This document shows, piece after piece, positions 1-64,000 of a stretch of DNA of 64,000 nt (the first letter of the stretch is position 1; the number at the start of each line of letters is the position of its first letter). The translations under genes and the position numbers were made by a program. The DNA is from an uncultured Gemmatimonadota bacterium (GTDB lineage Bacteria; Gemmatimonadota; Gemmatimonadetes; Gemmatimonadales; Gemmatimonadaceae). The notes below the pieces were generated by a model. That model was not told the DNA's origin and made no database searches. It saw nothing but the letters and a program-made list of their open reading frames with translations. The stretch spans positions 677,344-741,343 of the forward strand of contig CADEFN010000002.1 of the NCBI GenBank assembly GCA_902826615.1, given 5' to 3'.

Positions 1-1
1 A

Positions 2-841
2 GGACGTCGCGCGGTGGAGTTGGTGGTACGCATGATCGCGACGGTCGGGAACTACGACTACATCCTCGACTGGGTTTTTTCTCAGGACGGGCGGATTCGG
101 ATCCGAATCGGTGCGTCCGGCTACGACGGCCTCAAGGGAGTGCTGACGCAATCGATGGCCGACTCGACGGCTGCGCGGGACACACGGCACGGCACTTTGG
201 TGGCGCCCGGGCTGGTGGCGATCAATCACGATCACTACTTCAGCTTCCGTCTCGACGTGGACGTCGCGGGCCCCCGCAACAGCCTGTCAATCGACCGGCT
301 CGCGATGAAGGACTTCGAAGGTCCCCGGAGCGGCTGGATGTTGGAGTCGCAGGTGGCCCGAACTGAGAAAGAGGGGATGCTGGACTACAGCCTAACGAAG
401 CCGGCGCACTGGCGGGTGCTCAATCCGAGTGCCGCTGGCCCGCTTGGCCACGCGCCCGGATACGTGGTGCATCCGGGGAATAGCGTGGCGCTCAGCATGC
501 TCCACGAGGACGATCCTGCTGGCAGGCGGGCCGGCTTCATCCGTCATCAGCTCTGGGTTACGCCCCGCGCGGCCGACGAGCGATATGCCGCCGGGATGTA
601 CGTCAACCAAAGCGAGAAAGGCCTGGGCCTCCCAACGTGGACCGCTGCCAACCGGCCCATCCAGGACACCGATATCGTGCTGTGGTACACGGCCGGATTC
701 CACCACGTGCCGCGGACCGAGGACTACCCGATCATGCCGAGTGCCTGGCATGAAGTGGCCTTGCTGCCATTCAATTTCTTCGGGCGCAATCCGGCGCTAG
801 ACGTGCCGACCACGTGGAGGGGTGCCACGGGAGCCCGGTAG
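2..841 (+). CDS. Copper amine oxidase, C-terminal part (5' end outside window)
   Basis: This is the catalytic C-terminal part of a copper- and topaquinone-dependent primary-amine oxidase, which deaminates amines to aldehydes with release of ammonia and H2O2. The reading frame is open from base 2, so the gene begins upstream of the window. Visible hallmarks are the cofactor motif VGNYDY, whose first Tyr is the residue modified to topaquinone, and the copper-binding His-x-His in INHDHYFSF. A third His lies near the end in SAWHEVALLP. The order and spacing of cofactor site, HxH and late His match the family. About 279 codons are present of an enzyme usually 630-750 residues long. The stop is 16 bases from the end of the convergent metallo-beta-lactamase-fold gene. 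A CCTAACG heptamer lies in the gene at 391-397. Confidence 0.9.
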   Translation, partial: GRRAVELVVRMIATVGNYDYILDWVFSQDGRIRIRIGASGYDGLKGVLTQSMADSTAARDTRHGTLVAPGLVAINHDHYFSFRLDVDVAGPRNSLSIDRLAMKDFEGPRSGWMLESQVARTEKEGMLDYSLTKPAHWRVLNPSAAGPLGHAPGYVVHPGNSVALSMLHEDDPAGRRAGFIRHQLWVTPRAADERYAAGMYVNQSEKGLGLPTWTAANRPIQDTDIVLWYTAGFHHVPRTEDYPIMPSAWHEVALLPFNFFGRNPALDVPTTWRGATGAR

Positions 842-857
842 CGAGGGCCGATGGCAG

Positions 858-1739
858 TCAGCGGCGGCTCAGCTCCTCGTAGACCGCGCGCACAAAGCGC
901 TCGTGACCGCCCGCCCACTCCTTCTCATATGCTGTGGTGAGTTTGAGAGCGAGCACCTGATCAATCGTCTTCCCCGCCCGCACCTCCGCCTGCACCCGTT
1001 CGCGCACGGCGTACACGGCATCACGCCACGCCTTGAGCCGCTTGCGATCCGTCACCTGCCCGTGGCCGGGGATGATCTTGGTCTGATCGTTGGTCATGGC
1101 GTAGACCTTGTCGACCGCGCTGATCACACCATTCACTGACCCACCACTCGACAGGTCGATGAAAGGCAGTCCGGTGTTGTTGAAGACATCGCCCATGTGC
1201 ACCGCGTTGGCCTTGCGAAAGTGTACCACCGCATCGCCGTCCGTATGCGCGGGATCGACATGGGTCACGATCACTGAATCGCCGTTCAGGTGAAAGGTGA
1301 CGCCATCGTTGAACGTGACCACCGGCAGTGCCGCTTTGGGCGACGGAGGCTCGCGACGATTCATCGCCGCCATGAACTGCTCGGTCGACATGCGTTTGCG
1401 CACGTTGTCGTGCGCCACAATCACTGCGTCGGCCTTGCCGAAGTTCTCGTTGCCACCGGTGTGATCAAAGTGCCAGTGCGTGTTGACCACAAACTTCACC
1501 GGCTTGGGGCTCAACGTGCGGATGGCCGCGACGATTTTGGGCGTCAGCGGCGCGAACTGGTCGTCGATGATGAAGACGGCATCGTCGCCGACGGAGACGC
1601 CGATGTTTCCCCCGGCCCCAAAAAGCACATGCAGCCCCGGTGACAGCTGAACGGGGCGCACCTGCACGGTGTCGTAGTTGGTCTGGGCCGCCAGGGCCGC
1701 CGGCAGGCCGAGCAGGGCAAGCAACATTGGAATGCGCAC
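858..1739 (-). CDS. Periplasmic metallo-beta-lactamase-fold hydrolase
   Basis: This is a 293-residue exported metallo-beta-lactamase-fold protein. An N-terminal hydrophobic signal ending near AALAAQ (about residue 19) suggests periplasmic location. The metal site is complete: HWHFDH at residues 88-93, a following His at 165 in AHTDGD, Asp184 in HMGDVF and His226 in PGHG. The layout (early HxHxDH and GHG near the C terminus) resembles the exported MBL proteins often annotated as SoxH- or quinoprotein-relay-like. The sequence does not give the substrate. A beta-lactam role is possible but not favoured, because the neighbours are general hydrolases. It converges on the amine oxidase and diverges from the S41 gene, with 154 bp between the start codons. 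Confidence 0.85.
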   Translation of the reverse strand: MRIPMLLALLGLPAALAAQTNYDTVQVRPVQLSPGLHVLFGAGGNIGVSVGDDAVFIIDDQFAPLTPKIVAAIRTLSPKPVKFVVNTHWHFDHTGGNENFGKADAVIVAHDNVRKRMSTEQFMAAMNRREPPSPKAALPVVTFNDGVTFHLNGDSVIVTHVDPAHTDGDAVVHFRKANAVHMGDVFNNTGLPFIDLSSGGSVNGVISAVDKVYAMTNDQTKIIPGHGQVTDRKRLKAWRDAVYAVRERVQAEVRAGKTIDQVLALKLTTAYEKEWAGGHERFVRAVYEELSRR

Positions 1740-1893
1740 AGAACACCGTGGTCGAGAGGTGAAGCGGGGAAGTTATCACGCCCCGGCGATTGCACCATCG
1801 TGGCAGGGCCGCGATGGGCCGATCGAGCCCCACGTGACGGCGTCGGGTGCACCCGGAAACCACTCGGCCCGCCAGCGTGTATTGGATCGCAGC

Positions 1894-2886
1894 ATGCGCC
1901 GATTCCTCGCCTCCCTCGTTCTCATGGTTGTCGCCTGCAGCGACAACCCCGCAGCCCCTTCTGCATCGACACCCGCCGAGGGTTTCGATGTGGTGTGGAG
2001 TGCGTTTGACGAGCTCTATCCATACTTCGGGCTCAAGCAGGTGAACTGGAGTGCCTCACGGAGCACCTATCGACCGCGCGCTGGTCAAGCCACCGACGTG
2101 GCCGCACTCAATCAGGTGCTGCTCGACATGCTCGCACCGCTGCGCGACGTGCACGTATCGCTCGAATCCCCGGATGGCCAGCGCACGCCAACCTATCGGC
2201 CCTCCGCCACGGTGAACTTCTCCACCCCGCTCTGGCAACGTGTGGTTGCCGCCGGCGGATGGACACAACTCAAGCCCAACCTTGGCAGTGCGCGAATTGA
2301 CGGCGTGCCCTACATCGCCATCGGAGGCTGGAACAGCACGCAGTTCAGTGTTGCAGATCTCGACGCTGCCCTCGAACCATTTCGCGCCGACTCCGCGCTC
2401 ATCATCGACGTGCGGCCTAACGGCGGTGGCAACGATCAGCTGGCGCTCGACTTCGCTCGGCGCTTTACCACCGCCACCGTACTCACTGAGATCTTCCGCT
2501 TTCGCACCGGACCAGGACCTAACGATCTGGGACGCGAAACACGACGCACCATTGCGCCTCGCGGACCCTGGCAATTCACCAGGCCGGTGTATGTCCTGAG
2601 CGGACGCGCAGTGTTCAGCTCCAACGAGAGCTTTGTTGCGGCCATGCGGGCCTTGCCCAATGTGACCATCGTGGGCGATACGACAGGTGGCGGCACCGCC
2701 AATCCCACGTCACGGCCCTATTTCGGCGGCTGGAAGGTGCATGTGTCCACCTGGTTCGCCACGCTGCCCGACGGCACACCCATCGAGGGACGCGGGATTC
2801 CACCGGACGAGTACGTGCCGTGGCCGACCCCGGGAGCGCGCGACCCGGTGATCGACGCCGCCGTCGCCCTCGCGCGAACGCGCTGA
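1894..2886 (+). CDS. S41-family (tail-specific-type) protease, lipoprotein
   Basis: This is a 330-residue S41 peptidase, predicted to be lipid-anchored outside the inner membrane. The ATG at 1894 is chosen because it gives a proper lipoprotein signal: MRRF, a hydrophobic stretch and lipobox VVAC with Cys15. The longer upstream frame is not signal-like. Family features are the DVRPNGGGN turn (about 172-180), the nucleophile region FSSNES (Ser242 or 243 with Glu245), and GDTTGGGTA just after. There is no PDZ domain, so it resembles the short S41 proteins with an N-terminal three-helix region rather than CtpA. Two CCTAACG heptamers occur in it (2416 and 2518), both read as Pro-Asn. A cloverleaf repeat starts four bases after the stop codon. 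Confidence 0.85.
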   Translation: MRRFLASLVLMVVACSDNPAAPSASTPAEGFDVVWSAFDELYPYFGLKQVNWSASRSTYRPRAGQATDVAALNQVLLDMLAPLRDVHVSLESPDGQRTPTYRPSATVNFSTPLWQRVVAAGGWTQLKPNLGSARIDGVPYIAIGGWNSTQFSVADLDAALEPFRADSALIIDVRPNGGGNDQLALDFARRFTTATVLTEIFRFRTGPGPNDLGRETRRTIAPRGPWQFTRPVYVLSGRAVFSSNESFVAAMRALPNVTIVGDTTGGGTANPTSRPYFGGWKVHVSTWFATLPDGTPIEGRGIPPDEYVPWPTPGARDPVIDAAVALARTR

Positions 2887-2890
2887 ACAG

Positions 2891-2958
2891 ACTCTGGGCC
2901 CTGACTTTCGTCAGGGAACGCACTGCCCGCTCCCCGGACGTGATCCTGGGCCCAGTGT
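2891..2958. repeat. Cloverleaf repeat, copy 1 (inverted relative to copy 2)
   Basis: An outer stem of 11 bp with one mismatch (2891-2901 with 2948-2958) encloses three hairpins with almost no unpaired bases. The first is TGAC-TTTC-GTCA (2902-2913). The second is an imperfect GGGA...TCCC arm (2914-2934), and the third is a CGGA...TCC arm (2935-2947). It is the decayed reverse complement of the element at 19418-19486. It sits just after the S41 stop codon and before the next plus-strand gene, so it may act on mRNA ends as well as being a dispersed repeat. Confidence 0.75.
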
Positions 2959-3049
2959 CTTCTGAGATCCAAGACGAAGTTGACGCCGCGCTATTGACGG
3001 CACCCCGTCCGAGACGGCAGATCAGGGTTTGCCCCTCCACCAGCAAACC

Positions 3050-4681
3050 ATGCGTCTCCCACTCGCGCTCCTCATCGCCCTCCCCCTCCCACTTGCGGCG
3101 CAGGCTCGTTCGCCTCAAGCGCGGCTCGACTCTGTTTTTGCCACCCAGGAAGGCACCGATCGCCCCGGATGCGCGGTCAGTGTGGTGAATCGCGGCCGCG
3201 TCGTCGTCGCCAAGGGGTACGGCATGGCCGACATGAGCCAGCAACTCGCCATCACCCCACGCTCGATTTTCCATGTGGCGTCGGTGTCCAAACAGTTCAC
3301 GGGGATGAGTGTGGTGTTGCTCGCACAGGCCGGTCGGCTTTCCCTCGACGACGACGTGCGCAAGTACATCCCGGAACTGCCGACTTATGACCGGGTGATC
3401 ACCATCCGCCAGATGCTCAATCACATCTCGGGGCTGCGCGATCAGTGGAATCTGCTGATAACCGCCGGGTGGCGTCTGGGAGATGACCTGGTGAGTGAGC
3501 AGGACGTGATGGACATCGTCCCGCGGCAGCAGGGGCTCAACTTCTCTCCCGGGAGCGACTGGCTCTACAGCAACACCGGCTTCACACTCGCTGCGGTCAT
3601 TGTGAAACGTGTAACGGGACAATCGCTGCGGGTCTTTGCCGATTCAGCGTTGTTCAAGCCGTTAGGCATGCGTGACACCCATTTCCACGACGACAACCAC
3701 ATGATCGTGCCCGGGCGTACGCGGGGGTACACACGCGACGGGGAGTGGAAGGAGACGGTGCCCAACTACTCGACCGTCGGTGCCACCTCGCTCTTCACCA
3801 CAGTGGAAGACCTCGCACGCTGGCAGGGACAGCTGGCCAATGGTACGGTGGGAGGACGCGCCGCCATCGAGGCGCTGACCACGCGCGCGGTGTTGCGCTC
3901 GGGTGAGTCGCTGCAGTATGCGTTAGGCATCGCGCACGGCACCTACCGCGGCACACCCACGCTCTCACACAGTGGTGGCGACCCCGGATACAACAGCTAC
4001 CTGTTGCACTTCCCGCAAACGCAGTCGGGCGTGGCCGTGCTCTGCAACACTTCGGGTGTCACCAATCCCACGCGTCTCGCCGAGCAGGCGGCCGACGTCT
4101 ACCTCAATGATCAACTCGGACCCATGCCAGCGCTCGCCGCCGGCGTCCCCGCGTCCGCCATTGCGGGCGCCGAAGGGCTGTATTGGAGCGATTCACTGGA
4201 AACCAGCGGGACCCTGGCGAGCGACAGTGGCAACGCGGTATGGCGCGCAGGGCCGGGCACAACGCGGCTCCGAATGGGCAATGGCGCGAGTTGGCTGCTC
4301 GGAGCGGGGCCGGCCACGTTGCGACGCAACGCTGACGGAACACTTGGATATCGCAGTGGCAATGGCGAACCCGCAACGTATCGGCGCGTTTCGGCGCACA
4401 CACCCAGCGCCGCCGAAGTGGCCGCGCTGCAGGGGCGATACAACAACGCGGAAATCGAGACGACCATGGAGCTGCGAGCGAGAGGAGACACCTTGATGCT
4501 GCACCGCCGCAAGTTCCCGGCAGTGCGCTTGCAGTCAGTGTTCAAGGACACCTGGACGGCCACCGACGGAATAGGGTTTGTCGTCAGGGCACAACGTGAC
4601 GCACGCGGTGGTGTCACGGGCATCACCATCGGATCGGGGCGCGTACGTCACATGTTGTTCAGCCGGTTGCCTGCCCGATGA
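3050..4681 (+). CDS. Beta-lactamase-family (S12/class C-like) serine hydrolase
   Basis: This is a 543-residue exported serine hydrolase of the class C beta-lactamase/DD-peptidase fold. The ATG at 3050 begins a clear signal peptide (MRLPLALLIA to AAQA). Catalytic motifs are SxxK at 78-81 (SVSK), YSN at 173-175 and HSGGD at 307-311. The family includes DD-carboxypeptidases, esterases and aminopeptidases, and sequence alone does not choose among them. After residue 350 there is a beta-rich lipocalin-like tail (DUF3471 type) common in these proteins. It is the first gene of a plus-strand run: its TGA overlaps the ATG of the CocE-type gene (ATGA), so the two are probably translationally coupled. 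Two CGTTAGG heptamers (3660 and 3921) each encode Leu-Gly. Confidence 0.85.
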   Translation: MRLPLALLIALPLPLAAQARSPQARLDSVFATQEGTDRPGCAVSVVNRGRVVVAKGYGMADMSQQLAITPRSIFHVASVSKQFTGMSVVLLAQAGRLSLDDDVRKYIPELPTYDRVITIRQMLNHISGLRDQWNLLITAGWRLGDDLVSEQDVMDIVPRQQGLNFSPGSDWLYSNTGFTLAAVIVKRVTGQSLRVFADSALFKPLGMRDTHFHDDNHMIVPGRTRGYTRDGEWKETVPNYSTVGATSLFTTVEDLARWQGQLANGTVGGRAAIEALTTRAVLRSGESLQYALGIAHGTYRGTPTLSHSGGDPGYNSYLLHFPQTQSGVAVLCNTSGVTNPTRLAEQAADVYLNDQLGPMPALAAGVPASAIAGAEGLYWSDSLETSGTLASDSGNAVWRAGPGTTRLRMGNGASWLLGAGPATLRRNADGTLGYRSGNGEPATYRRVSAHTPSAAEVAALQGRYNNAEIETTMELRARGDTLMLHRRKFPAVRLQSVFKDTWTATDGIGFVVRAQRDARGGVTGITIGSGRVRHMLFSRLPAR

Positions 4682-6951
4682 GGTGCCGTTGGCTGCTGAC
4701 GGGCGCCCTCGTGCTGAGTGCGCGCCCCAGCAAGGCGCAACAGGTGACATGGGACGCCTACATCGCGGGCGTGCGGGTGGCCGAGTTGACCGCGCCGCAG
4801 CAGGGGCGTGGCACGTGGAGTATCAGGAAGAAGGGGTTTGCCTCCAACACCTGGTCGCCGGTACACCGCGCCACTGCCGAACGCGTGGCACGTGACACCG
4901 CATTCGCGTTGTGGGGTGCGCTGCGTCAGCTCCCCGGGCACATCAGCGGCATCGAGCGCCTCGACTGGTCGCAGCGCGATGTTGTGTCGTGGCCCGATCG
5001 CTCGGTGTTGTATGAGCGCACTCGGGCACTGACGGTTCCAGCGTCACGCAGTCGTCGCGCCACACGCTGGAACCGGCGCGATGCGTCAGCGCCCATGGAC
5101 TTCATCATCGATGATCGCAACCGGCTGGTCGCCGCCCTCGATCCGCGAGCCGACATCGTACTCGTCAGGCGGGGCGACGAGGGCTTCACCACCGTCGGGC
5201 AGTGGCAATCTCCGGGCGTGTCTCCGGCGAAGTACGGCTATCGCTCGTCAGGCAAGCAGATGGTGCCCATGACCGACGGCGTGCGGCTGGCGACGCTGGT
5301 GTATCTCCCCAGCGCAGATGCCCCGGCGCCGTACCCCACCATTCTCGTGCGCTCGCCGTATGGCATCTCGGGGGTGATCGGCACCTTCTGGCACTACGCC
5401 GCACGCGGCTACGCCGTGGTGCTTCAGGCCACCCGTGGCACCTCGTACACCGATCCCGACAACCGATCCGAAGGTGAGCTGGAACTGATGGTCCATGAAC
5501 CGGCGGACGGCAAGGCCACCCTCGACTGGATTGCGGCCCAGCCCTGGAGCAATGGCGGTGTGTGCATGCAGGGAGGCTCGTACCTCGGCTACACACAATG
5601 GACCGCGGCCATGAGCGGCCATCCTGCTCTCAAGTGTTTGGTACCCGAAGTGTCGATGGGGACGGCCTTCGCCGATCAGCCTTATGTGGGCGGCGGCTTG
5701 CTTGTCGGCATGGCGTACTACGCCTTCTGGATGAACAACAAGCCGCTCGTGCCGGGCCGTACGTGGACCGAAGTGCTGGCACACCGACCGCTGATGGACC
5801 TCGACACCTTCGGCACCGGCTCCAACGTGGCGGCGTGGGATGCGCAGCTTACAAACGCCACCAACGGCACCTACTGGAAGCGGCAGGATTGGCATGCCGG
5901 AGGTGTACGCCCCGAACTCGCCACATTCCAGGTGAGTGGGTGGTTTGACGACGACTTGCCGGGCACGCTCAGCAACTGGTCGTTGATGCAGCGCATCGGT
6001 CGATCGCCGCAGCGGCTGATCCTGGGCCCGTGGAAACATGGCTACAACACCGACCGCCGTCTTAACGGATACAGCTACGGGCTCGACGCACTACGCGACG
6101 ACATCTGGCTGATCAAGCAGCAGTGGTATGACGTGCATCTGAAGGGGCTGCGCAACAACTCCACCGACGCCCGCGTGGAGTACTTCGTGCTCGGCGAGAA
6201 CAGCTGGCGCTCGGCCACGGCCTGGCCTCCGCGTGAGGTGGAGGCGCAACGCTGGTACTTCCACAGCGACGGGCGCGCCAATCGCCTGTTCACCAGCGGC
6301 ACACTGACTCGTGAGGCACCGACGGGTGACGAGCCCGCGGAGCGATTTGCGTATGACCCACTCAACCCCATGCCCAACTGGATGAGCTTTGAGCAGATGC
6401 AGCGTTGGGAAGATGTGCAAACGTTTCAGTGGGACATGAAGGATCTCGAAGCGCGTCACGATGTCGTGACCTTCACATCCGAGCCATTGTCGCAGGACGT
6501 GACGATTGCCGGGGAGATCCTGGTGGAGTTGCACGCCTCGGCTGACGTGAAGGATACGGATTGGTGGGTTCATCTTTCCGATGTCGACGCTACGGGCCGG
6601 TCGAATCGTCTGACGTTAGGCGGCCTCCGCGCCCGCTTCCGCAATCTCGATGACCCGCAGTACCGCGCGCAGGGATCGAACTTTGCTCGTGAGGAGCTGC
6701 TGAGTGGCAACCCGAATGATGTGGTGCGCTACCGCATCGGCGTGAAGGGCGTCGCCAACACCTTCCGCAAAGGTCATCGCATTCGCGTGGCGATCATGAA
6801 TGCTGTGGGCAACTACACCTTCCCGAACTCCAACACTGGAGGCGACGAAGCGCGGGCGACCACAACGGTGGTGGGACAAATGGGAGTACACCACACACGG
6901 GCGTATCCCAGCCATATTGTGCTGCCGGTGCTTCCCGCCCCTCGGCCCTGA
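4678..6951 (+). CDS. CocE/NonD-type (S15-like) alpha/beta hydrolase
   Basis: This is a 757-residue exported hydrolase of the CocE/X-Pro dipeptidyl-peptidase superfamily. The signal peptide is about residues 1-21. The catalytic triad is recognisable: Ser301 in GGSYLG, an Asp cluster at 424-426 in GWFDDD, and His454 in PWKHG. The C-terminal third is the jelly-roll domain typical of this group (PLSQDVTIAG onwards). An extra region of about 170 residues precedes the hydrolase core. Members cleave acyl esters, beta-lactam side chains or Xaa-Pro dipeptides. With peptidases and amidases around it, a peptide or amide substrate is an inference only. It starts on the ATGA overlap with the preceding hydrolase and is followed within 32 bp by the FAD oxidase. 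Confidence 0.87.
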   Translation: MRCRWLLTGALVLSARPSKAQQVTWDAYIAGVRVAELTAPQQGRGTWSIRKKGFASNTWSPVHRATAERVARDTAFALWGALRQLPGHISGIERLDWSQRDVVSWPDRSVLYERTRALTVPASRSRRATRWNRRDASAPMDFIIDDRNRLVAALDPRADIVLVRRGDEGFTTVGQWQSPGVSPAKYGYRSSGKQMVPMTDGVRLATLVYLPSADAPAPYPTILVRSPYGISGVIGTFWHYAARGYAVVLQATRGTSYTDPDNRSEGELELMVHEPADGKATLDWIAAQPWSNGGVCMQGGSYLGYTQWTAAMSGHPALKCLVPEVSMGTAFADQPYVGGGLLVGMAYYAFWMNNKPLVPGRTWTEVLAHRPLMDLDTFGTGSNVAAWDAQLTNATNGTYWKRQDWHAGGVRPELATFQVSGWFDDDLPGTLSNWSLMQRIGRSPQRLILGPWKHGYNTDRRLNGYSYGLDALRDDIWLIKQQWYDVHLKGLRNNSTDARVEYFVLGENSWRSATAWPPREVEAQRWYFHSDGRANRLFTSGTLTREAPTGDEPAERFAYDPLNPMPNWMSFEQMQRWEDVQTFQWDMKDLEARHDVVTFTSEPLSQDVTIAGEILVELHASADVKDTDWWVHLSDVDATGRSNRLTLGGLRARFRNLDDPQYRAQGSNFAREELLSGNPNDVVRYRIGVKGVANTFRKGHRIRVAIMNAVGNYTFPNSNTGGDEARATTTVVGQMGVHHTRAYPSHIVLPVLPAPRP

Positions 6952-6983
6952 CAGTGGACCACGACCGCAATCCCGCTTTATCG

Positions 6984-8369
6984 ATGACCTCCCGCATCCT
7001 CGACATCAACGCCCTCCACCCCGATTTGGCAAAGATCCTCGGCGAACGCGTGACCCAGTCCGTATCCGACCGGGAGCAACACGGTCGAGGCGAGACGCAT
7101 CTCCCCGCATCTCCACCAGACCTCGTCGCGTACCCGATATCTACCGAGGAAGTGCAGGCCATCGTCCGCACCTGTGCTGCACACAATGCACCCGTGGTGG
7201 CCTATGGCGCCGGGAGCTCCCTCGAGGGGCACATCGCCGCGCTGCAGGGAGGCGTCTCACTCGACATGACGCGCATGAATCGCGTGATTCGCACGAGCGT
7301 GGCCGACATGGACGCCACGGTGGAAGCGGGCGTGACACGCATGCAGCTCACCAAAGCCCTTGGCGGCAGCGGCGCTACCTTCTTCATCGACCCCGGCGCC
7401 GACGCCACACTTGGCGGCATGGTCGCAACCGGGGCGTCGGGGACCACCTCGGTGCGTTACGGCACCATGCGGGAGAACGTGCTGGGGCTCACGGTGGTCC
7501 TCGCCAATGGCGACGTCGTGCGCACGGGCTCGCGGGCACGCAAATCGTCCGCCGGGTACGACCTCACCCGTCTCTTCATCGGCTCCGAGGGAACGTTAGG
7601 CATCGTGACCGAGGTGACGCTGCGTCTGCATGCCGTGCCTGACGCCATCGCCGCTGCCACCTGCGCCTTTCCCTCGATCGACGCCGCGGTCGATACCGTC
7701 GTCGCGCTCCTGCAATGTGGCGTGCCACTCGCCCGCATCGAGCTGCTCGACGACCTCACGGTGAAAGGGATCAACAACTTCACCGGTATGAGTCTCCCCG
7801 AGTCGGCCATGATCTTCCTCGAACTGCATGCCTTCAGCGCCGGCGCGCTCGGCGAGCAGCTCGACATGGTCCGAGCCATCGTCACCGACCAGGGAGGCCT
7901 CGTGCATCAGACCGCCACGACCGAAGAGGAGCGTGGCAAACTCTGGGAAGCGAGGCACAAGGTCTACTTTGCCGGGTTGGCCATGCGCCCCGGCGCCCGG
8001 TCGTGGACAACCGACGTCTGCGTTCCCGTGTCAGAACTCGCACGCTGTATTCGCGACACACGAGCTGACCTCACCACGCATGGACTGCTCGCCCCGCTGG
8101 TTGGGCACGTCGGCGATGGCAACTTTCATCTGCTCCTCTTGATCGACCCGGGTGACCCCGAGCAGCTGGCCCGAGCGCGAGCCTTCAACGATCGTCTGGT
8201 GCGCCGAGCCATCGACATGGGAGGCACCTGCACCGGTGAGCACGGCATCGGCATGGGCAAGATCGGCTCCCTGGCCAAGCAGCACGGCGATCTTCTGCCA
8301 CTCATGCGAGCGATCAAGGTCGCGTTCGACCCACAGAACCTGATGAATCCCGGCAAGATCTTCGGCTGA
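6984..8369 (+). CDS. FAD-linked oxidase, D-lactate/glycolate dehydrogenase type
   Basis: This is a flavoprotein of the GlcD/D-lactate dehydrogenase (cytochrome) family, oxidising 2-hydroxyacids and passing electrons to a carrier. The N-terminal PCMH-type FAD domain shows VAYGAGSSLEGH and GGMVATGASG. The C-terminal cap shows GHVGDGNFH and the signature GEHGIGMGK. The ATG at 6984 gives 461 residues. A GTG at 6954 in the same frame would add ten residues and leave only 2 bp after the CocE gene, so it is a fair alternative. The added segment would contain a TTA codon outside the usual CGTTAGG context, which slightly favours 6984. No signal peptide is seen, so it is probably cytoplasmic. The Tat amidase starts 2 bp after its stop. 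Confidence 0.88.
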   Translation: MTSRILDINALHPDLAKILGERVTQSVSDREQHGRGETHLPASPPDLVAYPISTEEVQAIVRTCAAHNAPVVAYGAGSSLEGHIAALQGGVSLDMTRMNRVIRTSVADMDATVEAGVTRMQLTKALGGSGATFFIDPGADATLGGMVATGASGTTSVRYGTMRENVLGLTVVLANGDVVRTGSRARKSSAGYDLTRLFIGSEGTLGIVTEVTLRLHAVPDAIAAATCAFPSIDAAVDTVVALLQCGVPLARIELLDDLTVKGINNFTGMSLPESAMIFLELHAFSAGALGEQLDMVRAIVTDQGGLVHQTATTEEERGKLWEARHKVYFAGLAMRPGARSWTTDVCVPVSELARCIRDTRADLTTHGLLAPLVGHVGDGNFHLLLLIDPGDPEQLARARAFNDRLVRRAIDMGGTCTGEHGIGMGKIGSLAKQHGDLLPLMRAIKVAFDPQNLMNPGKIFG

Positions 8370-8371
8370 CC

Positions 8372-9925
8372 ATGACTGACACACCTCGCGACACCCTGAC
8401 CCGTCGTGCGTTCGGGCAGCTGATGGGCGCTGCTGCGGTCAACGGTGCTCTGCCAGGTGTCGCACGTGCGCTGCCCCAACCTTCGGATGCCATGTCCTCA
8501 CCCGCAGACGCAACACCCGTTGCCGGCGACGAGCTCTGTAACCTCACCGCTGTGGACCTGGCCGGACGCATACGTCGCAAGCAGGTGTCGGCGCGCGAGG
8601 TCATGGAAGCACATCTCGCGCGTATCGAGCGGGTCAACCCGAAGGTGAATGCCATCGTGACGCTCGTGGCAGAGCGGGCCATGGACGGCGCACGGAAGGC
8701 CGACGAACTCCAGGCACGTGGCGGCACGCTGGGGCCGCTGCACGGCCTCCCCGTCGCGCACAAGGACCTCGTGAGCACCGCCGGTATCCGGACCACGATG
8801 GGCTCGCCGCTGTTCAAGGACAACATCCCCACCGTCGACGCGCTCATCGTCAAGCGCATCCGGGCAGCGGGCGCCATCACGCTCGGCAAGACAAACACTC
8901 CAGAGTTTGGCGCCGGGTCCAACACCTTCAATCCGGTGTTTGGTGCCACGCGCAACGCCTTCAACCTTGCCAAGACTGTCGGCGGATCGAGTGGTGGCGC
9001 GGCCTGCGCGCTCAACTGCGGCCTCGTGCCCATCGCCGATGGCAGCGACACGGGTGGCTCCCTGCGCAATCCTGCCGCGTGGAACAACATTGTGGGGTTC
9101 CGCCCATCGCCGGGACGGGTGACCGACGATGACAACTCCTGGTCACCGCTTTCCACCAGCGGGCCCATGGCGCGTACCGTGGCCGATGTCGCCCTTTTCC
9201 TGAGCACCATCGCCGGGTCGCACGCGCCGGATCCGATCGCCCTCACCGACGACCCTGCCACCTTTCGTGCGCCACTCGCCCGGTCGTTCAAGGGCACACG
9301 CGTGGCGTGGTTCAAGTCGTTAGGTGGCCTGCCCTTCGAGCCGGAGATCCTCCGTGTCGTCAATGCGCAACGTCAGGCCTTTACCGACCTGGGTTGCGTC
9401 GTCGAAGAGGCCGAACCCGACTTCGCCGGTGTCGACGAGGCCTTCCCCATTCTGCGGCATCTCTCCTTTCACGCCAACTACGCCAAACTGGCGCGGGAGA
9501 ACCCCACGACGTTCAAGGATACGGTGAAATGGGAGATCGCCGAGGCCGAGCGACAAACCAGCGCCGATGTGGCTCGGGCTCTCTCTCGGCAGCAGCGGAT
9601 GTATCGCGACGTGGGCACCTTCTTCTCCAGGTACGACTACTTCGTGCTCCCCGTGACGCAGGTGGAGCCGTTCGATGTCACCACCGAGTATCCTATGACG
9701 GTCGCCGGGGAGCGCATGCCCACGTACATCGACTGGATGCGCTCATGCTGGTACGTCACCTTCATGGCGTGTCCGGCGATTTCGGTGCCTGCCGGGTTCA
9801 GTGCCTCCGGCCTCCCCGTGGGGCTGCAGATCGTTGGACGTCATCGTGGTGACTGGAGTGTGCTGCAAATGGCTCATGCGTTCGAGCAGGCGACACAACA
9901 CGGTATGCGTCGGCCGGTGCTCTGA
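8372..9925 (+). CDS. Amidase-signature enzyme with Tat signal
   Basis: This is a 517-residue amidase-signature hydrolase that cleaves carboxamides to acid and ammonia or amine. The N terminus TRRAFGQLMG is a twin-arginine (Tat) signal, so the folded enzyme should act outside the cytoplasm. The Ser-cisSer-Lys triad is intact: Lys131 in AHKDL, cis-Ser206 in GGSSGG and nucleophile Ser230 in DTGGS. It lies 2 bp after the FAD oxidase and its stop overlaps the start of the HAD gene (TGATG), so it belongs to one coupled transcript. A second amidase lies convergently at 10548-12356. The substrate is unknown. GatA is excluded by the export signal and by the absence of GatB and GatC. Confidence 0.9.
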   Translation: MTDTPRDTLTRRAFGQLMGAAAVNGALPGVARALPQPSDAMSSPADATPVAGDELCNLTAVDLAGRIRRKQVSAREVMEAHLARIERVNPKVNAIVTLVAERAMDGARKADELQARGGTLGPLHGLPVAHKDLVSTAGIRTTMGSPLFKDNIPTVDALIVKRIRAAGAITLGKTNTPEFGAGSNTFNPVFGATRNAFNLAKTVGGSSGGAACALNCGLVPIADGSDTGGSLRNPAAWNNIVGFRPSPGRVTDDDNSWSPLSTSGPMARTVADVALFLSTIAGSHAPDPIALTDDPATFRAPLARSFKGTRVAWFKSLGGLPFEPEILRVVNAQRQAFTDLGCVVEEAEPDFAGVDEAFPILRHLSFHANYAKLARENPTTFKDTVKWEIAEAERQTSADVARALSRQQRMYRDVGTFFSRYDYFVLPVTQVEPFDVTTEYPMTVAGERMPTYIDWMRSCWYVTFMACPAISVPAGFSASGLPVGLQIVGRHRGDWSVLQMAHAFEQATQHGMRRPVL

Positions 9926-10551
9926 TGGTGGGAACGCTTGCCTACGACGCCGTACTCTTCGACCTGCTCACGGCCCTGCTCGATTCGTGGACACTCTGGA
10001 ACGAGTGCGCGGGGAGTGAGCAGGCGGGACGACGATGGCGTATGCGGTATCTCGAGCTCACCTATGGGTGTGGCGACTACGTCGACTACGAGCGCCTGAC
10101 GAGAGAGTCGGCAGCCGACGCCGGACTCGACACCGGCGTTGCCACGCAGTTGCTGGAACGCTGGGATGAGCTGACGCCTTGGCCCGAGGTGGCCGAGACA
10201 CTTGCCTGGCTACAGCCGCGAGTTGCGCTGGGCGTTGTGACCAACTGCTCCGATGCGCTTGGCCGGCGGGCCGCGGCGCGCCTTGGGGTGCCGGTGCACG
10301 TGGTGACATCAGAACGCGCAGGCGCCTACAAGCCTGATGCGCGCCCATATCAACTCGCCCTGAACGAACTCGGGGTTGCTCCGCAGCGCACACTCTTTGT
10401 CGCCGGGTCGCCCGCCGATGTGGGGGGTGCGACAGCCGTTGGAATGACGGTGTTCTGGCATAACCGGGCGGGACTGAGTCTTCCCGAAGGTGGTGCGCGC
10501 CCGCAGTTCGAATCTCGGAGCCTGAAGGCGCTCCCCCTGTCGCTCTACTAG
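9925..10551 (+). CDS. HAD-superfamily hydrolase, haloacid-dehalogenase-like
   Basis: This is a 208-residue cytoplasmic HAD hydrolase. Motif I is FDLLTALLDS, with nucleophile Asp13. The second Asp of the phosphatase form is absent, as in 2-haloacid dehalogenases. Motif II is VTNCSD, motif III has the Lys in AYKPDARPY, and motif IV is the weak GSPADVGGA. The alpha-helical cap after motif I fits type II 2-haloacid dehalogenases, but phosphatases with this motif I also exist, so the activity is uncertain. The start codon overlaps the amidase stop. Its TAG stop shares the palindrome CTAG (10548-10551) with the TAG of the convergent amidase. It is the last gene of the 3050-10551 run. Confidence 0.8.
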   Translation: MVGTLAYDAVLFDLLTALLDSWTLWNECAGSEQAGRRWRMRYLELTYGCGDYVDYERLTRESAADAGLDTGVATQLLERWDELTPWPEVAETLAWLQPRVALGVVTNCSDALGRRAAARLGVPVHVVTSERAGAYKPDARPYQLALNELGVAPQRTLFVAGSPADVGGATAVGMTVFWHNRAGLSLPEGGARPQFESRSLKALPLSLY

Positions 10552-12356
10552 GCGAGGCCTGCGGGGCGCTCCCCCACAACCCCCGACTCCCGCTCCAGTG
10601 CCAACCCGGCACGAACCATCGTGCCCTCATCGAAGAGGCGCCCAATCAGCGTCACCCCGTGGGGCACACGCCGCGGCGGGCTGAACTTTGGGAGCGGGTT
10701 GGCGGCGTCAGGTGCCCAGTCGCTCCGTGCTTCGCTCACTTCCACAAAACCCGTGCGCACGGTCAGGCAGGGCTGCCCGGTGAAGTTGGTGACCGTGAGT
10801 GATTCGTCGCGCAAGCTCGGCACAAGCAACACATCTGCGCGCTCAAACAGTGCGGCCACCTCACGGGCAAAGCGCCGTCGCAACCGGTCGGCCTGCACAA
10901 AGTCCACCGCCGAGACAAACCGTGTCATGCGGAAGAGATTGGGCCAGGCATCGGGCACCTGCACCTTCATCTCGCTCGCCTTGCCCGAGAGGGTCAGCTC
11001 TTCGAACGCGGCCGCCGCTTCGCTGAACAGCACGGGCATGAGCGACGCCTGCGGCAGATCGGGCCATTCGAGTTCGACTGGCACCATTCCCGCCTTGGAC
11101 AAGGCTGCCTGCGCGGCCCGGTCAACGGGTGTTGCGGCCTCCATCCAGCGAGGGAACACACCCACACGCAGACCGCGCACGGGCGCGTTTGCATCGTAGT
11201 CGAGGTGGCTCACCACACTCGACGCATCACCTGCATCGGGCCCAGTGATGGCGTGCAGCACCAGCATCGCGTCCTCGACCGTGCGCGTCATGGGACCCAG
11301 TTTGTCCAGCGACCAGCAGAGCGCCATGGCGCCGGTGCGTGGCACGCGCCCGAAGGTGGGCCGCAATCCCGTCACGCCGCATCGCATGCTGGGACTCACA
11401 ATGCTGCCCCCGGTCTCGCTTCCGATGGAGAAGGCCACCAGTGCCGCGGCCGTGGCGGCGCCCGGCCCGGCACTCGAGCCCGACGCCCCTTCTTCGAGCA
11501 ACCAGGGGTTCATGGTCTGACCCCCGAACCAGATATCGTTGAGTGCCAGCGCACCTAACGACAACTTGGCAATGAGCACCGCACCGGCATCCTGCAGCCG
11601 ACGCACCACCACCGAATCCGCCGCGGGCACACGATCGCGGAACGGCTCGGCACCGTACGTCGTGGCAATCCCGGCAGTGTCCAGGAGATCCTTCACACCG
11701 AATGGAATCCCATGCAGTGGCCCGCGATATCGGCCACGTGCAATCTCGGCGTCGGCGGCCCGCGCCTGCTCGAGTGCGCGCTCGCGGGTGCTCGTGATGA
11801 CCGACCGGAGCTTGCCGTCGAGCCGCGCGACCCGCTCGAGGTAGATGCCAGTGAGACGTTCCGAGGTGAGCTGACGCTTCTCGATCCATCGTGACAACGC
11901 GGTGACCGGTGCAAAGGCGATGTCGGCGTCGTTCGAAGGAAGAGGCGGTGCCGGCTCCGAGCTTCGCACAAAACGATCACGGGTCGGCGGCACAAATCCC
12001 ACGGCGCGCGCAGGATCCCAGAGGGTCGCCGGCGTCATGTCGTCGGCGAGCGCGACCTTGCGGGGACCGGTGCGTCGCTCGAGTGTCGCCGGAAAGGTCC
12101 GTCGCCACGACGCCGCCATCATGGCGTGTTCGGCGTCGGTGCCCGACACCTGCATGAGCTTCCCCGCCTCGGCGAAGGTCGCCGCCGTCACCTCAGGGCC
12201 GCTGACTGCGGAGGTACCGAAGGCCACCGGCGCACCAGGTGTAGCCGATGCCGCCGCGGTCGACGACGCCGCCCCCTGCTCGGCACCGCGACAGGCGGCA
12301 GCCACAGAAGCGATGCCGAGTGGAGCCTTGATGAGAAACTGCCGACGTGTGTTCAT
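10548..12356 (-). CDS. Amidase-signature enzyme, exported lipoprotein type
   Basis: This is a 602-residue amidase-signature protein. The ATG at 12356 is chosen because it begins NTRRQFLIKAPLG, a twin-arginine signal, followed by lipobox AAAC with Cys22. Upstream codons in the frame look non-coding. The triad is Lys222 in GVKDLL, cis-Ser294 in ASGSSAG and Ser318 in SETGGS. About 130 residues lie between the signal and the amidase core, an extension also seen in other exported amidases. It converges with the HAD gene, sharing four bases at the stops. On the minus strand it lies downstream of the beta-lactamase-family gene 12383-13804, with a 26-bp gap, so the two may be co-transcribed. One CGTTAGG (11554) encodes Leu-Gly. 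Confidence 0.87.
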   Translation of the reverse strand: MNTRRQFLIKAPLGIASVAAACRGAEQGAASSTAAASATPGAPVAFGTSAVSGPEVTAATFAEAGKLMQVSGTDAEHAMMAASWRRTFPATLERRTGPRKVALADDMTPATLWDPARAVGFVPPTRDRFVRSSEPAPPLPSNDADIAFAPVTALSRWIEKRQLTSERLTGIYLERVARLDGKLRSVITSTRERALEQARAADAEIARGRYRGPLHGIPFGVKDLLDTAGIATTYGAEPFRDRVPAADSVVVRRLQDAGAVLIAKLSLGALALNDIWFGGQTMNPWLLEEGASGSSAGPGAATAAALVAFSIGSETGGSIVSPSMRCGVTGLRPTFGRVPRTGAMALCWSLDKLGPMTRTVEDAMLVLHAITGPDAGDASSVVSHLDYDANAPVRGLRVGVFPRWMEAATPVDRAAQAALSKAGMVPVELEWPDLPQASLMPVLFSEAAAAFEELTLSGKASEMKVQVPDAWPNLFRMTRFVSAVDFVQADRLRRRFAREVAALFERADVLLVPSLRDESLTVTNFTGQPCLTVRTGFVEVSEARSDWAPDAANPLPKFSPPRRVPHGVTLIGRLFDEGTMVRAGLALERESGVVGERPAGLA

Positions 12357-12382
12357 GATGGTGCCCGGGGAAAAGAGGCTGT

Positions 12383-13804
12383 CTAACGCACGCGGTCGGA
12401 GAAACCATCGCCGACGTACATGCGTGTCACACGCCCACCCTCCTCCACAAAGCGCACCACCTCTCCAATGGCACCCCCACCCGACGGCGCCATCATCCGA
12501 AAGCGCCCACCACCTAACGGTTCGAGGGTGGTGGGAGTGTCGACATTGCTGCCGTTGGGGGTGATGAGCACCAGCTTCTGATTGAGCATCACGATCTGCT
12601 GGTCGCCCCAGGCGCCGCGATACAACCCCGCGAAGCGTTCCCACGACGGATCCCAGGCCACCACCACCGGCTTGGGAGCGCCTGCCTTTGCCACCGCTTC
12701 GCCCACGGTGTTCATCAGCTGTCGCGCGATGTCACCCGGGTCGGAGTCGTTGGTGTTGGTCAGCACGATCACGCCCACCTTGCTGTCGAGCTGAATGAAG
12801 GTCTGCGTCGTATTGCCCAGGTAGCCGCCTCCGTGCCCGACATAGGTCTTGTCGCGAAAGCGCGAGACGCCAAACCCGATCCCCGTCCCCGACGTCCAGT
12901 TGTTCTCCACTGAGCGGACCCGGTGCATCTCACGCAACGAGCCCGAGCTGAGCACCCGATCGCCGCCGCGCGGGCCTTTGCGGAATTGCGCCGAGACAAA
13001 CTTCGCCATGTCGTCGACGTTTGAGGTGAGACCAGTGGCGGCCGCCATGCCCTTCGCATCGATGAACGGAATGATGGCACGCGACCCGTCGGGCATGCGG
13101 CGTCCGTAGCCCACCGTGAGACCCGGCACATTCTTGTCGACACTGGAGTTGGACATGCCAAGTGGTCCAAAGATGTTCTGCTGCAGGTAGTCGGCCCAGA
13201 GCATGCCGCTCACCTGTTCCACCACCATGCCCGCCACAGTGTAGGCGAGGTTGGAGTATTTCCAGCGCGTCGCCGGTGCAAAGGCGGCTTGCCGATTGCT
13301 CATGAGCTTCTTGAGTTCCTCGGTGGTCGGGAACTCGTTGGTGGACCAGTGATCACCCGCTTCACGCTGCAGACCTGACGCATGTGTCAGCAGCTGTTCA
13401 ATGGTGATGGGGCTGTCGTCGTCACCAGCCGGCTTCATGGTGAACCAGGGAAGGTGCTTCGACACGGGATCATCAAGACGCAGTTTGCCTTGTTCCCGGA
13501 GCTGCATGATGGCAATGGCCGTGAACATCTTGCTGTGCGAGGCCATGCGGAATTTGGTCTGCGGCGTCATCGGCGCCTTGGCTTGCACATCGGCGTATCC
13601 AAAGCCTTTCGACCAGACGAGTTCCTGGTCGTAGACCACACCAACTGCAACACCCGGCAACCCTCGATAGGCAAGCTGTCCGTCCAGCCAGGCGCTGAAG
13701 AGACGTTCGGCGCCCAGCACATCGGCGTCCGAGGCAATACGGGAGCCCTGCGCAGGAAGGCGCATGGCCATGGCAATCAGACTCAGGGCAACAAGACGTC
13801 GCAT
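12383..13804 (-). CDS. Beta-lactamase-family (S12) serine hydrolase
   Basis: This is a 473-residue exported class C-like serine hydrolase. The ATG at 13804 gives a signal peptide (MRRLVALSLI to LPAQG). The longer frame start adds 14 polar residues and is rejected. Motifs are SxxK at 89-92 (SHSK), YSN at 183-185 and HGGG at 324-327. The C-terminal 100 residues form a beta-rich tail. It is one of three such proteins in this window, and they differ enough that recent duplication is unlikely. It may be a DD-peptidase, an esterase or a D-aminopeptidase. The amidase gene follows 26 bp downstream. The stop TAG lies in a CGTTAG context and a CGTTAGG at 12513 encodes Leu-Gly. Confidence 0.85.
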   Translation of the reverse strand: MRRLVALSLIAMAMRLPAQGSRIASDADVLGAERLFSAWLDGQLAYRGLPGVAVGVVYDQELVWSKGFGYADVQAKAPMTPQTKFRMASHSKMFTAIAIMQLREQGKLRLDDPVSKHLPWFTMKPAGDDDSPITIEQLLTHASGLQREAGDHWSTNEFPTTEELKKLMSNRQAAFAPATRWKYSNLAYTVAGMVVEQVSGMLWADYLQQNIFGPLGMSNSSVDKNVPGLTVGYGRRMPDGSRAIIPFIDAKGMAAATGLTSNVDDMAKFVSAQFRKGPRGGDRVLSSGSLREMHRVRSVENNWTSGTGIGFGVSRFRDKTYVGHGGGYLGNTTQTFIQLDSKVGVIVLTNTNDSDPGDIARQLMNTVGEAVAKAGAPKPVVVAWDPSWERFAGLYRGAWGDQQIVMLNQKLVLITPNGSNVDTPTTLEPLGGGRFRMMAPSGGGAIGEVVRFVEEGGRVTRMYVGDGFSDRVR

Positions 13805-13910
13805 ATCACGGGGGTTGGTGTCCCGCGTAGCGTCGCCTCCGGGCACAGTCTCGTCAAGACACCCGTGCCTTCCCGCGCTTCGGAACGCCCCGTAAGGCGG
13901 CCCGCAGCGT

Positions 13911-15554
13911 TCAGGCCGTCGCCACCGCCGCCGCGCGCTGCAACCCGAGTTCCTCCACCGCCAGCTCCCGCATGCGGAACTTCTGGATCTTCCCCGTCAC
14001 CGTCATGGGATAGCTGTCGACAAACTTGACGTAGCGGGGGATTTTGTACGTCGCAATACGATCCTTGCAGTACGTCTGCAGCTCCTCCGTGAGCAGTGTT
14101 GTGCCGGGACGCAACACCACCCACACCATCACCTCTTCGCCATACCGCTCACTCGGCACGCCAATCACCTGTGCGTCCTGGATGGCAGGATGTGTGTAGA
14201 GAAATTCCTCCACCTCGCGCGGATAGATGTTCTCTCCGCCACGAATGATCATGTCCTTGATGCGACCGACGATGTTGACATAGCCCTCGTCGTCCATCGT
14301 GGCGAGGTCGCCAGTGTGCATCCATCCAGCCGAGTCGATGGCACGCGCCGTCGCCGCCTCGTCATTCCAGTAGCCGAGCATCACCGAGTACCCGCGGGTG
14401 CAGAGTTCACCCTTCTCGTGCCGGGCGAGCACGGCACCACTCTCGGGGTGCACGATTTTCACCTCGACATGCGGATGCACACGCCCAACCGTTCCGACCC
14501 GTTTGTCCAGCGGATCGTCGAGCGCGCTCTGCGTTGACACCGGCGAGGTCTCGGTCATGCCGTAGCAGATAGTGACTTCGTGCATGTGCATCTCCTTCTG
14601 CACCTGTTTCATCACCTCCACAGGACAAGGCGAACCAGCCATGATCCCGGTGCGCAGCGTCGAGAGGTCGTATTTCGCAAAATCCGGAAGCGCCAGCTCG
14701 GCGATGAACATGCTGGGCACACCATACAACGCCGTGCAACGTTCGGCCTCCACCGTGGCCAGCGCCTGAGCGGCGTCGAAGGCCTCGCCGGGGATCACCA
14801 TGCACGCCCCATGGGTGGTACAGGCGAGATTCCCCAGCACCATCCCGAAGCAGTGATAAAACGGGACGGGAATGCACACACGATCGGCAGACGTATATCG
14901 CAGCGCCTCACCGATGAAGAAGCCGTTGTTGAGGATGTTGTGATGCGAGAGCGTCGCACCCTTGGGAAAGCCGGTGGTGCCCGAGGTGTACTGGATGTTG
15001 ATGGGGTCGTCGAATTGCAGCGAGCCTTCACGCGCAGCAAGGACCTCGTCAGGCACCGCTTCCCCGGCACTCAGCAGCTCCTCCCACCCGCTGTCGAGGA
15101 CGATATCCCGTTCCAGCTGTGGGCAGTTTGCCCGCACCGCCGCCAGCATCCCGGTGTAGTCCGATGCTCTGAACGCCCTGGCCAGCAGCAGGAGTCGAGC
15201 CCCCGACTGGTTCAGCGCGTACTCCAACTCCGCGGTTTTGTAGGCGGGGTTGATGTTGACGAGGATCGCGCCCATGCGCGCCGTCGCGAATTGGGCAATC
15301 ACCCACTCATACCTGTTGGGCGACCAGATCCCCACGCGGTCGCGCGGCTGAATACCCAGGGCCATAAGCCCTTTGGCGAGGCGGGTTGTCTGATCCCAAA
15401 GCTGCCGATACGTGAGTCGAACGCCCTGCGACTGCACCACCAGGGCGTCGCGATCGCCATGCAGCTCAACGGTGCGACGCAGGTTCTCGCCGATGGTCTC
15501 GCCCAGGAGCGGATGCGAGGCGAGACCATGGATGTACGACAGCACTGGAGTCAC
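13911..15554 (-). CDS. Fatty-acyl-CoA synthetase (AMP-forming, ACSF2-like)
   Basis: This is a 547-residue ANL-superfamily ligase that activates a carboxylic acid as acyl-AMP and then acyl-CoA, in the cytoplasm. The P-loop-like motif [11 protein letters not shown] is at 189-199. The GYSVMLGYW and GWMHTGDLA motifs and the C-terminal catalytic Lys in [11 protein letters not shown] are all present. The overall sequence ([35 protein letters not shown]) is typical of medium/long-chain fatty-acid ligases of the FadD/ACSF2 group. It starts 3 bp after the stop of the cytochrome/copper protein gene, so the two are probably in one transcript although their functions are not obviously linked. No other beta-oxidation gene is in the window. 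Confidence 0.9.
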
Positions 15555-15557
15555 CGA

Positions 15558-16844
15558 CTATGGCCGCAGCCGACGGCTATCGATGGTGTACAGGAAGGCC
15601 GAGAACTGCATCTCCTCCCAGGTCTGATCCCCCCAGCGCACGTCGACCTTGGGATCAGGGTTTGCCGGGTTGGCCGCCGAGTTGTCGTACCAGGCCGTCG
15701 CTTCGATCTTCGCGCCCGCCGGTATCACCAGCGGCTTGGCAAACATGTAATACGTCTGCCAGTTGAAGTCATAGTTAGGCACGGAGAGAATCGGTTCGAT
15801 GCGTCCGTCGGGATGCACCAGGCGGTACGCCCACTTTTTGCCCCGCAAATGTGTATGCGGCAAAATGCCCCAGATCTTTGCGCTCTCCTTGAAGCCCACC
15901 TCGGACGGCACAGCAGTGTTTGGCGAACCCGCGGGAAGCACAAACGCACCATTGCTGAACGCGGTCGCCAGCAATTCCTCGGCGGGCGGCTCCTTGGCAA
16001 AAACAAAACCCACCCGGCTCTTGTCCTTCATCTCGTGGCCGTGGGCGGTGTAGTGCATCTGCAGCGTCAGCACGGAACCGGCGGCCACCTTGAGCGCGGT
16101 CCCGGCGGGAAAGACCTGACCATCCGTGCCCGGCACAAGTCCGGCAATCATGGGACCGGTGCGGCGCCGCGGACGATTGGGATCAGGGGGTGGCGGCGGC
16201 TCCTGATGGTCTTCGCGGTACACCAGAACCGACGGCTGTCTCGGTGTGCCCGGGGCCGGGGCCGGTGGGCGCGCATACACAATCACATGATGCACCACCT
16301 CGCGCGCACTCGGCAGAATCTCGATCGCCTGCACCCACTTGTCTTCGGTGAAGTTGGTGGGGATCTCGATATACTGATATTCGATGGTCCCCTTGGCCGG
16401 CACCTGAAAGGACTCCGGCATCTCGAGAATCACGTCGGGTTTGCCGATCGACCACTCCGTTGCGTACACAGGCGCCGGTGGTAGGTCTTTCACGTCGCCT
16501 TCCGGCGCACCCGCCTGCAGCCAGCCGGCAATCGTCTTCTTTTCGGCCTCGGTCAGGTGCCGCTCATTGCTGAACGTGCCATGCGGCGCATCTGCGTGCC
16601 ACGGCGGCATGTAACCCGTGCCGATGGCATCGCCAATGTCCGCTGCGGCTGCGTAGGCCTCCTTGTATGTCATCAGTGACATCGGGCCGATTCCACCCGT
16701 CCGGTGGCAGCTCGTGCAGCTTTTATAGAGGATGGGCGCGACGTGTTTGCTGTACGTCGGGGCATCGCTGTGCGGCTGGGCGCCGAGGGTCGAGGTCAAC
16801 CCCGCAAGAACGATGGAGGCAAGGAGAAACGGGCGGCTGTTCAT
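15558..16844 (-). CDS. Cytochrome c domain fused to PHM-like type II copper monooxygenase domain
   Basis: This is a 428-residue exported protein with signal peptide about 1-22. An N-terminal class I cytochrome c-like domain has CTSCH at 43-47 and a likely axial Met79 in GYMPPW. It is followed by a two-lobed domain like eukaryotic peptidylglycine/dopamine copper monooxygenases. All six copper ligands can be aligned: His185-His186 and His264 for the first copper, then His330, His332 and Met412 for the second. The fused heme could supply the electrons that ascorbate gives in animals. This is inference, as is any monooxygenase activity. ATG 16844 is preferred over the 56-residue upstream extension, which lacks a signal. 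It is divergent from the zinc protease gene. A paralogue with the same plan lies at 61428-62780. Confidence 0.8.
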   Translation of the reverse strand: MNSRPFLLASIVLAGLTSTLGAQPHSDAPTYSKHVAPILYKSCTSCHRTGGIGPMSLMTYKEAYAAAADIGDAIGTGYMPPWHADAPHGTFSNERHLTEAEKKTIAGWLQAGAPEGDVKDLPPAPVYATEWSIGKPDVILEMPESFQVPAKGTIEYQYIEIPTNFTEDKWVQAIEILPSAREVVHHVIVYARPPAPAPGTPRQPSVLVYREDHQEPPPPPDPNRPRRRTGPMIAGLVPGTDGQVFPAGTALKVAAGSVLTLQMHYTAHGHEMKDKSRVGFVFAKEPPAEELLATAFSNGAFVLPAGSPNTAVPSEVGFKESAKIWGILPHTHLRGKKWAYRLVHPDGRIEPILSVPNYDFNWQTYYMFAKPLVIPAGAKIEATAWYDNSAANPANPDPKVDVRWGDQTWEEMQFSAFLYTIDSRRLRP

Positions 16845-16981
16845 TCGCGGTGTCCGAGGGGCAGAGGCGGATGGTCTCCCGAAATCTGACCGCAAGCACC
16901 TCGCCCGCAACAGGCGATGGATCGTGAGGCTCCGTACCCTTCCGGGAGCCCGGCGCGCCGTGCAATCTCCGGGGGTAGCCG

Positions 16982-19393
16982 ATGTCTCACCTGTCCCCCT
17001 TTGCCATGTCACGAACGCTCGCCAAAGCGCTGGCCCTCCTGCTCCTCCCCCTCGCCCTCCCTGCCCAGGAGGCCCCCTTCATTGGGGTTCGGGTGGACCA
17101 GGACCGCAACAAGGTCCTGCTCGATGTCACCCAGGATCGGGTGGGCAAGGATTTCCTCCATCAGAGTGTGCTCGCCACGGGCGGCGGCGCTGCCCCCCTG
17201 GGGCTCGACCGCGGCCAGACGGGGGGCAGCGTGGTGGTGCGCCTCGAACGACGCGGCAAACGCCTGGTACTGGTTCGCGACAACTGGAACGCACGAGCCA
17301 TCGGCGCCGACGAGGCTGGCCAGCGTGGCGCGGCCGAAGCCTTTGCTACCTCGGTCATCGCCTGGTTTCCCATCGAATCTGAGGCGAATGGGGTGATGGT
17401 CGCCGACGCGACGTCCCTCTTTCTCTCCGACACCTATGGTATCGCCGAGACCCTGCGCCGCTCCCAGCAGGGGACGGCACGTGTGGATGCCAATCGCAGC
17501 TGGATCGACCCCGCGCGCACGAAGGCCTTCCCACGCAACACCGAAATCCACGCCGTCCTCACCTTTGGCGTAGACAACCCGGGTCAGGCGCTGCGGCGTG
17601 GGGCGCCCGATGCAGCGTCGCCCACCTTCGAGGTGCATCACTCCCTGGTAGCGCTACCCGATCCCCAGGGATTCCGCCCTCGTGTCGCCGACTCGCGCAC
17701 GGGATTGTTTGGCGGTCCCTTCAACGACTTCGGACAGACATACGAAGGGATCTATCGGGGCGGTAACACCGCTCGCTGGCGCCTGGTGCCAAAGGATCCC
17801 GCCGCCTACATGCGCGGTGAGCTCACGGAGCCCATCACGCCAATCGTCTACCACCTCGATCCCGCCATTCCCGAGCCCTATCGCTCGGCCTTCCGCGAAG
17901 GGGGGATGTGGTGGAACAAGGTCTTCGAAGGAGCGGGCTGGAAAAACGCCTTCCAGGTGCGTGACCTTCCGGCGGGCGCCGACCCGATGGACGCCCGTTA
18001 CACCATGATCTACTGGGTGCATCGCAATATTCCCGGCCCGTCGGTCGGCCCATCCCTTTCCGATCCGCGCACCGGTGAAATCGTTCGCACCGTCGTGCGC
18101 ATGGATTCGTGGCGTTCGCTCATTGACTACAACATCTATGCGGGCTTGTTGCCTGCGGCTGGACCCGGCGGCCTCAATGTGCCCGCCGATCAGTTCGTCG
18201 CCATGCGGCGTCGTCAACACGTGGCCCACGAAATTGGTCACACGCTTGGCATGTCACACAACTACATCGCACACGCTCAGGGCCGCTCGAGTGTGATGGA
18301 CTATCCCTTCCCGCTCATCTCTGTGGATGCTCGCGGTACGCTCGATCTCAGCAAGGCCTACGCGCCCTTTGCAGGTGCGTGGGACTCACTGGCCATTCGG
18401 TACGGACACAGCTGGTACCCCGACGAAGCCAGCGAAAAAGCCGGGCTCGCGAAGATCATCAAGGAGATGCTCGATCGCGACGTGCGCTTTGTCGCCGACC
18501 AGCACGCCGATGCGTCGGGTTCCATTCCCGAGGTCACGCGCTGGGTCGAAGGGAAAACCATGTTCGAAGCCGTCGAACGCACCTCGGCCGTGCGTCGTCT
18601 GGCCATCGACAAGTTCGACGAACGGGCGATCAAGCCGGGTGAGCCGATGTACCTGCTCAACATGCGCTTTGCCCACGTCTATTTGCATCACCGGTATTCG
18701 CTCGAAGGGCTGGTGAAATACGTGGGTGGGATGGACTTCCGGTACGCCATGCGTGGTGACGGGCAGACGCCCACCACCATCCTCCCCGCTGCGTCGCAGC
18801 GACGCGCGTTAGGCATGGCCCTCGACGCCCTCGAACCCGCACAACTTGCGGTGCCCGAGCGGGTGATGGCCCTCATTCCTCCCACACCCTATGGTGGCGA
18901 CGACTACTTCGAGTGGATCGGGTCGGCGGGTGGCACCTCCTTCGACCAGATCTCGCTTGCTGGTGGCGTGGCCACCGAGGTCATCGAGGGACTCCTGCAC
19001 CGCGAACGCGCCGCACGGGTGGTGCAGTTCGCCGCGCGCGACGCCACGCTTCCGACGCTCGACGAGGTGATGACGCAAATTGTGCAGCGCACCTGGGGAG
19101 CGCCGGCCGCCGCCAACGCCAACGCGCAGGCACTGCGCCGAACGGTGCAGCGCGTGGTGCTCAACACGCTCCTCGATCGCGCTGGTGACCGTTTGGCTCT
19201 TGCCGAGGTGCGGCAGGCCGCCGAGTGGCATCTGCAGCAGCTCGATTCGCGCCTGGCCGCAATGACCGGCGGAACACCAGCCGACCGTGCTCTGCGCGCC
19301 TCGGCTCGTCGCGAAATCGAGGCCTACTTTGACGGAGACGATGACCCGGCGAAACGCTCGCGTTTTGCGGTCATTCCACTTCCCTGGCCGTAG
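16982..19393 (+). CDS. Zinc-dependent metalloprotease (DUF5117/DUF4953 type)
   Basis: This is an 803-residue exported metalloprotease. A signal peptide of about 29 residues ends near LPAQE. An ATG at 17006 is an alternative start giving the same signal, but GGGGGT lies just upstream of 16982. The zinc motif is HEIGHTLGMSH at 416-426 (HExxHxxGxxH, metzincin type), with the Met-turn SVMDYP shortly after. The long N-terminal beta-rich region and the C-terminal helical region match the large bacterial proteases annotated with DUF5117, DUF5118 and DUF4953. These are common in Gemmatimonadota and Bacteroidota and are thought to degrade extracellular protein. The gene stands alone, with a cloverleaf repeat 25 bp after its stop. 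CGTTAGG at 18807 encodes Leu-Gly. Confidence 0.88.
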   Translation: MSHLSPFAMSRTLAKALALLLLPLALPAQEAPFIGVRVDQDRNKVLLDVTQDRVGKDFLHQSVLATGGGAAPLGLDRGQTGGSVVVRLERRGKRLVLVRDNWNARAIGADEAGQRGAAEAFATSVIAWFPIESEANGVMVADATSLFLSDTYGIAETLRRSQQGTARVDANRSWIDPARTKAFPRNTEIHAVLTFGVDNPGQALRRGAPDAASPTFEVHHSLVALPDPQGFRPRVADSRTGLFGGPFNDFGQTYEGIYRGGNTARWRLVPKDPAAYMRGELTEPITPIVYHLDPAIPEPYRSAFREGGMWWNKVFEGAGWKNAFQVRDLPAGADPMDARYTMIYWVHRNIPGPSVGPSLSDPRTGEIVRTVVRMDSWRSLIDYNIYAGLLPAAGPGGLNVPADQFVAMRRRQHVAHEIGHTLGMSHNYIAHAQGRSSVMDYPFPLISVDARGTLDLSKAYAPFAGAWDSLAIRYGHSWYPDEASEKAGLAKIIKEMLDRDVRFVADQHADASGSIPEVTRWVEGKTMFEAVERTSAVRRLAIDKFDERAIKPGEPMYLLNMRFAHVYLHHRYSLEGLVKYVGGMDFRYAMRGDGQTPTTILPAASQRRALGMALDALEPAQLAVPERVMALIPPTPYGGDDYFEWIGSAGGTSFDQISLAGGVATEVIEGLLHRERAARVVQFAARDATLPTLDEVMTQIVQRTWGAPAAANANAQALRRTVQRVVLNTLLDRAGDRLALAEVRQAAEWHLQQLDSRLAAMTGGTPADRALRASARREIEAYFDGDDDPAKRSRFAVIPLPWP

Positions 19394-19417
19394 TGGAGGT
19401 AGCCTCGCAGTGGTGAC

Positions 19418-19486
19418 GACGCTGGGCCCCGGATCAAGTCCGGGGAGCGAAGCAGCGCTCCCTGACGAAAGTCAGGGCCCAGCGTC
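19418..19486. repeat. Cloverleaf repeat, copy 2 (intact)
   Basis: A perfect 12-bp outer stem (19418-19429, GACGCTGGGCCC, with 19475-19486) encloses exactly three adjacent hairpins with no spacer bases. Hairpin 1 is CGGA-loop-TCCG at 19430-19442. Hairpin 2 is GGGAGCG-loop-CGCTCCC at 19443-19462. Hairpin 3 is TGAC-GAAA-GTCA at 19463-19474, with a GNRA-type tetraloop. It lies between two convergent genes. A partial outer-arm-like sequence (GTTGGGCCCGGAG) follows at about 19505. A decayed copy in the opposite orientation is at 2891-2958. Its form recalls REP/BIME-type dispersed palindromes; it is not a tRNA. Confidence 0.85.
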
Positions 19487-19522
19487 ATTCGTACTTGTTG
19501 AGACGTTGGGCCCGGAGGGACC

Positions 19523-20878
19523 TTACCTGATGACCTTCACCTCGTTCATCCGCCGTACCGGCGAGACGTAGGCACTCACCAGACTCTCCAGCCCGTCCGC
19601 GCCGACCGCCGCCACACCGAACACCCAGTCGTCGATGGACATGCCCGTCATGGTGTGCGTGGTGGTGTTGCCCACAACGCGGGACTGCTGCCAGTCGTTT
19701 TCCCAGGCGTCGCGCCAGTACACCTTGTAGGCCACGGCGCCGGGCACCTCACGCCAGGCCAGCGTGGCGTCGTAGCCCGACGGCAGTCGCGACAAGGTTG
19801 CGCCGCGCTCCGCTGCCACAATCGGTGCGGTCGGTGCCAGCGCCAGTGATCCCGCCCCCGCCGCATTCACGCGTGCATTCTGCGCCAGGTACTTGAAGTC
19901 CACTCCCTCGATTTTGTCTTCCGCTGTGTGCTGGCGGGAGAAGTTCTCATTCGACTCGCGAAAGACGGCCGCCGGGTAACCGTGTGCGGTAAACGACGAG
20001 TGATCGCTGCCACGTCCAAAGCGATCTTCGCGCGCCATGAGACGAATGCGATGGGCCGGCACGTAGGTGGCAGCTGCTCGCGCGATGTAGCGGGCCAGCG
20101 ACCGGGACATGCCATCTTCGGGACCCAGCGAATACACTCGCACGCTTTCGTTGTCGATCATCCCGTTGCCGCCCTGCGAGTTGCCGACGATGTCGTTGTT
20201 GAACATCCCCTCCACCACACCCTTGGAGGCGGCAAGCGCCTGCGCATGGGCCGACGACCCGATCAATCCCTGTTCTTCACCGGCCCAGCAGATAAACACG
20301 AGCGTGGCGTCGAATTCGAGCCCGCTCTCGGCGAACACACGCGCCAGCTCCATGGTGAGCACCGTGCCACTGCCATCGTCGTTGGCACCCGGTGCATCGA
20401 TGTCGTGATTGAACTCGCGGCTGGCCTGCGGGTTGTTGCCACCGGAGTTGAGGGCGAGCTGCCCACCCGAGCCAAGGTTGACTGTGTCGTAGTGCCCGGT
20501 GATGTAGACGCGGCGAGGTGAGCGTCCCGGCAGCACCGCCATCACATTGCGCAGCTCGACCTCACGGGTGATCCGGCCCTGGGGCGCGATGCGATGCGAG
20601 TCATACGACACCTGCAACTTCGGTCCCGATCGCTTGAGTTCGTCGAAAATCCACCGCCTGGCCGCACCAATGCCTCGGGTGGCCGACATCGTGTCGGACA
20701 ACGTCGAGCGGGTTCCGAACGAAACAAGCTTCTGTGTCAGGGCGCGCAAACGGTCTTCCGAGACCGCTGCCACCAGTTTGGCGATTCGCGGATCAGCGTC
20801 GGGACGTGCCGCCTGCGCACCTGCCGCGTGGATGGCGGAAACACTGATCAGCGCGGCGAGGGCAAGTGAGCGTTGCAT
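19523..20878 (-). CDS. M28-family aminopeptidase with C-terminal fibronectin-like domain
   Basis: This is a 451-residue secreted di-zinc aminopeptidase. The ATG at 20878 starts a signal peptide (MQRSLALAAL to AGAQA). The upstream frame overlaps the M50 gene and is rejected. Zinc ligands and catalytic residues of family M28 are visible: His129 in GHYDTVN, Asp167 in GANDDGSG, Glu201-Glu202 in AGEEQG, Asp229 in NNDIVGN and a late His in SDHSSFTAHG. The last 90 residues form a fibronectin III-like domain (ATLAWREVPG to AAVGADGLES), usual in this subgroup. It is the last gene of a minus-strand set: DUF2167 protein, M50 protein, then this gene, with gaps of 2 and 26 bp. Confidence 0.88.
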   Translation of the reverse strand: MQRSLALAALISVSAIHAAGAQAARPDADPRIAKLVAAVSEDRLRALTQKLVSFGTRSTLSDTMSATRGIGAARRWIFDELKRSGPKLQVSYDSHRIAPQGRITREVELRNVMAVLPGRSPRRVYITGHYDTVNLGSGGQLALNSGGNNPQASREFNHDIDAPGANDDGSGTVLTMELARVFAESGLEFDATLVFICWAGEEQGLIGSSAHAQALAASKGVVEGMFNNDIVGNSQGGNGMIDNESVRVYSLGPEDGMSRSLARYIARAAATYVPAHRIRLMAREDRFGRGSDHSSFTAHGYPAAVFRESNENFSRQHTAEDKIEGVDFKYLAQNARVNAAGAGSLALAPTAPIVAAERGATLSRLPSGYDATLAWREVPGAVAYKVYWRDAWENDWQQSRVVGNTTTHTMTGMSIDDWVFGVAAVGADGLESLVSAYVSPVRRMNEVKVIR

Positions 20879-20904
20879 GCAGAGCACTGGGATGAAAGGA
20901 GAGA

Positions 20905-21618
20905 TCAGCCGTACGACGCACCAGGGTACACCAAACTGACAGCCGCTGTGAACACCGGCTGGAAGATGAGCGGCACCACCTTCCACGAAATGATGATTCC
21001 CACCCACGCCAGCATCGGCGTTCCCCAGAGAAACTCCTGATAACGCCCCACCAGACCCTCCGGCATGAGCAGCGTAATGGCGGCGCTGCCATCCAGCGGT
21101 GGCAGGGGGATCATGTTGAACACCGCCAGCAGCAGGTTGAGCGAGAAGACCACACCGAGGATGATCCCCACGGTTCCCCACGCGGCGCTCCCGGCCGACT
21201 GCGCGATTTCACCAAAGTGAATCGTCGCCGGTGGCACAAAGACTCCCGCCATGGTGCCGACCCGGAGGATCAAGCCACAAATGATGACAAGCATCAGATT
21301 GGACGCCGGGCCTGCCAGCGCCATCCAGGCGGCACGATCGGGGTGCCGTCGCGCCCAGTTGGGATCGTATGGGGCACTCGCATATCCAAACGGCCACCCG
21401 GTCGCGAGTGCGGTGATCAGTGGCAACACCACCATGCCGATCGGCTCGCGACGGATATGGGGCATGGGATCCAGCGACACCTGTCCCCCAAGGTAGGCCG
21501 TCGGGTCTCCACCACGCAGCGCGGCCCAGGCATGAGCCGCCTCGTGGAGCGTGGTCGAGAAGAGGAAGGCGACAAAATAGAGCAGCGCATCCCCGACGTG
21601 CATTGCCATCTCACCCAT
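20905..21618 (-). CDS. M50-family (site-2-protease-like) membrane metalloprotease
   Basis: This is a 237-residue polytopic membrane protein of the short site-2-protease family. The zinc motif is HEAAHA (His25, Glu26, His29) in the first membrane segment. The third ligand is Asp176 in NMIPLPPLDG, the hallmark second motif. There is no PDZ or CBS domain, so it matches the compact cyanobacterial/Rv-type family whose targets are usually unknown. It starts 2 bp after the DUF2167 gene and is followed after 26 bp by the M28 peptidase, which suggests one transcript. No anti-sigma substrate is encoded beside it. Confidence 0.88.
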   Translation of the reverse strand: MGEMAMHVGDALLYFVAFLFSTTLHEAAHAWAALRGGDPTAYLGGQVSLDPMPHIRREPIGMVVLPLITALATGWPFGYASAPYDPNWARRHPDRAAWMALAGPASNLMLVIICGLILRVGTMAGVFVPPATIHFGEIAQSAGSAAWGTVGIILGVVFSLNLLLAVFNMIPLPPLDGSAAITLLMPEGLVGRYQEFLWGTPMLAWVGIIISWKVVPLIFQPVFTAAVSLVYPGASYG

Positions 21619-21620
21619 CG

Positions 21621-22526
21621 TCAGGCCCCGCCTTCCGTGGGTTTGGGATCCTTGCGGAAGAACTTCCGGAACAGTCCTGCCAATGCGATGACACCGATGA
21701 TCACGAACTTCTTGCCGGCAACCAGCGCTGCAATAAGCAGTTTGAAGAATCCAGCCTTGGCCGCCAGTTTTCCCGCCACCAGCGCCGCGATTCCATACGC
21801 CGCGACCTTGTCCTTCCCCGGTGTGAAGTCCGCATAGCGGTGCCCCTCGTTGAAGCTCGCGAAGGTGAGCACTTGCTGCATCCCCTCTTTTACTGTGCCC
21901 AGCTGATCCATGGTGGCCACCGCGCTCAGGATCAGCACCCCGCGACGGCCGAGCGCCCGGATGTCGTAGTTGAGCGTGCGCGAGGGTGAGCCGCCAAACT
22001 GGAGGTCCTTGGCCCAGTAGAGTTTGTGTGCCGCCTGGTCATAGTGCGGGCGCTCCGCCCACCCCAGCAGCGTCACGGGTTCGTACCCCGCTTCCGCGCG
22101 CGCCTCGTTGGACTCCTTGGTGTCGCCCTGCATTTCCTTCAGCAAGTCGTCGTAGTTGATCTTGGCGGCCTCGTCGTCCTTGACATACCCGTCTTCGTCG
22201 AAGGACACAATCACCGCCCAGCTCGCGCTGTCGGTCACGCCCATCCCCGGCGGCACAATCATGCCTAACGTGCCCGAGCCCGAAGGATTCCCCCACGCGT
22301 TCACCAGGACCCGCTCCGTATCCTCGGGGTCGAGGTAGCGGAAACCCGCCGGAAGGGAAAGTGTGGCCACGCCATCCTTGAGTGGCACCGTCCCGGTTTT
22401 GTACTTGAGCGACGCCTCGAATTGAGCAGAGGTCATCGTCGATGTGTCAGCTTTGGTGCTGTCCTGTGCGGCAAGCGCCGCGGGAAGGAGGGCAAGCACC
22501 AGCCCGCGGAGGGTTCGCATCAGCAT
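21621..22526 (-). CDS. DUF2167 membrane-anchored protein
   Basis: This is a 301-residue protein of family DUF2167, function unknown. It has an N-terminal signal (MRTLRGLVLA to ALAAQ), a periplasmic domain containing the family segments VIVSFDEDGYV, INYDDLLKEM and LNYDIRALGRRGVL, and two C-terminal membrane segments (about 240-258 and 265-285). A short basic tail follows. The start may be 22526 or 22520 (MLMRT or MRT), with no effect on the signal. It is the first gene of a three-gene minus-strand group with the M50 and M28 peptidases. CGTTAGG at 22264 encodes Leu-Gly. Confidence 0.8.
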   Translation of the reverse strand: MLMRTLRGLVLALLPAALAAQDSTKADTSTMTSAQFEASLKYKTGTVPLKDGVATLSLPAGFRYLDPEDTERVLVNAWGNPSGSGTLGMIVPPGMGVTDSASWAVIVSFDEDGYVKDDEAAKINYDDLLKEMQGDTKESNEARAEAGYEPVTLLGWAERPHYDQAAHKLYWAKDLQFGGSPSRTLNYDIRALGRRGVLILSAVATMDQLGTVKEGMQQVLTFASFNEGHRYADFTPGKDKVAAYGIAALVAGKLAAKAGFFKLLIAALVAGKKFVIIGVIALAGLFRKFFRKDPKPTEGGA

Positions 22527-22654
22527 GGGAAGCGGGAGAGGGGGATATGACGCCGTGACCGCGCGCCCGGGAAAAGCGAGCCGCCGAGGGATTGTTAGTC
22601 AAGTCTCAGCAGTCACGCCTTGCCCCCGTGCGGATCGCGCGGCAACGTAGCCCC

Positions 22655-23269
22655 ATGACCTCCGGAACCCCGAGACGCACTTTTCTCAAGACCGCTGGCG
22701 CCATCGCCTCAGGCGTTGCCGCCTCGACCGTCGCCTGCGCCCCCGCAACCGAGCGCGCCGCTGAACCCGCAGCATCGACAGGCATCGACGGCGCCGTCCT
22801 CGAACCTTTGGCCGAGGCTATCCTCCCCGGCGAACTGGGACCCGAGGGGCGCCGCAAAGCCGTCGAAGCCTTCACTGCCTGGGTGAACGGCTACGAACCG
22901 GTAGCCCAGGAAATGGTCGGCTACGGCTACTCCGACATTCGCTACCTCCCCGCAGATCCTGCACCCGCCTGGCGCGCACAGCTGGCCGCGCTCGATCTCC
23001 TCGCCCAGAAGACGCGCCGCGCCTCGTTTGCCTCACTCGATGTGGAGGGACGCCGTCCCATCGTGGAAATGGCGCTTTCCAGCGAGCGCGGAACGCGGCT
23101 CCCCGATCCCCTCTCGGCGCGTCATATCGCACTTGCCCTGCTCGCGCATTGGGCGTCGAGCCCCGGCGCCTGGAACATGGCGTTAGGTGTGGAAGTATCG
23201 CCAGGTGCATGCCGACCCCTCGATGCCGCGACACGGAAACCCCTCCCCATCGCGGGGGCACGCACATGA
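22655..23269 (+). CDS. Gluconate 2-dehydrogenase subunit 3-type protein, Tat-exported
   Basis: This is a 204-residue small subunit of the kind found beside membrane-bound GMC dehydrogenases (gluconate 2-dehydrogenase subunit 3 family). The ATG at 22655 begins with PRRTFLKTAGA, a twin-arginine signal, followed by a possible lipobox (TVACAP). The TTG-started extension upstream has no signal character. The subunit is thought to carry its flavoprotein partner through the Tat system. Its TGA overlaps the ATG of the GMC gene (ATGA), which supports a heteromeric complex. A cytochrome c subunit usual in the gluconate enzyme is not encoded nearby. CGTTAGG at 23181 encodes Leu-Gly. Confidence 0.82.
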   Translation: MTSGTPRRTFLKTAGAIASGVAASTVACAPATERAAEPAASTGIDGAVLEPLAEAILPGELGPEGRRKAVEAFTAWVNGYEPVAQEMVGYGYSDIRYLPADPAPAWRAQLAALDLLAQKTRRASFASLDVEGRRPIVEMALSSERGTRLPDPLSARHIALALLAHWASSPGAWNMALGVEVSPGACRPLDAATRKPLPIAGART

Positions 23270-24861
23270 AAACCATCGAGACCGACATCTGCATCATCGG
23301 CAGCGGCATCACCGCCGCCCTGATGGCCGAACACCTGGCCGAGCACACCACGCGCAAGATCACGGTGCTCGAAGCGGGCAAACCCTCGACACCGTTCGGC
23401 GAGCGTGCGCGCATGCGCGAGCGGTATCAGGCCTATGGCGAGAGTCCGTGGAAAGAGGATCATCTCGATGACCAGAACGCGTACGGGGTTACCCACGGTT
23501 TTTCGCCGAGTATGCATGTGGGGGGACTCGCCATGCACTGGGGCGGCGTGTCGCCTCGTTATGCACCCGAAGACTTTCAGGTGAAGTCACTGTATGGCAT
23601 CGGCAGCGACTGGGCCTTCTCGTACGATGATCTCGACCCGTTTTATCAGGAAGCCGAAGAACGCATGGGCATTGCGGGTGAACAGGGTCCGCCAGCACTC
23701 GACCCGCGCGGGAAGCCGTATCCCCTCCCCCCACTTCCGGTCAACTACAACCTCGCCCAGCTGCAGCAATGGGCGTCGAAAGCCGGCATTGCGGCCTGGA
23801 GCACTCCGTCGGCCAAGAACTCGCAACCCTACAAGGATCGTGCGGTCTGCCAGCGTTGCGACACCTGTTATCCTGTGTGCCCGACCGGGGCAAAGTACTC
23901 ACCCGATTTTTCGTGGAATTCGCTGACGAAGGCCGGCAAGGTTACCCTTGAAACCGAGACCCTCGTCAGGCGCCTGGAGGCAGACCCGAAAACCGGCCGC
24001 ATCGTTCGCGCGACGGGAAACAAGACAGACGCGAGTGGTGAAGAGGTCACGGTCACGGCCAAAACGTTTTTGTTGGCCGCGGGGTTTGTCTGGTCGGCAC
24101 ATCTCCTCCTGCTCTCACGTGACTCCGCACATCCCGAAGGACTCGCCAATCGCAGCGGATTGGTAGGAAAGTATCTCGCCGGACATCGCAACATCGGAGG
24201 GCAGATCTCCCTTCCCCTGGAGCTCTATCCCGGGATCAACGTGCAGCACTCGCTGGTGTCCAAGCAGTTCATGCGCGCGAGCCGCAAGGGCCGCTACCTG
24301 CGGCACGATCTGCGCATCTGGGAATCGAGTGTCGGCCGCGAACCGCGCCTGCGCGACGGCGATGGCAACCTCCTGCTCGGCGATGCCCTCATGACCGACT
24401 GGCGTGCACGCGCCAAGGGGGCAACAGCGCGTGTGCGGACCTACTACGACATCATGCCGGACCGCGAGAGCAAGCTGGTGCTCGACGACGCCCGCAAAAA
24501 TCGCTTTGGCGATCCCATGCCGCACCTCACCTTTCGCGATGCGCCGGAAAGCGCCGATCTGCGCGGGTGGCAGGAAGAAGAACTCCGCACCTTCATTCGC
24601 GGAATGGCCAGGGCGGGAGGGGGTGAGGCCCTTAACCTCAACAGCAGCTCAAACGATATCGGGCAGGAGCACCCCACCGGGGGCTGCCGCATGGGCACCG
24701 ACCCCGCCAGCAGCGTGGTAGATGGCTGGGGGCGCGCCCACGATCACGAGAACCTCTGGGTCGCGGGGGCGCCCATTCTGCCGACTGCGTCATGCACCAA
24801 CGGCACCCTCACGTTCGTCGCCGTCGGCCTCCGCACAGCGTCCGCGATCGCCAAAGACTAA
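23266..24861 (+). CDS. GMC-family FAD oxidoreductase with four-cysteine cluster
   Basis: This is the 531-residue large subunit of a GMC dehydrogenase. The N-terminal dinucleotide site is CIIGSGITAAL, and the C-terminal GMC domain has HPTGGCRMGTDP and the active-site His/Asn region near the end. Cysteines 195, 198, 201 and 205 form CxxCxxCxxxCP. This looks like an iron-sulfur-type motif also seen in other membrane GMC dehydrogenases, so electron transfer to a respiratory carrier is likely. It has no export signal of its own. Co-export with the Tat subunit encoded just upstream is inferred from the ATGA overlap. Probable substrates are sugars, sugar acids or alcohols. A 9-bp-unit hairpin repeat begins two bases after the stop. 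Confidence 0.88.
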   Translation: MKTIETDICIIGSGITAALMAEHLAEHTTRKITVLEAGKPSTPFGERARMRERYQAYGESPWKEDHLDDQNAYGVTHGFSPSMHVGGLAMHWGGVSPRYAPEDFQVKSLYGIGSDWAFSYDDLDPFYQEAEERMGIAGEQGPPALDPRGKPYPLPPLPVNYNLAQLQQWASKAGIAAWSTPSAKNSQPYKDRAVCQRCDTCYPVCPTGAKYSPDFSWNSLTKAGKVTLETETLVRRLEADPKTGRIVRATGNKTDASGEEVTVTAKTFLLAAGFVWSAHLLLLSRDSAHPEGLANRSGLVGKYLAGHRNIGGQISLPLELYPGINVQHSLVSKQFMRASRKGRYLRHDLRIWESSVGREPRLRDGDGNLLLGDALMTDWRARAKGATARVRTYYDIMPDRESKLVLDDARKNRFGDPMPHLTFRDAPESADLRGWQEEELRTFIRGMARAGGGEALNLNSSSNDIGQEHPTGGCRMGTDPASSVVDGWGRAHDHENLWVAGAPILPTASCTNGTLTFVAVGLRTASAIAKD

Positions 24862-24862
24862 C

Positions 24863-24975
24863 GAGAGGCACGAGAAGCACGAGAGGCACGAGAGGCACGA
24901 AAAGACGGGAAGCACGAGAAGCACGAAGCCAAGCGCTCCCGTGCCTCCCGTGCCTCCCGTGCCTCCCGTGCCTCT
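24863..24975. repeat. 9-bp-unit inverted tandem repeat, copy 1
   Basis: A left arm of about seven imperfect 9-mers of the type ACGAGAGGC (24863-24928) is followed by a right arm of four CTCCCGTGC units plus a partial one (24935-24975). The arms are near-complementary, with about one mismatch per 9-mer, so the transcript can fold into a long hairpin. It fills the whole gap between two convergent genes and may act as a bidirectional terminator. Frames read through it give low-complexity Arg/His/Glu/Lys strings and are not genes. Confidence 0.8.
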
Positions 24976-24979
24976 GCCC

Positions 24980-26941
24980 CTAAGCTACCCCCCCCATCAG
25001 ATCCCGCACCGCCTGCTCCAGCATGCCGACCTTGGGCGCGTCACACGAGCCGCGCTTGTCATTGCCCAGCTGCGTCACCAAACCCGACAACGCATCACGC
25101 CGTGCCGTGCCCGAAGCCCGTTCGGCCGTGGACAAGGCCGTTCGCACCGCAGCCAGCCGGGCGCCCGAGAGACAGTTGTTCCGCTCCAGCTGATCGGCAA
25201 AGGCGCGGGCCAGCGCAAAGCTCGGCGGCCACACGATCTTCGGCTGTCCCTGCGCGTTGAGGTACTCCCACTTCACCGTCTTCGCCGCGTCGATCTCGTT
25301 CTGCGAAATGAACTTGGTGGGCGTCAGCTCGAATACGTCGAGCCCGCGCTCCATCTCCGAACTCACGATCACACCGTTGTACCAGTACACCGACCACGTG
25401 CCCGCGCCACCCATCTGCGTGGAGTCCGACGGGCCACGATCGTGATACCCGATTTCGACAGGCTTCGCGGCATCGGTGAAGTCGAAGATCGACACGCCGC
25501 CCTGATACCACGACTGCACCATCACGTCGCGTCCCGGAATCGGGATGAGTGAACCATTGTGTGCCACGCAGTTCTCGAGCGACGTCTGAGGCGCTGCCAT
25601 CTTGTAGTAGCTCTTGAACTTCATCTCCTTGTTCTCGAGCGTGAAGATGGCGTTGGCACCCCACTCCTTGGGGTCGCCAGCGCGGCACTTGGGACCGCCA
25701 CCACCACCCCACTCGTCGCTGAACAACATCTTCGTGCCATCATTGTTGAACGTGGCCGAGTGCCAGTACGAGAAGTTGGAGTCTGCCACGGCGCCGATGC
25801 GCTTGGGATTCACCGGATCGCTGATGTCGAGGAGAAGTCCATACCCCTCACACGCACCACCAGCGAGGCCTAACGCGGGGTAGACGGTGATGTCGTGACA
25901 CTGCGTCGGACCGGGGCGGGGACCGCTGGCGGCCGGCGGCGGACTACCAAACATCTTTCGGATCATCTCGGGCAGGTCGGCGCGCAACTTGGCGCTGTCC
26001 GCTGCCGTGGGATTCCCGGTTCCCTTGCGCTCCTTGACCAGGCTGTCGAGCAGCATCTTGGCAAACTGCGGCGGCAGCACCTGCGCCTCGCCGCCGAACT
26101 CGATGACAAATGCGCCCTTGGCACGCGCGTCGTCGATTGCCTTCTTGTCTTCGGGCGACACACCATGCTCAGGTGGCGCAACGAGATCGTTGAAGATCCG
26201 CGGTGAACTCACGATGGCCGCCTTCGACGGATCGGCCAGCGGTACCTTGATCACCTCGATGCGAAACAGCGCCGAGTTGGGGTTGGTGCTTGGGCTGCCC
26301 GAGCTGCAACCCGGGAGCTCGGCGTCGGAACGAATGTTGGCCGACCCCGAGATATAGACGTACACGTTGTCCTTGTCCTTCGGGTCGACCAGCACCGTGT
26401 GGGTGTGCGACCCTCGGCAGGTCTGCACATTCCCGACATTCTTCGGGTTGGCGATGTCGGTGATGTCAAAGATGCGAAGACCGCGGAGACGATCCTTGCT
26501 GACCGCCGTCGAGACGCCCTGACCACCGCAGTCGAGACGACCCGTCATGCCTTCACCTGACACGAAGAGCAGGTTCTTGTAGGTCGAGACGTCGCTCTGT
26601 GACGCCGGGCAGAAGTACCCCACCTTGAGCGCCGGCTGCCGCGGGTTGGAGATGTCCCACACCTGCCAGCCGTTGTAGTTGCCCTGGATGGCGTAGTTGC
26701 CGGTAAAGGCGAGGTCCGAATTGGTGCTCCCTTCGAACTTCCCCGTCGGCTTCGCCGTGGCGAGCCGCGCCATCCCGGCGATGGCTTCACCAGCGTCGTG
26801 CAGCCCCGCCTTGAGACCCACACGCGGGTCGGACGTACGCGAGGGGGCGCTGGTAACGGTGGCCGAGCGCGCGCACGCCATGAGACCGAAGGCGGCCAGC
26901 ATCACCACGCGACGGGGGACGAACATCGAGTCTGAATTCAT
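24980..26941 (-). CDS. LVIVD-repeat beta-propeller lipoprotein
   Basis: This is a 653-residue lipoprotein (start ATG 26941, lipobox around Cys23 in GLMACARS) built mostly of LVIVD-type beta-propeller repeats. The recurring Asp-Ile-Ser/Thr-x-Pro turn is visible four times (WDISNP, FDITDIANP, LDISDPVNP, FDFTDAAKP). The C-terminal 100 residues form a helical extension with a few cysteines. LVIVD proteins are extracytoplasmic and probably bind partners or polymers; catalysis is not known. The gene lies 40 bp downstream of the DUF305 gene on the same strand, a pairing that suggests a shared envelope role. ATG 26926 is a possible alternative start. CGTTAGG at 25869 encodes Leu-Gly. Confidence 0.82.
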   Translation of the reverse strand: MNSDSMFVPRRVVMLAAFGLMACARSATVTSAPSRTSDPRVGLKAGLHDAGEAIAGMARLATAKPTGKFEGSTNSDLAFTGNYAIQGNYNGWQVWDISNPRQPALKVGYFCPASQSDVSTYKNLLFVSGEGMTGRLDCGGQGVSTAVSKDRLRGLRIFDITDIANPKNVGNVQTCRGSHTHTVLVDPKDKDNVYVYISGSANIRSDAELPGCSSGSPSTNPNSALFRIEVIKVPLADPSKAAIVSSPRIFNDLVAPPEHGVSPEDKKAIDDARAKGAFVIEFGGEAQVLPPQFAKMLLDSLVKERKGTGNPTAADSAKLRADLPEMIRKMFGSPPPAASGPRPGPTQCHDITVYPALGLAGGACEGYGLLLDISDPVNPKRIGAVADSNFSYWHSATFNNDGTKMLFSDEWGGGGGPKCRAGDPKEWGANAIFTLENKEMKFKSYYKMAAPQTSLENCVAHNGSLIPIPGRDVMVQSWYQGGVSIFDFTDAAKPVEIGYHDRGPSDSTQMGGAGTWSVYWYNGVIVSSEMERGLDVFELTPTKFISQNEIDAAKTVKWEYLNAQGQPKIVWPPSFALARAFADQLERNNCLSGARLAAVRTALSTAERASGTARRDALSGLVTQLGNDKRGSCDAPKVGMLEQAVRDLMGGVA

Positions 26942-26981
26942 GAATGAGGTTCGGTGAGAAGAAAACGTTGCTGCAACTCCA

Positions 26982-27662
26982 TCAGTCCTGCTTTCCGCCA
27001 AGTGCCGAAAGCATCCCTTGCATCCGGGCGATTTCGGTCGTCTGGTCCACGTTCACATCCGAGGCAAACTTGAACACCGTCTGGTTCTGGGCGGCACCGT
27101 CTGTGGCGAACAGGGTCTTCACCATCGCCGTGGCCCCCTGGTGATGCTGAATCATGAACTGGAGAAACAAACGGTCAAAAGCTTTTCCCCGCGCTCGGCT
27201 CAGCGTATCGAGCTGCGCCTCGGTCAGCATACCGGGCATCAGCATCACATGGTCCATTCCCCCATGGCTCATTTTCATGCCCTTGGGGTCGACGGCGGGC
27301 ACTGGAAGCTGCCGGTCGCTCAGCCACTGTCGCATGGTGGTGATTTCGTCGCCCTGGGCGTTGATTATGCGCGCGGCGAGTGTTCGAATGGATGGGCTCG
27401 CTCCATTCACCGGAGCCAACCGCGACATGGCGATGGCCTGGGCATGATGCCCGATCATTCCCGCCATGAAGTCGACATCGGCTCTTGTGAACGGGTAGCT
27501 GGCACTGTCGGCGCGCGCCCGGGCGATGGCCTGCGGCGAACTCCGGATCTCGGTGACCGGGATGGGGGCCGTATGAACGGTGGTCGGGCCCTTGGCGCAG
27601 GCAACCAGCAGCGCCACGGCCACGACGGCGGACGCTTGGCCGCTGAGTGTCATCATATGCAT
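26982..27662 (-). CDS. DUF305 ferritin-like lipoprotein
   Basis: This is a 226-residue exported protein with two DUF305 half-domains. ATG 27662 gives a lipoprotein signal with Cys22 (LLVACAKG). The 40 codons upstream in the frame do not look coding. The conserved His pairs are in MIGHHAQAIAM (72-73) and MIQHHQGATAM (173-174), with Met-rich stretches (MKMSHGGMDHVMLMPGM) between them. DUF305 proteins are helical, ferritin-like and often linked with copper or silver, so metal binding is likely but not shown. No Shine-Dalgarno sequence is seen. It precedes the LVIVD gene by 40 bp, and upstream lies a highly structured intergenic block. Confidence 0.85.
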   Translation of the reverse strand: MHMMTLSGQASAVVAVALLVACAKGPTTVHTAPIPVTEIRSSPQAIARARADSASYPFTRADVDFMAGMIGHHAQAIAMSRLAPVNGASPSIRTLAARIINAQGDEITTMRQWLSDRQLPVPAVDPKGMKMSHGGMDHVMLMPGMLTEAQLDTLSRARGKAFDRLFLQFMIQHHQGATAMVKTLFATDGAAQNQTVFKFASDVNVDQTTEIARMQGMLSALGGKQD

Positions 27663-27802
27663 TGAGGAGGCAGCTGCGGCCCCCAAGTACTGCACGAGGG
27701 CCGGAGAAGTTTCCCGGTGAACCACGGGAATGTACCATACCCCATTGGAGGGCGCCCGTCTCCCCTTTGGAGAAGCGGGCATTCCACCTCGGTGACGGCT
27801 GT

Positions 27803-27908
27803 CAGAGTGGCTCTGTGCGGGGACTCTGGCGCCCCAAGCCAGAGTCCAGCGCGCGACAGCGCGCAGCGGTAGCCCGCATGGCCCCGCTGGGTCTGGTCTA
27901 CCGTAGAC
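27803..27908. repeat. Multi-hairpin intergenic block containing a second cloverleaf type
   Basis: A 6-bp outer stem GCGGGG/CCCCGC (27817-27822 with 27882-27887) encloses three hairpins. The first is ACTCTGGC-loop-GCCAGAGT (27823-27845), the second GCGCGC-gaca-GCGCGC (27849-27864), and the third GCGG-tagc-CCGC (27866-27877). The first can be extended to 10 bp by using the last two bases of the outer stem. Flanking hairpins are CAGAG-tgg-CTCTG (27803-27815) and GTCTA/TAGAC (27896-27908). It lies downstream of the S9 peptidase gene and upstream of the DUF305 gene, both on the minus strand, so it could end the former transcript. Confidence 0.65.
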
Positions 27909-27922
27909 TTGCTCGGCGTCCC

Positions 27923-30247
27923 TCAGGGGGAGGGCGGCGCCTTGATCTCGTACCCTGCCGGAGGGTCGATCCCCAGCAGGTGCTTCACGAAGTAGTCCCA
28001 GGTACGCCGCACCATGTACGGCTCCGCCGCAAATCCGTGGTTCCGGTTGGGCATGATGAACATGTCAAAGTCCTTGTTGGCCTTGATCAGTTCATCAATC
28101 ACCAGCTGGGTGGCCACGGGATGGACGTTGTCGTCGAGGGTGCCATAGGTCAGCAGCAGCTTCCCCGTGAGGTTGCGAGACTTTCTCCAGTTTGACTGGG
28201 AATCGAAGGAGTCGGTGGTGTCGCTGAGTTTCTTGAGCAGGCCGTGGTACTTCTCGCCCCAGGTAAAGTCATAGCTGCGATTGTCATGGTTGCCGGCGCT
28301 CGACACGGCCACCTTGAAGAAGTCGGGATAGGTGAGCATGGCGTCGGTGGAGGCAAAGCCGCCGCCCGAGTGGCCGTAAATCCCCACGCGGTCGATGTCG
28401 ATCTGTGGCACACGCGCTGCCAGCTGCTTGATGGTGGTCACCTGGTCGGGGATGCCATTGTCCGTCATGTTGCCGTAGTAGGCATCGTGGAAAGCCTTCG
28501 AACGCCCCGGCGTGCCTAACGCATCGACGAGTACCACAAAAAAGCCGAGCTCGGCGAGCGCGTTGGCATTGCCATTCGCCGCAGCCCTGAACTGCCGTGT
28601 GCCCAGGGAGCCCACCTGCGGGCCGGGGTACACATAATCGATGATCGGATACCGCCTGGTCGAGTCGAAGTGCGCCGGGTACCAGAGCACACCGTAGAGG
28701 TCCGTCGTCCCATCACGGGCTTTCACCTTGAAGGGGCGCGGGGGCCGAAAGCCCGCCGCCGCCAGCTGTACAATGTTTGCCGACTGCAGGCTTTTCACGA
28801 CGGTGCCATCGGCCCGGCGGATGACCGTGACCGGGGGACGCACCGGCGTCGAGTACACATCGACCACAAACTTCCCCGACGGCGCCATCGCAATCTCGTG
28901 ATCCGCATCTTCGGGGCTCAGCAACTCGATCGCCGAGCCGTCGAGTTTGGCGCGGTAGAGATGCCGGAAGTACGGGTCGCGGTCCTTCTCGCGTCCGCGC
29001 CCGGTGAAATACGCCCAGCGCAACGTCTCATCAATCCACAGCAGGTCCGCCACCTGCCAGTCACCACTCGTTATGCGGTTGCGAATGGTCCCGGTGGCAC
29101 CATCCACCAGGTAGAGGTGTCCCCATCCATCGCGCTCCGACCACCAGACCATCTCCTTCCCACCACCAACAGGACGCCAGTTGGGAACACCACCGGACCC
29201 CTGATTGGTTTCGACGAAGGTCTTGCTCGTTTCCTTGAGGACACTCCGTGTCGTGCCCGTGCGGGCGTCGGCCACCACCAGCTCCAGTTCATCAAACGAC
29301 CGTTTGCCGGCGGTGAACATCACCTGATCGTTCCCTGCCCAGCGCACATCCTTCCACACGGTGTCCGACGCCAGCCAGCAGCACGACGTATTGATCGCGT
29401 CGGTCGGTCCACGGTTCACCTTCACCGGCTGCCGTGCCGCGACATCGATGACATACAGCTCCCAGGTGGGAATGACGCTGTCGCCCGGGAGTGCATAACG
29501 ATACGAGTGCAGGATGGGCCCGGGATTCTTGGTCTCGAGCAGGTGCATCAGGCGTACGTTGCGCTGGTCCCACTTGTGGGTCACCAGTCGCTTCGAGTCC
29601 GGCGACCAGAGGACAAAGGGCCGCAGCTCGGCCTTGTTCCGTTTGTTGGTCACCTGCTGGCAGCACCCGATGTTGTTGAGCCCATACCCCCAATCGGGTG
29701 ACCCATCACTCGTCAGGCGCTGTTCGGCACTGCCGGCCACTGGTCGCACAAAGAGATTGCCATCGCGTTCGTAGGCCACCATCTGCCCATCAGGTGAGCG
29801 CACCTCACTGGCTTTGGTAGTCGGCAGCGTGTCGGGGCCGGTGCAGGCATAGGTCGACACATTGCAGGTCCAGGACCGGTTGCGCCCAACAGAGAACCGG
29901 ATCGCCTGCTCGTTCTGCACCCAGATGAGATCACGGAAGGGAAGCTTGCCGGCGTCGTATGTCGTGTCGGCCGCCAGTGAGAGCGCCGACGCCAGACGTG
30001 CATGGTCGAACGCCGCCCGTTTGGCACCCGTGGCGAGATCCACGATCGCGAACTCATATCCCGACTCCGCGCGATTGCGGTACCAGAAGCGCTCCCCGCT
30101 CATCCAGCGCGGCCTCACCGCGTCGTCGATCACCAGCTCGCCGGCGTTCCATGACAGGAGTTGCTCGGCGCGAGCATAGTCGGTGCGAGTCCCCTGGGCG
30201 CTGACGAGAGCCGGGAGCAGGAGGAGAGGGAGTACACGTTTGTGCAT
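27923..30247 (-). CDS. S9B (DPP-IV-like) prolyl peptidase
   Basis: This is a 774-residue exported dipeptidyl-peptidase-IV-type enzyme. ATG 30247 begins a signal peptide (MHKRVLPLLL to LVSAQG). The 89 codons before it are rejected because they lack a signal and run back through the start of the divergent small gene. The N-terminal beta-propeller covers about 35-480. The alpha/beta-hydrolase domain has Ser627 in GHSGGG, Asp705/706 in TLDDNVHP and His737 in NRNHGF. Such enzymes remove Xaa-Pro or Xaa-Ala dipeptides from peptides in the periplasm. A paralogue lies at 34585-37026. The gene diverges from the small membrane protein, with 122 bp between them. CGTTAGG at 28515 encodes Leu-Gly. Confidence 0.9.
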   Translation of the reverse strand: MHKRVLPLLLLPALVSAQGTRTDYARAEQLLSWNAGELVIDDAVRPRWMSGERFWYRNRAESGYEFAIVDLATGAKRAAFDHARLASALSLAADTTYDAGKLPFRDLIWVQNEQAIRFSVGRNRSWTCNVSTYACTGPDTLPTTKASEVRSPDGQMVAYERDGNLFVRPVAGSAEQRLTSDGSPDWGYGLNNIGCCQQVTNKRNKAELRPFVLWSPDSKRLVTHKWDQRNVRLMHLLETKNPGPILHSYRYALPGDSVIPTWELYVIDVAARQPVKVNRGPTDAINTSCCWLASDTVWKDVRWAGNDQVMFTAGKRSFDELELVVADARTGTTRSVLKETSKTFVETNQGSGGVPNWRPVGGGKEMVWWSERDGWGHLYLVDGATGTIRNRITSGDWQVADLLWIDETLRWAYFTGRGREKDRDPYFRHLYRAKLDGSAIELLSPEDADHEIAMAPSGKFVVDVYSTPVRPPVTVIRRADGTVVKSLQSANIVQLAAAGFRPPRPFKVKARDGTTDLYGVLWYPAHFDSTRRYPIIDYVYPGPQVGSLGTRQFRAAANGNANALAELGFFVVLVDALGTPGRSKAFHDAYYGNMTDNGIPDQVTTIKQLAARVPQIDIDRVGIYGHSGGGFASTDAMLTYPDFFKVAVSSAGNHDNRSYDFTWGEKYHGLLKKLSDTTDSFDSQSNWRKSRNLTGKLLLTYGTLDDNVHPVATQLVIDELIKANKDFDMFIMPNRNHGFAAEPYMVRRTWDYFVKHLLGIDPPAGYEIKAPPSP

Positions 30248-30369
30248 GGCCACGGGCGCAGATGAGGCTGTCGGGGAGTGCCGGAAGCGGGAAACTTCGC
30301 GCCGGAACACCGCCGCGCCAGAGAGTTCACCGACTCGACCAGTGGTCCACCGTGACGTATCGTAGCCCC

Positions 30370-30633
30370 ATGTCCGCCAGCACAACCCGACTCGTCCTCC
30401 GGGGCGCGCGGAGCGCACTCGTCGGTGCGTTCCTCGGTGCGGTGTTGTGCGTGCTGGCTTACCTCCCCGCCTTGTTCGTCGACGGTCCCGCCGACACCAG
30501 CGCAGGCGCCACACGCCTCATGATTGGCGTAGTCCTTGTGGGGGCCCGCATGGGTGCCGTTGGCGGAATCATCTTTTTTCTGGTGAAGCGGTCGCTCACC
30601 GGCGAGGTCGCCGACCCTCGCCTTCACAACTGA
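30370..30633 (+). CDS. Small two-helix membrane protein, unknown
   Basis: This is an 87-residue protein starting at the ATG at 30370, after a Thr/Arg-rich N terminus. Two hydrophobic segments (about 15-37 and 48-69, the latter rich in Gly and Val) predict two membrane spans with a short basic C-terminal tail (KRSLTGEVADPRLHN). I do not recognise the family. It stands between divergent and co-oriented neighbours, with a promoter-sized gap (122 bp) on its left and 278 bp on its right. The hydrophobic pattern and base composition fit a real gene, but no conserved motif supports a function. Confidence 0.55.
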   Translation: MSASTTRLVLRGARSALVGAFLGAVLCVLAYLPALFVDGPADTSAGATRLMIGVVLVGARMGAVGGIIFFLVKRSLTGEVADPRLHN

Positions 30634-30911
30634 TCGCCAGCAAGGCGCCGCCGCTACTCGGGGAATCCCGGACACCAGGCGCCTAACGCGGGCCCGCCGG
30701 TCACACGCCGCTGGCAGACCATCGGGTCGCGCGTCCTGCGTGCGCTCCGTCCTGGCCGGTCCGCGGGGCCCGGCCAAGGGTGGTGCAGCGTGGGGCGCAT
30801 GCTAGCTTTGGCAGCGCACCTGCGGGCTCCCGGGCCCGCCGCCCCCTCCAGTACTCCCGCCTTGCCCTCCCGTCGATTCGCTGCCGGCCCCAAGCGCGGC
30901 ACCCTCCCCTC

Positions 30912-33182
30912 GTGACCGCCGAACTCCTCGCCCTGCTGCGGCAGGCACTCGTCGGCCGGTATGTCGTCGATCGCGAGATCGCGTCGGGGGGAATGGCCAC
31001 GGTTTTCCTGGTCCACGACGAAAAGCACGCGCGCCGGGTGGCCCTCAAGATCATGCGACCCGGAGCCGCCGAGGGGGGTGCGGAGCGCTTTCTCCGCGAG
31101 ATTGGGGTCACGGCACGGCTGTCGCACCCCCACATCCTTCCCCTCCTCGACTCGGGGGCCGTAGGCGAACTCCCGTACTACGTGATGCCCTTTGTCGAGG
31201 GAGAGACACTGCGCGAGCGCATCGCCCGCGACCAGCGCCTTACTGTGACCGACGCCGTGAACCTCGCGGCGGAGATTGCCGATGCGCTGGCCTACGCCCA
31301 TGCGCAGGGCATCGTCCATCGCGACATAAAGCCCGCCAACATCCTTCTCTCGGGGCGGCATGCCGTCGTCGCCGACTTCGGGGTGGCCAAGGCTCTCGCC
31401 GCCACCCAGGCCAACGATGACGCCACGCAGGCCGGGCTGGCGGTGGGGACGATGGCCTACATGAGCCCCGAGCAGGCCTTCGGCGAATCGAGCATCGATG
31501 GTCGTTCAGATGTGTACAGCCTGGGCATTGTGCTCTACGAGATGCTGGTGGGCGAACGAGCCTTCTCCGGAGGCAGCGCGCGCGAGCAACTCTTCGGTCG
31601 TCTCTCCGGCGTCATTCCCTCGGCGCAAACCAAACGTGGGGAGATCCCGGCAGAACTCGACCGGGTCATCGGACGCGCCCTCGCCGCCGACCCCGCACAT
31701 CGTTTCAGCACGGCCGCCGAGTTCGAGGCAGCCCTTCTGGGTACGGCACGCGGGCAGGCCATTGGCCTCGAGACCGGAGCCATCCACATCTCGCGGGCGC
31801 CCGACGATCTGCCCAGCATCGCCGTGCTGCCCTTCCAGAACATGAGCGGCGATGCCGACAACGACTACCTCTCGGATGGCCTGACCGAGGAAATCCTCAC
31901 ACAGCTCTCACTGCGTCGCACGCTCCGGGTCTGCGCACGCGTTTCATCGTTTGCCCTGCGGGATAGCAGCGACGATGTACGGACCATCGGGAACCGGCTT
32001 GGTGTGCGCCATCTGCTGATGGGCAGCATGCGTCGTGGAGGTGAGCGCCTTCGGGTAAATGCCCAGCTGGTCGATACCTCCTCCGGTTTCCAGGTCTGGT
32101 CGGAACGTTACGACCGGGAAATCGCAGACGTCTTTGCCCTCCAGGACGAGATCGGGTCGGCGATCGCGGGAGCGCTCAACGCCACACTCCTGCGCGAGAT
32201 CACGGCACCGGCCATGGCCGCTGCCCCCAATCCTGTGGCCTACGAAGCCCTTCTCAAGGGACGGCATCTGGCCAACCGACGGACAGCCGACGCCATGCAG
32301 CGCGCCATCGCCAGCTACCGTCACGCACTCGCACTCAACCCGGCGTACGCTCCGGCCAGCGCCGCGCTCGCTGAGGCGCTCGTGACGCAGACGGTGTATG
32401 GCGCTGCCGCGCCTGGTGAGGGCATGCCACTCGCCGCCGCCGCGGCCCGCACCGCGCTGGAGTTTGACCCATCGCTCGCCGAGGCGCGGGCCGCCCTCGC
32501 GCTAGTGGAAGCGGCCTGGGAATGGCGATGGGACTCCGCAGAAACCATGTTCCGTCAGGCGATTGCCCTCAATCCCCAACTACCAGCAGCGTACCAGGGG
32601 CTGGCGATGATGAGTCTCACACCCCGGGCACGTCACGACGAGTCCCGGGCGGCCATCGAACGCGCCCTCACGATCGATCCCCTCTCCACGGTGCTGCGGG
32701 TCACCCTTGGCAGCGCGCAGCTCTACGCCGGAAAACCAGGCGATGCGCGCGACACCTTGCTGCGTGTGGTCGACGTCGAGCCCGCATTTGCCCCAGCGCA
32801 CTACTTCCTCAGTCAGGCGCACTCCGAACTGGGCGACACCGAGAGTGCGCTGACACACGCCGAGCGCGCCGTCGAGCACTCGGGGAGGAGTAGCGAGACG
32901 CTGGCAGCGTTAGGCGTCGCACTTGCTCGCGGTGGACAATCCGACGCCGCTCGTGACCTGCTCAATGAGCTGGCACTGGCCGCGCAGAGCCGCTACGCCT
33001 CGCCGTCGCATCGGGCGCTTGTGCACCTGGCGCTCGGCGAAACGGACCGCGCGCTGGAGCTGCTGGAGGAGGCCGCCGAGGTCCGGGCCACCGATCTTGT
33101 CTGGCTGGCCGTGCGCCCGGCATGGCGCCCCCTCAAGGAGCACGCTCGCTTTAGGGCCCTGCTCGCCAGACTGCACCTCTAG
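30912..33182 (+). CDS. Serine/threonine protein kinase with TolB-like domain and TPR-type repeats
   Basis: This is a 756-residue cytoplasmic signalling protein; GTG 30912 is chosen because family members start right before ELLALLRQALVGRY. The Hanks kinase domain (about 15-275) is complete: ASGGMATVF loop, Lys46 in VALKI, HRDIKPAN with Asp138, and DFG with Asp155. Residues about 300-420 are a TolB/FlgO-like domain (IAVLPFQNMSGD, LSDGLTEEIL, VWSERYDRE) of the kind found beside adenylate cyclases. Tetratricopeptide-like helical repeats fill the remainder. No membrane segment is seen. Such kinase-TolB-TPR fusions are abundant in Gemmatimonadota and Acidobacteriota. A GGCCGG/CCGGCC hairpin lies in the 278-bp leader. 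CGTTAGG at 32908 encodes Leu-Gly. Confidence 0.9.
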   Translation: MTAELLALLRQALVGRYVVDREIASGGMATVFLVHDEKHARRVALKIMRPGAAEGGAERFLREIGVTARLSHPHILPLLDSGAVGELPYYVMPFVEGETLRERIARDQRLTVTDAVNLAAEIADALAYAHAQGIVHRDIKPANILLSGRHAVVADFGVAKALAATQANDDATQAGLAVGTMAYMSPEQAFGESSIDGRSDVYSLGIVLYEMLVGERAFSGGSAREQLFGRLSGVIPSAQTKRGEIPAELDRVIGRALAADPAHRFSTAAEFEAALLGTARGQAIGLETGAIHISRAPDDLPSIAVLPFQNMSGDADNDYLSDGLTEEILTQLSLRRTLRVCARVSSFALRDSSDDVRTIGNRLGVRHLLMGSMRRGGERLRVNAQLVDTSSGFQVWSERYDREIADVFALQDEIGSAIAGALNATLLREITAPAMAAAPNPVAYEALLKGRHLANRRTADAMQRAIASYRHALALNPAYAPASAALAEALVTQTVYGAAAPGEGMPLAAAAARTALEFDPSLAEARAALALVEAAWEWRWDSAETMFRQAIALNPQLPAAYQGLAMMSLTPRARHDESRAAIERALTIDPLSTVLRVTLGSAQLYAGKPGDARDTLLRVVDVEPAFAPAHYFLSQAHSELGDTESALTHAERAVEHSGRSSETLAALGVALARGGQSDAARDLLNELALAAQSRYASPSHRALVHLALGETDRALELLEEAAEVRATDLVWLAVRPAWRPLKEHARFRALLARLHL

Positions 33183-33195
33183 CACAACGCTGGCA

Positions 33196-34440
33196 TCACA
33201 CGTTCAGCTCACCTTCCCATCGCGCCATCGCCGCGGTGGCCAGGCAGTTCCCCACCAGGTTGATCGACGTTCGCGCCATATCCATCACCGCGTCGACGCC
33301 GAGGATCACCGCCACACCCTGCAGGGGAAGCCCGAACGAAGCCAGCGCGCCCGACAGGATCACGAGGGATGCACGCGGTACTGCCGCGACACCCTTTGAT
33401 GTCAGCATCAGCGTCAGCATCATGAGCAGCTGCTGCGACAGCGGCATGTCGATACCAGCCGCCTGCGCCACAAACACCGATGCCAGCGCCAGATACAACG
33501 TGCTGCCATCGAGATTGAACGAATATCCCGTCGGCATCACAAACGACACGATGCGGCGCGGCACGCCGAACTTCTCCATCGCCGTCATCGCCTGAGGCAG
33601 CGCGGCCTCCGATGAAGCAGTCGAGAAGGCGATCAGCGCCGGGTCCTTCACGGTTTGCCAGAACTTCTTTATCGGGATCTTGAAGATCAACATCACCGGC
33701 ACCAGGACCAGCAGCACAAACACCGCCAGCGCCCCGTACAGCGTGAGTACCAGGATACCGAGGTTCTTGAGCACGCCAAGACCGCTCTGTGACACCGTCA
33801 CCGCAATCGCCGCCCCGATACCAAATGGGGCAAAGGCCATGACGAGCCCGACAAACTTGAACATCACTTCGGAAAGACTCTCCAGCACCCGCAGCATCAC
33901 CTGACGCGGCTCACCGGGCACACGCGCCAGCGCCACGGCAAAGAGGATGGCGAAGAACACCACCTGCAGCACTTCGTTCTTTGCGGCCGCCTCGAAGAAA
34001 CTCTGCGGCACCGTGTGTTCCAGCACCCCACCCAGTGTGATCTCGGTCTGCGCGTACTGTTCGCCCGCCTCGGCCGAGGCCGTGTTGAGCTCGATTCCCT
34101 CGCCCGGCTTGATCCAGTTCACCGCCACCAGCCCCACCACGAGGGCAAGCGTTGTCACGACCTCGAAGTAGATGATGGAGCGCAACGCCAGTCGCCCCAC
34201 CTTCTTCATGTCGTCCCCATGCCCCGCGATCCCGATGACCAGTGTGCTGAACAGCAGCGGCACGATCAGGGACTTGATCATGCGCAGGAAAATGTTGGAG
34301 ACCGGCTTGAGCTGAATCCCGACTTCGGGGATGAAGGCGCCAATCGCGATCCCCACCACCATCGAGATCATGATCCACTGTGTCAGCGAAATGCCCTTCG
34401 AAGGGGCAGGCGCGTCGGCGGCTGGGGTACTCGTCGTCAC
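33196..34440 (-). CDS. Dicarboxylate/amino acid:cation symporter (DAACS family)
   Basis: This is an inner-membrane secondary transporter of the DAACS (GltP/DctA) family, coupling uptake of dicarboxylates or acidic amino acids to H+ or Na+. Eight or so hydrophobic segments are present. The C-terminal half carries the serine-rich hairpin AFSTASSEAALPQAM and the MPTGYSFNLDGSTLY signature, with DAVMDMARTSINLVGN near the end, all transport-site elements. GTG 34440 gives 414 residues. A GTG at 34491 would add 17 Pro-rich residues, but it directly abuts the repeat and is judged less likely. It is the last gene of a minus-strand series after SusC, SusD, a cupredoxin-like protein and an S9 peptidase, fitting uptake of released amino acids. 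Confidence 0.9.
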   Translation of the reverse strand: MTTSTPAADAPAPSKGISLTQWIMISMVVGIAIGAFIPEVGIQLKPVSNIFLRMIKSLIVPLLFSTLVIGIAGHGDDMKKVGRLALRSIIYFEVVTTLALVVGLVAVNWIKPGEGIELNTASAEAGEQYAQTEITLGGVLEHTVPQSFFEAAAKNEVLQVVFFAILFAVALARVPGEPRQVMLRVLESLSEVMFKFVGLVMAFAPFGIGAAIAVTVSQSGLGVLKNLGILVLTLYGALAVFVLLVLVPVMLIFKIPIKKFWQTVKDPALIAFSTASSEAALPQAMTAMEKFGVPRRIVSFVMPTGYSFNLDGSTLYLALASVFVAQAAGIDMPLSQQLLMMLTLMLTSKGVAAVPRASLVILSGALASFGLPLQGVAVILGVDAVMDMARTSINLVGNCLATAAMARWEGELNV

Positions 34441-34492
34441 GGAGGCCTGGGTTTGCGGTGGGGGGCGTACGGAAGGCGGGAATGTAACCACC

Positions 34493-34578
34493 GAGGCACG
34501 AGAGGCACGAGAAGCACGGGAAGCACGAGGTCATGATGCCCCGTCGTGCCTCCCGTGCTTCCCGTGCTTCCCGTGCTA
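34493..34578. repeat. 9-bp-unit inverted tandem repeat, copy 2
   Basis: Four 9-mers GAGGCACGA, GAGGCACGA, GAAGCACGG, GAAGCACGA are followed after a short loop by four units of the complementary type (CGTGCCTCC, CGTGCTTCC). The innermost units pair perfectly. It lies between the stop of the S9 peptidase gene and the start of the symporter gene, both on the minus strand. The unit is the same as at 24863-24975. Confidence 0.8.
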
Positions 34579-34584
34579 CCGCCC

Positions 34585-37026
34585 CTACCGCGGTGCCTTG
34601 AACGGCTTCCAGAACGGGAAGCCCACATCGTCCCACGTGTCGTCGTCCGGCGCCATGGTGCGGCCCGGGGCCCCTTCCACCGGCTGCTTGATCTCGTAGT
34701 TGTCAGGCGGTGTGCCACCAGCCAGGTGCTGCACGAAGTAGTCCCAGCGGCGGCGGATGAAGTAGGGCTCGTTCAACCCATGGTTCCGGTTGGGCGCCCA
34801 CACCATGTCGAACGCCTTGTTCGCCTTGATCAACTCATCGATCACCTGGACAGTCATGGCCGGGTGCACGTTGTCATCCATGTCGCCGTGCATCAGCATC
34901 AGCTTGCCCTTCAGGTTCTTGACCATCGTCTTGTTGGCCGACGTCTCGAAGTTGTCGGTCTTGCGCACCGAGTCGCGCACCATGAGTCCCTGGTATTTCT
35001 CGGCCCAGTAGATGTTGTAGGAGCGATTGTCGTGGTTGCCCGCGCCGCTCACCGCCACCTTGAAGAAGTCGGGATACCGGAGAATGGCATCGGTCGAGGC
35101 AAAGCCGCCGCCCGAGTGCCCGAAGATTCCCACCTTGTCGGTGTCAATGAACCTGTGCCGCGCGCCAAGCTGCTTGATGGCGGTGATATGGTCAGGCAAG
35201 CCGTTGTCACCAAAGAAGCCGTAGTAGTTGTCGTGGAACGACTTCGACCGCAGCGGCGTGCCAAGGTGATCGAGCTGGATGACGACGAAGCCGAGTTCGG
35301 CGAGCGCGTAGGGCTCACCACCGTTGGTGAAGTTCCACCCACGCACCGACCCCACCTGCGGTCCCGGGTAGATGTGCGAGATGATCGGATAACGCTTGGT
35401 GGAATCCATGTTCGACGGCAGATACATCAGGCCATAGATGTCCGTCACGCCATCGCGGGCCTTGGTGCTGAACAACTGCACCGGCTTCCACCCGATTTCC
35501 TTGAGACGCGTGATGTCGGCTTCTTCGATCTTCTTGATCACGCGACCATCAACCGCCGAACGCACGACGGTCACCGGGGGCGTCTGCAGCGTGGAGTAGG
35601 TGTCCACGAAGTACTTGCCGCTCGGGCTGAAGCTGATCGCGTGATGGGCATCCTCGGTGGTGAGCTGCGTGAGCCCGCTGCCGTCGTACCCCATGCGATA
35701 CAACTTGGGATAGTAGAGGAACCCATCGCGTCCACGAGCGGTGAAGTAGACCTGCTTGGCGACTTCGTCCACATGCGAGATCTGCCCCACCTGGAAGGCG
35801 CCCGTGGTGAGCTGTGCCTTGGGCTCCGGCGTCATCACCAAACCACCATCACCATCCGTCGAGGCAATCGACGACACGCCAGCGCCATCAAAGCGGTACA
35901 GGTGGCCCCAGCCATCTCGCTCCGACCACCAGAAGGCGTCCTTCTGGTCCTTGGTCACGTAGAAAGAACCCGGGTCCTGCGGGTTGGAAATCTCTACATA
36001 CGTCTTGCCGGTGTCGCGTGCAATCACCCGCATCTCGCCAGTGGTGGCGTCCACAGCGGCCAGATACGCGCTCTTGGAGCCACGGGTGTACATCGAGATG
36101 TTGAGCGTCTTCCCTTCATCGGCCCACGCCGAGTCACGCACCGACCCACCGATGGAAAGCTGATTGGGGCGCGGAGCGATCTTGGCCTGCACACTTTGCT
36201 TGCTGGCCACGTCGATGAGGTACAGGTACGGACGCGGCACCGCGCTGTCGCCCGGCAGTGCGTAGGGCTGCGAGTATTGTTTGGTGCGCTGCCCGGTGTA
36301 CTGCACGTAGTAATGGTGTGCCACGTAGCGCTCATCCTGACGGACGACAGCGATCTTCTTCGAGTCCGGTGACCACCGCAGATTCGGGCGCCGCTGATTC
36401 ACCCGATTGAACTGCAACTCACTCGGCCTCGGCATGGTGAGGCCGTACTGCCAATAGTCCACGCCGTCAGTGGTGAGCTGCGTGCTGTCGGTGCCATTGC
36501 GTGAGCGCACCCACACATTGCCTTTCGAGATGAAGGCTTCCTGCTTTTTGTCAGGAGAGAGCACATAACGCTGTTTGCCTGCAATCGTGTCGCCCACGGT
36601 GCAGCGGTACGCGGCGATGTCGCAGACGTAGCGTTTCCGGTTGGCCGTGAATTCGATCTCCTTCTCGTTGTCACCGTCCTGCGTGAACTCGAAGTTTTGG
36701 AAGGGGAGCTTGTGGGCTTCCCACGCCGTGTCGCCGGCAATGGTCATGGCGCGCGCCAGCTTGACATGGTCAAAGAGCTGTCCGCGGGTCCCCGTGACGG
36801 GATCGACCACCACAAACTCCGAGCCGGTGTTGGTCTTGTTGCGATACCAGAAGCGATTGCCGTCCTTCAACCACGATGGCCGGACCTCGTCGCCCGCCAC
36901 CAGGGTTCGGGTGTTCCAATCCAGCAGCTGCTCCGCCTTGGAGTAGGAGACTTGCTGGGCCGGCAAAGCGAGGGCGCTTCCGACGAGCAGGAAGCCGACC
37001 GTGAAGCGGGAGTGTCGTACGATCAT
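34585..37026 (-). CDS. S9B (DPP-IV-like) prolyl peptidase, second copy
   Basis: This is an 813-residue exported DPP-IV-type peptidase. ATG 37026 is preceded by GAGG at good spacing and starts a signal peptide (to about LALPAQ). The beta-propeller domain occupies about 40-500. The hydrolase domain has Ser638 in GHSGGG, Asp717/718 in DMDDNVHP and His749 in NRNHGL. Compared with its paralogue at 27923-30247 it has a C-terminal extension of about 30 acidic and Pro-rich residues. The two share segments such as AVSGAGNHDNRSY and IDELIKANK, so they are clear paralogues. It follows the cupredoxin-like gene in a minus-strand series that begins with SusC, which suggests a dipeptide-release role in one uptake locus. 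Confidence 0.9.
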   Translation of the reverse strand: MIVRHSRFTVGFLLVGSALALPAQQVSYSKAEQLLDWNTRTLVAGDEVRPSWLKDGNRFWYRNKTNTGSEFVVVDPVTGTRGQLFDHVKLARAMTIAGDTAWEAHKLPFQNFEFTQDGDNEKEIEFTANRKRYVCDIAAYRCTVGDTIAGKQRYVLSPDKKQEAFISKGNVWVRSRNGTDSTQLTTDGVDYWQYGLTMPRPSELQFNRVNQRRPNLRWSPDSKKIAVVRQDERYVAHHYYVQYTGQRTKQYSQPYALPGDSAVPRPYLYLIDVASKQSVQAKIAPRPNQLSIGGSVRDSAWADEGKTLNISMYTRGSKSAYLAAVDATTGEMRVIARDTGKTYVEISNPQDPGSFYVTKDQKDAFWWSERDGWGHLYRFDGAGVSSIASTDGDGGLVMTPEPKAQLTTGAFQVGQISHVDEVAKQVYFTARGRDGFLYYPKLYRMGYDGSGLTQLTTEDAHHAISFSPSGKYFVDTYSTLQTPPVTVVRSAVDGRVIKKIEEADITRLKEIGWKPVQLFSTKARDGVTDIYGLMYLPSNMDSTKRYPIISHIYPGPQVGSVRGWNFTNGGEPYALAELGFVVIQLDHLGTPLRSKSFHDNYYGFFGDNGLPDHITAIKQLGARHRFIDTDKVGIFGHSGGGFASTDAILRYPDFFKVAVSGAGNHDNRSYNIYWAEKYQGLMVRDSVRKTDNFETSANKTMVKNLKGKLMLMHGDMDDNVHPAMTVQVIDELIKANKAFDMVWAPNRNHGLNEPYFIRRRWDYFVQHLAGGTPPDNYEIKQPVEGAPGRTMAPDDDTWDDVGFPFWKPFKAPR

Positions 37027-37098
37027 GTGAACCTCAGGGTGGATGCCGCAACTTGCTGGATTCCTGTCACGTGTTACGTGTAGCGATCAATCGACGTT

Positions 37099-37138
37099 GC
37101 CCGTGCCTCTCGTGCTTCCCGTGCTTCCCGTGCTTCCG
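37099..37138. repeat. 9-bp-unit tandem repeat, copy 3 (single arm)
   Basis: Four consecutive 9-mers (CCCGTGCCT, CTCGTGCTT, CCCGTGCTT, CCCGTGCTT) lie just after the stop of the cupredoxin-like gene. The unit is that of copies 1 and 2, but the complementary arm is missing, so no long hairpin forms. It may be an intermediate or a decayed copy. Confidence 0.75.
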
Positions 37139-37141
37139 CCC

Positions 37142-37840
37142 TCAAGTCACCCGCAACGACGCCTTCATCTGCGGCTGTGTGTATTTGCAGAAATAGTTGA
37201 ACACACCGGTCTGATTGGCCACCCAGATGTATGACTGGGTTTTCTGCAGATCACCGGAGTCGTTCCAGGGACCACCAGTGATCGTGTGCACCTTGAGTCC
37301 CACGTTGTACCAGCAGACCACGGTGCCCAGCTTCACCACCGTTTCAGCATTCTCGGCGCCGTCGGGCTGGAGCTGGTAGAAGTCGTCGCCGCAGTAGATC
37401 TCAACCTGATTCGAACCAAAGTTGCCCCGGACTATCCGAACCGTAAGGTCCGTGACTTGCCCGGCTTTGACACTGAACTTCATGGGGTGCTGGTACGGCT
37501 CGGGGATCATGGCCTGCCCAAAGGCGTGGAACCTGATCTGGTAGTCACCCTCAGCCAGCTTGTCGAAGCGGAACTTCCCAGCGTTGTCGGGAGTCAGGCG
37601 CGTGCCCACATGCTGGCCACTTGGGTACATGAGGATCACTTGCCCGAAGTTGCCTTGTGGCGCGCCCTGCAGGTCGATCACCGTGCCAAGGACCGAGCCC
37701 GTGGTGGCAGGCGCCGTGACGCCGCCCTCTCCACCGCCGCAGCCTGCGATCACAAGGGACGACGCAGCAACCCCGAGTCCTGTTTTGACCAGAAACTCGC
37801 GGCGAGAAAGTTCGTGATGGCGCTCGAACAAGTCGGACAT
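37142..37840 (-). CDS. Tat-exported lipoprotein with CarboxypepD_reg-like and cupredoxin-like domains
   Basis: This is a 232-residue protein. ATG 37840 gives SRREFLVKTG, a twin-arginine signal, with lipobox IAGC (Cys34). Residues 48-140 form a carboxypeptidase-regulatory-like beta-sandwich (GSVLGTVIDLQG to GDYQIRFHAF). Residues 165-232 resemble the C-terminal half of a plastocyanin-type cupredoxin: His185 in LKVHTI, Cys218 in FNYFC and Met225. The expected second His between Cys and Met is not there (the segment is CKYTQPQM), so a normal type 1 copper site looks incomplete. It lies 86 bp after SusD and is followed by an S9 peptidase. It might be an electron carrier that has lost copper or a binding accessory to the SusCD system. 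Confidence 0.7.
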   Translation of the reverse strand: MSDLFERHHELSRREFLVKTGLGVAASSLVIAGCGGGEGGVTAPATTGSVLGTVIDLQGAPQGNFGQVILMYPSGQHVGTRLTPDNAGKFRFDKLAEGDYQIRFHAFGQAMIPEPYQHPMKFSVKAGQVTDLTVRIVRGNFGSNQVEIYCGDDFYQLQPDGAENAETVVKLGTVVCWYNVGLKVHTITGGPWNDSGDLQKTQSYIWVANQTGVFNYFCKYTQPQMKASLRVT

Positions 37841-37926
37841 ACCTGACTTTACTCTGAAGGCTCCGTAAAAACACGTGTGGGGCCAACCCATGGAGGGCCG
37901 GCCCCAGCACGCTTACACATCCTGAT

Positions 37927-39261
37927 CTAGCTCACGCGCGGGCAGGTGCCCTCCCCTTCCTTCATCGAGGGGCTGGCCAGAATCTCGTTGCGCGACAGGG
38001 GGAGCAGGGTGTTGCGTCCTGCGCCCATCACCGACGTCACGAGGTTGAAGCGATGAAGGTCGAGGGTGCGATGACCTTCCACAAACAGGACTGCGAACCG
38101 CTCGCCCAGCAGCGCGGCCTGTGCAGCAGCGGCCGTGGTTGGCACCGGAATCGCCGCCAGTCCATTGGTGATACGGTCCGGGTTCAGCTTGGCGACCATG
38201 TTCGTGTAGTCGTTACGGCGCATGTAGGCCTCGGCCGCAATCAGATTCATTTCGCGGCTTGTCAGCAGCGCCTGGTCCGCTCCACGATCGGCGTATTTGG
38301 AAATGCCGAAGTAGGCAAAACGGTTGTTGACTCCCAGCTCTCCCGCCTTGCGGTTCACGGCCATGCGGGGATCGGGCTTGGTAGCGTCCATCCAGTCGGC
38401 CAGATACCCCACCGTGTAGGTCGCCGTGTTGAAGCTTCCAAGAACGCGGTTGTGATAGAGGCGCCGCAGACCGCCTGATCGATTGCGGTTCTGGTGGAAC
38501 TGGTTGCCCGTGGCGCTCTGCTGATTGGCTGCCGCTTCCGCGTACACAGCGTTCTTCACAAATCCTGCCGGCACGGCCAAAGCGTCAGTGAGCGCGGCGT
38601 CGTAATTCCCGGCAAACAGGTTGGCGCGCGCTCGGCTGGCGGTGATGGTGTTCACCCATTTGGTCTTGTCAGCTGCGTTGGTGAGACCGTTTGCCAGTGT
38701 CAGTGCTGCCGTCAGCTTGGTGACCGCCTGCTTGAAGAACTCGGTGTTGGGTGAACGCGGCCCGCCTTGCGTGAGCGGACCCTCGCAGTACGCCATCCCG
38801 ATCGACAGATCCGAGAAGGCGTCCACCCACTTGACCTGTACCATCAGTGGGCTGGTGTTCGCGCTGGCACCAAGCACCGTCGCGATACGATCGGCGGCCT
38901 CCTGCGCCGCGTACCTCGAGCGGAGCAATTGATCCTGCGGGAGCGAAAAGGAACCAACCGTCGCTTCGTCCGCCCGCAGTTTGCCATCGGAGATGTTCTC
39001 CCAGTCGATCCATGTGCTGGTGGATTCGAGTTCGTCGCTCAGGAGCGATGAGATCTGCACCATGTCGTCATACGACTGGTGCAGGAGCCCTTCGGCCCCA
39101 TCCGCCACGTTCTTCACGATGACGGCGTTGTTGAGGTCATCGTTGCCAAACGCCTGGGGATCTTCCACGTCAAAAACACCATCGCACGCCATCAGGGCCG
39201 CCGTGCTCAGCACGACGAGGCCACGGACCGGCGGCAGGTGAAAAAATGATCGAGTAGTCAT
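37927..39261 (-). CDS. SusD/RagB-family outer-membrane lipoprotein
   Basis: This is a 444-residue surface lipoprotein that partners the TonB-dependent receptor encoded 32 bp upstream. The signal ends in a lipobox (ALMAC, Cys26). The body is helical with tetratricopeptide-like character, as in SusD (QEAADRIATVLG, YCEGPLTQGG, AAEAYMRRNDYTNMV), and it ends with FVEGHRTLDLHRF and the C-terminal PLSRNEI segment usual in the family. SusD proteins capture oligomeric nutrients and deliver them to SusC. With S9 peptidases and an amino-acid symporter downstream, peptides are the likeliest cargo here, but glycans cannot be excluded. SusCD pairs outside Bacteroidota are well known in Gemmatimonadota. Confidence 0.85.
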   Translation of the reverse strand: MTTRSFFHLPPVRGLVVLSTAALMACDGVFDVEDPQAFGNDDLNNAVIVKNVADGAEGLLHQSYDDMVQISSLLSDELESTSTWIDWENISDGKLRADEATVGSFSLPQDQLLRSRYAAQEAADRIATVLGASANTSPLMVQVKWVDAFSDLSIGMAYCEGPLTQGGPRSPNTEFFKQAVTKLTAALTLANGLTNAADKTKWVNTITASRARANLFAGNYDAALTDALAVPAGFVKNAVYAEAAANQQSATGNQFHQNRNRSGGLRRLYHNRVLGSFNTATYTVGYLADWMDATKPDPRMAVNRKAGELGVNNRFAYFGISKYADRGADQALLTSREMNLIAAEAYMRRNDYTNMVAKLNPDRITNGLAAIPVPTTAAAAQAALLGERFAVLFVEGHRTLDLHRFNLVTSVMGAGRNTLLPLSRNEILASPSMKEGEGTCPRVS

Positions 39262-39293
39262 GATAGTCGAGTGTATTGGAGGTCCGTGGGCGG

Positions 39294-42245
39294 CTAGAAT
39301 TTTGTGCGCACTTGCAGCCGATACTGCCGGGGCGATGGCTGGGCAAGGAAACCACTGTTGATGGTGAAGGAATCACCACCCGCCCAGTTCATGTTCGGAT
39401 CCACGCAATTGCAGTCGTCCCACCACTGCAGGTTCTGACCAGAGAACGACACACTGGTTTTGCCGGTCTTGAAGAACGAGCTGTACTTCTCCGGCACCTG
39501 CCAGGTGAGCGAGATCTCGCGGAGTCGCACGTTGTCGCGTTTGTCGACGTGCGACAGGATGCTCGACCACTGGAAGATCGAGTCAGACTTGAAGGTGCGT
39601 TCGCCATTGGGGCCGAGCGCGCCAAGGTACTCGTCGGAGCCGCCCTGACGGATACGATACGGCCGGTCGCCGTTCCCAAACCACGCGCCACGCTCCATGC
39701 TGAGCAGGCCGTAGAGGGACAGCGACTTGTACCGAATGGTGTTGGACCACGAGCCGTTGAACGTCGGGAGCGGCGGGCCGAAATATTCCTGGGCCGCGGT
39801 ACGAGTGGTGGTGGGGCATCCGAAACTTCCCACACCGGCCAGACCACCGCAGCTCGTTCCGCCCTGCACCACGCTGAAGCCGTTCGGCTTCTGACCCCAA
39901 ACGCCCTGTGCCGGATAGCCAACGCGCACGGCGTTACCGGCCAGCGTCACACCGCCCAGCGACGTCACCTTGTTCTTGTTGCCGTCGGCCTTGATACCGG
40001 TGGTCCAGTCAAAGGCCGCCTTGCTGATGACGGAATAGTTCACCGTCGCTTCCCAGCCACGGTTCTGGAGCGCTCCGATGTTCACGCGCTGGGCCTGGTT
40101 GAAGCCCTGCGAAGGCGCAAACGCCTTGTTCACAATGGCGTCCTTCGTCTCGGCGAAGTACTGCGACGCTTCAATGCCCACGCGGTCGTTCCAGAGACCG
40201 ATCTCAAAGCCGACCTCGCGCTCAGAGGTGACTTCCGGACGCAGTGACTTGTTACCCGGGTTGAGCGGCACAATACCCGGCACGTCTTCAAAGACCGGCT
40301 GAGCGCTGTAGCTCGTGAACGAATCGAACGGTCCCGGCATCTTGCCGGTTTTTCCCCACGACCCACGCAGACGGAAGGCGGACACTGCCTCGGGGAAGAG
40401 TCCGGTGTGCTTGGAGAGATCGTACGAGAGCTGTGCGTTCGGATACTTCTGGAAGCCGTAGTCATCACCAAACGCCGAGTTGCCGTCCATCCGCAAACCG
40501 ACGGTCAGGAAGAGGCGATCGTTCCACGAGAAGCGATCCTGCGCCAGGAGGCCGAGGTTGATGGTTTCGGTGAAGGCTTCACCACCGCTCGTCACTGCAC
40601 CCGCCGCGACGGTGGAGACGCCGGGGCCCGGGAAGGTGTTGCCGACAGCGATGTTCAGCCGCTGCGATTCCCAGAAGCCCTGCCCGCCGAACGACAGGTT
40701 CGACTCGATACCAAACGGCAGCTTGAAGTTGAGCGTACTGAGGTAGTCCACCGTGGTCGAACGGAAGTTGCGGAGACCCAGGTTGCGCTGCCCGAACGTT
40801 ACGCCAGCCGGACCGAACTGACCGGCGTATGGGAAGAAGCGCGACTTCTGCTCGTTCACGGCGTCGGTTCCGAAGCCGAGACGATGCGTGAAGTTGGAGT
40901 TGAACGCATACGAGAGGGTCACGCCGCCAGTCCAGCGATCGGCGTCGGACTTGGTTTCCATATTCTGGATGTCCGAGACCGGCACCCACGCCTCGCCGAA
41001 AGGCTTCAGAGCGGTCGCGTTACGCGGATTGCCATTCATGGCGTTGCCAAGCAACGCGGTCCAGTTGTTTCCGGCCTGCAGCTCGTTGATGACGTTGCGG
41101 GCGTAATTCGAGCGGACTTCAACGGTCCACTTGTCGGTCGGAACGAAAGTGATGTTGGCGCGGAGGCTTCCCTTGGTCTGGTCGTTCGGCTGGATGGAGC
41201 CCACTTCCTTGGAACCGAGCGCCGAAATGAAGTACTGGGAGCGCTGGGTACCACCCTGGCCGCTCAGGTCCACCGAATTCCACGGACCATTTTCGATGAG
41301 CGTGTTGGCATCGCGAGCGCGCGTTCCATCGGGCCCGGTGAACCGGGGGAACGTCTTGGTGGGAAGGTTTTCCTTCAAACGCTGGTAGCCTGTGCCCAGG
41401 CCCAGGTTCCATTGCGTACGACCTTCGCCCCGCCCCTTCTTGGTGAAGATCTGAATGACGCCATTCGATGCTTCGGAGCCGTACAGCGTGGCCGCCGATG
41501 CGCCCTTCAGGATCTCGACGCGTTCGATGTCGTTCGGATTGAGATCGCTCAGACGGTCCGTCGACGTGCCCCCGGAGAACGAGCAGCAGGCCGTGGCCGC
41601 CATACCCGTCGCCGTGGTCCACTCGGAGGCGCGAGAGTCCACGCGCACACCGTCGATATAGATGACGGGGCGCTGATTCAGCGAAAACGAGGCAATCCCG
41701 CGAATGCGCAGATCCTGCGATCCGCCAACACCGCCACCCACACCTAACGAGCGGACACCCGCCACCTTGCTCGCCAGCACCTGCGTGAAGTTGGTCACCG
41801 GCATGATGTCTTGCTGCGCGGCAACGTCGAGGGAGCCGATCGAGGCGCCTACTTTGCGTTTTTCCACCGCGCCACCAGTTCCCGTCACCACCACCTGCTG
41901 CAGCTCAACGGCGCTGGTCGAGAGCGTAAAGTTCACCGTCACTGTGTCGTTGGCGGCAATCGTGGCCGACTGCGCCTCGGGCCGGAACCCGATACGCGTC
42001 ACGCGCAGCGACTGTGCCCCCGCTGATACTCCGCGGATGAAGTACCGCCCGCGGTCGTCGGTATTGGCGGCCGCATTCTGGCTGCCCACTACCTGCACGC
42101 GGGCGGTGACGATCGGAAGCCCCGTCGTCTTGTCGGTCACAGTGCCTGACACTGCGCCCGTCTGGGCTTGCAGCGGCGCAGCGGCAATCGCCACCAGCGC
42201 TGAAAGTGACCAGTACCATCGTCCTGGCGAACGAGTCGTACTCAT
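39294..42245 (-). CDS. SusC/RagA-family TonB-dependent receptor
   Basis: This is a 983-residue outer-membrane transporter. ATG 42245 starts a signal peptide (to PLQAQ); the 28-codon upstream extension is rejected. Residues about 32-115 are a carboxypeptidase-regulatory-like beta-sandwich (GAVSGTVTDKTTG to GFRPEA). Then come the plug domain (VVTGTGGAVEKRK, IYIDGVRVD, IEILKGASAATLYGSEAS) and the 22-strand barrel ending at LQVRTKF. The aromatic C terminus fits BAM-dependent insertion. It is the first gene of the minus-strand locus SusC-SusD-cupredoxin-S9-symporter. A promoter-like TTGACA-N17-TAGCGT sequence lies about 130 bp upstream. CGTTAGG at 41743 encodes Leu-Gly in the plug. Confidence 0.92.
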   Translation of the reverse strand: MSTTRSPGRWYWSLSALVAIAAAPLQAQTGAVSGTVTDKTTGLPIVTARVQVVGSQNAAANTDDRGRYFIRGVSAGAQSLRVTRIGFRPEAQSATIAANDTVTVNFTLSTSAVELQQVVVTGTGGAVEKRKVGASIGSLDVAAQQDIMPVTNFTQVLASKVAGVRSLGVGGGVGGSQDLRIRGIASFSLNQRPVIYIDGVRVDSRASEWTTATGMAATACCSFSGGTSTDRLSDLNPNDIERVEILKGASAATLYGSEASNGVIQIFTKKGRGEGRTQWNLGLGTGYQRLKENLPTKTFPRFTGPDGTRARDANTLIENGPWNSVDLSGQGGTQRSQYFISALGSKEVGSIQPNDQTKGSLRANITFVPTDKWTVEVRSNYARNVINELQAGNNWTALLGNAMNGNPRNATALKPFGEAWVPVSDIQNMETKSDADRWTGGVTLSYAFNSNFTHRLGFGTDAVNEQKSRFFPYAGQFGPAGVTFGQRNLGLRNFRSTTVDYLSTLNFKLPFGIESNLSFGGQGFWESQRLNIAVGNTFPGPGVSTVAAGAVTSGGEAFTETINLGLLAQDRFSWNDRLFLTVGLRMDGNSAFGDDYGFQKYPNAQLSYDLSKHTGLFPEAVSAFRLRGSWGKTGKMPGPFDSFTSYSAQPVFEDVPGIVPLNPGNKSLRPEVTSEREVGFEIGLWNDRVGIEASQYFAETKDAIVNKAFAPSQGFNQAQRVNIGALQNRGWEATVNYSVISKAAFDWTTGIKADGNKNKVTSLGGVTLAGNAVRVGYPAQGVWGQKPNGFSVVQGGTSCGGLAGVGSFGCPTTTRTAAQEYFGPPLPTFNGSWSNTIRYKSLSLYGLLSMERGAWFGNGDRPYRIRQGGSDEYLGALGPNGERTFKSDSIFQWSSILSHVDKRDNVRLREISLTWQVPEKYSSFFKTGKTSVSFSGQNLQWWDDCNCVDPNMNWAGGDSFTINSGFLAQPSPRQYRLQVRTKF

Positions 42246-42550
42246 GCGTCCTCCGGTTGGGAAAGTGTTGCGGGGGTCTCCAGCGCCAGTCGTCGCCCGA
42301 CGTGTGTCGGATTTTGTATCCAAATCCACATTGCGAGCGGGACGTGCGCAGAAAACCTTCGGTATCGTATGCGACGCTAGGGGTCGTACCGGAGGCTGTC
42401 AAGCACGAGGGGTTCGAGCCGATCCAGTACTACGGTTGAGTGGACCGGGACGTGGGCTACGAGGCCTGTTGCCCGCCTTCCTGATAGTGCCAAACGAAGT
42501 CACTCAATGAGTCCGCCCCAACACCCCAATCGTTCACCGGACGCCGCCGG
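42246..42550. other. Intergenic region between susC and the DoxX gene (305 bp)
   Basis: No gene is supported here. It holds the promoter-like sequence at 42374-42402 and the GGATTT/AAATCC inverted repeat for the susC locus. The part nearer the DoxX gene (42430-42550) is that gene's 3' flank on the minus strand, and I see no clear terminator in it. Confidence 0.6.
42374..42402 (-). promoter_or_regulatory. Sigma-70-like promoter for the susC locus
   Basis: On the minus strand a perfect -35 TTGACA (42402-42397) and a -10-like TAGCGT (42379-42374) are separated by exactly 17 bp. This would give a leader of about 120 nt before the susC ATG at 42245. An inverted repeat GGATTT/AAATCC (42309-42314 and 42322-42327) lies in that leader and could be an operator or hairpin. 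Confidence 0.5.
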
Positions 42551-42925
42551 TCACGCACGCTTCATCTGACGCAAACGCAATACGGCCGCCGCAAGAGCGA
42601 GCGCGCCCAGGACGAGGGGCGCAACCGGAGACTCGCCCCGACGCACATGGGTGTAGGCCGCACCGCCCATCAAGGCCGCGAGCGCACCGCCTGCCACCGG
42701 GGTCAGCATCGGCGCGACCCCGATCGCCGCCGGGACAATCAACCCGACCCCTCCAGCCACTACAGCCGCCCCAATCGCCTTGATGGCGCCATCGCTGAAC
42801 TCCGTTGCCCAACCCATCTGGGGATTCTGCCGAAGGTCTTCCCCTGGAGTGGAGAGCTTCATGCCGCCCGCTCCCAGAAAGGCCAGCGCCGTCACGGCCT
42901 GCAGAACCCAGATCGCCTTGTTCAT
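42551..42925 (-). CDS. DoxX-family small membrane protein
   Basis: This is a 124-residue protein with four hydrophobic segments (about 5-22, 46-68, 72-90 and 98-115) and the DoxX-like start ALAFLGAGGMKLSTPGE. DoxX-like proteins are inner-membrane proteins of poorly defined, probably redox-related function, often regulated by MarR-type repressors. The start ATG at 42925 is the only sensible one. On the opposite side, 30 bp away, a fragment resembling the end of a MarR regulator is found, which fits a lost regulator gene. It stands alone on the minus strand. Confidence 0.8.
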   Translation of the reverse strand: MNKAIWVLQAVTALAFLGAGGMKLSTPGEDLRQNPQMGWATEFSDGAIKAIGAAVVAGGVGLIVPAAIGVAPMLTPVAGGALAALMGGAAYTHVRRGESPVAPLVLGALALAAAVLRLRQMKRA

Positions 42926-42954
42926 CTTGGCTTCGCTCCCAGTGGTGTATCGTC

Positions 42955-43101
42955 AGCCGGCATCTGGTGGCTCGACTCGAAGCGCGCGTCCGCCGCGCAG
43001 TGGACGAGGTTCTGGCCCCACTCACGCCGGAGCAGCGCACACAGTTCCACGCCATGCTCCGCACCGTGACCGAATACAGCGACGACCTTCCCGACCGCTA
43101 A
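42955..43101 (+). pseudogene. Possible MarR-family regulator remnant (C-terminal fragment)
   Basis: About 47 codons in this frame, ending at TAA 43101, read like the last helix of MarR-type repressors: ARLEARVRRAVDEVLA, then PLTPEQRTQFHAMLRTV. No winged-helix part is found upstream in any frame, since that space holds the DoxX gene start. Divergent MarR/DoxX pairs are common, so a truncated regulator is plausible. Chance similarity of a short helical frame cannot be excluded. Confidence 0.4.
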
Positions 43102-43141
43102 GATCAGCATCACGGCGGGAAAGCGTACTGTGCGCCCTGCG

Positions 43142-44083
43142 CTACTTGCCTCCGCTGAGGGCCGCGCTTGCCGCCTTGTACGCCTCGGCGTTCCAGAAGG
43201 CGCGACCGCACGTATCGCCACCCTGCCCAATGGCCTGCGCATTGAACATGATGCGCTGCGCAAAGGCGGTGGGGTCAACACTGAGCTGGGTGCGTTCACC
43301 ACCTGCCATTTCGGAGAGCACAATCTTCCCGGCACCGGCGTCGTAACGCACGAAGGCCACCGCGTCGCCCTTGAGCTTCAGCATGTACTCCGGCTTCAAC
43401 CGGCATAACGTCGCACCGTCACGCGCCAGCTGCGCTTCATTCTGACTCCCCGTCGTCACAGGAACGGCTGCCTGCGCCTGGATCGCCTTGAACTTCTCGG
43501 CGGTTTCTTCTTGCAGTTTGGCGTTAGCCGCCTGTTGTCCGCCGGTGCCACTCGCCGCGGGCGCTGATCCGTTCTTCGCCTGCGAACGCTGCCAGGCACG
43601 TTCGGTGATCGCCTCCGACTGGCATTCCATGATCTCGTGGCGGCGCCTGACAATCTCGTCGGAGGTCCACTCCGGTTTGGTGCACCCGTAGGCGTCCTTG
43701 TAGCCGGTGTCACGGCTGCCTGCGGGCAGGTCGGGAATGAGCAGTTGCTGCTCCGCCAGCGAATCGCAGTCGTTGGAGGTCACCACGCCCTTGCGTGTCA
43801 GGATCACAGTCGGGATGGCGGCCGTCGTCACTTTGATGGCCCCGGTGGTTGGATCGGTTTTGGCATCGCCGGGTCGGGCCATATCCACGGATCCCAGATA
43901 GCCCGTCTTGATGCCATCAAAGCAGGTGAGCCATTCTCCGCTCTGCACCTGCAACCGGCCGCGCACCGTGTACTTGCGCGTCACGGCTTGCTTGAGTTTG
44001 TCGAGACGGCTCTGTGCGGACGTGGTGGAGAGAGGGAGCAGGCAGAGTACGAGCGTGCCTGCACACAAGAAGCTCACCTTCAT
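43142..44083 (-). CDS. Secreted protein of unknown function
   Basis: This is a 313-residue exported protein. The ATG at 44083 is fixed by a strong ribosome-binding site (GGAGGT, five bases upstream) and by a signal peptide (MKVSFLCAGT to TTSAQS). The mature part has several cysteines (in WLTCFDG, SNDCDSL, YGCTKPEW, MECQSEA, ATLCRLK and GDTCGRAF), probably disulfide-bonded in the periplasm, and a central helical Ala/Gln-rich linker (about 185-235). I do not recognise the family. A segment after about 240 (LKPEYMLKLKGDAVAF) is beta-rich. No partner is evident: DoxX lies downstream on the same strand and MscS is divergent. Confidence 0.7.
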   Translation of the reverse strand: MKVSFLCAGTLVLCLLPLSTTSAQSRLDKLKQAVTRKYTVRGRLQVQSGEWLTCFDGIKTGYLGSVDMARPGDAKTDPTTGAIKVTTAAIPTVILTRKGVVTSNDCDSLAEQQLLIPDLPAGSRDTGYKDAYGCTKPEWTSDEIVRRRHEIMECQSEAITERAWQRSQAKNGSAPAASGTGGQQAANAKLQEETAEKFKAIQAQAAVPVTTGSQNEAQLARDGATLCRLKPEYMLKLKGDAVAFVRYDAGAGKIVLSEMAGGERTQLSVDPTAFAQRIMFNAQAIGQGGDTCGRAFWNAEAYKAASAALSGGK

Positions 44084-44331
44084 CACTACCTCCGGACAGA
44101 CCTGGTCAGTGGCCGACGCTGCAGCGCAATAGGTGAGCTTACTGTTGGTGTTTCGACGGCGCCACCCGTCCGAACGCCCACATCCTGCACGCGCACCCCG
44201 CGGCAGATTCGAGGTCGTGATCCAGGTCGCATCGCTCCACTGAGCGGCCCTGACGAACAGCGGAGAGTTGATCCTTCCCCGGCCCCTGCCTATATCGCAG
44301 GTGAGCAGCGCCACCGCCTTCCTCCGAATCC

Positions 44332-45381
44332 GTGCCCACCTCCTTCCTCGACAATCCCATCGGCGCCTGGGCCAACGCCGGCCTTATTGCGGCCGCCGTT
44401 GGCATTGTCCTGTACGCCGTCAAACACCTCATCGGTCGGCGCCTGGCCAAACTCGCCGCCCGCACGAGCACGGATATCGATGACGTGGCCGCGGAGCTGA
44501 TCGGCGAAACACGATGGTACTTCATCCTCGCGATCGCGCTGCGGTCCGGCAGTGTGGCGCTCGAACTCACCGAGAGCTACCAGAGCGCCATCCGGCAGGT
44601 GGCCGCGGTTGCCATTCTCCTGCAGCTGGCGGTATGGGGCGACACACTCATTGCCTACTGGCTCCGCAAATGGGCCGCTCGACGCCAGGGCGACACCCTC
44701 GGCGCCTCCACCCTCAAGGCCATCGGCTACGCCGCCAAGGCGCTGCTCTGGTCTCTCATCGGCGTTCTCGCGCTGCGCAATGTCCTCAACTATGACATCT
44801 CGGCGCTGCTCACGGGGCTTGGTATTGGCGGCATTGCCATCGCCCTCGCGGTGCAGAATGTGCTGGGCGACCTCTTTGCCGCGCTGTCCATTGTCCTCGA
44901 CCGCCCCTTTGAGGTGGGCGACACCATCGCCGTCGATACCTTCACCGGTACGGTCGAACACATCGGGCTCAAGACCACCCGCCTTCGCGCGGTGACGGGC
45001 GAACAGGTCATCTTCTCCAACGCCGACCTGCTCAAGAGCCGTGTGCGCAATCTCAAGCGCATGCAGGAGCGCCGAGCCCTCATCACGTTAGGCATCACGT
45101 ACGACACACCACCCGACCGGGTGGCGGCCGTCCCCGCCATGCTGCAGCACTGCGTGGCACAGCAGCCGGGCACGCGCTTTGACCGCGCCCACTTCTCGCG
45201 CTTCGCCGAATCGTGGCTGGAAATCGAGCTCGCCTACTTTGTGCTGAGCCCCGACTACCTCACGTTCATGAACACACAACAGGCGGTGAACATCGAGATC
45301 CTGCGCACCTTCGGCCGCGAGCAGATCGAGTTTGCCTTCCCCACCCGGCGCATACTCGACGGGCGCGAGACCGGCACCTAA
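44332..45381 (+). CDS. MscS-family mechanosensitive channel
   Basis: This is a 349-residue small-conductance mechanosensitive channel protein. Starting at GTG 44332 it has about four to five membrane segments. The Gly/Ala-rich pore helix ALLTGLGIGGIAIALAV is at roughly 158-174. It is followed by the family signature NVLGDLFAAL and the RPFEVGDTI beta-domain, then a cytoplasmic alpha/beta domain ending with FAFPTRRI. Such channels release solutes on hypo-osmotic shock. The gene stands alone on the plus strand. Its TAA stop overlaps the TAG of the convergent gene within a CCTAACG heptamer (45377-45383), and CGTTAGG at 45086 encodes Leu-Gly. Confidence 0.92.
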   Translation: MPTSFLDNPIGAWANAGLIAAAVGIVLYAVKHLIGRRLAKLAARTSTDIDDVAAELIGETRWYFILAIALRSGSVALELTESYQSAIRQVAAVAILLQLAVWGDTLIAYWLRKWAARRQGDTLGASTLKAIGYAAKALLWSLIGVLALRNVLNYDISALLTGLGIGGIAIALAVQNVLGDLFAALSIVLDRPFEVGDTIAVDTFTGTVEHIGLKTTRLRAVTGEQVIFSNADLLKSRVRNLKRMQERRALITLGITYDTPPDRVAAVPAMLQHCVAQQPGTRFDRAHFSRFAESWLEIELAYFVLSPDYLTFMNTQQAVNIEILRTFGREQIEFAFPTRRILDGRETGT

Positions 45382-47639
45382 CGATCGTCGCCCCGGGCGC
45401 ACCCGCGCCACGCGGCATCACGTTCCAGACGCTCGACCAGATCGGTGCCGGGGCGCCCGTCGTCCACCCGCGCGGCACGCCAGAGGAGCGACTCCTTGAG
45501 CTCGCGCGACACCGAATCCCCGGTGGCGGGATTCCAGGGGCCACCACCTAACACCCGGAAACGCCAGCTGGACGCCGTACGCTCCGACCACGCGCCCCAT
45601 CGCTCAAGAAGCCCGCGCACCCGCACACCGGCGGCCACCTCCATCACCTTGGCCTGCACGACGCGATCGTTGCCGCCAAGGGAGGGCGCGGACAGCAGGC
45701 ACTGCCAGGCCCCGGAACCCGCCATCGCCGTGCGGAACAGCCGCGCGGTCGGCGACCATGGATCGAACCCGATCGCCAGCGACGTGCGCGACTCGTACCG
45801 CGGCCAGGGCGCGACAAGGGTGCGACGCACCGCCTCGGCGACACCAGCCCGGCGCGCACCACCGTACGAGGCCTCGTACCAGGCACGCACGTCCGGTGCA
45901 ACCGTCGCAATCTCGGTGAGCGCCAGCATCGTGGCATCACCCTGCGGCGTGTCGCGACGCGGGGGCGTGGCCGACGCATACCCGGTGAGCCACTCGTCCT
46001 GCACGGCACTCAGATACCCATTCACAATACCGCGCCTCGCCAGCGCCGACGCCACAATCCAGTCTGCGCCGCGGGCAAAGGCCTCGGTGGGACGATCGCC
46101 ACCCGGTGATACTCGCGCCGTGCGCCGACGCCCCACGGCAGTGCCCGACATGCGATCCACGGTCGCCGCCAGACCATCCCGATACTGCCTCACACTGCGA
46201 TCAGTCCGATAACTGTTCTGCGCGCCCCACTTTGCACGCGCCGCCTGCCAGTCCAGGTCGTGCGACAGTTCATGGGCCATGGCCCCGGCACTTGTTGCAA
46301 GCGGGAAGTACACGGTTCGTGTGCGCGGGTCGTGCAAGGCCAGTGCGCGCTCGCGCAGCGGCGATTCGCCAAAGCGCACCGACAGCCCGGCCAGATCAAG
46401 CTTGGGAAACACCACACGCATGTCACGCACAACATCGGCGAGCATGCGGGTGTAATATCCGCGCCATCGATCGGGCACATTGCGATCGAAGGCCAGCCCC
46501 TTGAGCCCGAGCTGCTCAGCCAGCTGCAGAGGGGTTGTGCTAGAGTCCCCTGGAAACCAGGGGCGCTCCTGAGCATAAGGACGCATGGCCACTGCCGAGG
46601 TGAGCAAGGCCAGTGACACTTCGGTGCCTGCCGCCTTCTCACCCACCAGCTTCACATACTCCGCGGCCAGCCGCTCTTCGTTGCGCGCGCGCGTGAGAAA
46701 CTGGGTTCGGGCGGCCCGAGCCGCACCAGACCCCGCCGCACCGCCCACGTAACCCGTGAAGCCACCAAGGGTGACCACCACCGGCGCCTGCGGTGGCATG
46801 TTGCGACGTTCGGCCTCAAGGCTTGCCGCCTGAGCCGCCGCCAGGGTGATGGTCCGATCGCGAGAGGTTGCGGGGACCGGCCGATCGATTCGCTCCAGCG
46901 CCGCCACAAGCCCGGGGAGGAGCTGGGACGCCGAGCGTTCCTGCGCAGGTGTCGCCGGGTCAACCAGGGGTTTCTCGACACGAAGTTTGCGCGCACCACG
47001 CCACTCGGTGACAAGCTGGATGGCATCCACCTGTCGGCGTCGTGCTTCGGCCAGCACCGCGCGTGCGTCAGCGGCGGCCAAGGCACGGTCACGAGCCTGG
47101 GCAATCGCGGCAACAGACACGGCGCCGGCGCGCGGGGAGGTCAGCCCCCCGACCGCGGCCACCTGATAGGCGAGACGCAAAGCGAGCTCCGCCGTACGCG
47201 GGTCACGCTGCGTGGCGATGGTCGCTTCTATGAAGGAGCGATGGGCAAGGCCCAGGTCGCCACGACGTGCCCCGAGGGTGTTGAGGGCATCACCGGGAGT
47301 CGCATAGCCATGGCCGCGTTCGGTGCGGCCCAGAATGGCGTTGGCCACAAGCCGGCGACGTGGGGCCGACAGCAGGGGGTCCCGCATGAGATAGTCGATC
47401 AACCGGAAGGGACTCCCCACTCCCAGGCGGGCTCGCTCGAGGTAGAGCAACGCTACGGCATCCCCTGCCGATGGCGGCTCCACATGCCGCACGGCCTCGA
47501 GAGAGTCTGCGAATCGCATCCCGGCGACCAGGTCGCCCCGCACCGATAGCCCCCATCGCTCGCGCACAAAAAGGCCGAGGCCAATGGCCGCAGCCGCAAC
47601 GATGATCGTGATGAAAAGGGATCGGTGAGTCCGAGCCAT
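45378..47639 (-). CDS. Membrane-anchored protein with HExxH motif, unknown
   Basis: This is a 753-residue protein with one N-terminal membrane segment (about 8-27) and a large Ala/Arg-rich helical extracytoplasmic part. The motif AHELSHDLDWQ (His456, Glu457, His460, then Asp461) looks like a zincin active site, preceded by TVYFPLATSAGAMA. This suggests a metallopeptidase, but the third ligand is not evident. Residues 60-330 are helical and may form repeats. I do not recognise the family. ATG 47639 is preferred to the start 14 codons upstream because it sits right before the membrane segment. It converges with MscS, overlapping by four bases, and is preceded by 163 bp opposite the beta-barrel gene. 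Confidence 0.65.
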   Translation of the reverse strand: MARTHRSLFITIIVAAAAIGLGLFVRERWGLSVRGDLVAGMRFADSLEAVRHVEPPSAGDAVALLYLERARLGVGSPFRLIDYLMRDPLLSAPRRRLVANAILGRTERGHGYATPGDALNTLGARRGDLGLAHRSFIEATIATQRDPRTAELALRLAYQVAAVGGLTSPRAGAVSVAAIAQARDRALAAADARAVLAEARRRQVDAIQLVTEWRGARKLRVEKPLVDPATPAQERSASQLLPGLVAALERIDRPVPATSRDRTITLAAAQAASLEAERRNMPPQAPVVVTLGGFTGYVGGAAGSGAARAARTQFLTRARNEERLAAEYVKLVGEKAAGTEVSLALLTSAVAMRPYAQERPWFPGDSSTTPLQLAEQLGLKGLAFDRNVPDRWRGYYTRMLADVVRDMRVVFPKLDLAGLSVRFGESPLRERALALHDPRTRTVYFPLATSAGAMAHELSHDLDWQAARAKWGAQNSYRTDRSVRQYRDGLAATVDRMSGTAVGRRRTARVSPGGDRPTEAFARGADWIVASALARRGIVNGYLSAVQDEWLTGYASATPPRRDTPQGDATMLALTEIATVAPDVRAWYEASYGGARRAGVAEAVRRTLVAPWPRYESRTSLAIGFDPWSPTARLFRTAMAGSGAWQCLLSAPSLGGNDRVVQAKVMEVAAGVRVRGLLERWGAWSERTASSWRFRVLGGGPWNPATGDSVSRELKESLLWRAARVDDGRPGTDLVERLERDAAWRGCARGDDR

Positions 47640-47802
47640 TACTTCCGAGTTTCGTCTCTTTCCGTTTCCGGAGCACACCACGCGTCACGCATCTGACCGT
47701 GGCACAACTCCGAATGTCACATTGCGTGGCCGCGCACCGGTATGCAATCCGCGAAAGGCACCACCTGCATGGTCCTTCCCGGAACCGTAGTTTACACGCG
47801 GC

Positions 47803-48414
47803 ATGCCTGCCCTGTGCCTCTCCCGCCCGATTGTCCTCCGACTCCTGGGGCTTCTTGTCCTCGTCGCTTCTCCGGGACGGGCGCAGGATTCCACGTCCAA
47901 GGCCTCATTGGGGATCCGCGGAATCGGGGGATTCGCCCTCCTCCCGGGCTACTCCCGCGTGGAGCGTGGGGTCTCTGCGTTGGAGATTGGTGCGGTGCTC
48001 GACCTTGGCCACTTCACCTCGCGTCGTGTCCGGCTGGCCGCCGAGGTGAACTATTTGAGGAGCTTCCGCTTTAGCGAGTACGTGGAGGCCGAGGACTCCA
48101 CCTATCGCGATGCCTTCTACGATCTGTCGCCCCGCCTCTGGCTGCAGCTGCTGGCGCGCGACCCGGCACGGCGGATCGTCCCATTCGCCCGATTCGGGGT
48201 GGGGGTGCATGCCCTCACCAGCACCTTCGGGTCGATTCCGCTGGACATCCGGTACAACACCAACGTCTTCGGCCTGGCGACCGGCGCGGGGCTGCGACTG
48301 CGAGTGCCCGGTGCAAAGGCCATCGTGATTGAAGGCACCGCCATCGTGGCGAAGGAAGTGAGCCGTGGTGGTGTGCGCATGGGGCTCGAGTGGTTGCCAT
48401 CCGGTCGGCGTTAG
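47803..48414 (+). CDS. Predicted outer-membrane beta-barrel protein
   Basis: This is a 203-residue exported protein with a signal peptide (to GRAQDS, about residue 28). It then has alternating hydrophobic strands typical of small OmpA/OmpW-like barrels: LEIGAVLDLGHF, RLAAEVNYLRSF, LWLQLLARD, IVPFARFGVGVH, FGLATGAGLRL and GVRMGLEWL. No domain name can be given with confidence. Its TAG stop lies in CGTTAGGC and the ATG of the SufE gene follows two bases later, so the two are likely co-transcribed, although the pairing of a barrel with SufE has no clear logic. Confidence 0.65.
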   Translation: MPALCLSRPIVLRLLGLLVLVASPGRAQDSTSKASLGIRGIGGFALLPGYSRVERGVSALEIGAVLDLGHFTSRRVRLAAEVNYLRSFRFSEYVEAEDSTYRDAFYDLSPRLWLQLLARDPARRIVPFARFGVGVHALTSTFGSIPLDIRYNTNVFGLATGAGLRLRVPGAKAIVIEGTAIVAKEVSRGGVRMGLEWLPSGRR

Positions 48415-48416
48415 GC

Positions 48417-48854
48417 ATGAGTGAAACTCTTCCACCACGGATTGCCGCAGTCCTGTCCCGCTTCCAGGGCTTGTCGCGCGAGGACAAGATGGCGGCGCTG
48501 GTGAGTTACGCGCGCAAACTCGAGCCACTCCCCGAGCGCTTTGCGAGTTTGACAGACGAGCACTTTGCGGTGCACGAATGCCAGACGCCGGTGCGTATCT
48601 TTCCCGAGACCACCGATGGCAAGCTGCACTTCTTCGCCGAGATCAACGTTCGGCAGTCTCCCACAGTCGCGGCCTTTCTGAGCATTGTGTTCAGTGCCGT
48701 GAACGACGAACCCCCCGCAGTGACCCTGGCCATCCCGGCCGATTTTGTCCGCCTCATGATGTCGGGTCTCGATTTACGCACACGCGAGGTAGGGCTTGAC
48801 GCCCTTGTGGCGCGACTCAGACGACATGCTCGTGAAGCCAGCTCCTCCACCTGA
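48417..48854 (+). CDS. sufE: SufE-family sulfur-acceptor protein
   Basis: This is a 145-residue cytoplasmic protein of the SufE/CsdE family, which accepts persulfide sulfur from the cysteine desulfurase SufS and stimulates iron-sulfur cluster assembly. The acceptor is Cys55 in HECQTPV; the common form of the motif is GCQS. The N-terminal helix (LSREDKMAALVSYARKL) and the segment DFVRLMMSGLDLRTREVGL fit the fold. No SufBCD or SufS gene is in the window. It lies 2 bp after the barrel gene and 18 bp before the DUF6526 gene. One of the few TTA codons outside the CGTTAGG context is here (about 48773). Confidence 0.85.
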   Translation: MSETLPPRIAAVLSRFQGLSREDKMAALVSYARKLEPLPERFASLTDEHFAVHECQTPVRIFPETTDGKLHFFAEINVRQSPTVAAFLSIVFSAVNDEPPAVTLAIPADFVRLMMSGLDLRTREVGLDALVARLRRHAREASSST

Positions 48855-48872
48855 CCACTCCCCCTCCCCGCA

Positions 48873-49307
48873 ATGGCCACCCGACAAAGCGCTGCCAGTC
48901 ATGCCCGCACCATTCCGATTTTCCACTTTTTCGCCCTACCCGTCCTGATCATCAATATCGGGGTGTCTGCCGTGGCCCTCTTTCGCACTCCCGCGCCCGG
49001 CACTGCGTGGGGCGTGCTGGTGGCCGTGGCCCTTGCTGTCGGTGTTTTGTTCGGCCGCGTACACGCTCTCACCGCGCAGGATCGGGTGATACGGCTGGAA
49101 GAGACGCTGCGTATGCAGCGAGTCCTGCCGGCCGACATGCACGGAGAGATCGGCAAGATCAAGCGGTATGAAATGGTGGCCCTGCGATTTGCCTCGGACG
49201 CGGAGCTTCCTGCGCTCGTCAAGCGAGTGCGGGCGGGCGAATTTGCCAAGCCGCTCGATATCAAGAAGGCGATTGTTTCCTGGCGCGAGGATCATCTGCG
49301 GGTGTGA
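48873..49307 (+). CDS. DUF6526 membrane protein
   Basis: This is a 144-residue protein with two membrane segments (about 16-37 and 46-66) and a cytoplasmic C-terminal part. That part contains RVHALTAQDRVIRLEE, VALRFASDAELPALV and KKAIVSWREDHLRV, which characterises family DUF6526 (function unknown). It is the last gene of a three-gene plus-strand set with the barrel protein and SufE. A strong intrinsic terminator follows 22 bp after its stop. Confidence 0.8.
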   Translation: MATRQSAASHARTIPIFHFFALPVLIINIGVSAVALFRTPAPGTAWGVLVAVALAVGVLFGRVHALTAQDRVIRLEETLRMQRVLPADMHGEIGKIKRYEMVALRFASDAELPALVKRVRAGEFAKPLDIKKAIVSWREDHLRV

Positions 49308-49329
49308 CGCATCCTGCCCCTGAACGCCC

Positions 49330-49358
49330 AAGCGCCCTGACGATGTCAGGGCGCTTTT
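49330..49358 (+). terminator. Intrinsic terminator after the DUF6526 gene
   Basis: A perfect 12-bp stem AAGCGCCCTGAC/GTCAGGGCGCTT (49330-49341 and 49345-49356) with a three-base loop is followed directly by TTTT. It ends the barrel-SufE-DUF6526 transcript. It has no U-tract in the other direction, so it should not serve the convergent M23 gene. Confidence 0.85.
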
Positions 49359-49380
49359 GTCTGCGAACGCACACGCGCCG

Positions 49381-50487
49381 TTATTTCGGGAAGCGCACGA
49401 TCTCGTTTTCCAGCGGCATCAGGCGGCGACGGGTAACGGGTGCCCCCGCAGAGCAGCCGGAGCCAAGGGTCTTGCACTTGCCGACGATGTCCAGGGTCTC
49501 GTGGACGTAGGGAATGCCTTCCGCACCTAACGGTGAGTTGTAGTCGGCGAGGTGGAAATGCAGGTGCGGCTCCGTAGAGTTGCCCGAGTTGCCCACTTTG
49601 CCGAGCACCGCGCCACGTTTCACACGGTCGCCCTTTTTGACCGTGATGGACCCTGGCCGGAGGTGGGCATAAAAGGCATAACGCCCATTGCCCAGGTCGA
49701 GAATGACGTGGTTGCCCCCCACCGTTTCGAGGGTAATGGGCACGGCTCGTGAGGTGGCTCCCGGCACGTTCTCAGGAATACTGTCCTTCACCGCCGACAC
49801 CACTCCGTCCCCCACGGCGAGCGCGTCCGCATCTTCGGCGAAGTAGCTCTCGTTCTTGAGCCGGTCGCCACCAAACGTTTTGAAGCCCGTGTCCACCATG
49901 ACGTAGTCGATGGCATAACGCTGGGCAATCGCCGGGACACCGTCCACTGGAATGAGCGCGCGGCGGTGTCCTGAGCTGTTGCCGGGGCCATTGGCGGCGA
50001 GCCAGTTGCCACCACGGAGCGGAGGTCCGATCACGGCAGGCGCCGCGTCCACCATCGTGGGCCGAAGATCGAGGGTGCGCGTCCCGATGGAGTCGGTGAC
50101 CGTGATGCGATGCCGCAGTTCTCGCGGCGCAGGACCGGTCAGCGGGACGTGCACAAACACCACCGCACGTTGCAGGTTGCCTAACCGCGGACGATCGAGA
50201 AAGGCGATGGTGCCCTGCGAGGGGCGGGCCATGTCACGCCAGAGTGCAGAATCGGCCAGGGTGTGCAGCGCCGCTCCCGAGCCATCGGTGACATCGAGCC
50301 GTGTCCAGCGCATGGGCGCCGGCTCCATGTTGGTGAGCCAGATCTCGTAGATCAGCGAGTTGCCGCCCGAGCCCGAGAGAACTGCGGGCGGCTTGGGGAT
50401 ACGTGCTTCCACGAGCACAGGGCGCCCCGTGAGCTGCGCAACGGCAATGACGGGACTGAACAACAGGGCAGCAACAAGACAACGCAT
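49381..50487 (-). CDS. M23-family (LytM-like) metallopeptidase, exported
   Basis: This is a 368-residue exported protein. ATG 50487 gives a signal peptide (MRCLVAALLF to AVAQ) and sits 2 bp after the stop of the upstream beta-lactamase-family gene. The C-terminal LytM/M23 domain has the IDYV Asp, HVILDLGNG, AFYAHLRPGS, VKKGDRVKRG, the GNSGNSTEPH signature and the HLHFH zinc His pair. The family cuts peptidoglycan cross-links or acts as a regulator. Residues 30-170 are beta-rich and carry no recognised domain. The first zinc His of the usual HxxxD is not in its normal place (the segment is QRYAIDYV), so activity is less certain. CGTTAGG at 49526 encodes Leu-Gly. Confidence 0.82.
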   Translation of the reverse strand: MRCLVAALLFSPVIAVAQLTGRPVLVEARIPKPPAVLSGSGGNSLIYEIWLTNMEPAPMRWTRLDVTDGSGAALHTLADSALWRDMARPSQGTIAFLDRPRLGNLQRAVVFVHVPLTGPAPRELRHRITVTDSIGTRTLDLRPTMVDAAPAVIGPPLRGGNWLAANGPGNSSGHRRALIPVDGVPAIAQRYAIDYVMVDTGFKTFGGDRLKNESYFAEDADALAVGDGVVSAVKDSIPENVPGATSRAVPITLETVGGNHVILDLGNGRYAFYAHLRPGSITVKKGDRVKRGAVLGKVGNSGNSTEPHLHFHLADYNSPLGAEGIPYVHETLDIVGKCKTLGSGCSAGAPVTRRRLMPLENEIVRFPK

Positions 50488-50489
50488 CG

Positions 50490-52400
50490 TCAGACCTTCC
50501 ATCCGAGAATGTTCCATGTGCTGAGCGACCAGAAAAACGCAAGCATGATGACCACCGCCAATGTGTGCCGAACACGAGTCGCGGTCGTGCCCGCCCCACT
50601 CATCCACTGCAACACCGCGACGACGGCGGCGCCTACGACGGCCACTGCCGCCAGCACCGGAAGTGTCAGCGCCGCCTTGAGCGCGCCAAAGTCCGTACCG
50701 AGCAGGAACTTCGAAACGTTCGACGCCAATCCGGCAAACCCGGCAAGGAAGACGAGAAGAAGCACCGCGGCAACACCCATGAGCATGCGCCCGCGCGACG
50801 TGAGCGAATCAGGGGCACTCTTGCGGCCGTGACGACCGAAGTAACGCACGACACTCGCACCAAGCCCGCCAATCGCGGTGAGGAGTCCCGCACCCAGAAT
50901 GAAGAGATGGGTGGTTGGTGCGGAAAGGCCGGAGTACTTGTCCAGCACCATCATGGGCACCATCGACATGAAGCCGTGGGTGATGTTCCCATTTTCATCC
51001 TGCTGGAAGGCAACGAGGTCGTGACTCTTTTCGTCGCGGAACAAGAGTGAGTCCACCTGGACAAGGCGCACATCGCCGAAGGGAGTGCCCGCCACCAGGA
51101 CGCCGCTGTCGGTAGCCGCCACCTTGATGCTGCCGGCAAGGGAGAACGCCTTCTGGATCGTGGAGAAGGACATTCGGTTGAACAGATACTCGCCTGCAAA
51201 TTTGCTGAGGTCCTTGGCCGTGCCGGCCTTGAGCGGGACAACGGGGAGTGGCTCCGGGTAGTAGTGCTCGAAGACGTCGTCGGCAAAGGGCTTGAACGAC
51301 ACTTCACTCCCGGTGTTCGTGTTGAACGACACGAAGAATCCCACCCCTTCTGCGGGCAGGAGCATCATGTCGGAGTGGAACCACTGGGTGTCACCCCCGT
51401 GACCGATCGTGCGCGGTCCAACGGTGTTCTGTTCGTAGAAGCCATGCGCAAACCCCGGAATGCGGGGATCGTGCCCATGCAGGCGTGTCTGCATGCGGGT
51501 GGCGGTGGCTTCGGAGAGAATGTTCGTACCGTTCCAGGCGCCTTTGTGCAGGTGCGCCTGCATGAACGTCGCCATGTCACTCGCCGAAACGCTGAAGGAT
51601 CCAGCGGGTGCGGCGCCGGTGACGATTTCGAACTTTTCGGCCTTCCAGCGCCCTCCGGCCCAGCTGTACCCCTGCGACATCGAGGGTTTGAGCGAGGCGG
51701 GAAGGGGCTGCCGCGACGACGCGTACTGCATGCCTAACGGCTGAAAGATGTTCTTCTCCATGTACTCGTCAAACGTCAGGCCACTCACGCGTTCGACAAT
51801 GTACCCGGCGACCCCGGTGGCCCAGTTGGAGTAACTCGAGTAGATGCCGGGAGCACGCACCCGTTTGGGCATGTGCGCCGGGAGCCATGTTTTCATCGGC
51901 GTGATGTGCGCCGAGTCTTCGGTGAAGAGATCGCGCGAGTCTTCTTCGAAGCCGGGGGTGTGCGTGAGCACATGGGTGAGCGTGATCGGCTCCGGGTACG
52001 TCGCGGGGATCTTGAAGTCGAGATACGTGTTGATGTCGGCGTTGAGGTCGAGCTTCCCCTGCTCCACCAGCTGCATGATGGCGGTCCAGGTGAAAGTCTT
52101 GCTGATGGAGCCGATGCGGAACAGCGTGGTCTGCCCATCGACGGGTACGCGTTTGTCCACGTCCGACCAGCCGTAGCCCTTGCTCAGCAACACCGTGGAG
52201 TCGCGGACAATGGAGACGGTGGCGCCTGCGATGTGTTTGTCTCGCAGGTACGAGGTCATGAGGCCATCAATAAATGCCTCGACCTCGGCGGGATCTGACG
52301 GCCCGCGTCGTGGTGTGGCTGGCGTGGGTGCCTGGGCCAGCAGGAGTGCGGGGGCAACCAGGAGGGCCGCGGCGCGCGCGACCGTGCGGACGGAATACAT
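50490..52400 (-). CDS. Beta-lactamase-family (S12) protein with C-terminal membrane domain
   Basis: This is a 636-residue protein. ATG 52400 gives a signal peptide (MYSVRTVARA to LLLAQ), and the 229-codon upstream extension overlaps two plus-strand genes and is rejected. The serine-hydrolase domain has SxxK at 98-101 (SISK), YSN at 190-192 and GHGGD near 325. A DUF3471-like beta region follows. The last 160 residues contain four hydrophobic segments (LFILGAGLLTAIGG, LMGVAAVLLLVFLAG, LTLPVLAAVAVVG, VVIMLAFFWSLS), so the enzyme is tethered to the inner membrane. The M23 peptidase gene follows after 2 bp, which makes a peptidoglycan-related role attractive but unproven. CGTTAGG at 51733 encodes Leu-Gly. 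Confidence 0.85.
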   Translation of the reverse strand: MYSVRTVARAAALLVAPALLLAQAPTPATPRRGPSDPAEVEAFIDGLMTSYLRDKHIAGATVSIVRDSTVLLSKGYGWSDVDKRVPVDGQTTLFRIGSISKTFTWTAIMQLVEQGKLDLNADINTYLDFKIPATYPEPITLTHVLTHTPGFEEDSRDLFTEDSAHITPMKTWLPAHMPKRVRAPGIYSSYSNWATGVAGYIVERVSGLTFDEYMEKNIFQPLGMQYASSRQPLPASLKPSMSQGYSWAGGRWKAEKFEIVTGAAPAGSFSVSASDMATFMQAHLHKGAWNGTNILSEATATRMQTRLHGHDPRIPGFAHGFYEQNTVGPRTIGHGGDTQWFHSDMMLLPAEGVGFFVSFNTNTGSEVSFKPFADDVFEHYYPEPLPVVPLKAGTAKDLSKFAGEYLFNRMSFSTIQKAFSLAGSIKVAATDSGVLVAGTPFGDVRLVQVDSLLFRDEKSHDLVAFQQDENGNITHGFMSMVPMMVLDKYSGLSAPTTHLFILGAGLLTAIGGLGASVVRYFGRHGRKSAPDSLTSRGRMLMGVAAVLLLVFLAGFAGLASNVSKFLLGTDFGALKAALTLPVLAAVAVVGAAVVAVLQWMSGAGTTATRVRHTLAVVIMLAFFWSLSTWNILGWKV

Positions 52401-52437
52401 GGACACCTTTGGGGGGCGTGGGGTCTTCGGATTCGAG

Positions 52438-52466
52438 ATTGTATACAATACGGAAGAGCCCCACAA
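52438..52466 (-). promoter_or_regulatory. Promoter with overlapping palindromic operator, S12/M23 genes
   Basis: The perfect 12-bp palindrome ATTGTATACAAT (52438-52449) lies 38 bp upstream of the S12 ATG. On the minus strand it contains TACAAT, a good -10 box, with TTGTGG 17 bp upstream (52466-52461) as a weak -35. A dimeric repressor, perhaps of GntR or MarR type, could bind the palindrome and block transcription. No regulator gene is adjacent. Confidence 0.45.
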
Positions 52467-52683
52467 GCGGTTTCTGACCGCCTGGGCCTGGTGCCGACAC
52501 CGACATCTCCACACCGGTGCCATGCAGGCCACGGATAGCCGCCGGTGACTGAGTCTCCTCGTCATCCACGGGGGGAACGAATACGGGGCGTCACCCCTTG
52601 AGACTTCGAACGCCGGACCTTGTACTATGATGATCACTTGCCCACTGCGGTTGCCGCAGTACGGGCACCTCCACACTGCTGAA

Positions 52684-52947
52684 ATGCCCATCACAATTCG
52701 TATCAGAGACAACGGCCCCTTCGTCATTTCCGCCGACGAAGCGTCCCAGGTTCGCCTCGAAGACTCGGCCGGAAACGAGATCCTGCCCACACCGGGCAAG
52801 AACATCTCGCTCTGCCGGTGCGGGCAGTCCCAGAAAAGGCCGTTCTGCGACGGTACGCACAAAACGTGTGGCTTCGAGAGCGCCGCGGCGTCTTTTGCCA
52901 ACCCGGGCGCGACTCCCCCCACACCACCGGGCGCACCCACCGCGTGA
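52684..52947 (+). CDS. CDGSH-type iron-sulfur protein
   Basis: This is an 87-residue protein with the complete CDGSH [2Fe-2S] motif: Cys44 and Cys46 (LCRCGQS), Cys55 and His59 (FCDGTH). ATG 52684 is chosen; the frame continues upstream 19 codons without a better start. The C-terminal 20 residues are Pro/Ala-rich. There is no membrane segment, so it is a soluble bacterial form. CDGSH proteins carry labile 2Fe-2S clusters in redox or cluster transfer. It is followed after 7 bp by the SDR gene and then, with overlap, by the DapA-family gene, so it may serve that small pathway. Confidence 0.88.
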   Translation: MPITIRIRDNGPFVISADEASQVRLEDSAGNEILPTPGKNISLCRCGQSQKRPFCDGTHKTCGFESAAASFANPGATPPTPPGAPTA

Positions 52948-52954
52948 CCCCCTG

Positions 52955-53980
52955 GTGAGCGGCCCGCGTGATCTCGCCGAGCTCGAAGACCGACTGAGCG
53001 AGCCGTCGCCCGGTGCGGTGGCGGCTCTCGCTGCGCACCCGGGAGACGTAGTTGTTCTTGGCGCGGGGGGCAAAATGGGACCATCACTCGCCGTGATGGC
53101 CAGGCGCGCGGCGGATCTTGCTGGAACTGCTCGCCGCGTGATGGCGGTTTCGCGATTCACTGATCGAACCGTCGCCGAATTCCTGCTCGCGCGTGGTGTG
53201 GAGGTGCACCCGACGGATCTGGCCGATCCCCACGTGTACCAGGCGCTTCCCGACGCGCCGAACGTGGTATTCATGGCCGGACAGAAGTTCGGCACGCAGG
53301 GTCAGCCATCACGCACCTGGTACACCAACACCGTGGTGCCGGCCCTTGCTGCATCGCGGTACCGCGAATCGCGAATCGTGGCATTCTCCACCGGCAACGT
53401 GTATCCGCTGGTTCCGGTAAACTCTGGTGGAAGCACTGAAGGCGACACCCCCGCGCCCATCGGAGAGTACGCGCAGTCATGTCTCGGGCGGGAACGGGTC
53501 TTCGAGTACGCCGCCGACGCCTGGGGCACCCAGGTCTCGATCATCCGACTCAACTACGCTGTCGACCTGCGGTACGGTGTGCTGGTGGACATCGCCAGGC
53601 GGGTGATGACCGGCCAGCCCGTGGACCTGCGGATGGGGTGGGTGAACTGCATCTGGCAGGGCGACGCCAACGCCATGGCCCTTGCCGCATTTGGTGCCGC
53701 CAGCACACCACCGCTCACCCTCAACCTCACCGGGTCCGAGACGCTGTCCGTGCGCGACGTTGCGCTGGCGTTTGGCAGATATTTCGCGCGCGAGGTCGTG
53801 TTCAGTGGGAACGAACTTCCGGATGCGCTGCTGAGCAACACCACCCGCATGCAGCAGCTGTTCGGCCGGCCCCGGGTCGACGCGGAGACGCTGATGCGCT
53901 GGGTGGCCGAGTGGGTTGGAGCGGGTGGCACCACCAGCGGCAAACCTACACACTTCGAGCAGCGGGAGGGCACGTTCTGA
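52955..53980 (+). CDS. NAD(P)-dependent epimerase/dehydratase-like SDR, catalytic Lys replaced
   Basis: This is a 341-residue extended short-chain dehydrogenase starting at GTG 52955, 7 bp after the CDGSH gene. The nucleotide-binding motif VVVLGAGGKMGPSL (32-45), FSTGNVYPL (145-152) and RLNYAVDLRYG are those of NAD-dependent epimerase/dehydratases. The usual YxxxK is YAQSC (Tyr172 to Cys176), so the catalytic lysine is missing and the reaction may differ from epimerisation. It overlaps the DapA-family gene by four bases. The pair resembles two-gene sets annotated as NAD-dependent epimerase plus dihydrodipicolinate synthase family protein, probably for a sugar-acid or keto-acid pathway. Confidence 0.8.
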   Translation: MSGPRDLAELEDRLSEPSPGAVAALAAHPGDVVVLGAGGKMGPSLAVMARRAADLAGTARRVMAVSRFTDRTVAEFLLARGVEVHPTDLADPHVYQALPDAPNVVFMAGQKFGTQGQPSRTWYTNTVVPALAASRYRESRIVAFSTGNVYPLVPVNSGGSTEGDTPAPIGEYAQSCLGRERVFEYAADAWGTQVSIIRLNYAVDLRYGVLVDIARRVMTGQPVDLRMGWVNCIWQGDANAMALAAFGAASTPPLTLNLTGSETLSVRDVALAFGRYFAREVVFSGNELPDALLSNTTRMQQLFGRPRVDAETLMRWVAEWVGAGGTTSGKPTHFEQREGTF

Positions 53981-55011
53981 CTCTTCGGCAACATCTCCTG
54001 CAGGGGCAGGTCATTCCGGCGCACCCGTTGGCCCTGACCCCGCGGCGCACCATCGACGAGCGGCGACAGCGCGCCTTGACGCGGTATTACATCGACGCGG
54101 GGGCTGGTGGCCTCGCCGTCGGGGTACACACCACGCAGTTTGCCATTCGCGAACATGGCATGTTGCGGCCGGTGCTCGAACTGGCACGCGACACAACACG
54201 GGCATGGAGGGGCGAGCGCGACGTGGCCCTGATTGCGGGCGTGGTGGGTGAGACGTCGCAGGCCGTGGACGAAGCGGAGCTGGCGCGTCTCCTTGGTTAC
54301 GACGCGGTCCTGCTGAGCCTGGCCGCCCTGCGTGACGCGCCCCTTGCGGCGCTCATGCGTCACTGCCGACACGTGGCTGAAGTGATGCCGGTGGTGGGCT
54401 TTTACCTGCAGCCGGCGGTTGGTGGACGCCTGCTTGATCACGCCTTCTGGCGCGAGTTTGCCGAGATCCCCAATGTGGTGGCCATCAAGATCGCACCGTT
54501 CAACAGGTACCAGACGCTGGATGTGGTGCGCGCGGTGGTGGAGTCAGGGCGCGAGGACATCGCACTCTACACGGGCAATGATGACAACATCGTGGCGGAT
54601 CTCCTCACACCCTTCCGCTTTGAGTGTGGGGGCCGTGTGGTGGAGCGCCGGATCGTGGGCGGGCTGCTCGGTCAGTGGGCGGTGTGGACACACGAGGCCG
54701 TGCGGCTTCTCGACTCCGTGAGGGACGCTGGCTCGTCACCCCTCGAGCCGGAATGGCTCACCCGCGCCGCCGCCCTCACCGACGCCAACGCCGCGGTATT
54801 CGATGCCGCGAATGGTTTTGCCGGATGTATCGCCGGTATCCACGAGGTGCTGAGGCGACAAGGTCTGCTCGCGGGCACATGGTGTCTGGATGTGCATGAA
54901 AAACTCTCGCCTGGGCAGGAACGAGAGCTCGATCGAGTGACGCGGGCATACCCATGGCTCACTGACGACGACTTTGTCGCAGAAGGCATGTCACGCTGGC
55001 TCGCTGACTAA
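53977..55011 (+). CDS. Dihydrodipicolinate synthase/N-acetylneuraminate lyase-family protein
   Basis: This is a class I aldolase-type lyase of the DapA/NanA family. The Schiff-base Lys171 is in VVAIKIAPF and the partner Tyr143 in VVGFYLQPA. The TIM-barrel start reads TPRRTIDERR. It is not a true DapA, because the GTTGE-type motif near residue 45 reads AVGVHTTQF instead. The most likely start is CTG 53977, overlapping the TGA of the SDR gene as CTGA, which gives 344 residues. No ATG, GTG or TTG lies near the right place; an in-frame TTG at 54028 would remove the first beta-strand. The gene is coupled with the SDR and CDGSH genes. Confidence 0.8.
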   Translation: MTLRQHLLQGQVIPAHPLALTPRRTIDERRQRALTRYYIDAGAGGLAVGVHTTQFAIREHGMLRPVLELARDTTRAWRGERDVALIAGVVGETSQAVDEAELARLLGYDAVLLSLAALRDAPLAALMRHCRHVAEVMPVVGFYLQPAVGGRLLDHAFWREFAEIPNVVAIKIAPFNRYQTLDVVRAVVESGREDIALYTGNDDNIVADLLTPFRFECGGRVVERRIVGGLLGQWAVWTHEAVRLLDSVRDAGSSPLEPEWLTRAAALTDANAAVFDAANGFAGCIAGIHEVLRRQGLLAGTWCLDVHEKLSPGQERELDRVTRAYPWLTDDDFVAEGMSRWLAD

Positions 55012-55094
55012 CCGCTCACTGCAGCACTACTTCCCGCCGAGCCATGGCCCGACGAGAAGAAGCGACGGTCAGTCGGACTGCGTGGAAGTCCGCA

Positions 55095-55562
55095 TCAGCG
55101 GACGCTGCACTCCGCCCCACCGGTGGCGACCACCATTCCGCTGGCGCTGACCAACTCGGCGGTGACGTCCGCACCCCCGCTGTTGATGCCGATGAAGCCC
55201 GCCGCAATCGGCGTGGCCCCTGCCGCGATGTCCCTGGGGTTGCTGTCGAAATCGAAGTCGACCTCGTCACCGACGCCCTGACGAGCCGGTGCAGCGGCGG
55301 TGCGACCACCCGAAGCCACACGGGCGCTCCACATCGCGTTGAGCGGTGCAAGGTTGTTCCCGTCGACCGAAATCTTGGAGCGGCGACCCACGCGCAGTTC
55401 GCATTTCACTCGCAGCGCGATGGCCGTTGTGCTGACCGAACCGCCGCCATTCGAGCCGAGAAGTGCACCCTCGGGAGCGAGGGCCCCGCTGGAGTCTGCA
55501 CCGCCACACGCTGTGACAATGCCGGTGATTGTAACGAGAGACAGCCTTGAGAGGGAACGCAT
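55095..55562 (-). CDS. Small lipoprotein of unknown function
   Basis: This is a 155-residue lipoprotein with signal and lipobox IVTAC (Cys19). The mature part starts with a Gly/Ser-rich stretch. It continues as a beta-rich domain with two cysteines, CELRVGRRSKISVDG and GGAECSVR at the very end, possibly disulfide-linked. I do not recognise it. Its composition fits a soluble cell-surface domain. It is convergent with the DapA-family gene. A TTGCCT/AGGCAA hairpin (55587-55605) lies just upstream of the ATG, in the leader or promoter region. Confidence 0.6.
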   Translation of the reverse strand: MRSLSRLSLVTITGIVTACGGADSSGALAPEGALLGSNGGGSVSTTAIALRVKCELRVGRRSKISVDGNNLAPLNAMWSARVASGGRTAAAPARQGVGDEVDFDFDSNPRDIAAGATPIAAGFIGINSGGADVTAELVSASGMVVATGGAECSVR

Positions 55563-55775
55563 GCAGTAGCTCCGTGTGATGAAGGGTTGCCTACTGACAA
55601 GGCAAGCAGCGTTCCCTGTGGCACCGGAATCTCAAGTCCTTCTGCAGCAAGCGCTTACGTTAGGCACTTTGTCTGCCCCTGCATCGTAGCGTTCCGCCTG
55701 ATGCAACACCGCGTGCCGGGCCCTTCCTTGGAGGGCATTGGCAAAATGGTGACGCACGTCGCGCGAGGGGTGGAC

Positions 55776-56735
55776 TCAGCGCGGTGGAGTGAGGTCGGGT
55801 GCACCTGTGCCCACCACCTGTGTAACACTCGTCGCGTCGAGAAACTCGCGACGGAGTATGCGCTGACCTTCCGTCGAGTAGAGATATCGAACAAACGCCT
55901 GTCCGTCGGTTGCACGCGCCGCTTTGATGGGGACGCTGACGCCATAGGTGATGGGTGCGCCAGAAATCTCGATGGTGTCTCCCGGAGCGCCACCACGTAC
56001 GCGGGCTTTGGCGGTGGCGTATGTCGCCGCCTCTGTTGCCGCGCCGAGGTCGATAGCCGAGGGAAGTGTGTCGAAAGGGAGCCGTGCCCCGCGAGCACTC
56101 GATTCATACATCCAGGCGTAGTCGAGCTCACCCGCCTGAAGGAGCGCCACCAGCTCCGCCGACTTTGGCCGGATATTGCGTGGCGGACTGCCAGCTTCGA
56201 GCGCCGCAGCCAAACCCGGCACAGTCGTGTGTCGCTCGGCGAGCTGAAAAAGCATCAGGGTGCGATAGCCTGCGGGATCGAGGTCGGGGTCAGAGCGCCC
56301 CGTCTCCACACCTGGCCGGGTGAGTGCCTCCCACCACCGAGTGCCCGCCGTAGCAGCCGAGTCACGCCGTGCCAGTACCATGCGATTACGGGCAAACCGG
56401 GCGTACCATGTCACATGCGCCGGCATCAACAGCTTTGGGAAGACGTCTTCGTCGGCCAGCGCGATGACATCGGGTGTCTGCCCGAGTTCGGTGACGCGTC
56501 GCGCCAGGTCGAGGCTCCCCGCCGGTACGAGGGACGTTTCAATGCCTGTGGCGACCCGGAACGAGTCGAGGGCGGCGCCTAACGGGCGCGCCAGGCTGCC
56601 GGCGGCAAACACCACCAGGGGCTGCTCCTGCTCGCGCGCTGGCGCACAGGCGTGGAGCAGCATCGCCGACAGAAGGAAGCCCGCCCATGGTGTCCGATAT
56701 AGAAAGCGGCGCGCAGGCTGTTGCCTGCGCGCCAC
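55776..56735 (-). CDS. WtpA/ModA-like periplasmic oxyanion-binding lipoprotein
   Basis: This is a solute-binding protein of the tungstate/molybdate type. The segments VFAAGSLARPLG, SLVPAGSLDLARRV, DVIALADEDVFPKL and WYARFARNRMVLA follow the order of WtpA. A lipobox is seen in MLLHACAP. GTG 56735, 23 bp after the upstream stop, is the likely start (319 residues); upstream codons in the frame overlap the SPFH gene. Oddly no ABC permease or ATPase gene is nearby. It is instead the last gene of a set with an SPFH protein and a zinc-ribbon membrane protein, so its partner transporter is either elsewhere or absent. CGTTAGG at 56578 encodes Leu-Gly. Confidence 0.75.
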   Translation of the reverse strand: MARRQQPARRFLYRTPWAGFLLSAMLLHACAPAREQEQPLVVFAAGSLARPLGAALDSFRVATGIETSLVPAGSLDLARRVTELGQTPDVIALADEDVFPKLLMPAHVTWYARFARNRMVLARRDSAATAGTRWWEALTRPGVETGRSDPDLDPAGYRTLMLFQLAERHTTVPGLAAALEAGSPPRNIRPKSAELVALLQAGELDYAWMYESSARGARLPFDTLPSAIDLGAATEAATYATAKARVRGGAPGDTIEISGAPITYGVSVPIKAARATDGQAFVRYLYSTEGQRILRREFLDATSVTQVVGTGAPDLTPPR

Positions 56736-56758
56736 CTGGTTCTGCTCTGCTGCGCCCG

Positions 56759-57688
56759 TCACTTCGGCGTTGGCAGCTGAATCAGCGGAGTACTCCCACC
56801 CGACACCGTGGGCATGACGCCGTTCCACTTGTCGACCATGCGATACTGCACCAGAGACGGCGTGAGGCTCTCGGCGAGCAACCGGTTGGCCTTGGCTTGC
56901 GCCTCAGCTTCGGCGGTGATGGCCTTGGCACGCCCCGCAGCCTTGATGGAGTCACCACGGGCCTGGAATTCGTTCTTCTGCAACTCGTTCTGCGCCGTCA
57001 GGGCCTGCTGCTGCATGACGTTTTTCACGTTGATCGCGTCGATCACACTCGACGGTGCGCGTGTTTCGTTGATCGTGAACTGCCTGACGAGGATGCCGTA
57101 GAGTGCCAGACGGGATTCGAGGAGCTTTTGCGAGCGTGCCACGACTTCGGCCTTTTTGGGACCGAGAATGTCGGCGATCGGCTCACCACCGACCACTTCC
57201 TGCAGCACCTGGCGGATGGTCTGCTTGACATACCCATGCTGAATCAGGTCGATATCCGAGCGAAATGTTTCGTACAGCTTGGGGACCTTCACAGGATCGA
57301 GCTCGAACGACATGGCGACGTCGAGCGACAGCGGCTGCCCTTCCTGCGAATTGACATTGATCTCGTCGTTGCTGGGTGACCCCTCCGCTTCGTCGCGTGT
57401 GAGCACCAGCGTCTGCATGAACACCGGGTACTCCTCAATGGCGCTCAGCATGGGATTGCGCATGCGGAAGCCGGGACCGAGCGGCTTGGGATCGACCCCA
57501 CCACCGGCCCGATGGATCAGAATGCCCACGTGCCCCGGCTCGACGTACGTGACACACGACGGCATCAGCACCCCAACGACCAGCAGCACCAGCCCCAGGA
57601 GGATCACCTTCCGGATCAGGCCACCACCACCCGCGGACGGCGTGCGACTGCGAATGGAACCGAGGACATCACCTAACGAGTCTGCCAT
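56759..57688 (-). CDS. SPFH/Band 7 (prohibitin-type) membrane protein
   Basis: This is a 309-residue SPFH-domain protein. ATG 57688 has AGGAG at proper spacing and overlaps the end of the upstream zinc-ribbon gene by 16 bp. A hydrophobic anchor at about 27-46 is followed by the SPFH beta-domain (YVEPGHVGILIHRAGG, SLDVAMSFELDPVKVP, QTIRQVLQEVVGG). A long helical coiled coil rich in Ala and Glu (AKAITAEAEAQAKANRLLAESL) follows, as in prohibitin and HflK/C. Such proteins form large rings that organise membrane proteins or restrain FtsH. CGTTAGG at 57672 encodes Leu-Gly at residues 5-6. Confidence 0.88.
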   Translation of the reverse strand: MADSLGDVLGSIRSRTPSAGGGGLIRKVILLGLVLLVVGVLMPSCVTYVEPGHVGILIHRAGGGVDPKPLGPGFRMRNPMLSAIEEYPVFMQTLVLTRDEAEGSPSNDEINVNSQEGQPLSLDVAMSFELDPVKVPKLYETFRSDIDLIQHGYVKQTIRQVLQEVVGGEPIADILGPKKAEVVARSQKLLESRLALYGILVRQFTINETRAPSSVIDAINVKNVMQQQALTAQNELQKNEFQARGDSIKAAGRAKAITAEAEAQAKANRLLAESLTPSLVQYRMVDKWNGVMPTVSGGSTPLIQLPTPK

Positions 57689-57933
57689 ACAGTCTCCTTG
57701 AAACATTGAGGACAGACACGCTCGCCGGACGGCAAGCGGACCATCGTGTCAGCCACCAGCGCCCCGTGAATGGGACAATGGAGCGACACCTCTTCTTCGA
57801 TTGTCTTGCGATTCTTCACTTCCTTCATCCGGCGTCCCAGTGGGGTGAACGTCGTGAGCAGGAAGAACAAAAGGGCACCAGCTGCCGCAACCAGTGCGAC
57901 AAAGAGGAGCCCTTCCATGATGATGGCGATCAT
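57673..57933 (-). CDS. Small membrane protein with C-terminal zinc ribbon
   Basis: This is an 86-residue protein. One N-terminal membrane segment (about 7-28) is followed by a basic stretch (RRMKEVKNRKTIEEE). A four-ligand zinc ribbon comes last: CPIH at about 53-56 and CPQC at about 74-77. It may start at 57933 or at the second Met (57918). Its end overlaps the SPFH gene start by 16 bp, so translation is coupled and the two proteins probably work together in the membrane. No family name is known to me. Confidence 0.7.
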   Translation of the reverse strand: MIAIIMEGLLFVALVAAAGALLFFLLTTFTPLGRRMKEVKNRKTIEEEVSLHCPIHGALVADTMVRLPSGERVCPQCFKETVWQTR

Positions 57934-58016
57934 TGTTGTGCCCAGCCCTACGCCACGGCTGTCGTTGAGGTTTCAGGAACACCGGAACTTAAAGACCGGC
58001 AGTGTGTTGCGCGATT

Positions 58017-58901
58017 TCAGCGATCGAGCGCCACCCGAAGCGCTCCCGGCAGGTCAGGATACTCGAACCGGAATCCTGCCTTTTCGAGTGCGGCCGGCCG
58101 GACACGCTGACCGCCGATGACCGTTGCCACGCCCATCTCGCCGTAGAGCAACCGGATGGCAAACTCGGGCACCGGCGCTATGGCCGGGCGATGAAGTGCG
58201 GCCCCCAGGGCGGCCGTAAAGTCGGCGTTGGTCACCGGGTTGGGGGCCACCAGGTTCACCGGACCCGCGAGCGTGTGCGTGTCGATCATGAAGGTGAACG
58301 CCCGCAGCACGTCGGCGCGGGAGATCCAGCTCATCCATTGCCTGCCACTCCCGATCTTCCCGCCCACACCTAACGAGAATATCGGGACCATCTTGGCGAG
58401 TGCCCCACCGGAGCGATGCAGCACGATCCCCAACCGGGGATGAACCACCCGAATTCCAGCGTCACGTGCCGGATCCGCTGCACCTTCCCATGCCGCGGCC
58501 ACATCGCCCAGAAAATCAGTCGCCCGGGTGGCCGATTCGTCGAGCACCTGGTCGCCGCGATCTCCGTAGACGCCGACGCCGGACATACTCACCAGCACGG
58601 CGGGTTTGGGACTGAGCGAGGCCATGGTGCGGGCAATCAGCGACGTGCCCTGCACGCGCGACTCGCGGATGGCGCGCTTCGACGATTCTGTCCAGCGCTG
58701 CGCGATGGGTTCGCCCGCGAGATGAATGACGGCCTCCACACCTGCGAGCCTGGAGGCGTCGATCGCCCCGGTCGCGGGTGACCACGACACCGTGGCGTCA
58801 GGCCCTCGACCGATTGTCAGCACGTCGTGGCCGGCGGCGCGCAGGGTAGCCACCAGTGGCCGCCCAATAAAACCTGAAGCTCCTGTGATTGCGATTCGCA
58901 T
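58017..58901 (-). CDS. TIGR01777-family NAD(P)-dependent epimerase (YfcH-like)
   Basis: This is a 294-residue extended SDR protein of the TIGR01777 (YfcH/SulA-like) family. The start MRIAITGASGFIGRPLV gives the dinucleotide site at 5-15. Diagnostic segments are VIHLAGEPI, RWTESSKRAIRESRV, SMSGVGVYGDRGD, LGVGGKIGSGRQWMSWI and VNLVAPNPVTN. A C-terminal DUF1731-like part (PVPEFAIRLLYGEMG, VRPAALEKAGFRF) completes the usual length. The biochemical role of the family is unsettled. It stands alone on the minus strand. CGTTAGG at 58369 encodes Leu-Gly. Confidence 0.9.
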   Translation of the reverse strand: MRIAITGASGFIGRPLVATLRAAGHDVLTIGRGPDATVSWSPATGAIDASRLAGVEAVIHLAGEPIAQRWTESSKRAIRESRVQGTSLIARTMASLSPKPAVLVSMSGVGVYGDRGDQVLDESATRATDFLGDVAAAWEGAADPARDAGIRVVHPRLGIVLHRSGGALAKMVPIFSLGVGGKIGSGRQWMSWISRADVLRAFTFMIDTHTLAGPVNLVAPNPVTNADFTAALGAALHRPAIAPVPEFAIRLLYGEMGVATVIGGQRVRPAALEKAGFRFEYPDLPGALRVALDR

Positions 58902-59002
58902 CTACAGGAGCTTGATGGAGACCGGTCCGCACCGCCAGTGAGACCGGTGGTCCTCCAGAAAATTGGTTCGTTCCCGCACGTGCGGAAATCGCGCGATATC
59001 GT

Positions 59003-59266
59003 CTACAAATCGCCGCTGTCGAGAATACGGCGTGCCACCTCTCGCACCACCGCGGGCGAACTATAGAAGCCTCGGGCGAGGCGCCTGCGATACTCGGCGA
59101 CCTGGTCGGCATCCAGCCGTCCCGGCCCACAGTCGGCCAACGGAGCCTTGGGTCGGCCCATGGGCTTGTTCTTTGGCGCCGTTTCCGGAATGACAATCAT
59201 CGGAGGAAACGGGGTTTCCTGGCGCAACTGCAAATCGGTCAAGTCGAGGGGTCGTCGCTCGCTCAC
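59003..59266 (-). CDS. FlgM-like anti-sigma-28 candidate
   Basis: This is an 87-residue protein started at GTG 59266, with GGAG six bases upstream. The N-terminal half is Pro-rich and probably disordered. The C-terminal half (LDADQVAEYRRRLARG, then FYSSPAVVREVARRIL) resembles the sigma-binding helices of FlgM. The gene is divergent from a FliA-type sigma factor 342 bp away, the partner FlgM would bind. No flagellar structural gene lies in the window. The family call rests on pattern and context rather than a diagnostic motif, so it is tentative. Confidence 0.45.
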   Translation of the reverse strand: MSERRPLDLTDLQLRQETPFPPMIVIPETAPKNKPMGRPKAPLADCGPGRLDADQVAEYRRRLARGFYSSPAVVREVARRILDSGDL

Positions 59267-59607
59267 GGAAGCTCCAATCGTATGAGACGCTTACACGCGA
59301 GGGTATCGGCATGCCTCGCCAATTCTTGAGCCCTCCGTGACGAAAATCGCGTTTTCTGCCCGGTAAGAGGTGCCTGTGTCGGCAATATCTACCGGGAGCG
59401 GCGACCGGCTGGAGGCCGTGTTTGCCCCTAAAATGTGCCAGGCAGATGTCATGTATCCGCTTGTGTATCAAGAGCTTACGGCTTCTTCATCGCCTCTGCC
59501 GCAGTCGCCGCGTTCGTTGGGAACGGGCGTTGCCTTTGTGAGTGGCGCGACGCCGAACCAGAGCCTCTGGATTGCGCGCCGCGTGAACCCGATCAGGAAC
59601 GGACTCC
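59267..59607. promoter_or_regulatory. Divergent intergenic region (341 bp) with structured element, fliA-like/flgM-like
   Basis: No gene is supported. It holds an inverted repeat CCCGGTA (59359-59365)/TACCGGG (59390-59396) enclosing TGCC/GGCA (59371-59374 with 59381-59384), and GAAAA/TTTTC just to its left (59342-59356). TAAG followed 13 bp later by GGCAATAT, within this element, is a weak match to a sigma-28 promoter, with spacing shorter than normal. A CTTG/CAAG hairpin lies near 59460. These are candidate promoter or leader structures for either gene. Confidence 0.4.
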
Positions 59608-60360
59608 ATGGGCAACGCGATGGCACTTCACCCGACAAATGCTGCGCTCGACAACCGGCAACGGTTGCTCGGCGAGCACATCGGACTCGTCTACCATGTC
59701 GCGCGGCAGTTATGCCGAGCGAAGCAGATGGAAGTAGAGCTCGATGAGCTGGTCAGCGCAGGGACAATCGGGTTGATCGAAGCCTTCAACAACTTCGATT
59801 CCTCGCGTGGCCTCGCCTTCTCCACCTTCGCCGCCCCACGCATTCGCGGCGCCATGCTGGATGAGCTTCGACGCCAGGATCATGTGCCTCGCTCGGTTCG
59901 TCGACGGGCACGTGACCTTCACTCCGCGACGGAAACGCTGACGCGTTCGTTGGGTCAGACACCCGACCAGAACCAGCTCGCCTCTGCCATGGGGATCGAC
60001 CTCCCCACGCTATTCCGATGGCAGTCTGAAACCGACGCCGGGCGTTTCATTCCCTTGGAGCGCACCACTGAAGGCACGCCGAGCGGCTCCCGTATCCCGA
60101 TGGAGCATTTGATCGCGGCCGAGGATGACGATGTGGAAGACCGGATTACGCACTCGCAGGAGGTTGAACACCTCCGCGAAGCGCTGATGGATCTGCCGGA
60201 GCAGGAGCGCAATGTGCTTTCGCTCTACTACTTCGAAGAGCTCAAGCTTGCCGAGATCGCGGAAATTCTTGGTGTCAGCGAGTCGCGTGTGTCGCAGATC
60301 CGGGCGAAAGCAGTGAGCCGACTGCGGGTGACCCTGCGGTCTTTGCGCGAGGCATGCTGA
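59608..60360 (+). CDS. fliA: RNA polymerase sigma factor, FliA/sigma-28 type
   Basis: This is a 250-residue sigma factor with regions 2, 3 and 4 and no region 1, as in FliA/WhiG. Region 2 reads HIGLVYHVARQLCR, DELVSAGTIGLIEAFNNFD and AFSTFAAPRIRGAMLDELR. This matches FliA, where the promoter-melting part usually ends in DxLR(xxD)W; here it is DELRRQDHVPRSVR. Region 3 is LHSATETLTRSLGQTP. Region 4 has LPEQERNVLSLYYFEEL and the helix-turn-helix EIAEILGVSESRVSQIR. It would direct motility or late-stage gene transcription. ATG 59620 is a possible alternative start. A FlgM-like gene is divergent and a histidine-kinase-like gene convergent. Confidence 0.85.
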   Translation: MGNAMALHPTNAALDNRQRLLGEHIGLVYHVARQLCRAKQMEVELDELVSAGTIGLIEAFNNFDSSRGLAFSTFAAPRIRGAMLDELRRQDHVPRSVRRRARDLHSATETLTRSLGQTPDQNQLASAMGIDLPTLFRWQSETDAGRFIPLERTTEGTPSGSRIPMEHLIAAEDDDVEDRITHSQEVEHLREALMDLPEQERNVLSLYYFEELKLAEIAEILGVSESRVSQIRAKAVSRLRVTLRSLREAC

Positions 60361-60424
60361 ACGGTCTCGGCTGAGCGACACCGAACCCCGGGTCAGTGGT
60401 CGCCGCGGCCCCCTCGTTCGGAGC

Positions 60425-60438
60425 GCGTGGCACCACGC
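60425..60438. terminator. Short hairpin between convergent fliA-like and kinase-like genes
   Basis: A GCGTGG-CA-CCACGC inverted repeat of 6 bp with a two-base spacer lies in the middle of the 103-bp convergent gap. There is no U-tract on either side, so it is at best a weak, bidirectional terminator or pause. Confidence 0.3.
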
Positions 60439-60463
60439 CTGCCCGCCTGCTTTAACGCCTCAG

Positions 60464-61213
60464 CTAGAGTGCGTTTTCCCGCTCAGCCCGACGTGCTTCG
60501 GCGAGCGTGGGCATGGTAAGGGTATAGGTAATCCGGTCGCACGGCTCCGCGTGTGACAACTCCGCAGTCGCGTGACCATGCGCATGCGCCAGACCCGCGT
60601 TTACCGCGTGGATCAGGCTTCCATCTCCTGTGAAGAGCAGCTGGCCCCTGGGCGCAGGCGCGTCGAATTCCACGAAGACCTCGGAGGCGGTGCCCCCATA
60701 CTTCAGGTGAAGCGTCGCCTGACACCCCGACCGGAGCGCGTTACCGGCCGCACTTTCGAGAAGGACCAACAGACAGCGCAGCATGGCTGAGGGGCGCACC
60801 AGCACGGGAGGTGTGTCTCCATTTGCCGTGATCTCGATGGGGATACCGCGGAGATCGGCGTGATGCCCATGAAGCTCCATCACGAGGGGAATCACGTCCT
60901 GGATCCGCACCGCCTCGGTGGTGACAAAAGGCTCGGCCGGCATCAGGCGGTAGAGCTGAAGCAGGTGGTTGAGCCGCTTCACTTCCTGCGCGAGCGACTT
61001 GACCAGCTGGGGGTCCGGGACCTCTTCGTCGTCGTCAAAGAGGGCGGCCACTGCCTCGAGAGATGCAACCCGGTTGGTGAGCTGATGGTTCAGCCCCTTG
61101 AGGACTTTTTCGGACACACGCAGCCATTGATCTCCCCACACGCGTGCGGGGGTGGGTCCTTCGGTCTGTAACTCCGCGGCTTCGGGCCGGGGATCGCTCA
61201 ATCGAATGCTCAT
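60464..61213 (-). CDS. Histidine-kinase-like protein, DHp-like helix with degenerate ATPase domain
   Basis: This is a 249-residue cytoplasmic protein starting at ATG 61213. The stretch VSEKVLKGLNHQLTNRV (33-49) looks like the dimerisation helix of a sensor kinase, with His43 as phospho-acceptor candidate. A second long helix follows (QLVKSLAQEVKRLNHLL). The C-terminal part has the outline of a GHKL ATPase domain (AMLRCLLVLLESAAGNAL for the N-box region), but no convincing G1 or G2 glycine boxes are seen. It may therefore be a phosphotransfer protein (ChpT-like) or a pseudokinase. It has no sensor or receiver domain. It is convergent with the FliA-type gene. Confidence 0.5.
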   Translation of the reverse strand: MSIRLSDPRPEAAELQTEGPTPARVWGDQWLRVSEKVLKGLNHQLTNRVASLEAVAALFDDDEEVPDPQLVKSLAQEVKRLNHLLQLYRLMPAEPFVTTEAVRIQDVIPLVMELHGHHADLRGIPIEITANGDTPPVLVRPSAMLRCLLVLLESAAGNALRSGCQATLHLKYGGTASEVFVEFDAPAPRGQLLFTGDGSLIHAVNAGLAHAHGHATAELSHAEPCDRITYTLTMPTLAEARRAERENAL

Positions 61214-61427
61214 CCAGGGTTGCTCCACTGCGGCTACAACCCACTGACGACCCACCCGTGACCTCGGGCACACTCCCCTGCAGGTCCATCCCGACCGGGA
61301 AGACGTTCTGTCCCACTCGGCGTGACCGCCAAGGGGCGCGATCCCCTCGCTCCTTTACTCCTGCCGACACGAGCTGGGATGGCAGGTCAGAGGGTCGGGG
61401 CCACGCACGCTGGTGTCGCGGCCCCTC

Positions 61428-62780
61428 TCAGTAGAAGTACCCGAAGATGATTCCCATTTCGTCGGCGCTGGTGAGGCCGAAGCGGATGGTGCGGTCGGTG
61501 GTGTTGTTGTAGGTGATCTCCGACCGCAGTCCCTCTCCGCGACGGAGCACGATGGGCTGCGAGTAGTTGATGATGTCGGGATGCGCCCAGTCCGTGGTGG
61601 TGTAGACAACCTCCTCGTTGCGCGGCCCGCCTACAATTCGGACCACGAACCGCTCTCCCCGCTCATGCATGTGCGATGTGAGCATGAACACCGTCATCGA
61701 CGAGTCGCTGACCGTGAAGGTCTTCGTGAGCGTGACGCGGCTACGCGGGGGAAGGTTGATGTCGGTGTTCCCCATGTTGAGTGTCCGGGCCACGCGACGC
61801 ACGGCCGACTGCGGCACGGTGTGCAGATTGGCGTAGGCCTCGCCCGTGATGGGCGTGGTGGTGCGATTCACATAGTGCGAGTTGAGATCGATGGCCCCCT
61901 GCGCAGGAAGCCGCAGCGCCACGCCGTCGGGAAACCGGTAGTCCGACGACGGTGTCTGCGTGCCGGCAAAAAAGACGTGGAACCCCATCGGCAGCATGTT
62001 CACAAAATTGAGCGATCCATCGGCATTGCGGATGTCGCGCACCACGTTGAATGCCGGGCGAATGAACGACGGGATGTTGTCAAATGTGTACAGCAGCAAG
62101 TGATGCGAGTTCGAGCGCATCCGTGTTTCGATGCGGTTCACATACAGGTCACCGCTGTTGTTCACCTGGCGATAGAGGAACAACTCCCGTTCGAAGTTGG
62201 GGTTCACACTGAACGCGTCGATCTTGAGCTGCACCCCGCTGGCTGGTGGAGCCAGTGGGGCAAAGGCCGTGGGAACGGGTCGAGTACGATCGGCAAGCAC
62301 CATCGTGTCGACCACACTTCCCTTCTCCGGCGCACCGGCCTCGATCCAGCGCCGGATGTACTCGAGCTGGCCATTGTAGACAGGGTCGCCGCCTAACGGC
62401 ATGATCGATCCGTAGCCGGCCGAGTGGTGGCCGTCAGCGATGACCAGTTTGTGGTAGAGGAGGCTCGAGTCGGCCTTGAAGGGTTTCACGCGCTGCAGGC
62501 CATCCGATTTGGCGGATGTATTCCTGGGCGCGACGCCAACCAGGTTGGCGTATGCCACCGCCCGGTCGAGCACGAGCCCCGACGATGTCGCGAAGGCGGT
62601 GCCGGCGGTGTGACATCCGGCGGTGCAGGTTGGTGCGAGGATCTGTGCCTGGATGCGGTCGAAGGTTCCGGCGATAGCCCCGGGCGGGGGCGTCACCTCG
62701 TTGGACCCCGTGTTGTCGCCGCAGGCACCCAGGCTGACCAGCAGCAGCCACACGATTCTTGTTGGTCTTCGTTGAGTCAT
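61428..62780 (-). CDS. Cytochrome c-like domain fused to PHM-like copper domain, lipoprotein
   Basis: This is a 450-residue lipoprotein; ATG 62780 has GAGAGGAG three bases upstream and gives lipobox LGAC (Cys20). The heme site is CTAGCH at 52-57, that is CxxxCH with one extra residue. The usual helical domain follows (GSIMPLGGDP with a candidate Met ligand, LEYIRRWIEAGAP). The C-terminal two-lobed copper domain keeps all six PHM ligands: His226-His227 (SNSHHLLL), His302 (NSHYVN), His370 and His372 (SHMHERG) and Met442 (SADEMG). It is paralogous in plan to the protein at 15558-16844 but only distantly similar. It diverges from the amidohydrolase gene. CGTTAGG at 62392 encodes Leu-Gly. Confidence 0.78.
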   Translation of the reverse strand: MTQRRPTRIVWLLLVSLGACGDNTGSNEVTPPPGAIAGTFDRIQAQILAPTCTAGCHTAGTAFATSSGLVLDRAVAYANLVGVAPRNTSAKSDGLQRVKPFKADSSLLYHKLVIADGHHSAGYGSIMPLGGDPVYNGQLEYIRRWIEAGAPEKGSVVDTMVLADRTRPVPTAFAPLAPPASGVQLKIDAFSVNPNFERELFLYRQVNNSGDLYVNRIETRMRSNSHHLLLYTFDNIPSFIRPAFNVVRDIRNADGSLNFVNMLPMGFHVFFAGTQTPSSDYRFPDGVALRLPAQGAIDLNSHYVNRTTTPITGEAYANLHTVPQSAVRRVARTLNMGNTDINLPPRSRVTLTKTFTVSDSSMTVFMLTSHMHERGERFVVRIVGGPRNEEVVYTTTDWAHPDIINYSQPIVLRRGEGLRSEITYNNTTDRTIRFGLTSADEMGIIFGYFY

Positions 62781-62918
62781 CCGCTCCTCTCGCGTGCCCG
62801 AATGGCGTGCGGGCCACTGGAGCCCACCGATGAGACGCCGACAAAGCCCTGTCGTTACGCCTCGCACGATTCCGGCGGAGAGATAGCTTCTGGACACTCG
62901 TCTCGCATCACCTCTCCA

Positions 62919-64000
62919 ATGAATATGCTCCGACTCAACCTCGCCGCCGCCTTCATTCTCGCCTCCACACTCGGCGCCCAGGGTCAGACCCTGGTGATCA
63001 CCAACGTCAACATGGGTGATGGAGCCCGCGGCCTCATCGGACAAGGAGCCCTCGTGGTTCGGGATGGCCGCATCGCCGAGGTTGTGACGGGCACATACAC
63101 CCCCGCAGCGGGAGCACAGGTGATTGATGGCCGTGGCCGCTACCTGGTCCCCGGACTCATCGATGTGCACACCCACATTGCCTCCCTCGCCAGCGCCAAA
63201 CGCGCGTTGGAGTCGGGGGTGACCACGGTGCGCAGCGCGAGCGTGCCTGCCTACCAGGATGTCGCGCTCCGTGAGGCGGTAAAAAGCGGCGCTGTCCCTG
63301 GCCCGGACATGATCGCGACTGGCGTCTTTGTCTCACCCAACCTCGGCGAAACAATTCTCGCCGACTCACGGCTGGCGCAACTCAGCGGTGGAGTGACCAC
63401 CGAGGCGGCACTCCGGCAGGTGGTGCGTATCAACGCCGAGCGCGGAGTCAACTTCATCAAGACCCGCGGCACCGAACGCGCCGGGCTCCCCGACACCGAT
63501 CCCCGCAAGCAGACCTACACCGAACAGCAGCTCGGCTGGATTGTGGATGAGGCGACCAAACACAACCTGCCAGTCATGGCCCACGCTCATGGAGACGAAG
63601 GCGCCTATGCGGCGGTGAAGGCCGGTGTGCGCAGCATCGAACATGGCACCTGGCTCTCAGACTCCACCTTGCGGCTGATGAAGGAGAAGGGCACCTGGTT
63701 CGTGCCGACGTGGATCACGATCCTGGACCTGATGCAGCCGGGGGGTGACTACGACGACCCCATCCTCACGCTACGCGGCAAGTTCATGGCGCCGATCGTG
63801 GCCGAGGCCGTAAAGAAGGCCCATCGCATGGGCGTGAAGATCGCCACCGGGGCCGACACTGACTACGGCGCCTCGAGCCTGTCACGCATTTCCGCCGAAG
63901 TCGCGCTCTTTGTCGACGCGGGCATGACACCGCTGGAAGCGCTGCGAACTGCCACGACCAGCGCCGCCGAGTTGCTGCGGATCGGTGACAAGGTCGGGCA
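62919..64000 (+). CDS. Amidohydrolase (imidazolonepropionase/prolidase-like), 3' end outside window
   Basis: The gene starts at ATG 62919 with a signal peptide (MNMLRLNLAA to LGAQGQ) and stays open to the last base of the window, giving about 360 codons. The metal-dependent amidohydrolase fold is clear: DVHTH at 82-86, the probable carbamylated Lys180 in NFIKTRG, His221 and His223 in MAHAHGD, His241 in IEHGTW and the Asp in ATGADTDYG. The group includes Xaa-Pro dipeptidases, imidazolonepropionases and related secreted amidases. Given its export and neighbours, a dipeptidase is the most likely but unproven role. It diverges from the copper/heme protein, with 138 bp between the start codons. 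Confidence 0.88.
   Translation, partial: MNMLRLNLAAAFILASTLGAQGQTLVITNVNMGDGARGLIGQGALVVRDGRIAEVVTGTYTPAAGAQVIDGRGRYLVPGLIDVHTHIASLASAKRALESGVTTVRSASVPAYQDVALREAVKSGAVPGPDMIATGVFVSPNLGETILADSRLAQLSGGVTTEAALRQVVRINAERGVNFIKTRGTERAGLPDTDPRKQTYTEQQLGWIVDEATKHNLPVMAHAHGDEGAYAAVKAGVRSIEHGTWLSDSTLRLMKEKGTWFVPTWITILDLMQPGGDYDDPILTLRGKFMAPIVAEAVKKAHRMGVKIATGADTDYGASSLSRISAEVALFVDAGMTPLEALRTATTSAAELLRIGDKVG

Follow-up and report, generated by a model that had tools for sequence, protein, structure and literature searches.

Peptidylglycine alpha-hydroxylating monooxygenase (PHM) and dopamine beta-hydroxylase (DBH) share the copper type II monooxygenase fold, and animals depend on them for amidated hormones and noradrenaline. 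O2 binding and hydroxylation are ascribed to CuM and electron transfer to CuH, with two electrons coming from ascorbate (passages of PMC4846438). The copper sites lie about 11-14 Å apart in open structures and about 4-5 Å apart in the closed DBH chain. According to the portions of PMC4846438 and PMC6123673 that describe them, DBH chain A and PHM 6ala (H108A-citrate) are closed, whereas DBH chain B has the open form. The route by which electrons reach these coppers, and pass between them, is debated.

LPMOs have another fold and contain one copper. Bacterial c-type cytochrome domains have been studied as donors to these copper monooxygenases: CjX183 reduces them (PMC8981238), and for the related TtX183 domains it is suggested that O2, and not the LPMO, receives the electrons (passages of PMC10916295). 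The protein described here, P0001, resembles these systems in its bacterial c-type cytochrome domain but joins it to a dicopper core in a single chain. Cellobiose dehydrogenase likewise has a heme domain inside a secreted enzyme, but the heme of its cytochrome is b-type, unlike that of P0001, and the partner is a flavin enzyme. The fold of that cytochrome equals that of the DBH DOMON domain, as stated in a passage of PMC4846438. Among the papers listed by word searches of open-licence literature, there was no description of a cytochrome c/PHM-domain fusion (annotators may have seen such proteins), and the main text of PMC6529398 holds no words beginning bacteri-, prokaryot- or archaea. As far as this literature goes, the fusion is undescribed, while the copper domain is already recognised by Pfam.

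Domain layout and predicted fold of P0001

P0001 is encoded on the minus strand of the 64,000-nucleotide stretch that was analysed (the window), from an ATG at 16844 to a stop at 15558. A GTG at 17012 would start a longer ORF, but the product of the ATG start opens with a Sec-type signal peptide, judged by eye. The features of the gene are as follows, the 81 rows being P0001 and 80 relatives.

15558..16844, minus strand: P0001, cytochrome c/dicopper-domain fusion gene, 428 aa (ORF translation, Pfam)
16779..16844, minus strand: probable Sec signal peptide, residues 1-22 (sequence, judged by eye)
16509..16760, minus strand: cytochrome c domain, residues about 29-112 (model pLDDT 87; nearest solved fold PccH)
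16704..16718, minus strand: CTSCH heme-attachment motif, residues 43-47 (C43, C46 and H47 in 81/81 rows)
16608..16610, minus strand: M79 of the MPPW loop, probably the second ligand of the heme iron (conservation)
15561..16442, minus strand: PHM/DBH-like two-lobed copper domain, residues 135-428 (AlphaFold2 model, Foldseek, VIA)
16287..16292, minus strand: H185-H186, predicted CuH ligands (conservation, profile alignments)
16053..16055, minus strand: H264, predicted third CuH ligand, in a QxHY motif (conservation, profile alignments)
15849..15857, minus strand: H330-T-H332, predicted CuM ligands (conservation, profile alignments)
15609..15611, minus strand: M412, predicted CuM methionine, in an EEM motif (conservation; invariant in 23 rows including a distant paralog)

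Pfam only just recognises the protein through PF03712 (23.1 bits, cut-off 23); PF01082 (14.8 against a cut-off of 30) and Cytochrome_CBB3 (19.4 against 27) are both below threshold, and a search of NCBIfam returned no family. Since the only match of the single sequence in the PDB by phmmer was an insignificant cytochrome, matching P0001 to solved structures needed profiles.

As for the copper domain, its structure was modelled with AlphaFold2. Before structural alignments, rows that contained X or were more than 85% identical were removed, leaving 70 of the 80 relatives. The model of residues 24-428, from 71 sequences, covers both domains with a pLDDT of 94.1 and a pTM of 0.90, and it predicts two β-sandwich lobes with PHM/DBH topology. 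When it was searched with Foldseek, ranks 1-31 were all DBH or PHM (best E 1.3e-13). In VIA it superposes on DBH chain A (4zel) with a Z of 23.1 and an RMSD of 2.7 Å over 272 residues, on PHM 6ala with a Z of 22.7 (2.5 Å, 249 residues) and on PHM 5wja_D with a Z of 21.1 (2.8 Å, 250 residues), other PHM entries giving Z 16-19 and 3.6-4.9 Å. The listing down to Z 9.0, where the first unrelated fold stands, consists of 26 entries, each of them DBH or PHM. The two best VIA matches, DBH chain A and 6ala, are closed forms, and the Foldseek TM score is 0.51 for DBH chain A versus 0.45 for chain B. Together this is a hint that the model is most like the closed arrangement, and a hint only because the model was built without metals.

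Sequence profiles lead to the same enzymes (DBH, E 5.7e-11; PHM, E about 5e-8), and their alignments place HH, QxHY and HxH, which together hold five ligands, in register with both. The PDB profile alignments end short of the methionine, and M412 was assigned from conservation and the EEM/DEM motif. On this alignment evidence, three His for CuH and two His plus Met for CuM are present in P0001. Their spacings are 78 (second His of HH to H264), 66 (H264 to H330) and 80 (H332 to M412); the corresponding distances in the DBH numbering given in PMC4846438 are 70, 79 and 73. The initial annotation had proposed, from the letters alone, a cytochrome c domain followed by a PHM-type copper domain with all six copper ligands, and each part of this is borne out: CxxCH and M79 are kept in 81/81 rows, DBH and PHM can be superposed on the model (2.5-2.7 Å, 249-272 residues), and the five histidines are present in 81/81 rows and the methionine in 80/81, the other being an X. 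Its further suggestion, that the heme may be an internal electron donor for a bacterial copper monooxygenase, stays at the level of inference, so that the annotation is supported in part. The structure prediction and PHM superposition that it had suggested as a check, read together with the profile register, gave no sign that the six residues fail to cluster into two copper sites.

P0001 and human DBH (4zel) share the two-lobed copper core, and each has an extra N-terminal domain. In DBH, however, that domain is a DOMON domain, and the enzyme also has a dimerization domain, contains 15 cysteines and takes its electrons from ascorbate (sections of PMC4846438). The extra domain of P0001 is a cytochrome c domain, and its cysteines number two. 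In the DOMON domain, the pocket search reported in a section of that paper found no binding pocket. The cysteines of P0001 are Cys43 and Cys46 only, both inside the heme motif, so the disulfides of the PHM/DBH catalytic core are absent. The likeness to PHM (6ala, 1phm) extends to Gln170, which we take to be part of the PHM electron path: its equivalent, Q262 of P0001, is found in 72/81 rows. In contrast, columns 328, 414 and 416, chosen by counting from the aligned ligands as the places of PHM Arg240, Asn316 and Tyr318, are variable and hold other residues. Since these three are the peptide-anchoring residues of PHM, P0001 probably acts on a different substrate, which would be something other than a glycine-extended peptide. 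Peptide amidation is unlikely, and we rejected a peptide-amidating reading of P0001.

The cytochrome domain was also modelled alone (residues 25-126, pLDDT 87). Its best VIA match is PccH (4rlr), with a Z of 7.4 and an RMSD of 1.9 Å over 75 residues, in a range about which the tool warns. Six rows are listed with Z of at least 2, and going by their titles or known class all of them are cytochromes or else enzymes that carry a c-type heme domain. PccH is also a weak profile match (E 0.054), and Foldseek found nothing significant for the lone domain (best E 1.7); a class I cytochrome c fold is a tentative assignment. This nearest fold, PccH, is a monoheme cytochrome of Geobacter sulfurreducens, which is not known to be fused to a copper enzyme. 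Within the 81 rows, M79 is the one candidate for a second heme ligand that never varies, and with a CxxCH motif and a conserved distal Met the domain has the marks of a His/Met c-type cytochrome, in which M79 would bind the iron. In two blocks of ten residues, the mean pLDDT of the Met loop rises from 65 and 59 in the lone domain to 84 and 79 in the fusion. Because the loop gains about 20 points when the copper domain is present, we read the model as having the heme-ligand loop packed on the copper domain.

Ligand conservation and gene neighbourhood

The 80 relatives are the best of at least 585 encoded in species genomes, found by a scan whose patterns were free of ligand residues but demanded AWYDNS- or YDFNWQT-like stretches. 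C43, C46, H47, M79, H185, H186, H264, H330 and H332 are kept in all 81 rows, and M412 in all except one (L067), where a run of N gives X. W82 is also present throughout, and MPPW is invariant in alignment A4. The relatives are mostly labelled Gemmatimonadota, Acidobacteriota or Planctomycetota, with Hydrogenedentota and Armatimonadota also represented and single relatives labelled Proteobacteria, Pseudomonadales, Cyanobacteria or Acidimicrobiia; homologs occur in records named Roseisolibacter sp. H3M3-2 and Limnoglobus roseus. The ten ligand residues are therefore conserved across at least four phyla, as labelled in the records. They are likewise identical in 31 aligned loci from the phylum of P0001 (L002 and L003 being the P0001 gene twice).

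The window holds a further member of the family.

61428..62780, minus strand: second heme-copper fusion, distant (PF03712 24.1 bits; six ligands align)

Its motifs are CX3CH (CTAGCH), HH, SHY, HMH and DEM, and it keeps all six copper ligands at 19% identity to P0001 in the copper domain. When it is added to the alignment, 11 columns do not vary across 23 rows; the copper ligands make up six of these. By a simple column count that ignores residue composition and relatedness, the chance that six pre-named columns would all be invariant is about 5e-10; judged by these alignments, the ligand pattern of P0001 is not due to chance.

The gene immediately downstream of P0001 is the following.

13911..15554, minus strand: AMP-binding acyl-CoA ligase-like gene (starts 3 nt past the P0001 stop, same strand)

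It is a possible operon partner of P0001 in this genome. Among the relatives compared (L003-L060), a ligase directly downstream of the fusion was absent outside its own locus; homologs were found at L054 (48%, on the same strand but apart from the fusion) and at L045 (26%, nearby, opposite strand). Across 80 loci, many on short contigs, there was no conserved partner: leaving aside the fusion and what we read as its antisense ORFs, the largest flanking family listed occurs in 4/80. The second commonest ORF family, judged by coordinates, is the antisense frame of the fusion gene itself. Since no gene partner is conserved, the neighbourhood suggests neither a donor nor a substrate. On the other side of P0001, the divergent neighbour (16982-19393, plus strand) is a DUF4953/DUF5117 met-zincin, and an M28 peptidase lies further out (19523-21181, minus strand). 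A mobile-element origin was considered and rejected: there was no plasmid match, and none of five viral pattern matches was confirmed. An Rfam search of the window gave no match.

This want of a partner or substrate clue in the 80 loci is what might be expected if P0001 binds, stores or senses copper, with a structural heme and no catalysis, and the loss of copper ligands in some paralogs (see below) fits as well. We nevertheless consider such a role improbable. Even at 19% identity none of the six ligands is lost, and the other invariant columns number only five, a pattern that speaks for a pair of intact metal sites and not for a single binding patch.

Spread of the fusion, added domains and paralogs without copper sites

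A profile search of the host genome (5.9 Mb) found three members of the family: P0001, one on another contig (C13) and the window paralog. Searching with P0001 gave matches in 80 of 200 genomes of the phylum, versus 30 of 200 with PF03712 (20 over the cut-off); Pfam therefore misses part of the family. The profile restricted to the copper domain matched in 18/99 genomes around an acidobacterium and in 31/99 around Limnoglobus roseus. Two genomes of the former set (G281 and G293) show 26 copper-domain matches each, some of which are pieces of one gene.

How general the fusion is can be judged from loci found mainly by copper-domain or Pfam searches (L113-L144 and L145-L219, best matches only), whereas L001-L112 are uninformative on this point because most of them came from searches with complete fusions. 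With the heme motif sought anywhere in the frame, CxnCH is present in 67 of 73 distinct ORFs of L145-L219, which came from the copper-domain-only profile. Four of the remaining six begin at the locus edge and two (L174, L203) look interrupted, on our reading. Were heme-less copper domains common, a profile of the copper domain only would be expected to catch some. In the PF03712 loci (L116-L144; 29, several of which repeat earlier genes), the ligand pattern was found in 26, each with CxnCH upstream in the same frame (26/26), by a regular expression that sometimes caught another HH. The pattern was not shown by L117, L134 and L141. CX4CH motifs occur in L118, L127, L129 and L138. Over all loci, most of them fetched as whole fusions, CxnCH is found in 209/219 ORFs, a set that includes overlapping cuts of some genes. 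Distances within the heme domain go along with those within the copper domain (r 0.55, against at most 0.115 in 500 shuffles), which is consistent with a long joint descent of the two domains. By these sequence searches, the family is a multi-phylum one, and the fusion is common to most of the relatives examined.

Some relatives carry further domains. TPR repeats lie C-terminal to the copper domain in L012, L013, L023 and L016 above the cut-off and in L015 below it (eight proteins scanned). Ten relatives were picked by hand for a long N-terminus.

L110, L094, L084, L109, L087, L063, L073, L100, L112, L111: relatives with a redoxin/AhpC-TSA domain (Pfam)

In these the AhpC-TSA/redoxin domain is N-terminal to the cytochrome, above the Pfam cut-off in 9/10 and below it in L100; L027 and L032 have such a domain above the cut-off too. 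Judged by domain matches, redoxin-fused members are three-domain redox chains in one polypeptide. Peroxygenase chemistry is known from LPMOs, and P0001 could in principle be a peroxide-driven enzyme in which the heme primes Cu(II) to Cu(I) once, H2O2 is the co-substrate and redoxin-fused relatives control peroxide. The redoxin domains in 9 of the 10 picked relatives, and in L027 and L032, would suit this scheme. We think it unlikely, however, because P0001 itself has no redoxin domain and the chemistry would be carried over from a different fold. Moreover, CuH, which simple priming would not need, is conserved, the real departures in 219 ORFs being copper-less paralogs and an HQ variant.

These copper-less, heme-keeping paralogs, found in acidobacterial arrays, are the least expected result of the analysis.

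L064:7930-9201: heme-keeping paralog without copper sites
L066:2410-3696: heme-keeping paralog without copper sites
L068:4273-5421: heme-keeping paralog without copper sites

At each locus the paralog comes after copper-complete fusions in a tandem array, on the strand that they occupy; it retains CLGCH and the Met loop, but its copper sites are gone. Of the six copper ligands, the L064 and L066 paralogs retain the first His of HH and lack the other five (HH to HS, QMHY to QIRY, PHTHLR to PLLFPF, EEM absent). In L068 the first five are gone (QS, VRY, LLF), and the end of the contig cuts the frame off ahead of the Met. Altogether, 16 of 219 rows show apparent ligand losses. Six of these, inspected by eye, come down to truncated frames (L153 twice, L155, L160), an N run (L067) and an alignment slip (L136), and five more (L158, L163, L066, L117, L068) are frames starting at the locus edge. 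The real exceptions in the 219 ORFs are L064, L066, L068, L158 (the L064 gene repeated) and a fusion copy with HQ for the CuH HH (L081:7390-8688), which lies in a four-gene array. That array also holds a shortened cytochrome gene, as does L051 beside a fusion. The copper-less sequences suggest a helper that needs heme and not copper. Since heme-keeping relatives without copper sites exist, the heme may have a copper-independent role.

Proposed electron supply to the copper sites

With moderate confidence we favour a reading of P0001 as a copper monooxygenase-like protein that is secreted and brings its own entry port for electrons, the heme, which would replace ascorbate. On the side of this reading are the conserved ligands, the fold match, the Q262 equivalent of Gln170, the apparent packing of the Met loop, the heme motif in 67 of 73 copper-domain ORFs and the correlated domain distances, with the reduction of LPMOs by CjX183 as a precedent. 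On the other side are the weak fold matches of the lone cytochrome, the want of a conserved gene partner and the copper-less paralogs. In this mechanism, the His/Met c-type cytochrome would take single electrons from a periplasmic donor. Its heme, fixed before the CuH lobe, would feed them one at a time to CuH (H185, H186, H264), and CuH would give the second electron to CuM (H330, H332, M412). CuM would then activate O2 and the substrate would be hydroxylated, with the heme standing in for ascorbate as the electron source. The computation establishes the domain order, the ligand conservation, the fold match and the spread of the fusion; that P0001 is loaded with heme and copper, carries out O2 chemistry and is an active monooxygenase is our inference. 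Electron transfer from heme to copper is, in our view, the best reading of the direction of flow. Heme domains of bacterial periplasmic enzymes often carry electrons outward, and a fructose dehydrogenase cytochrome subunit is among the weak profile matches (E 0.78), but reverse flow, in which the copper domain would oxidise substrate or Cu(I) as a dehydrogenase or oxidase and electrons would leave via the heme to the respiratory chain, has against it a full CuH/CuM ligand set and a PHM/DBH fold typical of O2-activating enzymes, the 26 listed VIA entries with Z over 9.0 being DBH or PHM, and we regard it as quite doubtful.

Beyond heme-to-copper transfer in P0001, a wider proposal is possible, if tentative: a large bacterial PHM/DBH branch would have a built-in His/Met cytochrome c as obligatory donor and a closed, coupled-dicopper state, and the copper-less paralogs of some acidobacterial arrays would be its dedicated electron-relay subunits.

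A coloured, titratable heme tethered to a PHM/DBH core would allow the first electron transfer to be followed optically, without the side reactions of free ascorbate. Within the copper type II monooxygenase fold, the branch with a tethered heme is real and widespread by fold and ligands; its heme may donate electrons, and its members may be catalytic. Such a protein would also suggest that the PHM/DBH fold is a widespread bacterial periplasmic chemistry, with up to 26 matches in a single genome, some of them gene pieces, and that the animal enzymes are one branch of it.

Follow-up and report, generated by a model that had tools for sequence, protein, structure and literature searches.

Does the 69-bp element at 19418-19486 act as a folded junction in its own right, or is it a member of a family of repeats? 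The preliminary description of the window (the whole stretch of 64,000 nucleotides analysed here, from an uncultured Gemmatimonadota bacterium) had allowed for both, proposing either a mobile REP-like palindrome or a functional RNA/DNA junction. The fold on which it relied is confirmed by our calculations. The element, referred to as element 1, reads GACGCTGGGCCC / CCGGATCAAGTCCGG / GGAGCG..CGCTCC / CTGACGAAAGTCAG / GGGCCCAGCGTC and forms a three-hairpin junction with a 12-bp outer stem and a GAAA loop. As DNA, this fold has an energy of -29.3 kcal/mol (z -5.64), which none of 200 shuffles equalled, and the RNA of the plus strand reaches -53 kcal/mol (z -6.27). The cloverleaf is favoured on the plus strand only and is one of two competing folds, because RNA of the minus strand folds preferentially into a long, imperfect hairpin. 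An Rfam 15 scan of the window gave no match above the gathering score.

An inverted copy, which had been noted at 2891-2958, was found as well; it spans 2890-2959 and is 86% identical to element 1 (hereafter element 2). Both copies indeed lie just after gene stops, element 1 starting 24 nt behind a gene for a met-zincin-type protein and element 2 starting 3 nt behind an S41 peptidase gene. Element 1 sits between the met-zincin-type gene and an M28 peptidase gene, which are convergent. The features of both loci are as follows:

1678..2886, plus strand: S41 peptidase gene before element 2 (PF03572, E 5e-22)
2890..2920, plus strand: REP-type unit 1 of element 2, stem CCCTGAC/GTCAGGG (cmsearch with R2, 32 bits)
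2928..2959, minus strand: REP-type unit 2 of element 2, inverted, with one stem mismatch (cmsearch with R2, 47.5 bits)
16982..19393, plus strand: gene of a met-zincin-type protein (DUF4953/DUF5117) before element 1 (PF16313, E 6e-51; PF17148, E 2e-29)
19418..19449, plus strand: REP-type unit 1 of element 1, stem CCCCGGA/TCCGGGG, loop TCAAG, eroded tag AGCG (cmsearch with R2, 55.7 bits)
19455..19486, minus strand: REP-type unit 2 of element 1, inverted, stem CCCTGAC/GTCAGGG, loop TTTC, which is GAAA on the plus strand (cmsearch with R2, 32.1 bits)
19502..19519, plus strand: possible truncated unit head (GACGTTGGGCCCGGAGG), uncertain and perhaps due to chance (7.8 bits, E 6)
19523..21181, minus strand: M28 peptidase gene after element 1, convergent (PF04389, E 4e-30)

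Element 1 consists of two copies of a 32-nt unit in inverted orientation and is not one designed cloverleaf. Reading of the genome copies gave the build of the unit as GACRCTGGR, a 7-bp stem with a 4-5-nt loop, and RRCG. Three types of unit hairpin occur (CCCCGGA-TCAAG-TCCGGGG, CCCTGAC-TTTC-GTCAGGG and CCCCGGC-TTTC-GCCGGGG), and in element 1 a unit of the first type faces a unit of the second. The host genome (5.9 Mb, 99% complete) contains 46 BLAST matches to element 1 at E<=10, many of which span half of the element. A covariance-model search, which the preliminary description had put forward as a check, did reveal further copies of the unit: 31 matches in this genome at E<=0.01 and 39 at E<=1. 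The units are arranged as singles, as pairs of both polarities and as one tandem array, the latter consisting of 80-bp tandem repeats at C1:741906-742177. As called, the dimers comprise eight with tags inside and five with tags outside, in addition to the tags-inside pair at 2890-2959. Nearly all units carry a CCAG tail, and they end in RRCG or GAC, the GTAG tag being absent. Some units harbour a structured loop insert of 20-22 nt, for example GCGGTCGCTCTCGCTCCCTT (L031:6149-6199, L038:3103-3153 and L039:3907-3957), and such long structured loops are the rule in another genome of the genus, G003.

The preliminary description also held that the fold was conserved over the sequence and that the changes between the two copies were partly compensating. 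This is true of the unit's own 7-bp hairpin, but not of the outer stem and the cloverleaf junction. In the unit alignment 97.1% of the unit hairpin cells are paired, and 12 cells are altered on both sides against 3.1 in shuffles (none of the 500 shuffles reached 12) and 0-2 in slid controls, with the reservation that the test leans towards the hairpin because the alignment was fitted to the structure. The unit hairpin is kept by paired changes. The outer stem of eight tags-inside dimers, on the other hand, has 85 of 96 positions in Watson-Crick pairs, whereas random exchange of the halves gives 85.1 (P 0.71), and the fourth base of GACN varies independently between the two halves. The outer stem pairs no better than with exchanged halves and therefore follows from the inversion.

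These results bear on the reading of the element as a functional cloverleaf junction of RNA or DNA (a cis-regulatory RNA or a recombination site). The very stable fold of element 1 speaks for such a role, yet we regard it as very improbable: the outer stem is kept no better than by chance pairing of halves, the eight dimers lack outer-stem covariation, many copies are single units, an Rfam match is absent and the minus strand folds differently. As the junction is not conserved and many copies are single or otherwise arranged, this part of the earlier proposal found no support. The cloverleaf is a by-product that forms because two inverted units lie a few bases apart. The case shows that a striking cloverleaf can arise as a by-product of two inverted repeats.

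The unit family is limited to the genus, and not all members carry it. With the unit model it was detected in three of five genus genomes, that is, the host genome, G003 (26 matches) and G004 (58 matches), and was not found in the other two, G001 and G002, which are 95% and 100% complete. From the same family and order, 55 genomes yielded only two isolated weak matches to the unit model, and among 249 genomes sampled across the phylum the host genome was the sole match. Of 298 phylum genomes, one has the strict classical tagged form (GTCATYCCGG..CCGGRAYCCAG), in a single copy. Beyond the phylum, the exact core of the hairpin was found in at least 119 stretches, mostly of alphaproteobacteria, and the plasmid collection contributed one 33-nt match, in Novosphingobium. 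A literature search on Gemmatimonadota and REPs gave no paper on the subject by titles and abstracts, and the family seems not to have been described before in this phylum. One contig of G004, C858 (L090:869-1054), carries five head-to-tail units at a spacing of about 37 bp, with protease-like and cytochrome-oxidase-like ORFs on either side; no transposase was seen on it by eye.

The copies show a clear preference for gene ends. All 21 classified sites are intergenic, with none inside a called gene; 13 are convergent, seven co-directional and one divergent, the gene calls behind these classes being those of a home-made codon-score caller. Convergent junctions thus make up 13 of the 21 sites, compared with 9 of the window's 46 gene junctions (P 2.5e-5), and the units at convergent sites mostly start within about 50 nt of the stop codon. 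The simplest reading is that insertions persist where they are least harmful or somewhat useful. Positions just behind genes would also be expected of ordinary intrinsic terminators that had become alike by convergence. This we find scarcely credible: no T-tract follows the hairpins, the family is missing from sister species, and the conserved unpaired GACNCTGG flank together with the near-identical cores points to common descent. As repeats settled at gene ends, the hairpins may passively delimit the 3' ends of transcripts from both strands. A GC-rich hairpin at a gene end would belong to the 3' untranslated regions of the mRNAs on either side, where it could passively slow 3' exonucleases and read-through.

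One site allows the unit to be compared with its absence. A lone unit at C1:915447-915478 of the host genome lies between two convergent genes, and the same two genes abut without the unit in G001 and G004 (TTTCGTTAGGCGAGCG), which makes an empty site. In G003 this junction holds a different array of REP-like units, namely tandem repeats of about 120 bp that contain REP-like hairpins (CTCCGGCGAAGGCCGGAGCCCCGTGTCGTT; L306, contig C309, left of the matched gene). A gain of the unit in the host lineage would be the simpler reading of this one site in two genomes. Orthologues of the gene before element 1 are present in G002, G003 and G004, and the element is missing from their 3' flanks; these flanks do not represent a clean empty site, because the neighbouring genes differ too. 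No usable synteny was found for element 2 and the L033 copy. With dispersed intergenic copies, a distribution limited to the genus, the hairpin core of CGTC-tagged REPs and one empty site, the suggestion of a mobile REP-like palindrome is supported.

What could have moved the units? The REPs with a GTAG tag and their dimers, the REPINs, are short palindromes in inverted pairs, dispersed between genes and moved by RAYT transposases (PMC3116915, PMC8266576), and the preliminary description had advised a search for a REP-associated tyrosine transposase. Such an enzyme was not found: the RAYT/Y1 transposase domain (PF01797) has no match in any of the five genus genomes, the host genome included, whereas it was recovered in the same way from 21 of the 60 genomes searched and from the control genomes. 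The absence from G003 and G004 is weaker evidence, because these genomes are only 74% and 82% complete. A classical REPIN family, in which REP dimers are moved by a genome-encoded Y1/RAYT transposase, would account for short palindromes in inverted pairs with short spacers and many intergenic copies. Still, the missing RAYT in a genus whose relatives and controls gave positive results, and units without the GTAG tag, make it quite improbable.

Alternatively, the dimer could be a MITE, a small element with terminal inverted repeats (GACRCTGGGCCC) that is moved by a DDE transposase. The 12-bp repeats of the dimer are near-perfect and conservation extends past the hairpin into the GACNCTGG flank, as this explanation would have it. 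But single units and tags-outside pairs are dispersed as well, so the dimer is not an obligatory unit. No transposase gene with such ends was seen between the neighbouring copies at C1:584969-586198 and C1:741907-744258, where by eye there are only ordinary-looking ORFs, a beta-lactamase-like one among them; nor do the unit copies read have a constant target duplication. We accordingly give the MITE very little credence.

The closest known kind is the superfamily of CGTC-tagged REPs, especially the CGTC-2/CGTC-3 type with 5-nt loops. As defined by Di Nocera et al. (2013, PMC3733652), these repeats have a CGTC tag (variants TGTC and CCTC) and a CCA tail; the stem measures 8-9 bp, its first two pairs being A-T, and the loop 4 or 5 nt. 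They are known mostly from alphaproteobacteria, lie mostly behind genes, convergent or co-directional, and are often heterodimeric; their dimers are mainly of the tags-outside (HH) form, TT being rare (PMC3733652). Apparently they have no dedicated transposase, and their mover was left open (PMC3733652). The neisserial dRS3 and the Rickettsia RPE-4/RPE-6 are classed with them, and Gemmatimonadota are not mentioned in the text of that paper (PMC3733652).

The units described here agree with general REPs, which are palindromes of 20-40 bp in many dispersed intergenic copies, in having 32 nt and 31-39 matches in the genome. They share with GTAG REPs and REPINs the short palindromes, inverted pairs and intergenic dispersal, and differ from them in the absent tag and the RAYT not found in the genus. 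With CGTC REPs they have more in common: the CCGGATCAAGTCCGG hairpin core of element 1, which is common in alphaproteobacteria, loops of 4-5 nt (TTTC and TCAAG, a subset of units here having longer structured loops), the CCA tail, heterodimers, positions behind genes and no dedicated transposase. Additionally, all 35 called units of G003 have GAC(G), which is the tag as read from the opposite strand, after the stem, and the A-T stem base is partly kept there (AT/GT at the base). The layout of tag, palindrome and CCA tail is also that of dRS3 and RPE-4/RPE-6; unlike our units, dRS3 forms large clusters in Neisseria, and RPE-4/RPE-6 insert inside genes, where none of our classified sites lies.

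The units also differ from CGTC REPs. The host genome has an eroded inner tag (AACG/AGCG, with CGCT/CGTT at the place of the tag), and the window's stems have 7 bp with G-C at the base, the A-T pairs being gone. Tags-inside dimers are common here and rare in the published CGTC families. Finally, the CCA side has a conserved second motif, GAC/YGTC: CTGG is immediately preceded by GACN (on the other strand, the CCA tail is followed by YGTC) in 31 of 42, 56 of 61 and 33 of 35 units called by script in the three genomes, the host-genome set including some false calls. Elsewhere this is so in 2 of 132 sites with the same core, a set chosen by the exact core and not an even sample. Because the tag is eroded and the A-T pairs of the stem base are missing, the element falls outside the strict CGTC definition, and we therefore class it as a variant rather than a typical member.

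On this evidence a mobile or once-mobile REP family, whose hairpins are passive at transcript 3' ends, is the most likely explanation. We are fairly confident that element 1 is an inverted pair of genus-limited 32-nt REP-type units, descended from or close to the CGTC-tagged superfamily, which would spread non-autonomously and stay passive at gene ends. The units would have spread as small non-autonomous elements, and the responsible enzyme may have been lost or may act in trans, perhaps as a single-strand transposase that binds the hairpin. Several points count against this explanation. As REP families go, the number of copies is modest; the window copies retain neither the strict CGTC tag nor the A-T stem base; and the search for a mobilising enzyme gave none. 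Moreover, the gain at the empty site is read from a single site in two genomes, and the gene positions come from a home-made caller.

The second motif permits a bolder proposal, which we consider unlikely. The units might be a two-tagged REP lineage (GACN..hairpin..GACG, that is, direct CGTC..YGTC) that spreads without RAYT, the tags being the two cleavage sites of a candidate single-strand transposase that moves CGTC REPs. If this were true, the CGTC-REP transposase could be sought in this small genus, some members of which carry the units while others do not. Carriers in three of five sampled species, an undetected RAYT and an extra conserved flank offer a presence/absence contrast for seeking the mover.

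Integron attC sites were also considered and dropped, as GTTRRRY/RYYYAAC boxes are not visible.

The window contains a second and much commoner repeat, a minisatellite with a 9-bp period (GGCACGAGA / CCCGTGCCT) in two arrays that face each other. It occurs at 24861-24926 with 24940-24975, at 34498-34528 with 34545-34578, and at 37102-37137. The facing arrays form very strong hairpins (RNA z -8.05 and -8.76), one of them located where two convergent genes end. Exact matches to the pattern CACGRGARGCACGRGARGCACG number 141 in the host genome and 45 in G003, often as close plus/minus pairs, with none in G001, G002 and G004 and none in the reversed control. Also, the two long ORFs at 27923-30514 and 34585-37026 on the minus strand, 6.7 kb apart, share several blocks of 71-79% identical DNA and are apparently paralogues.
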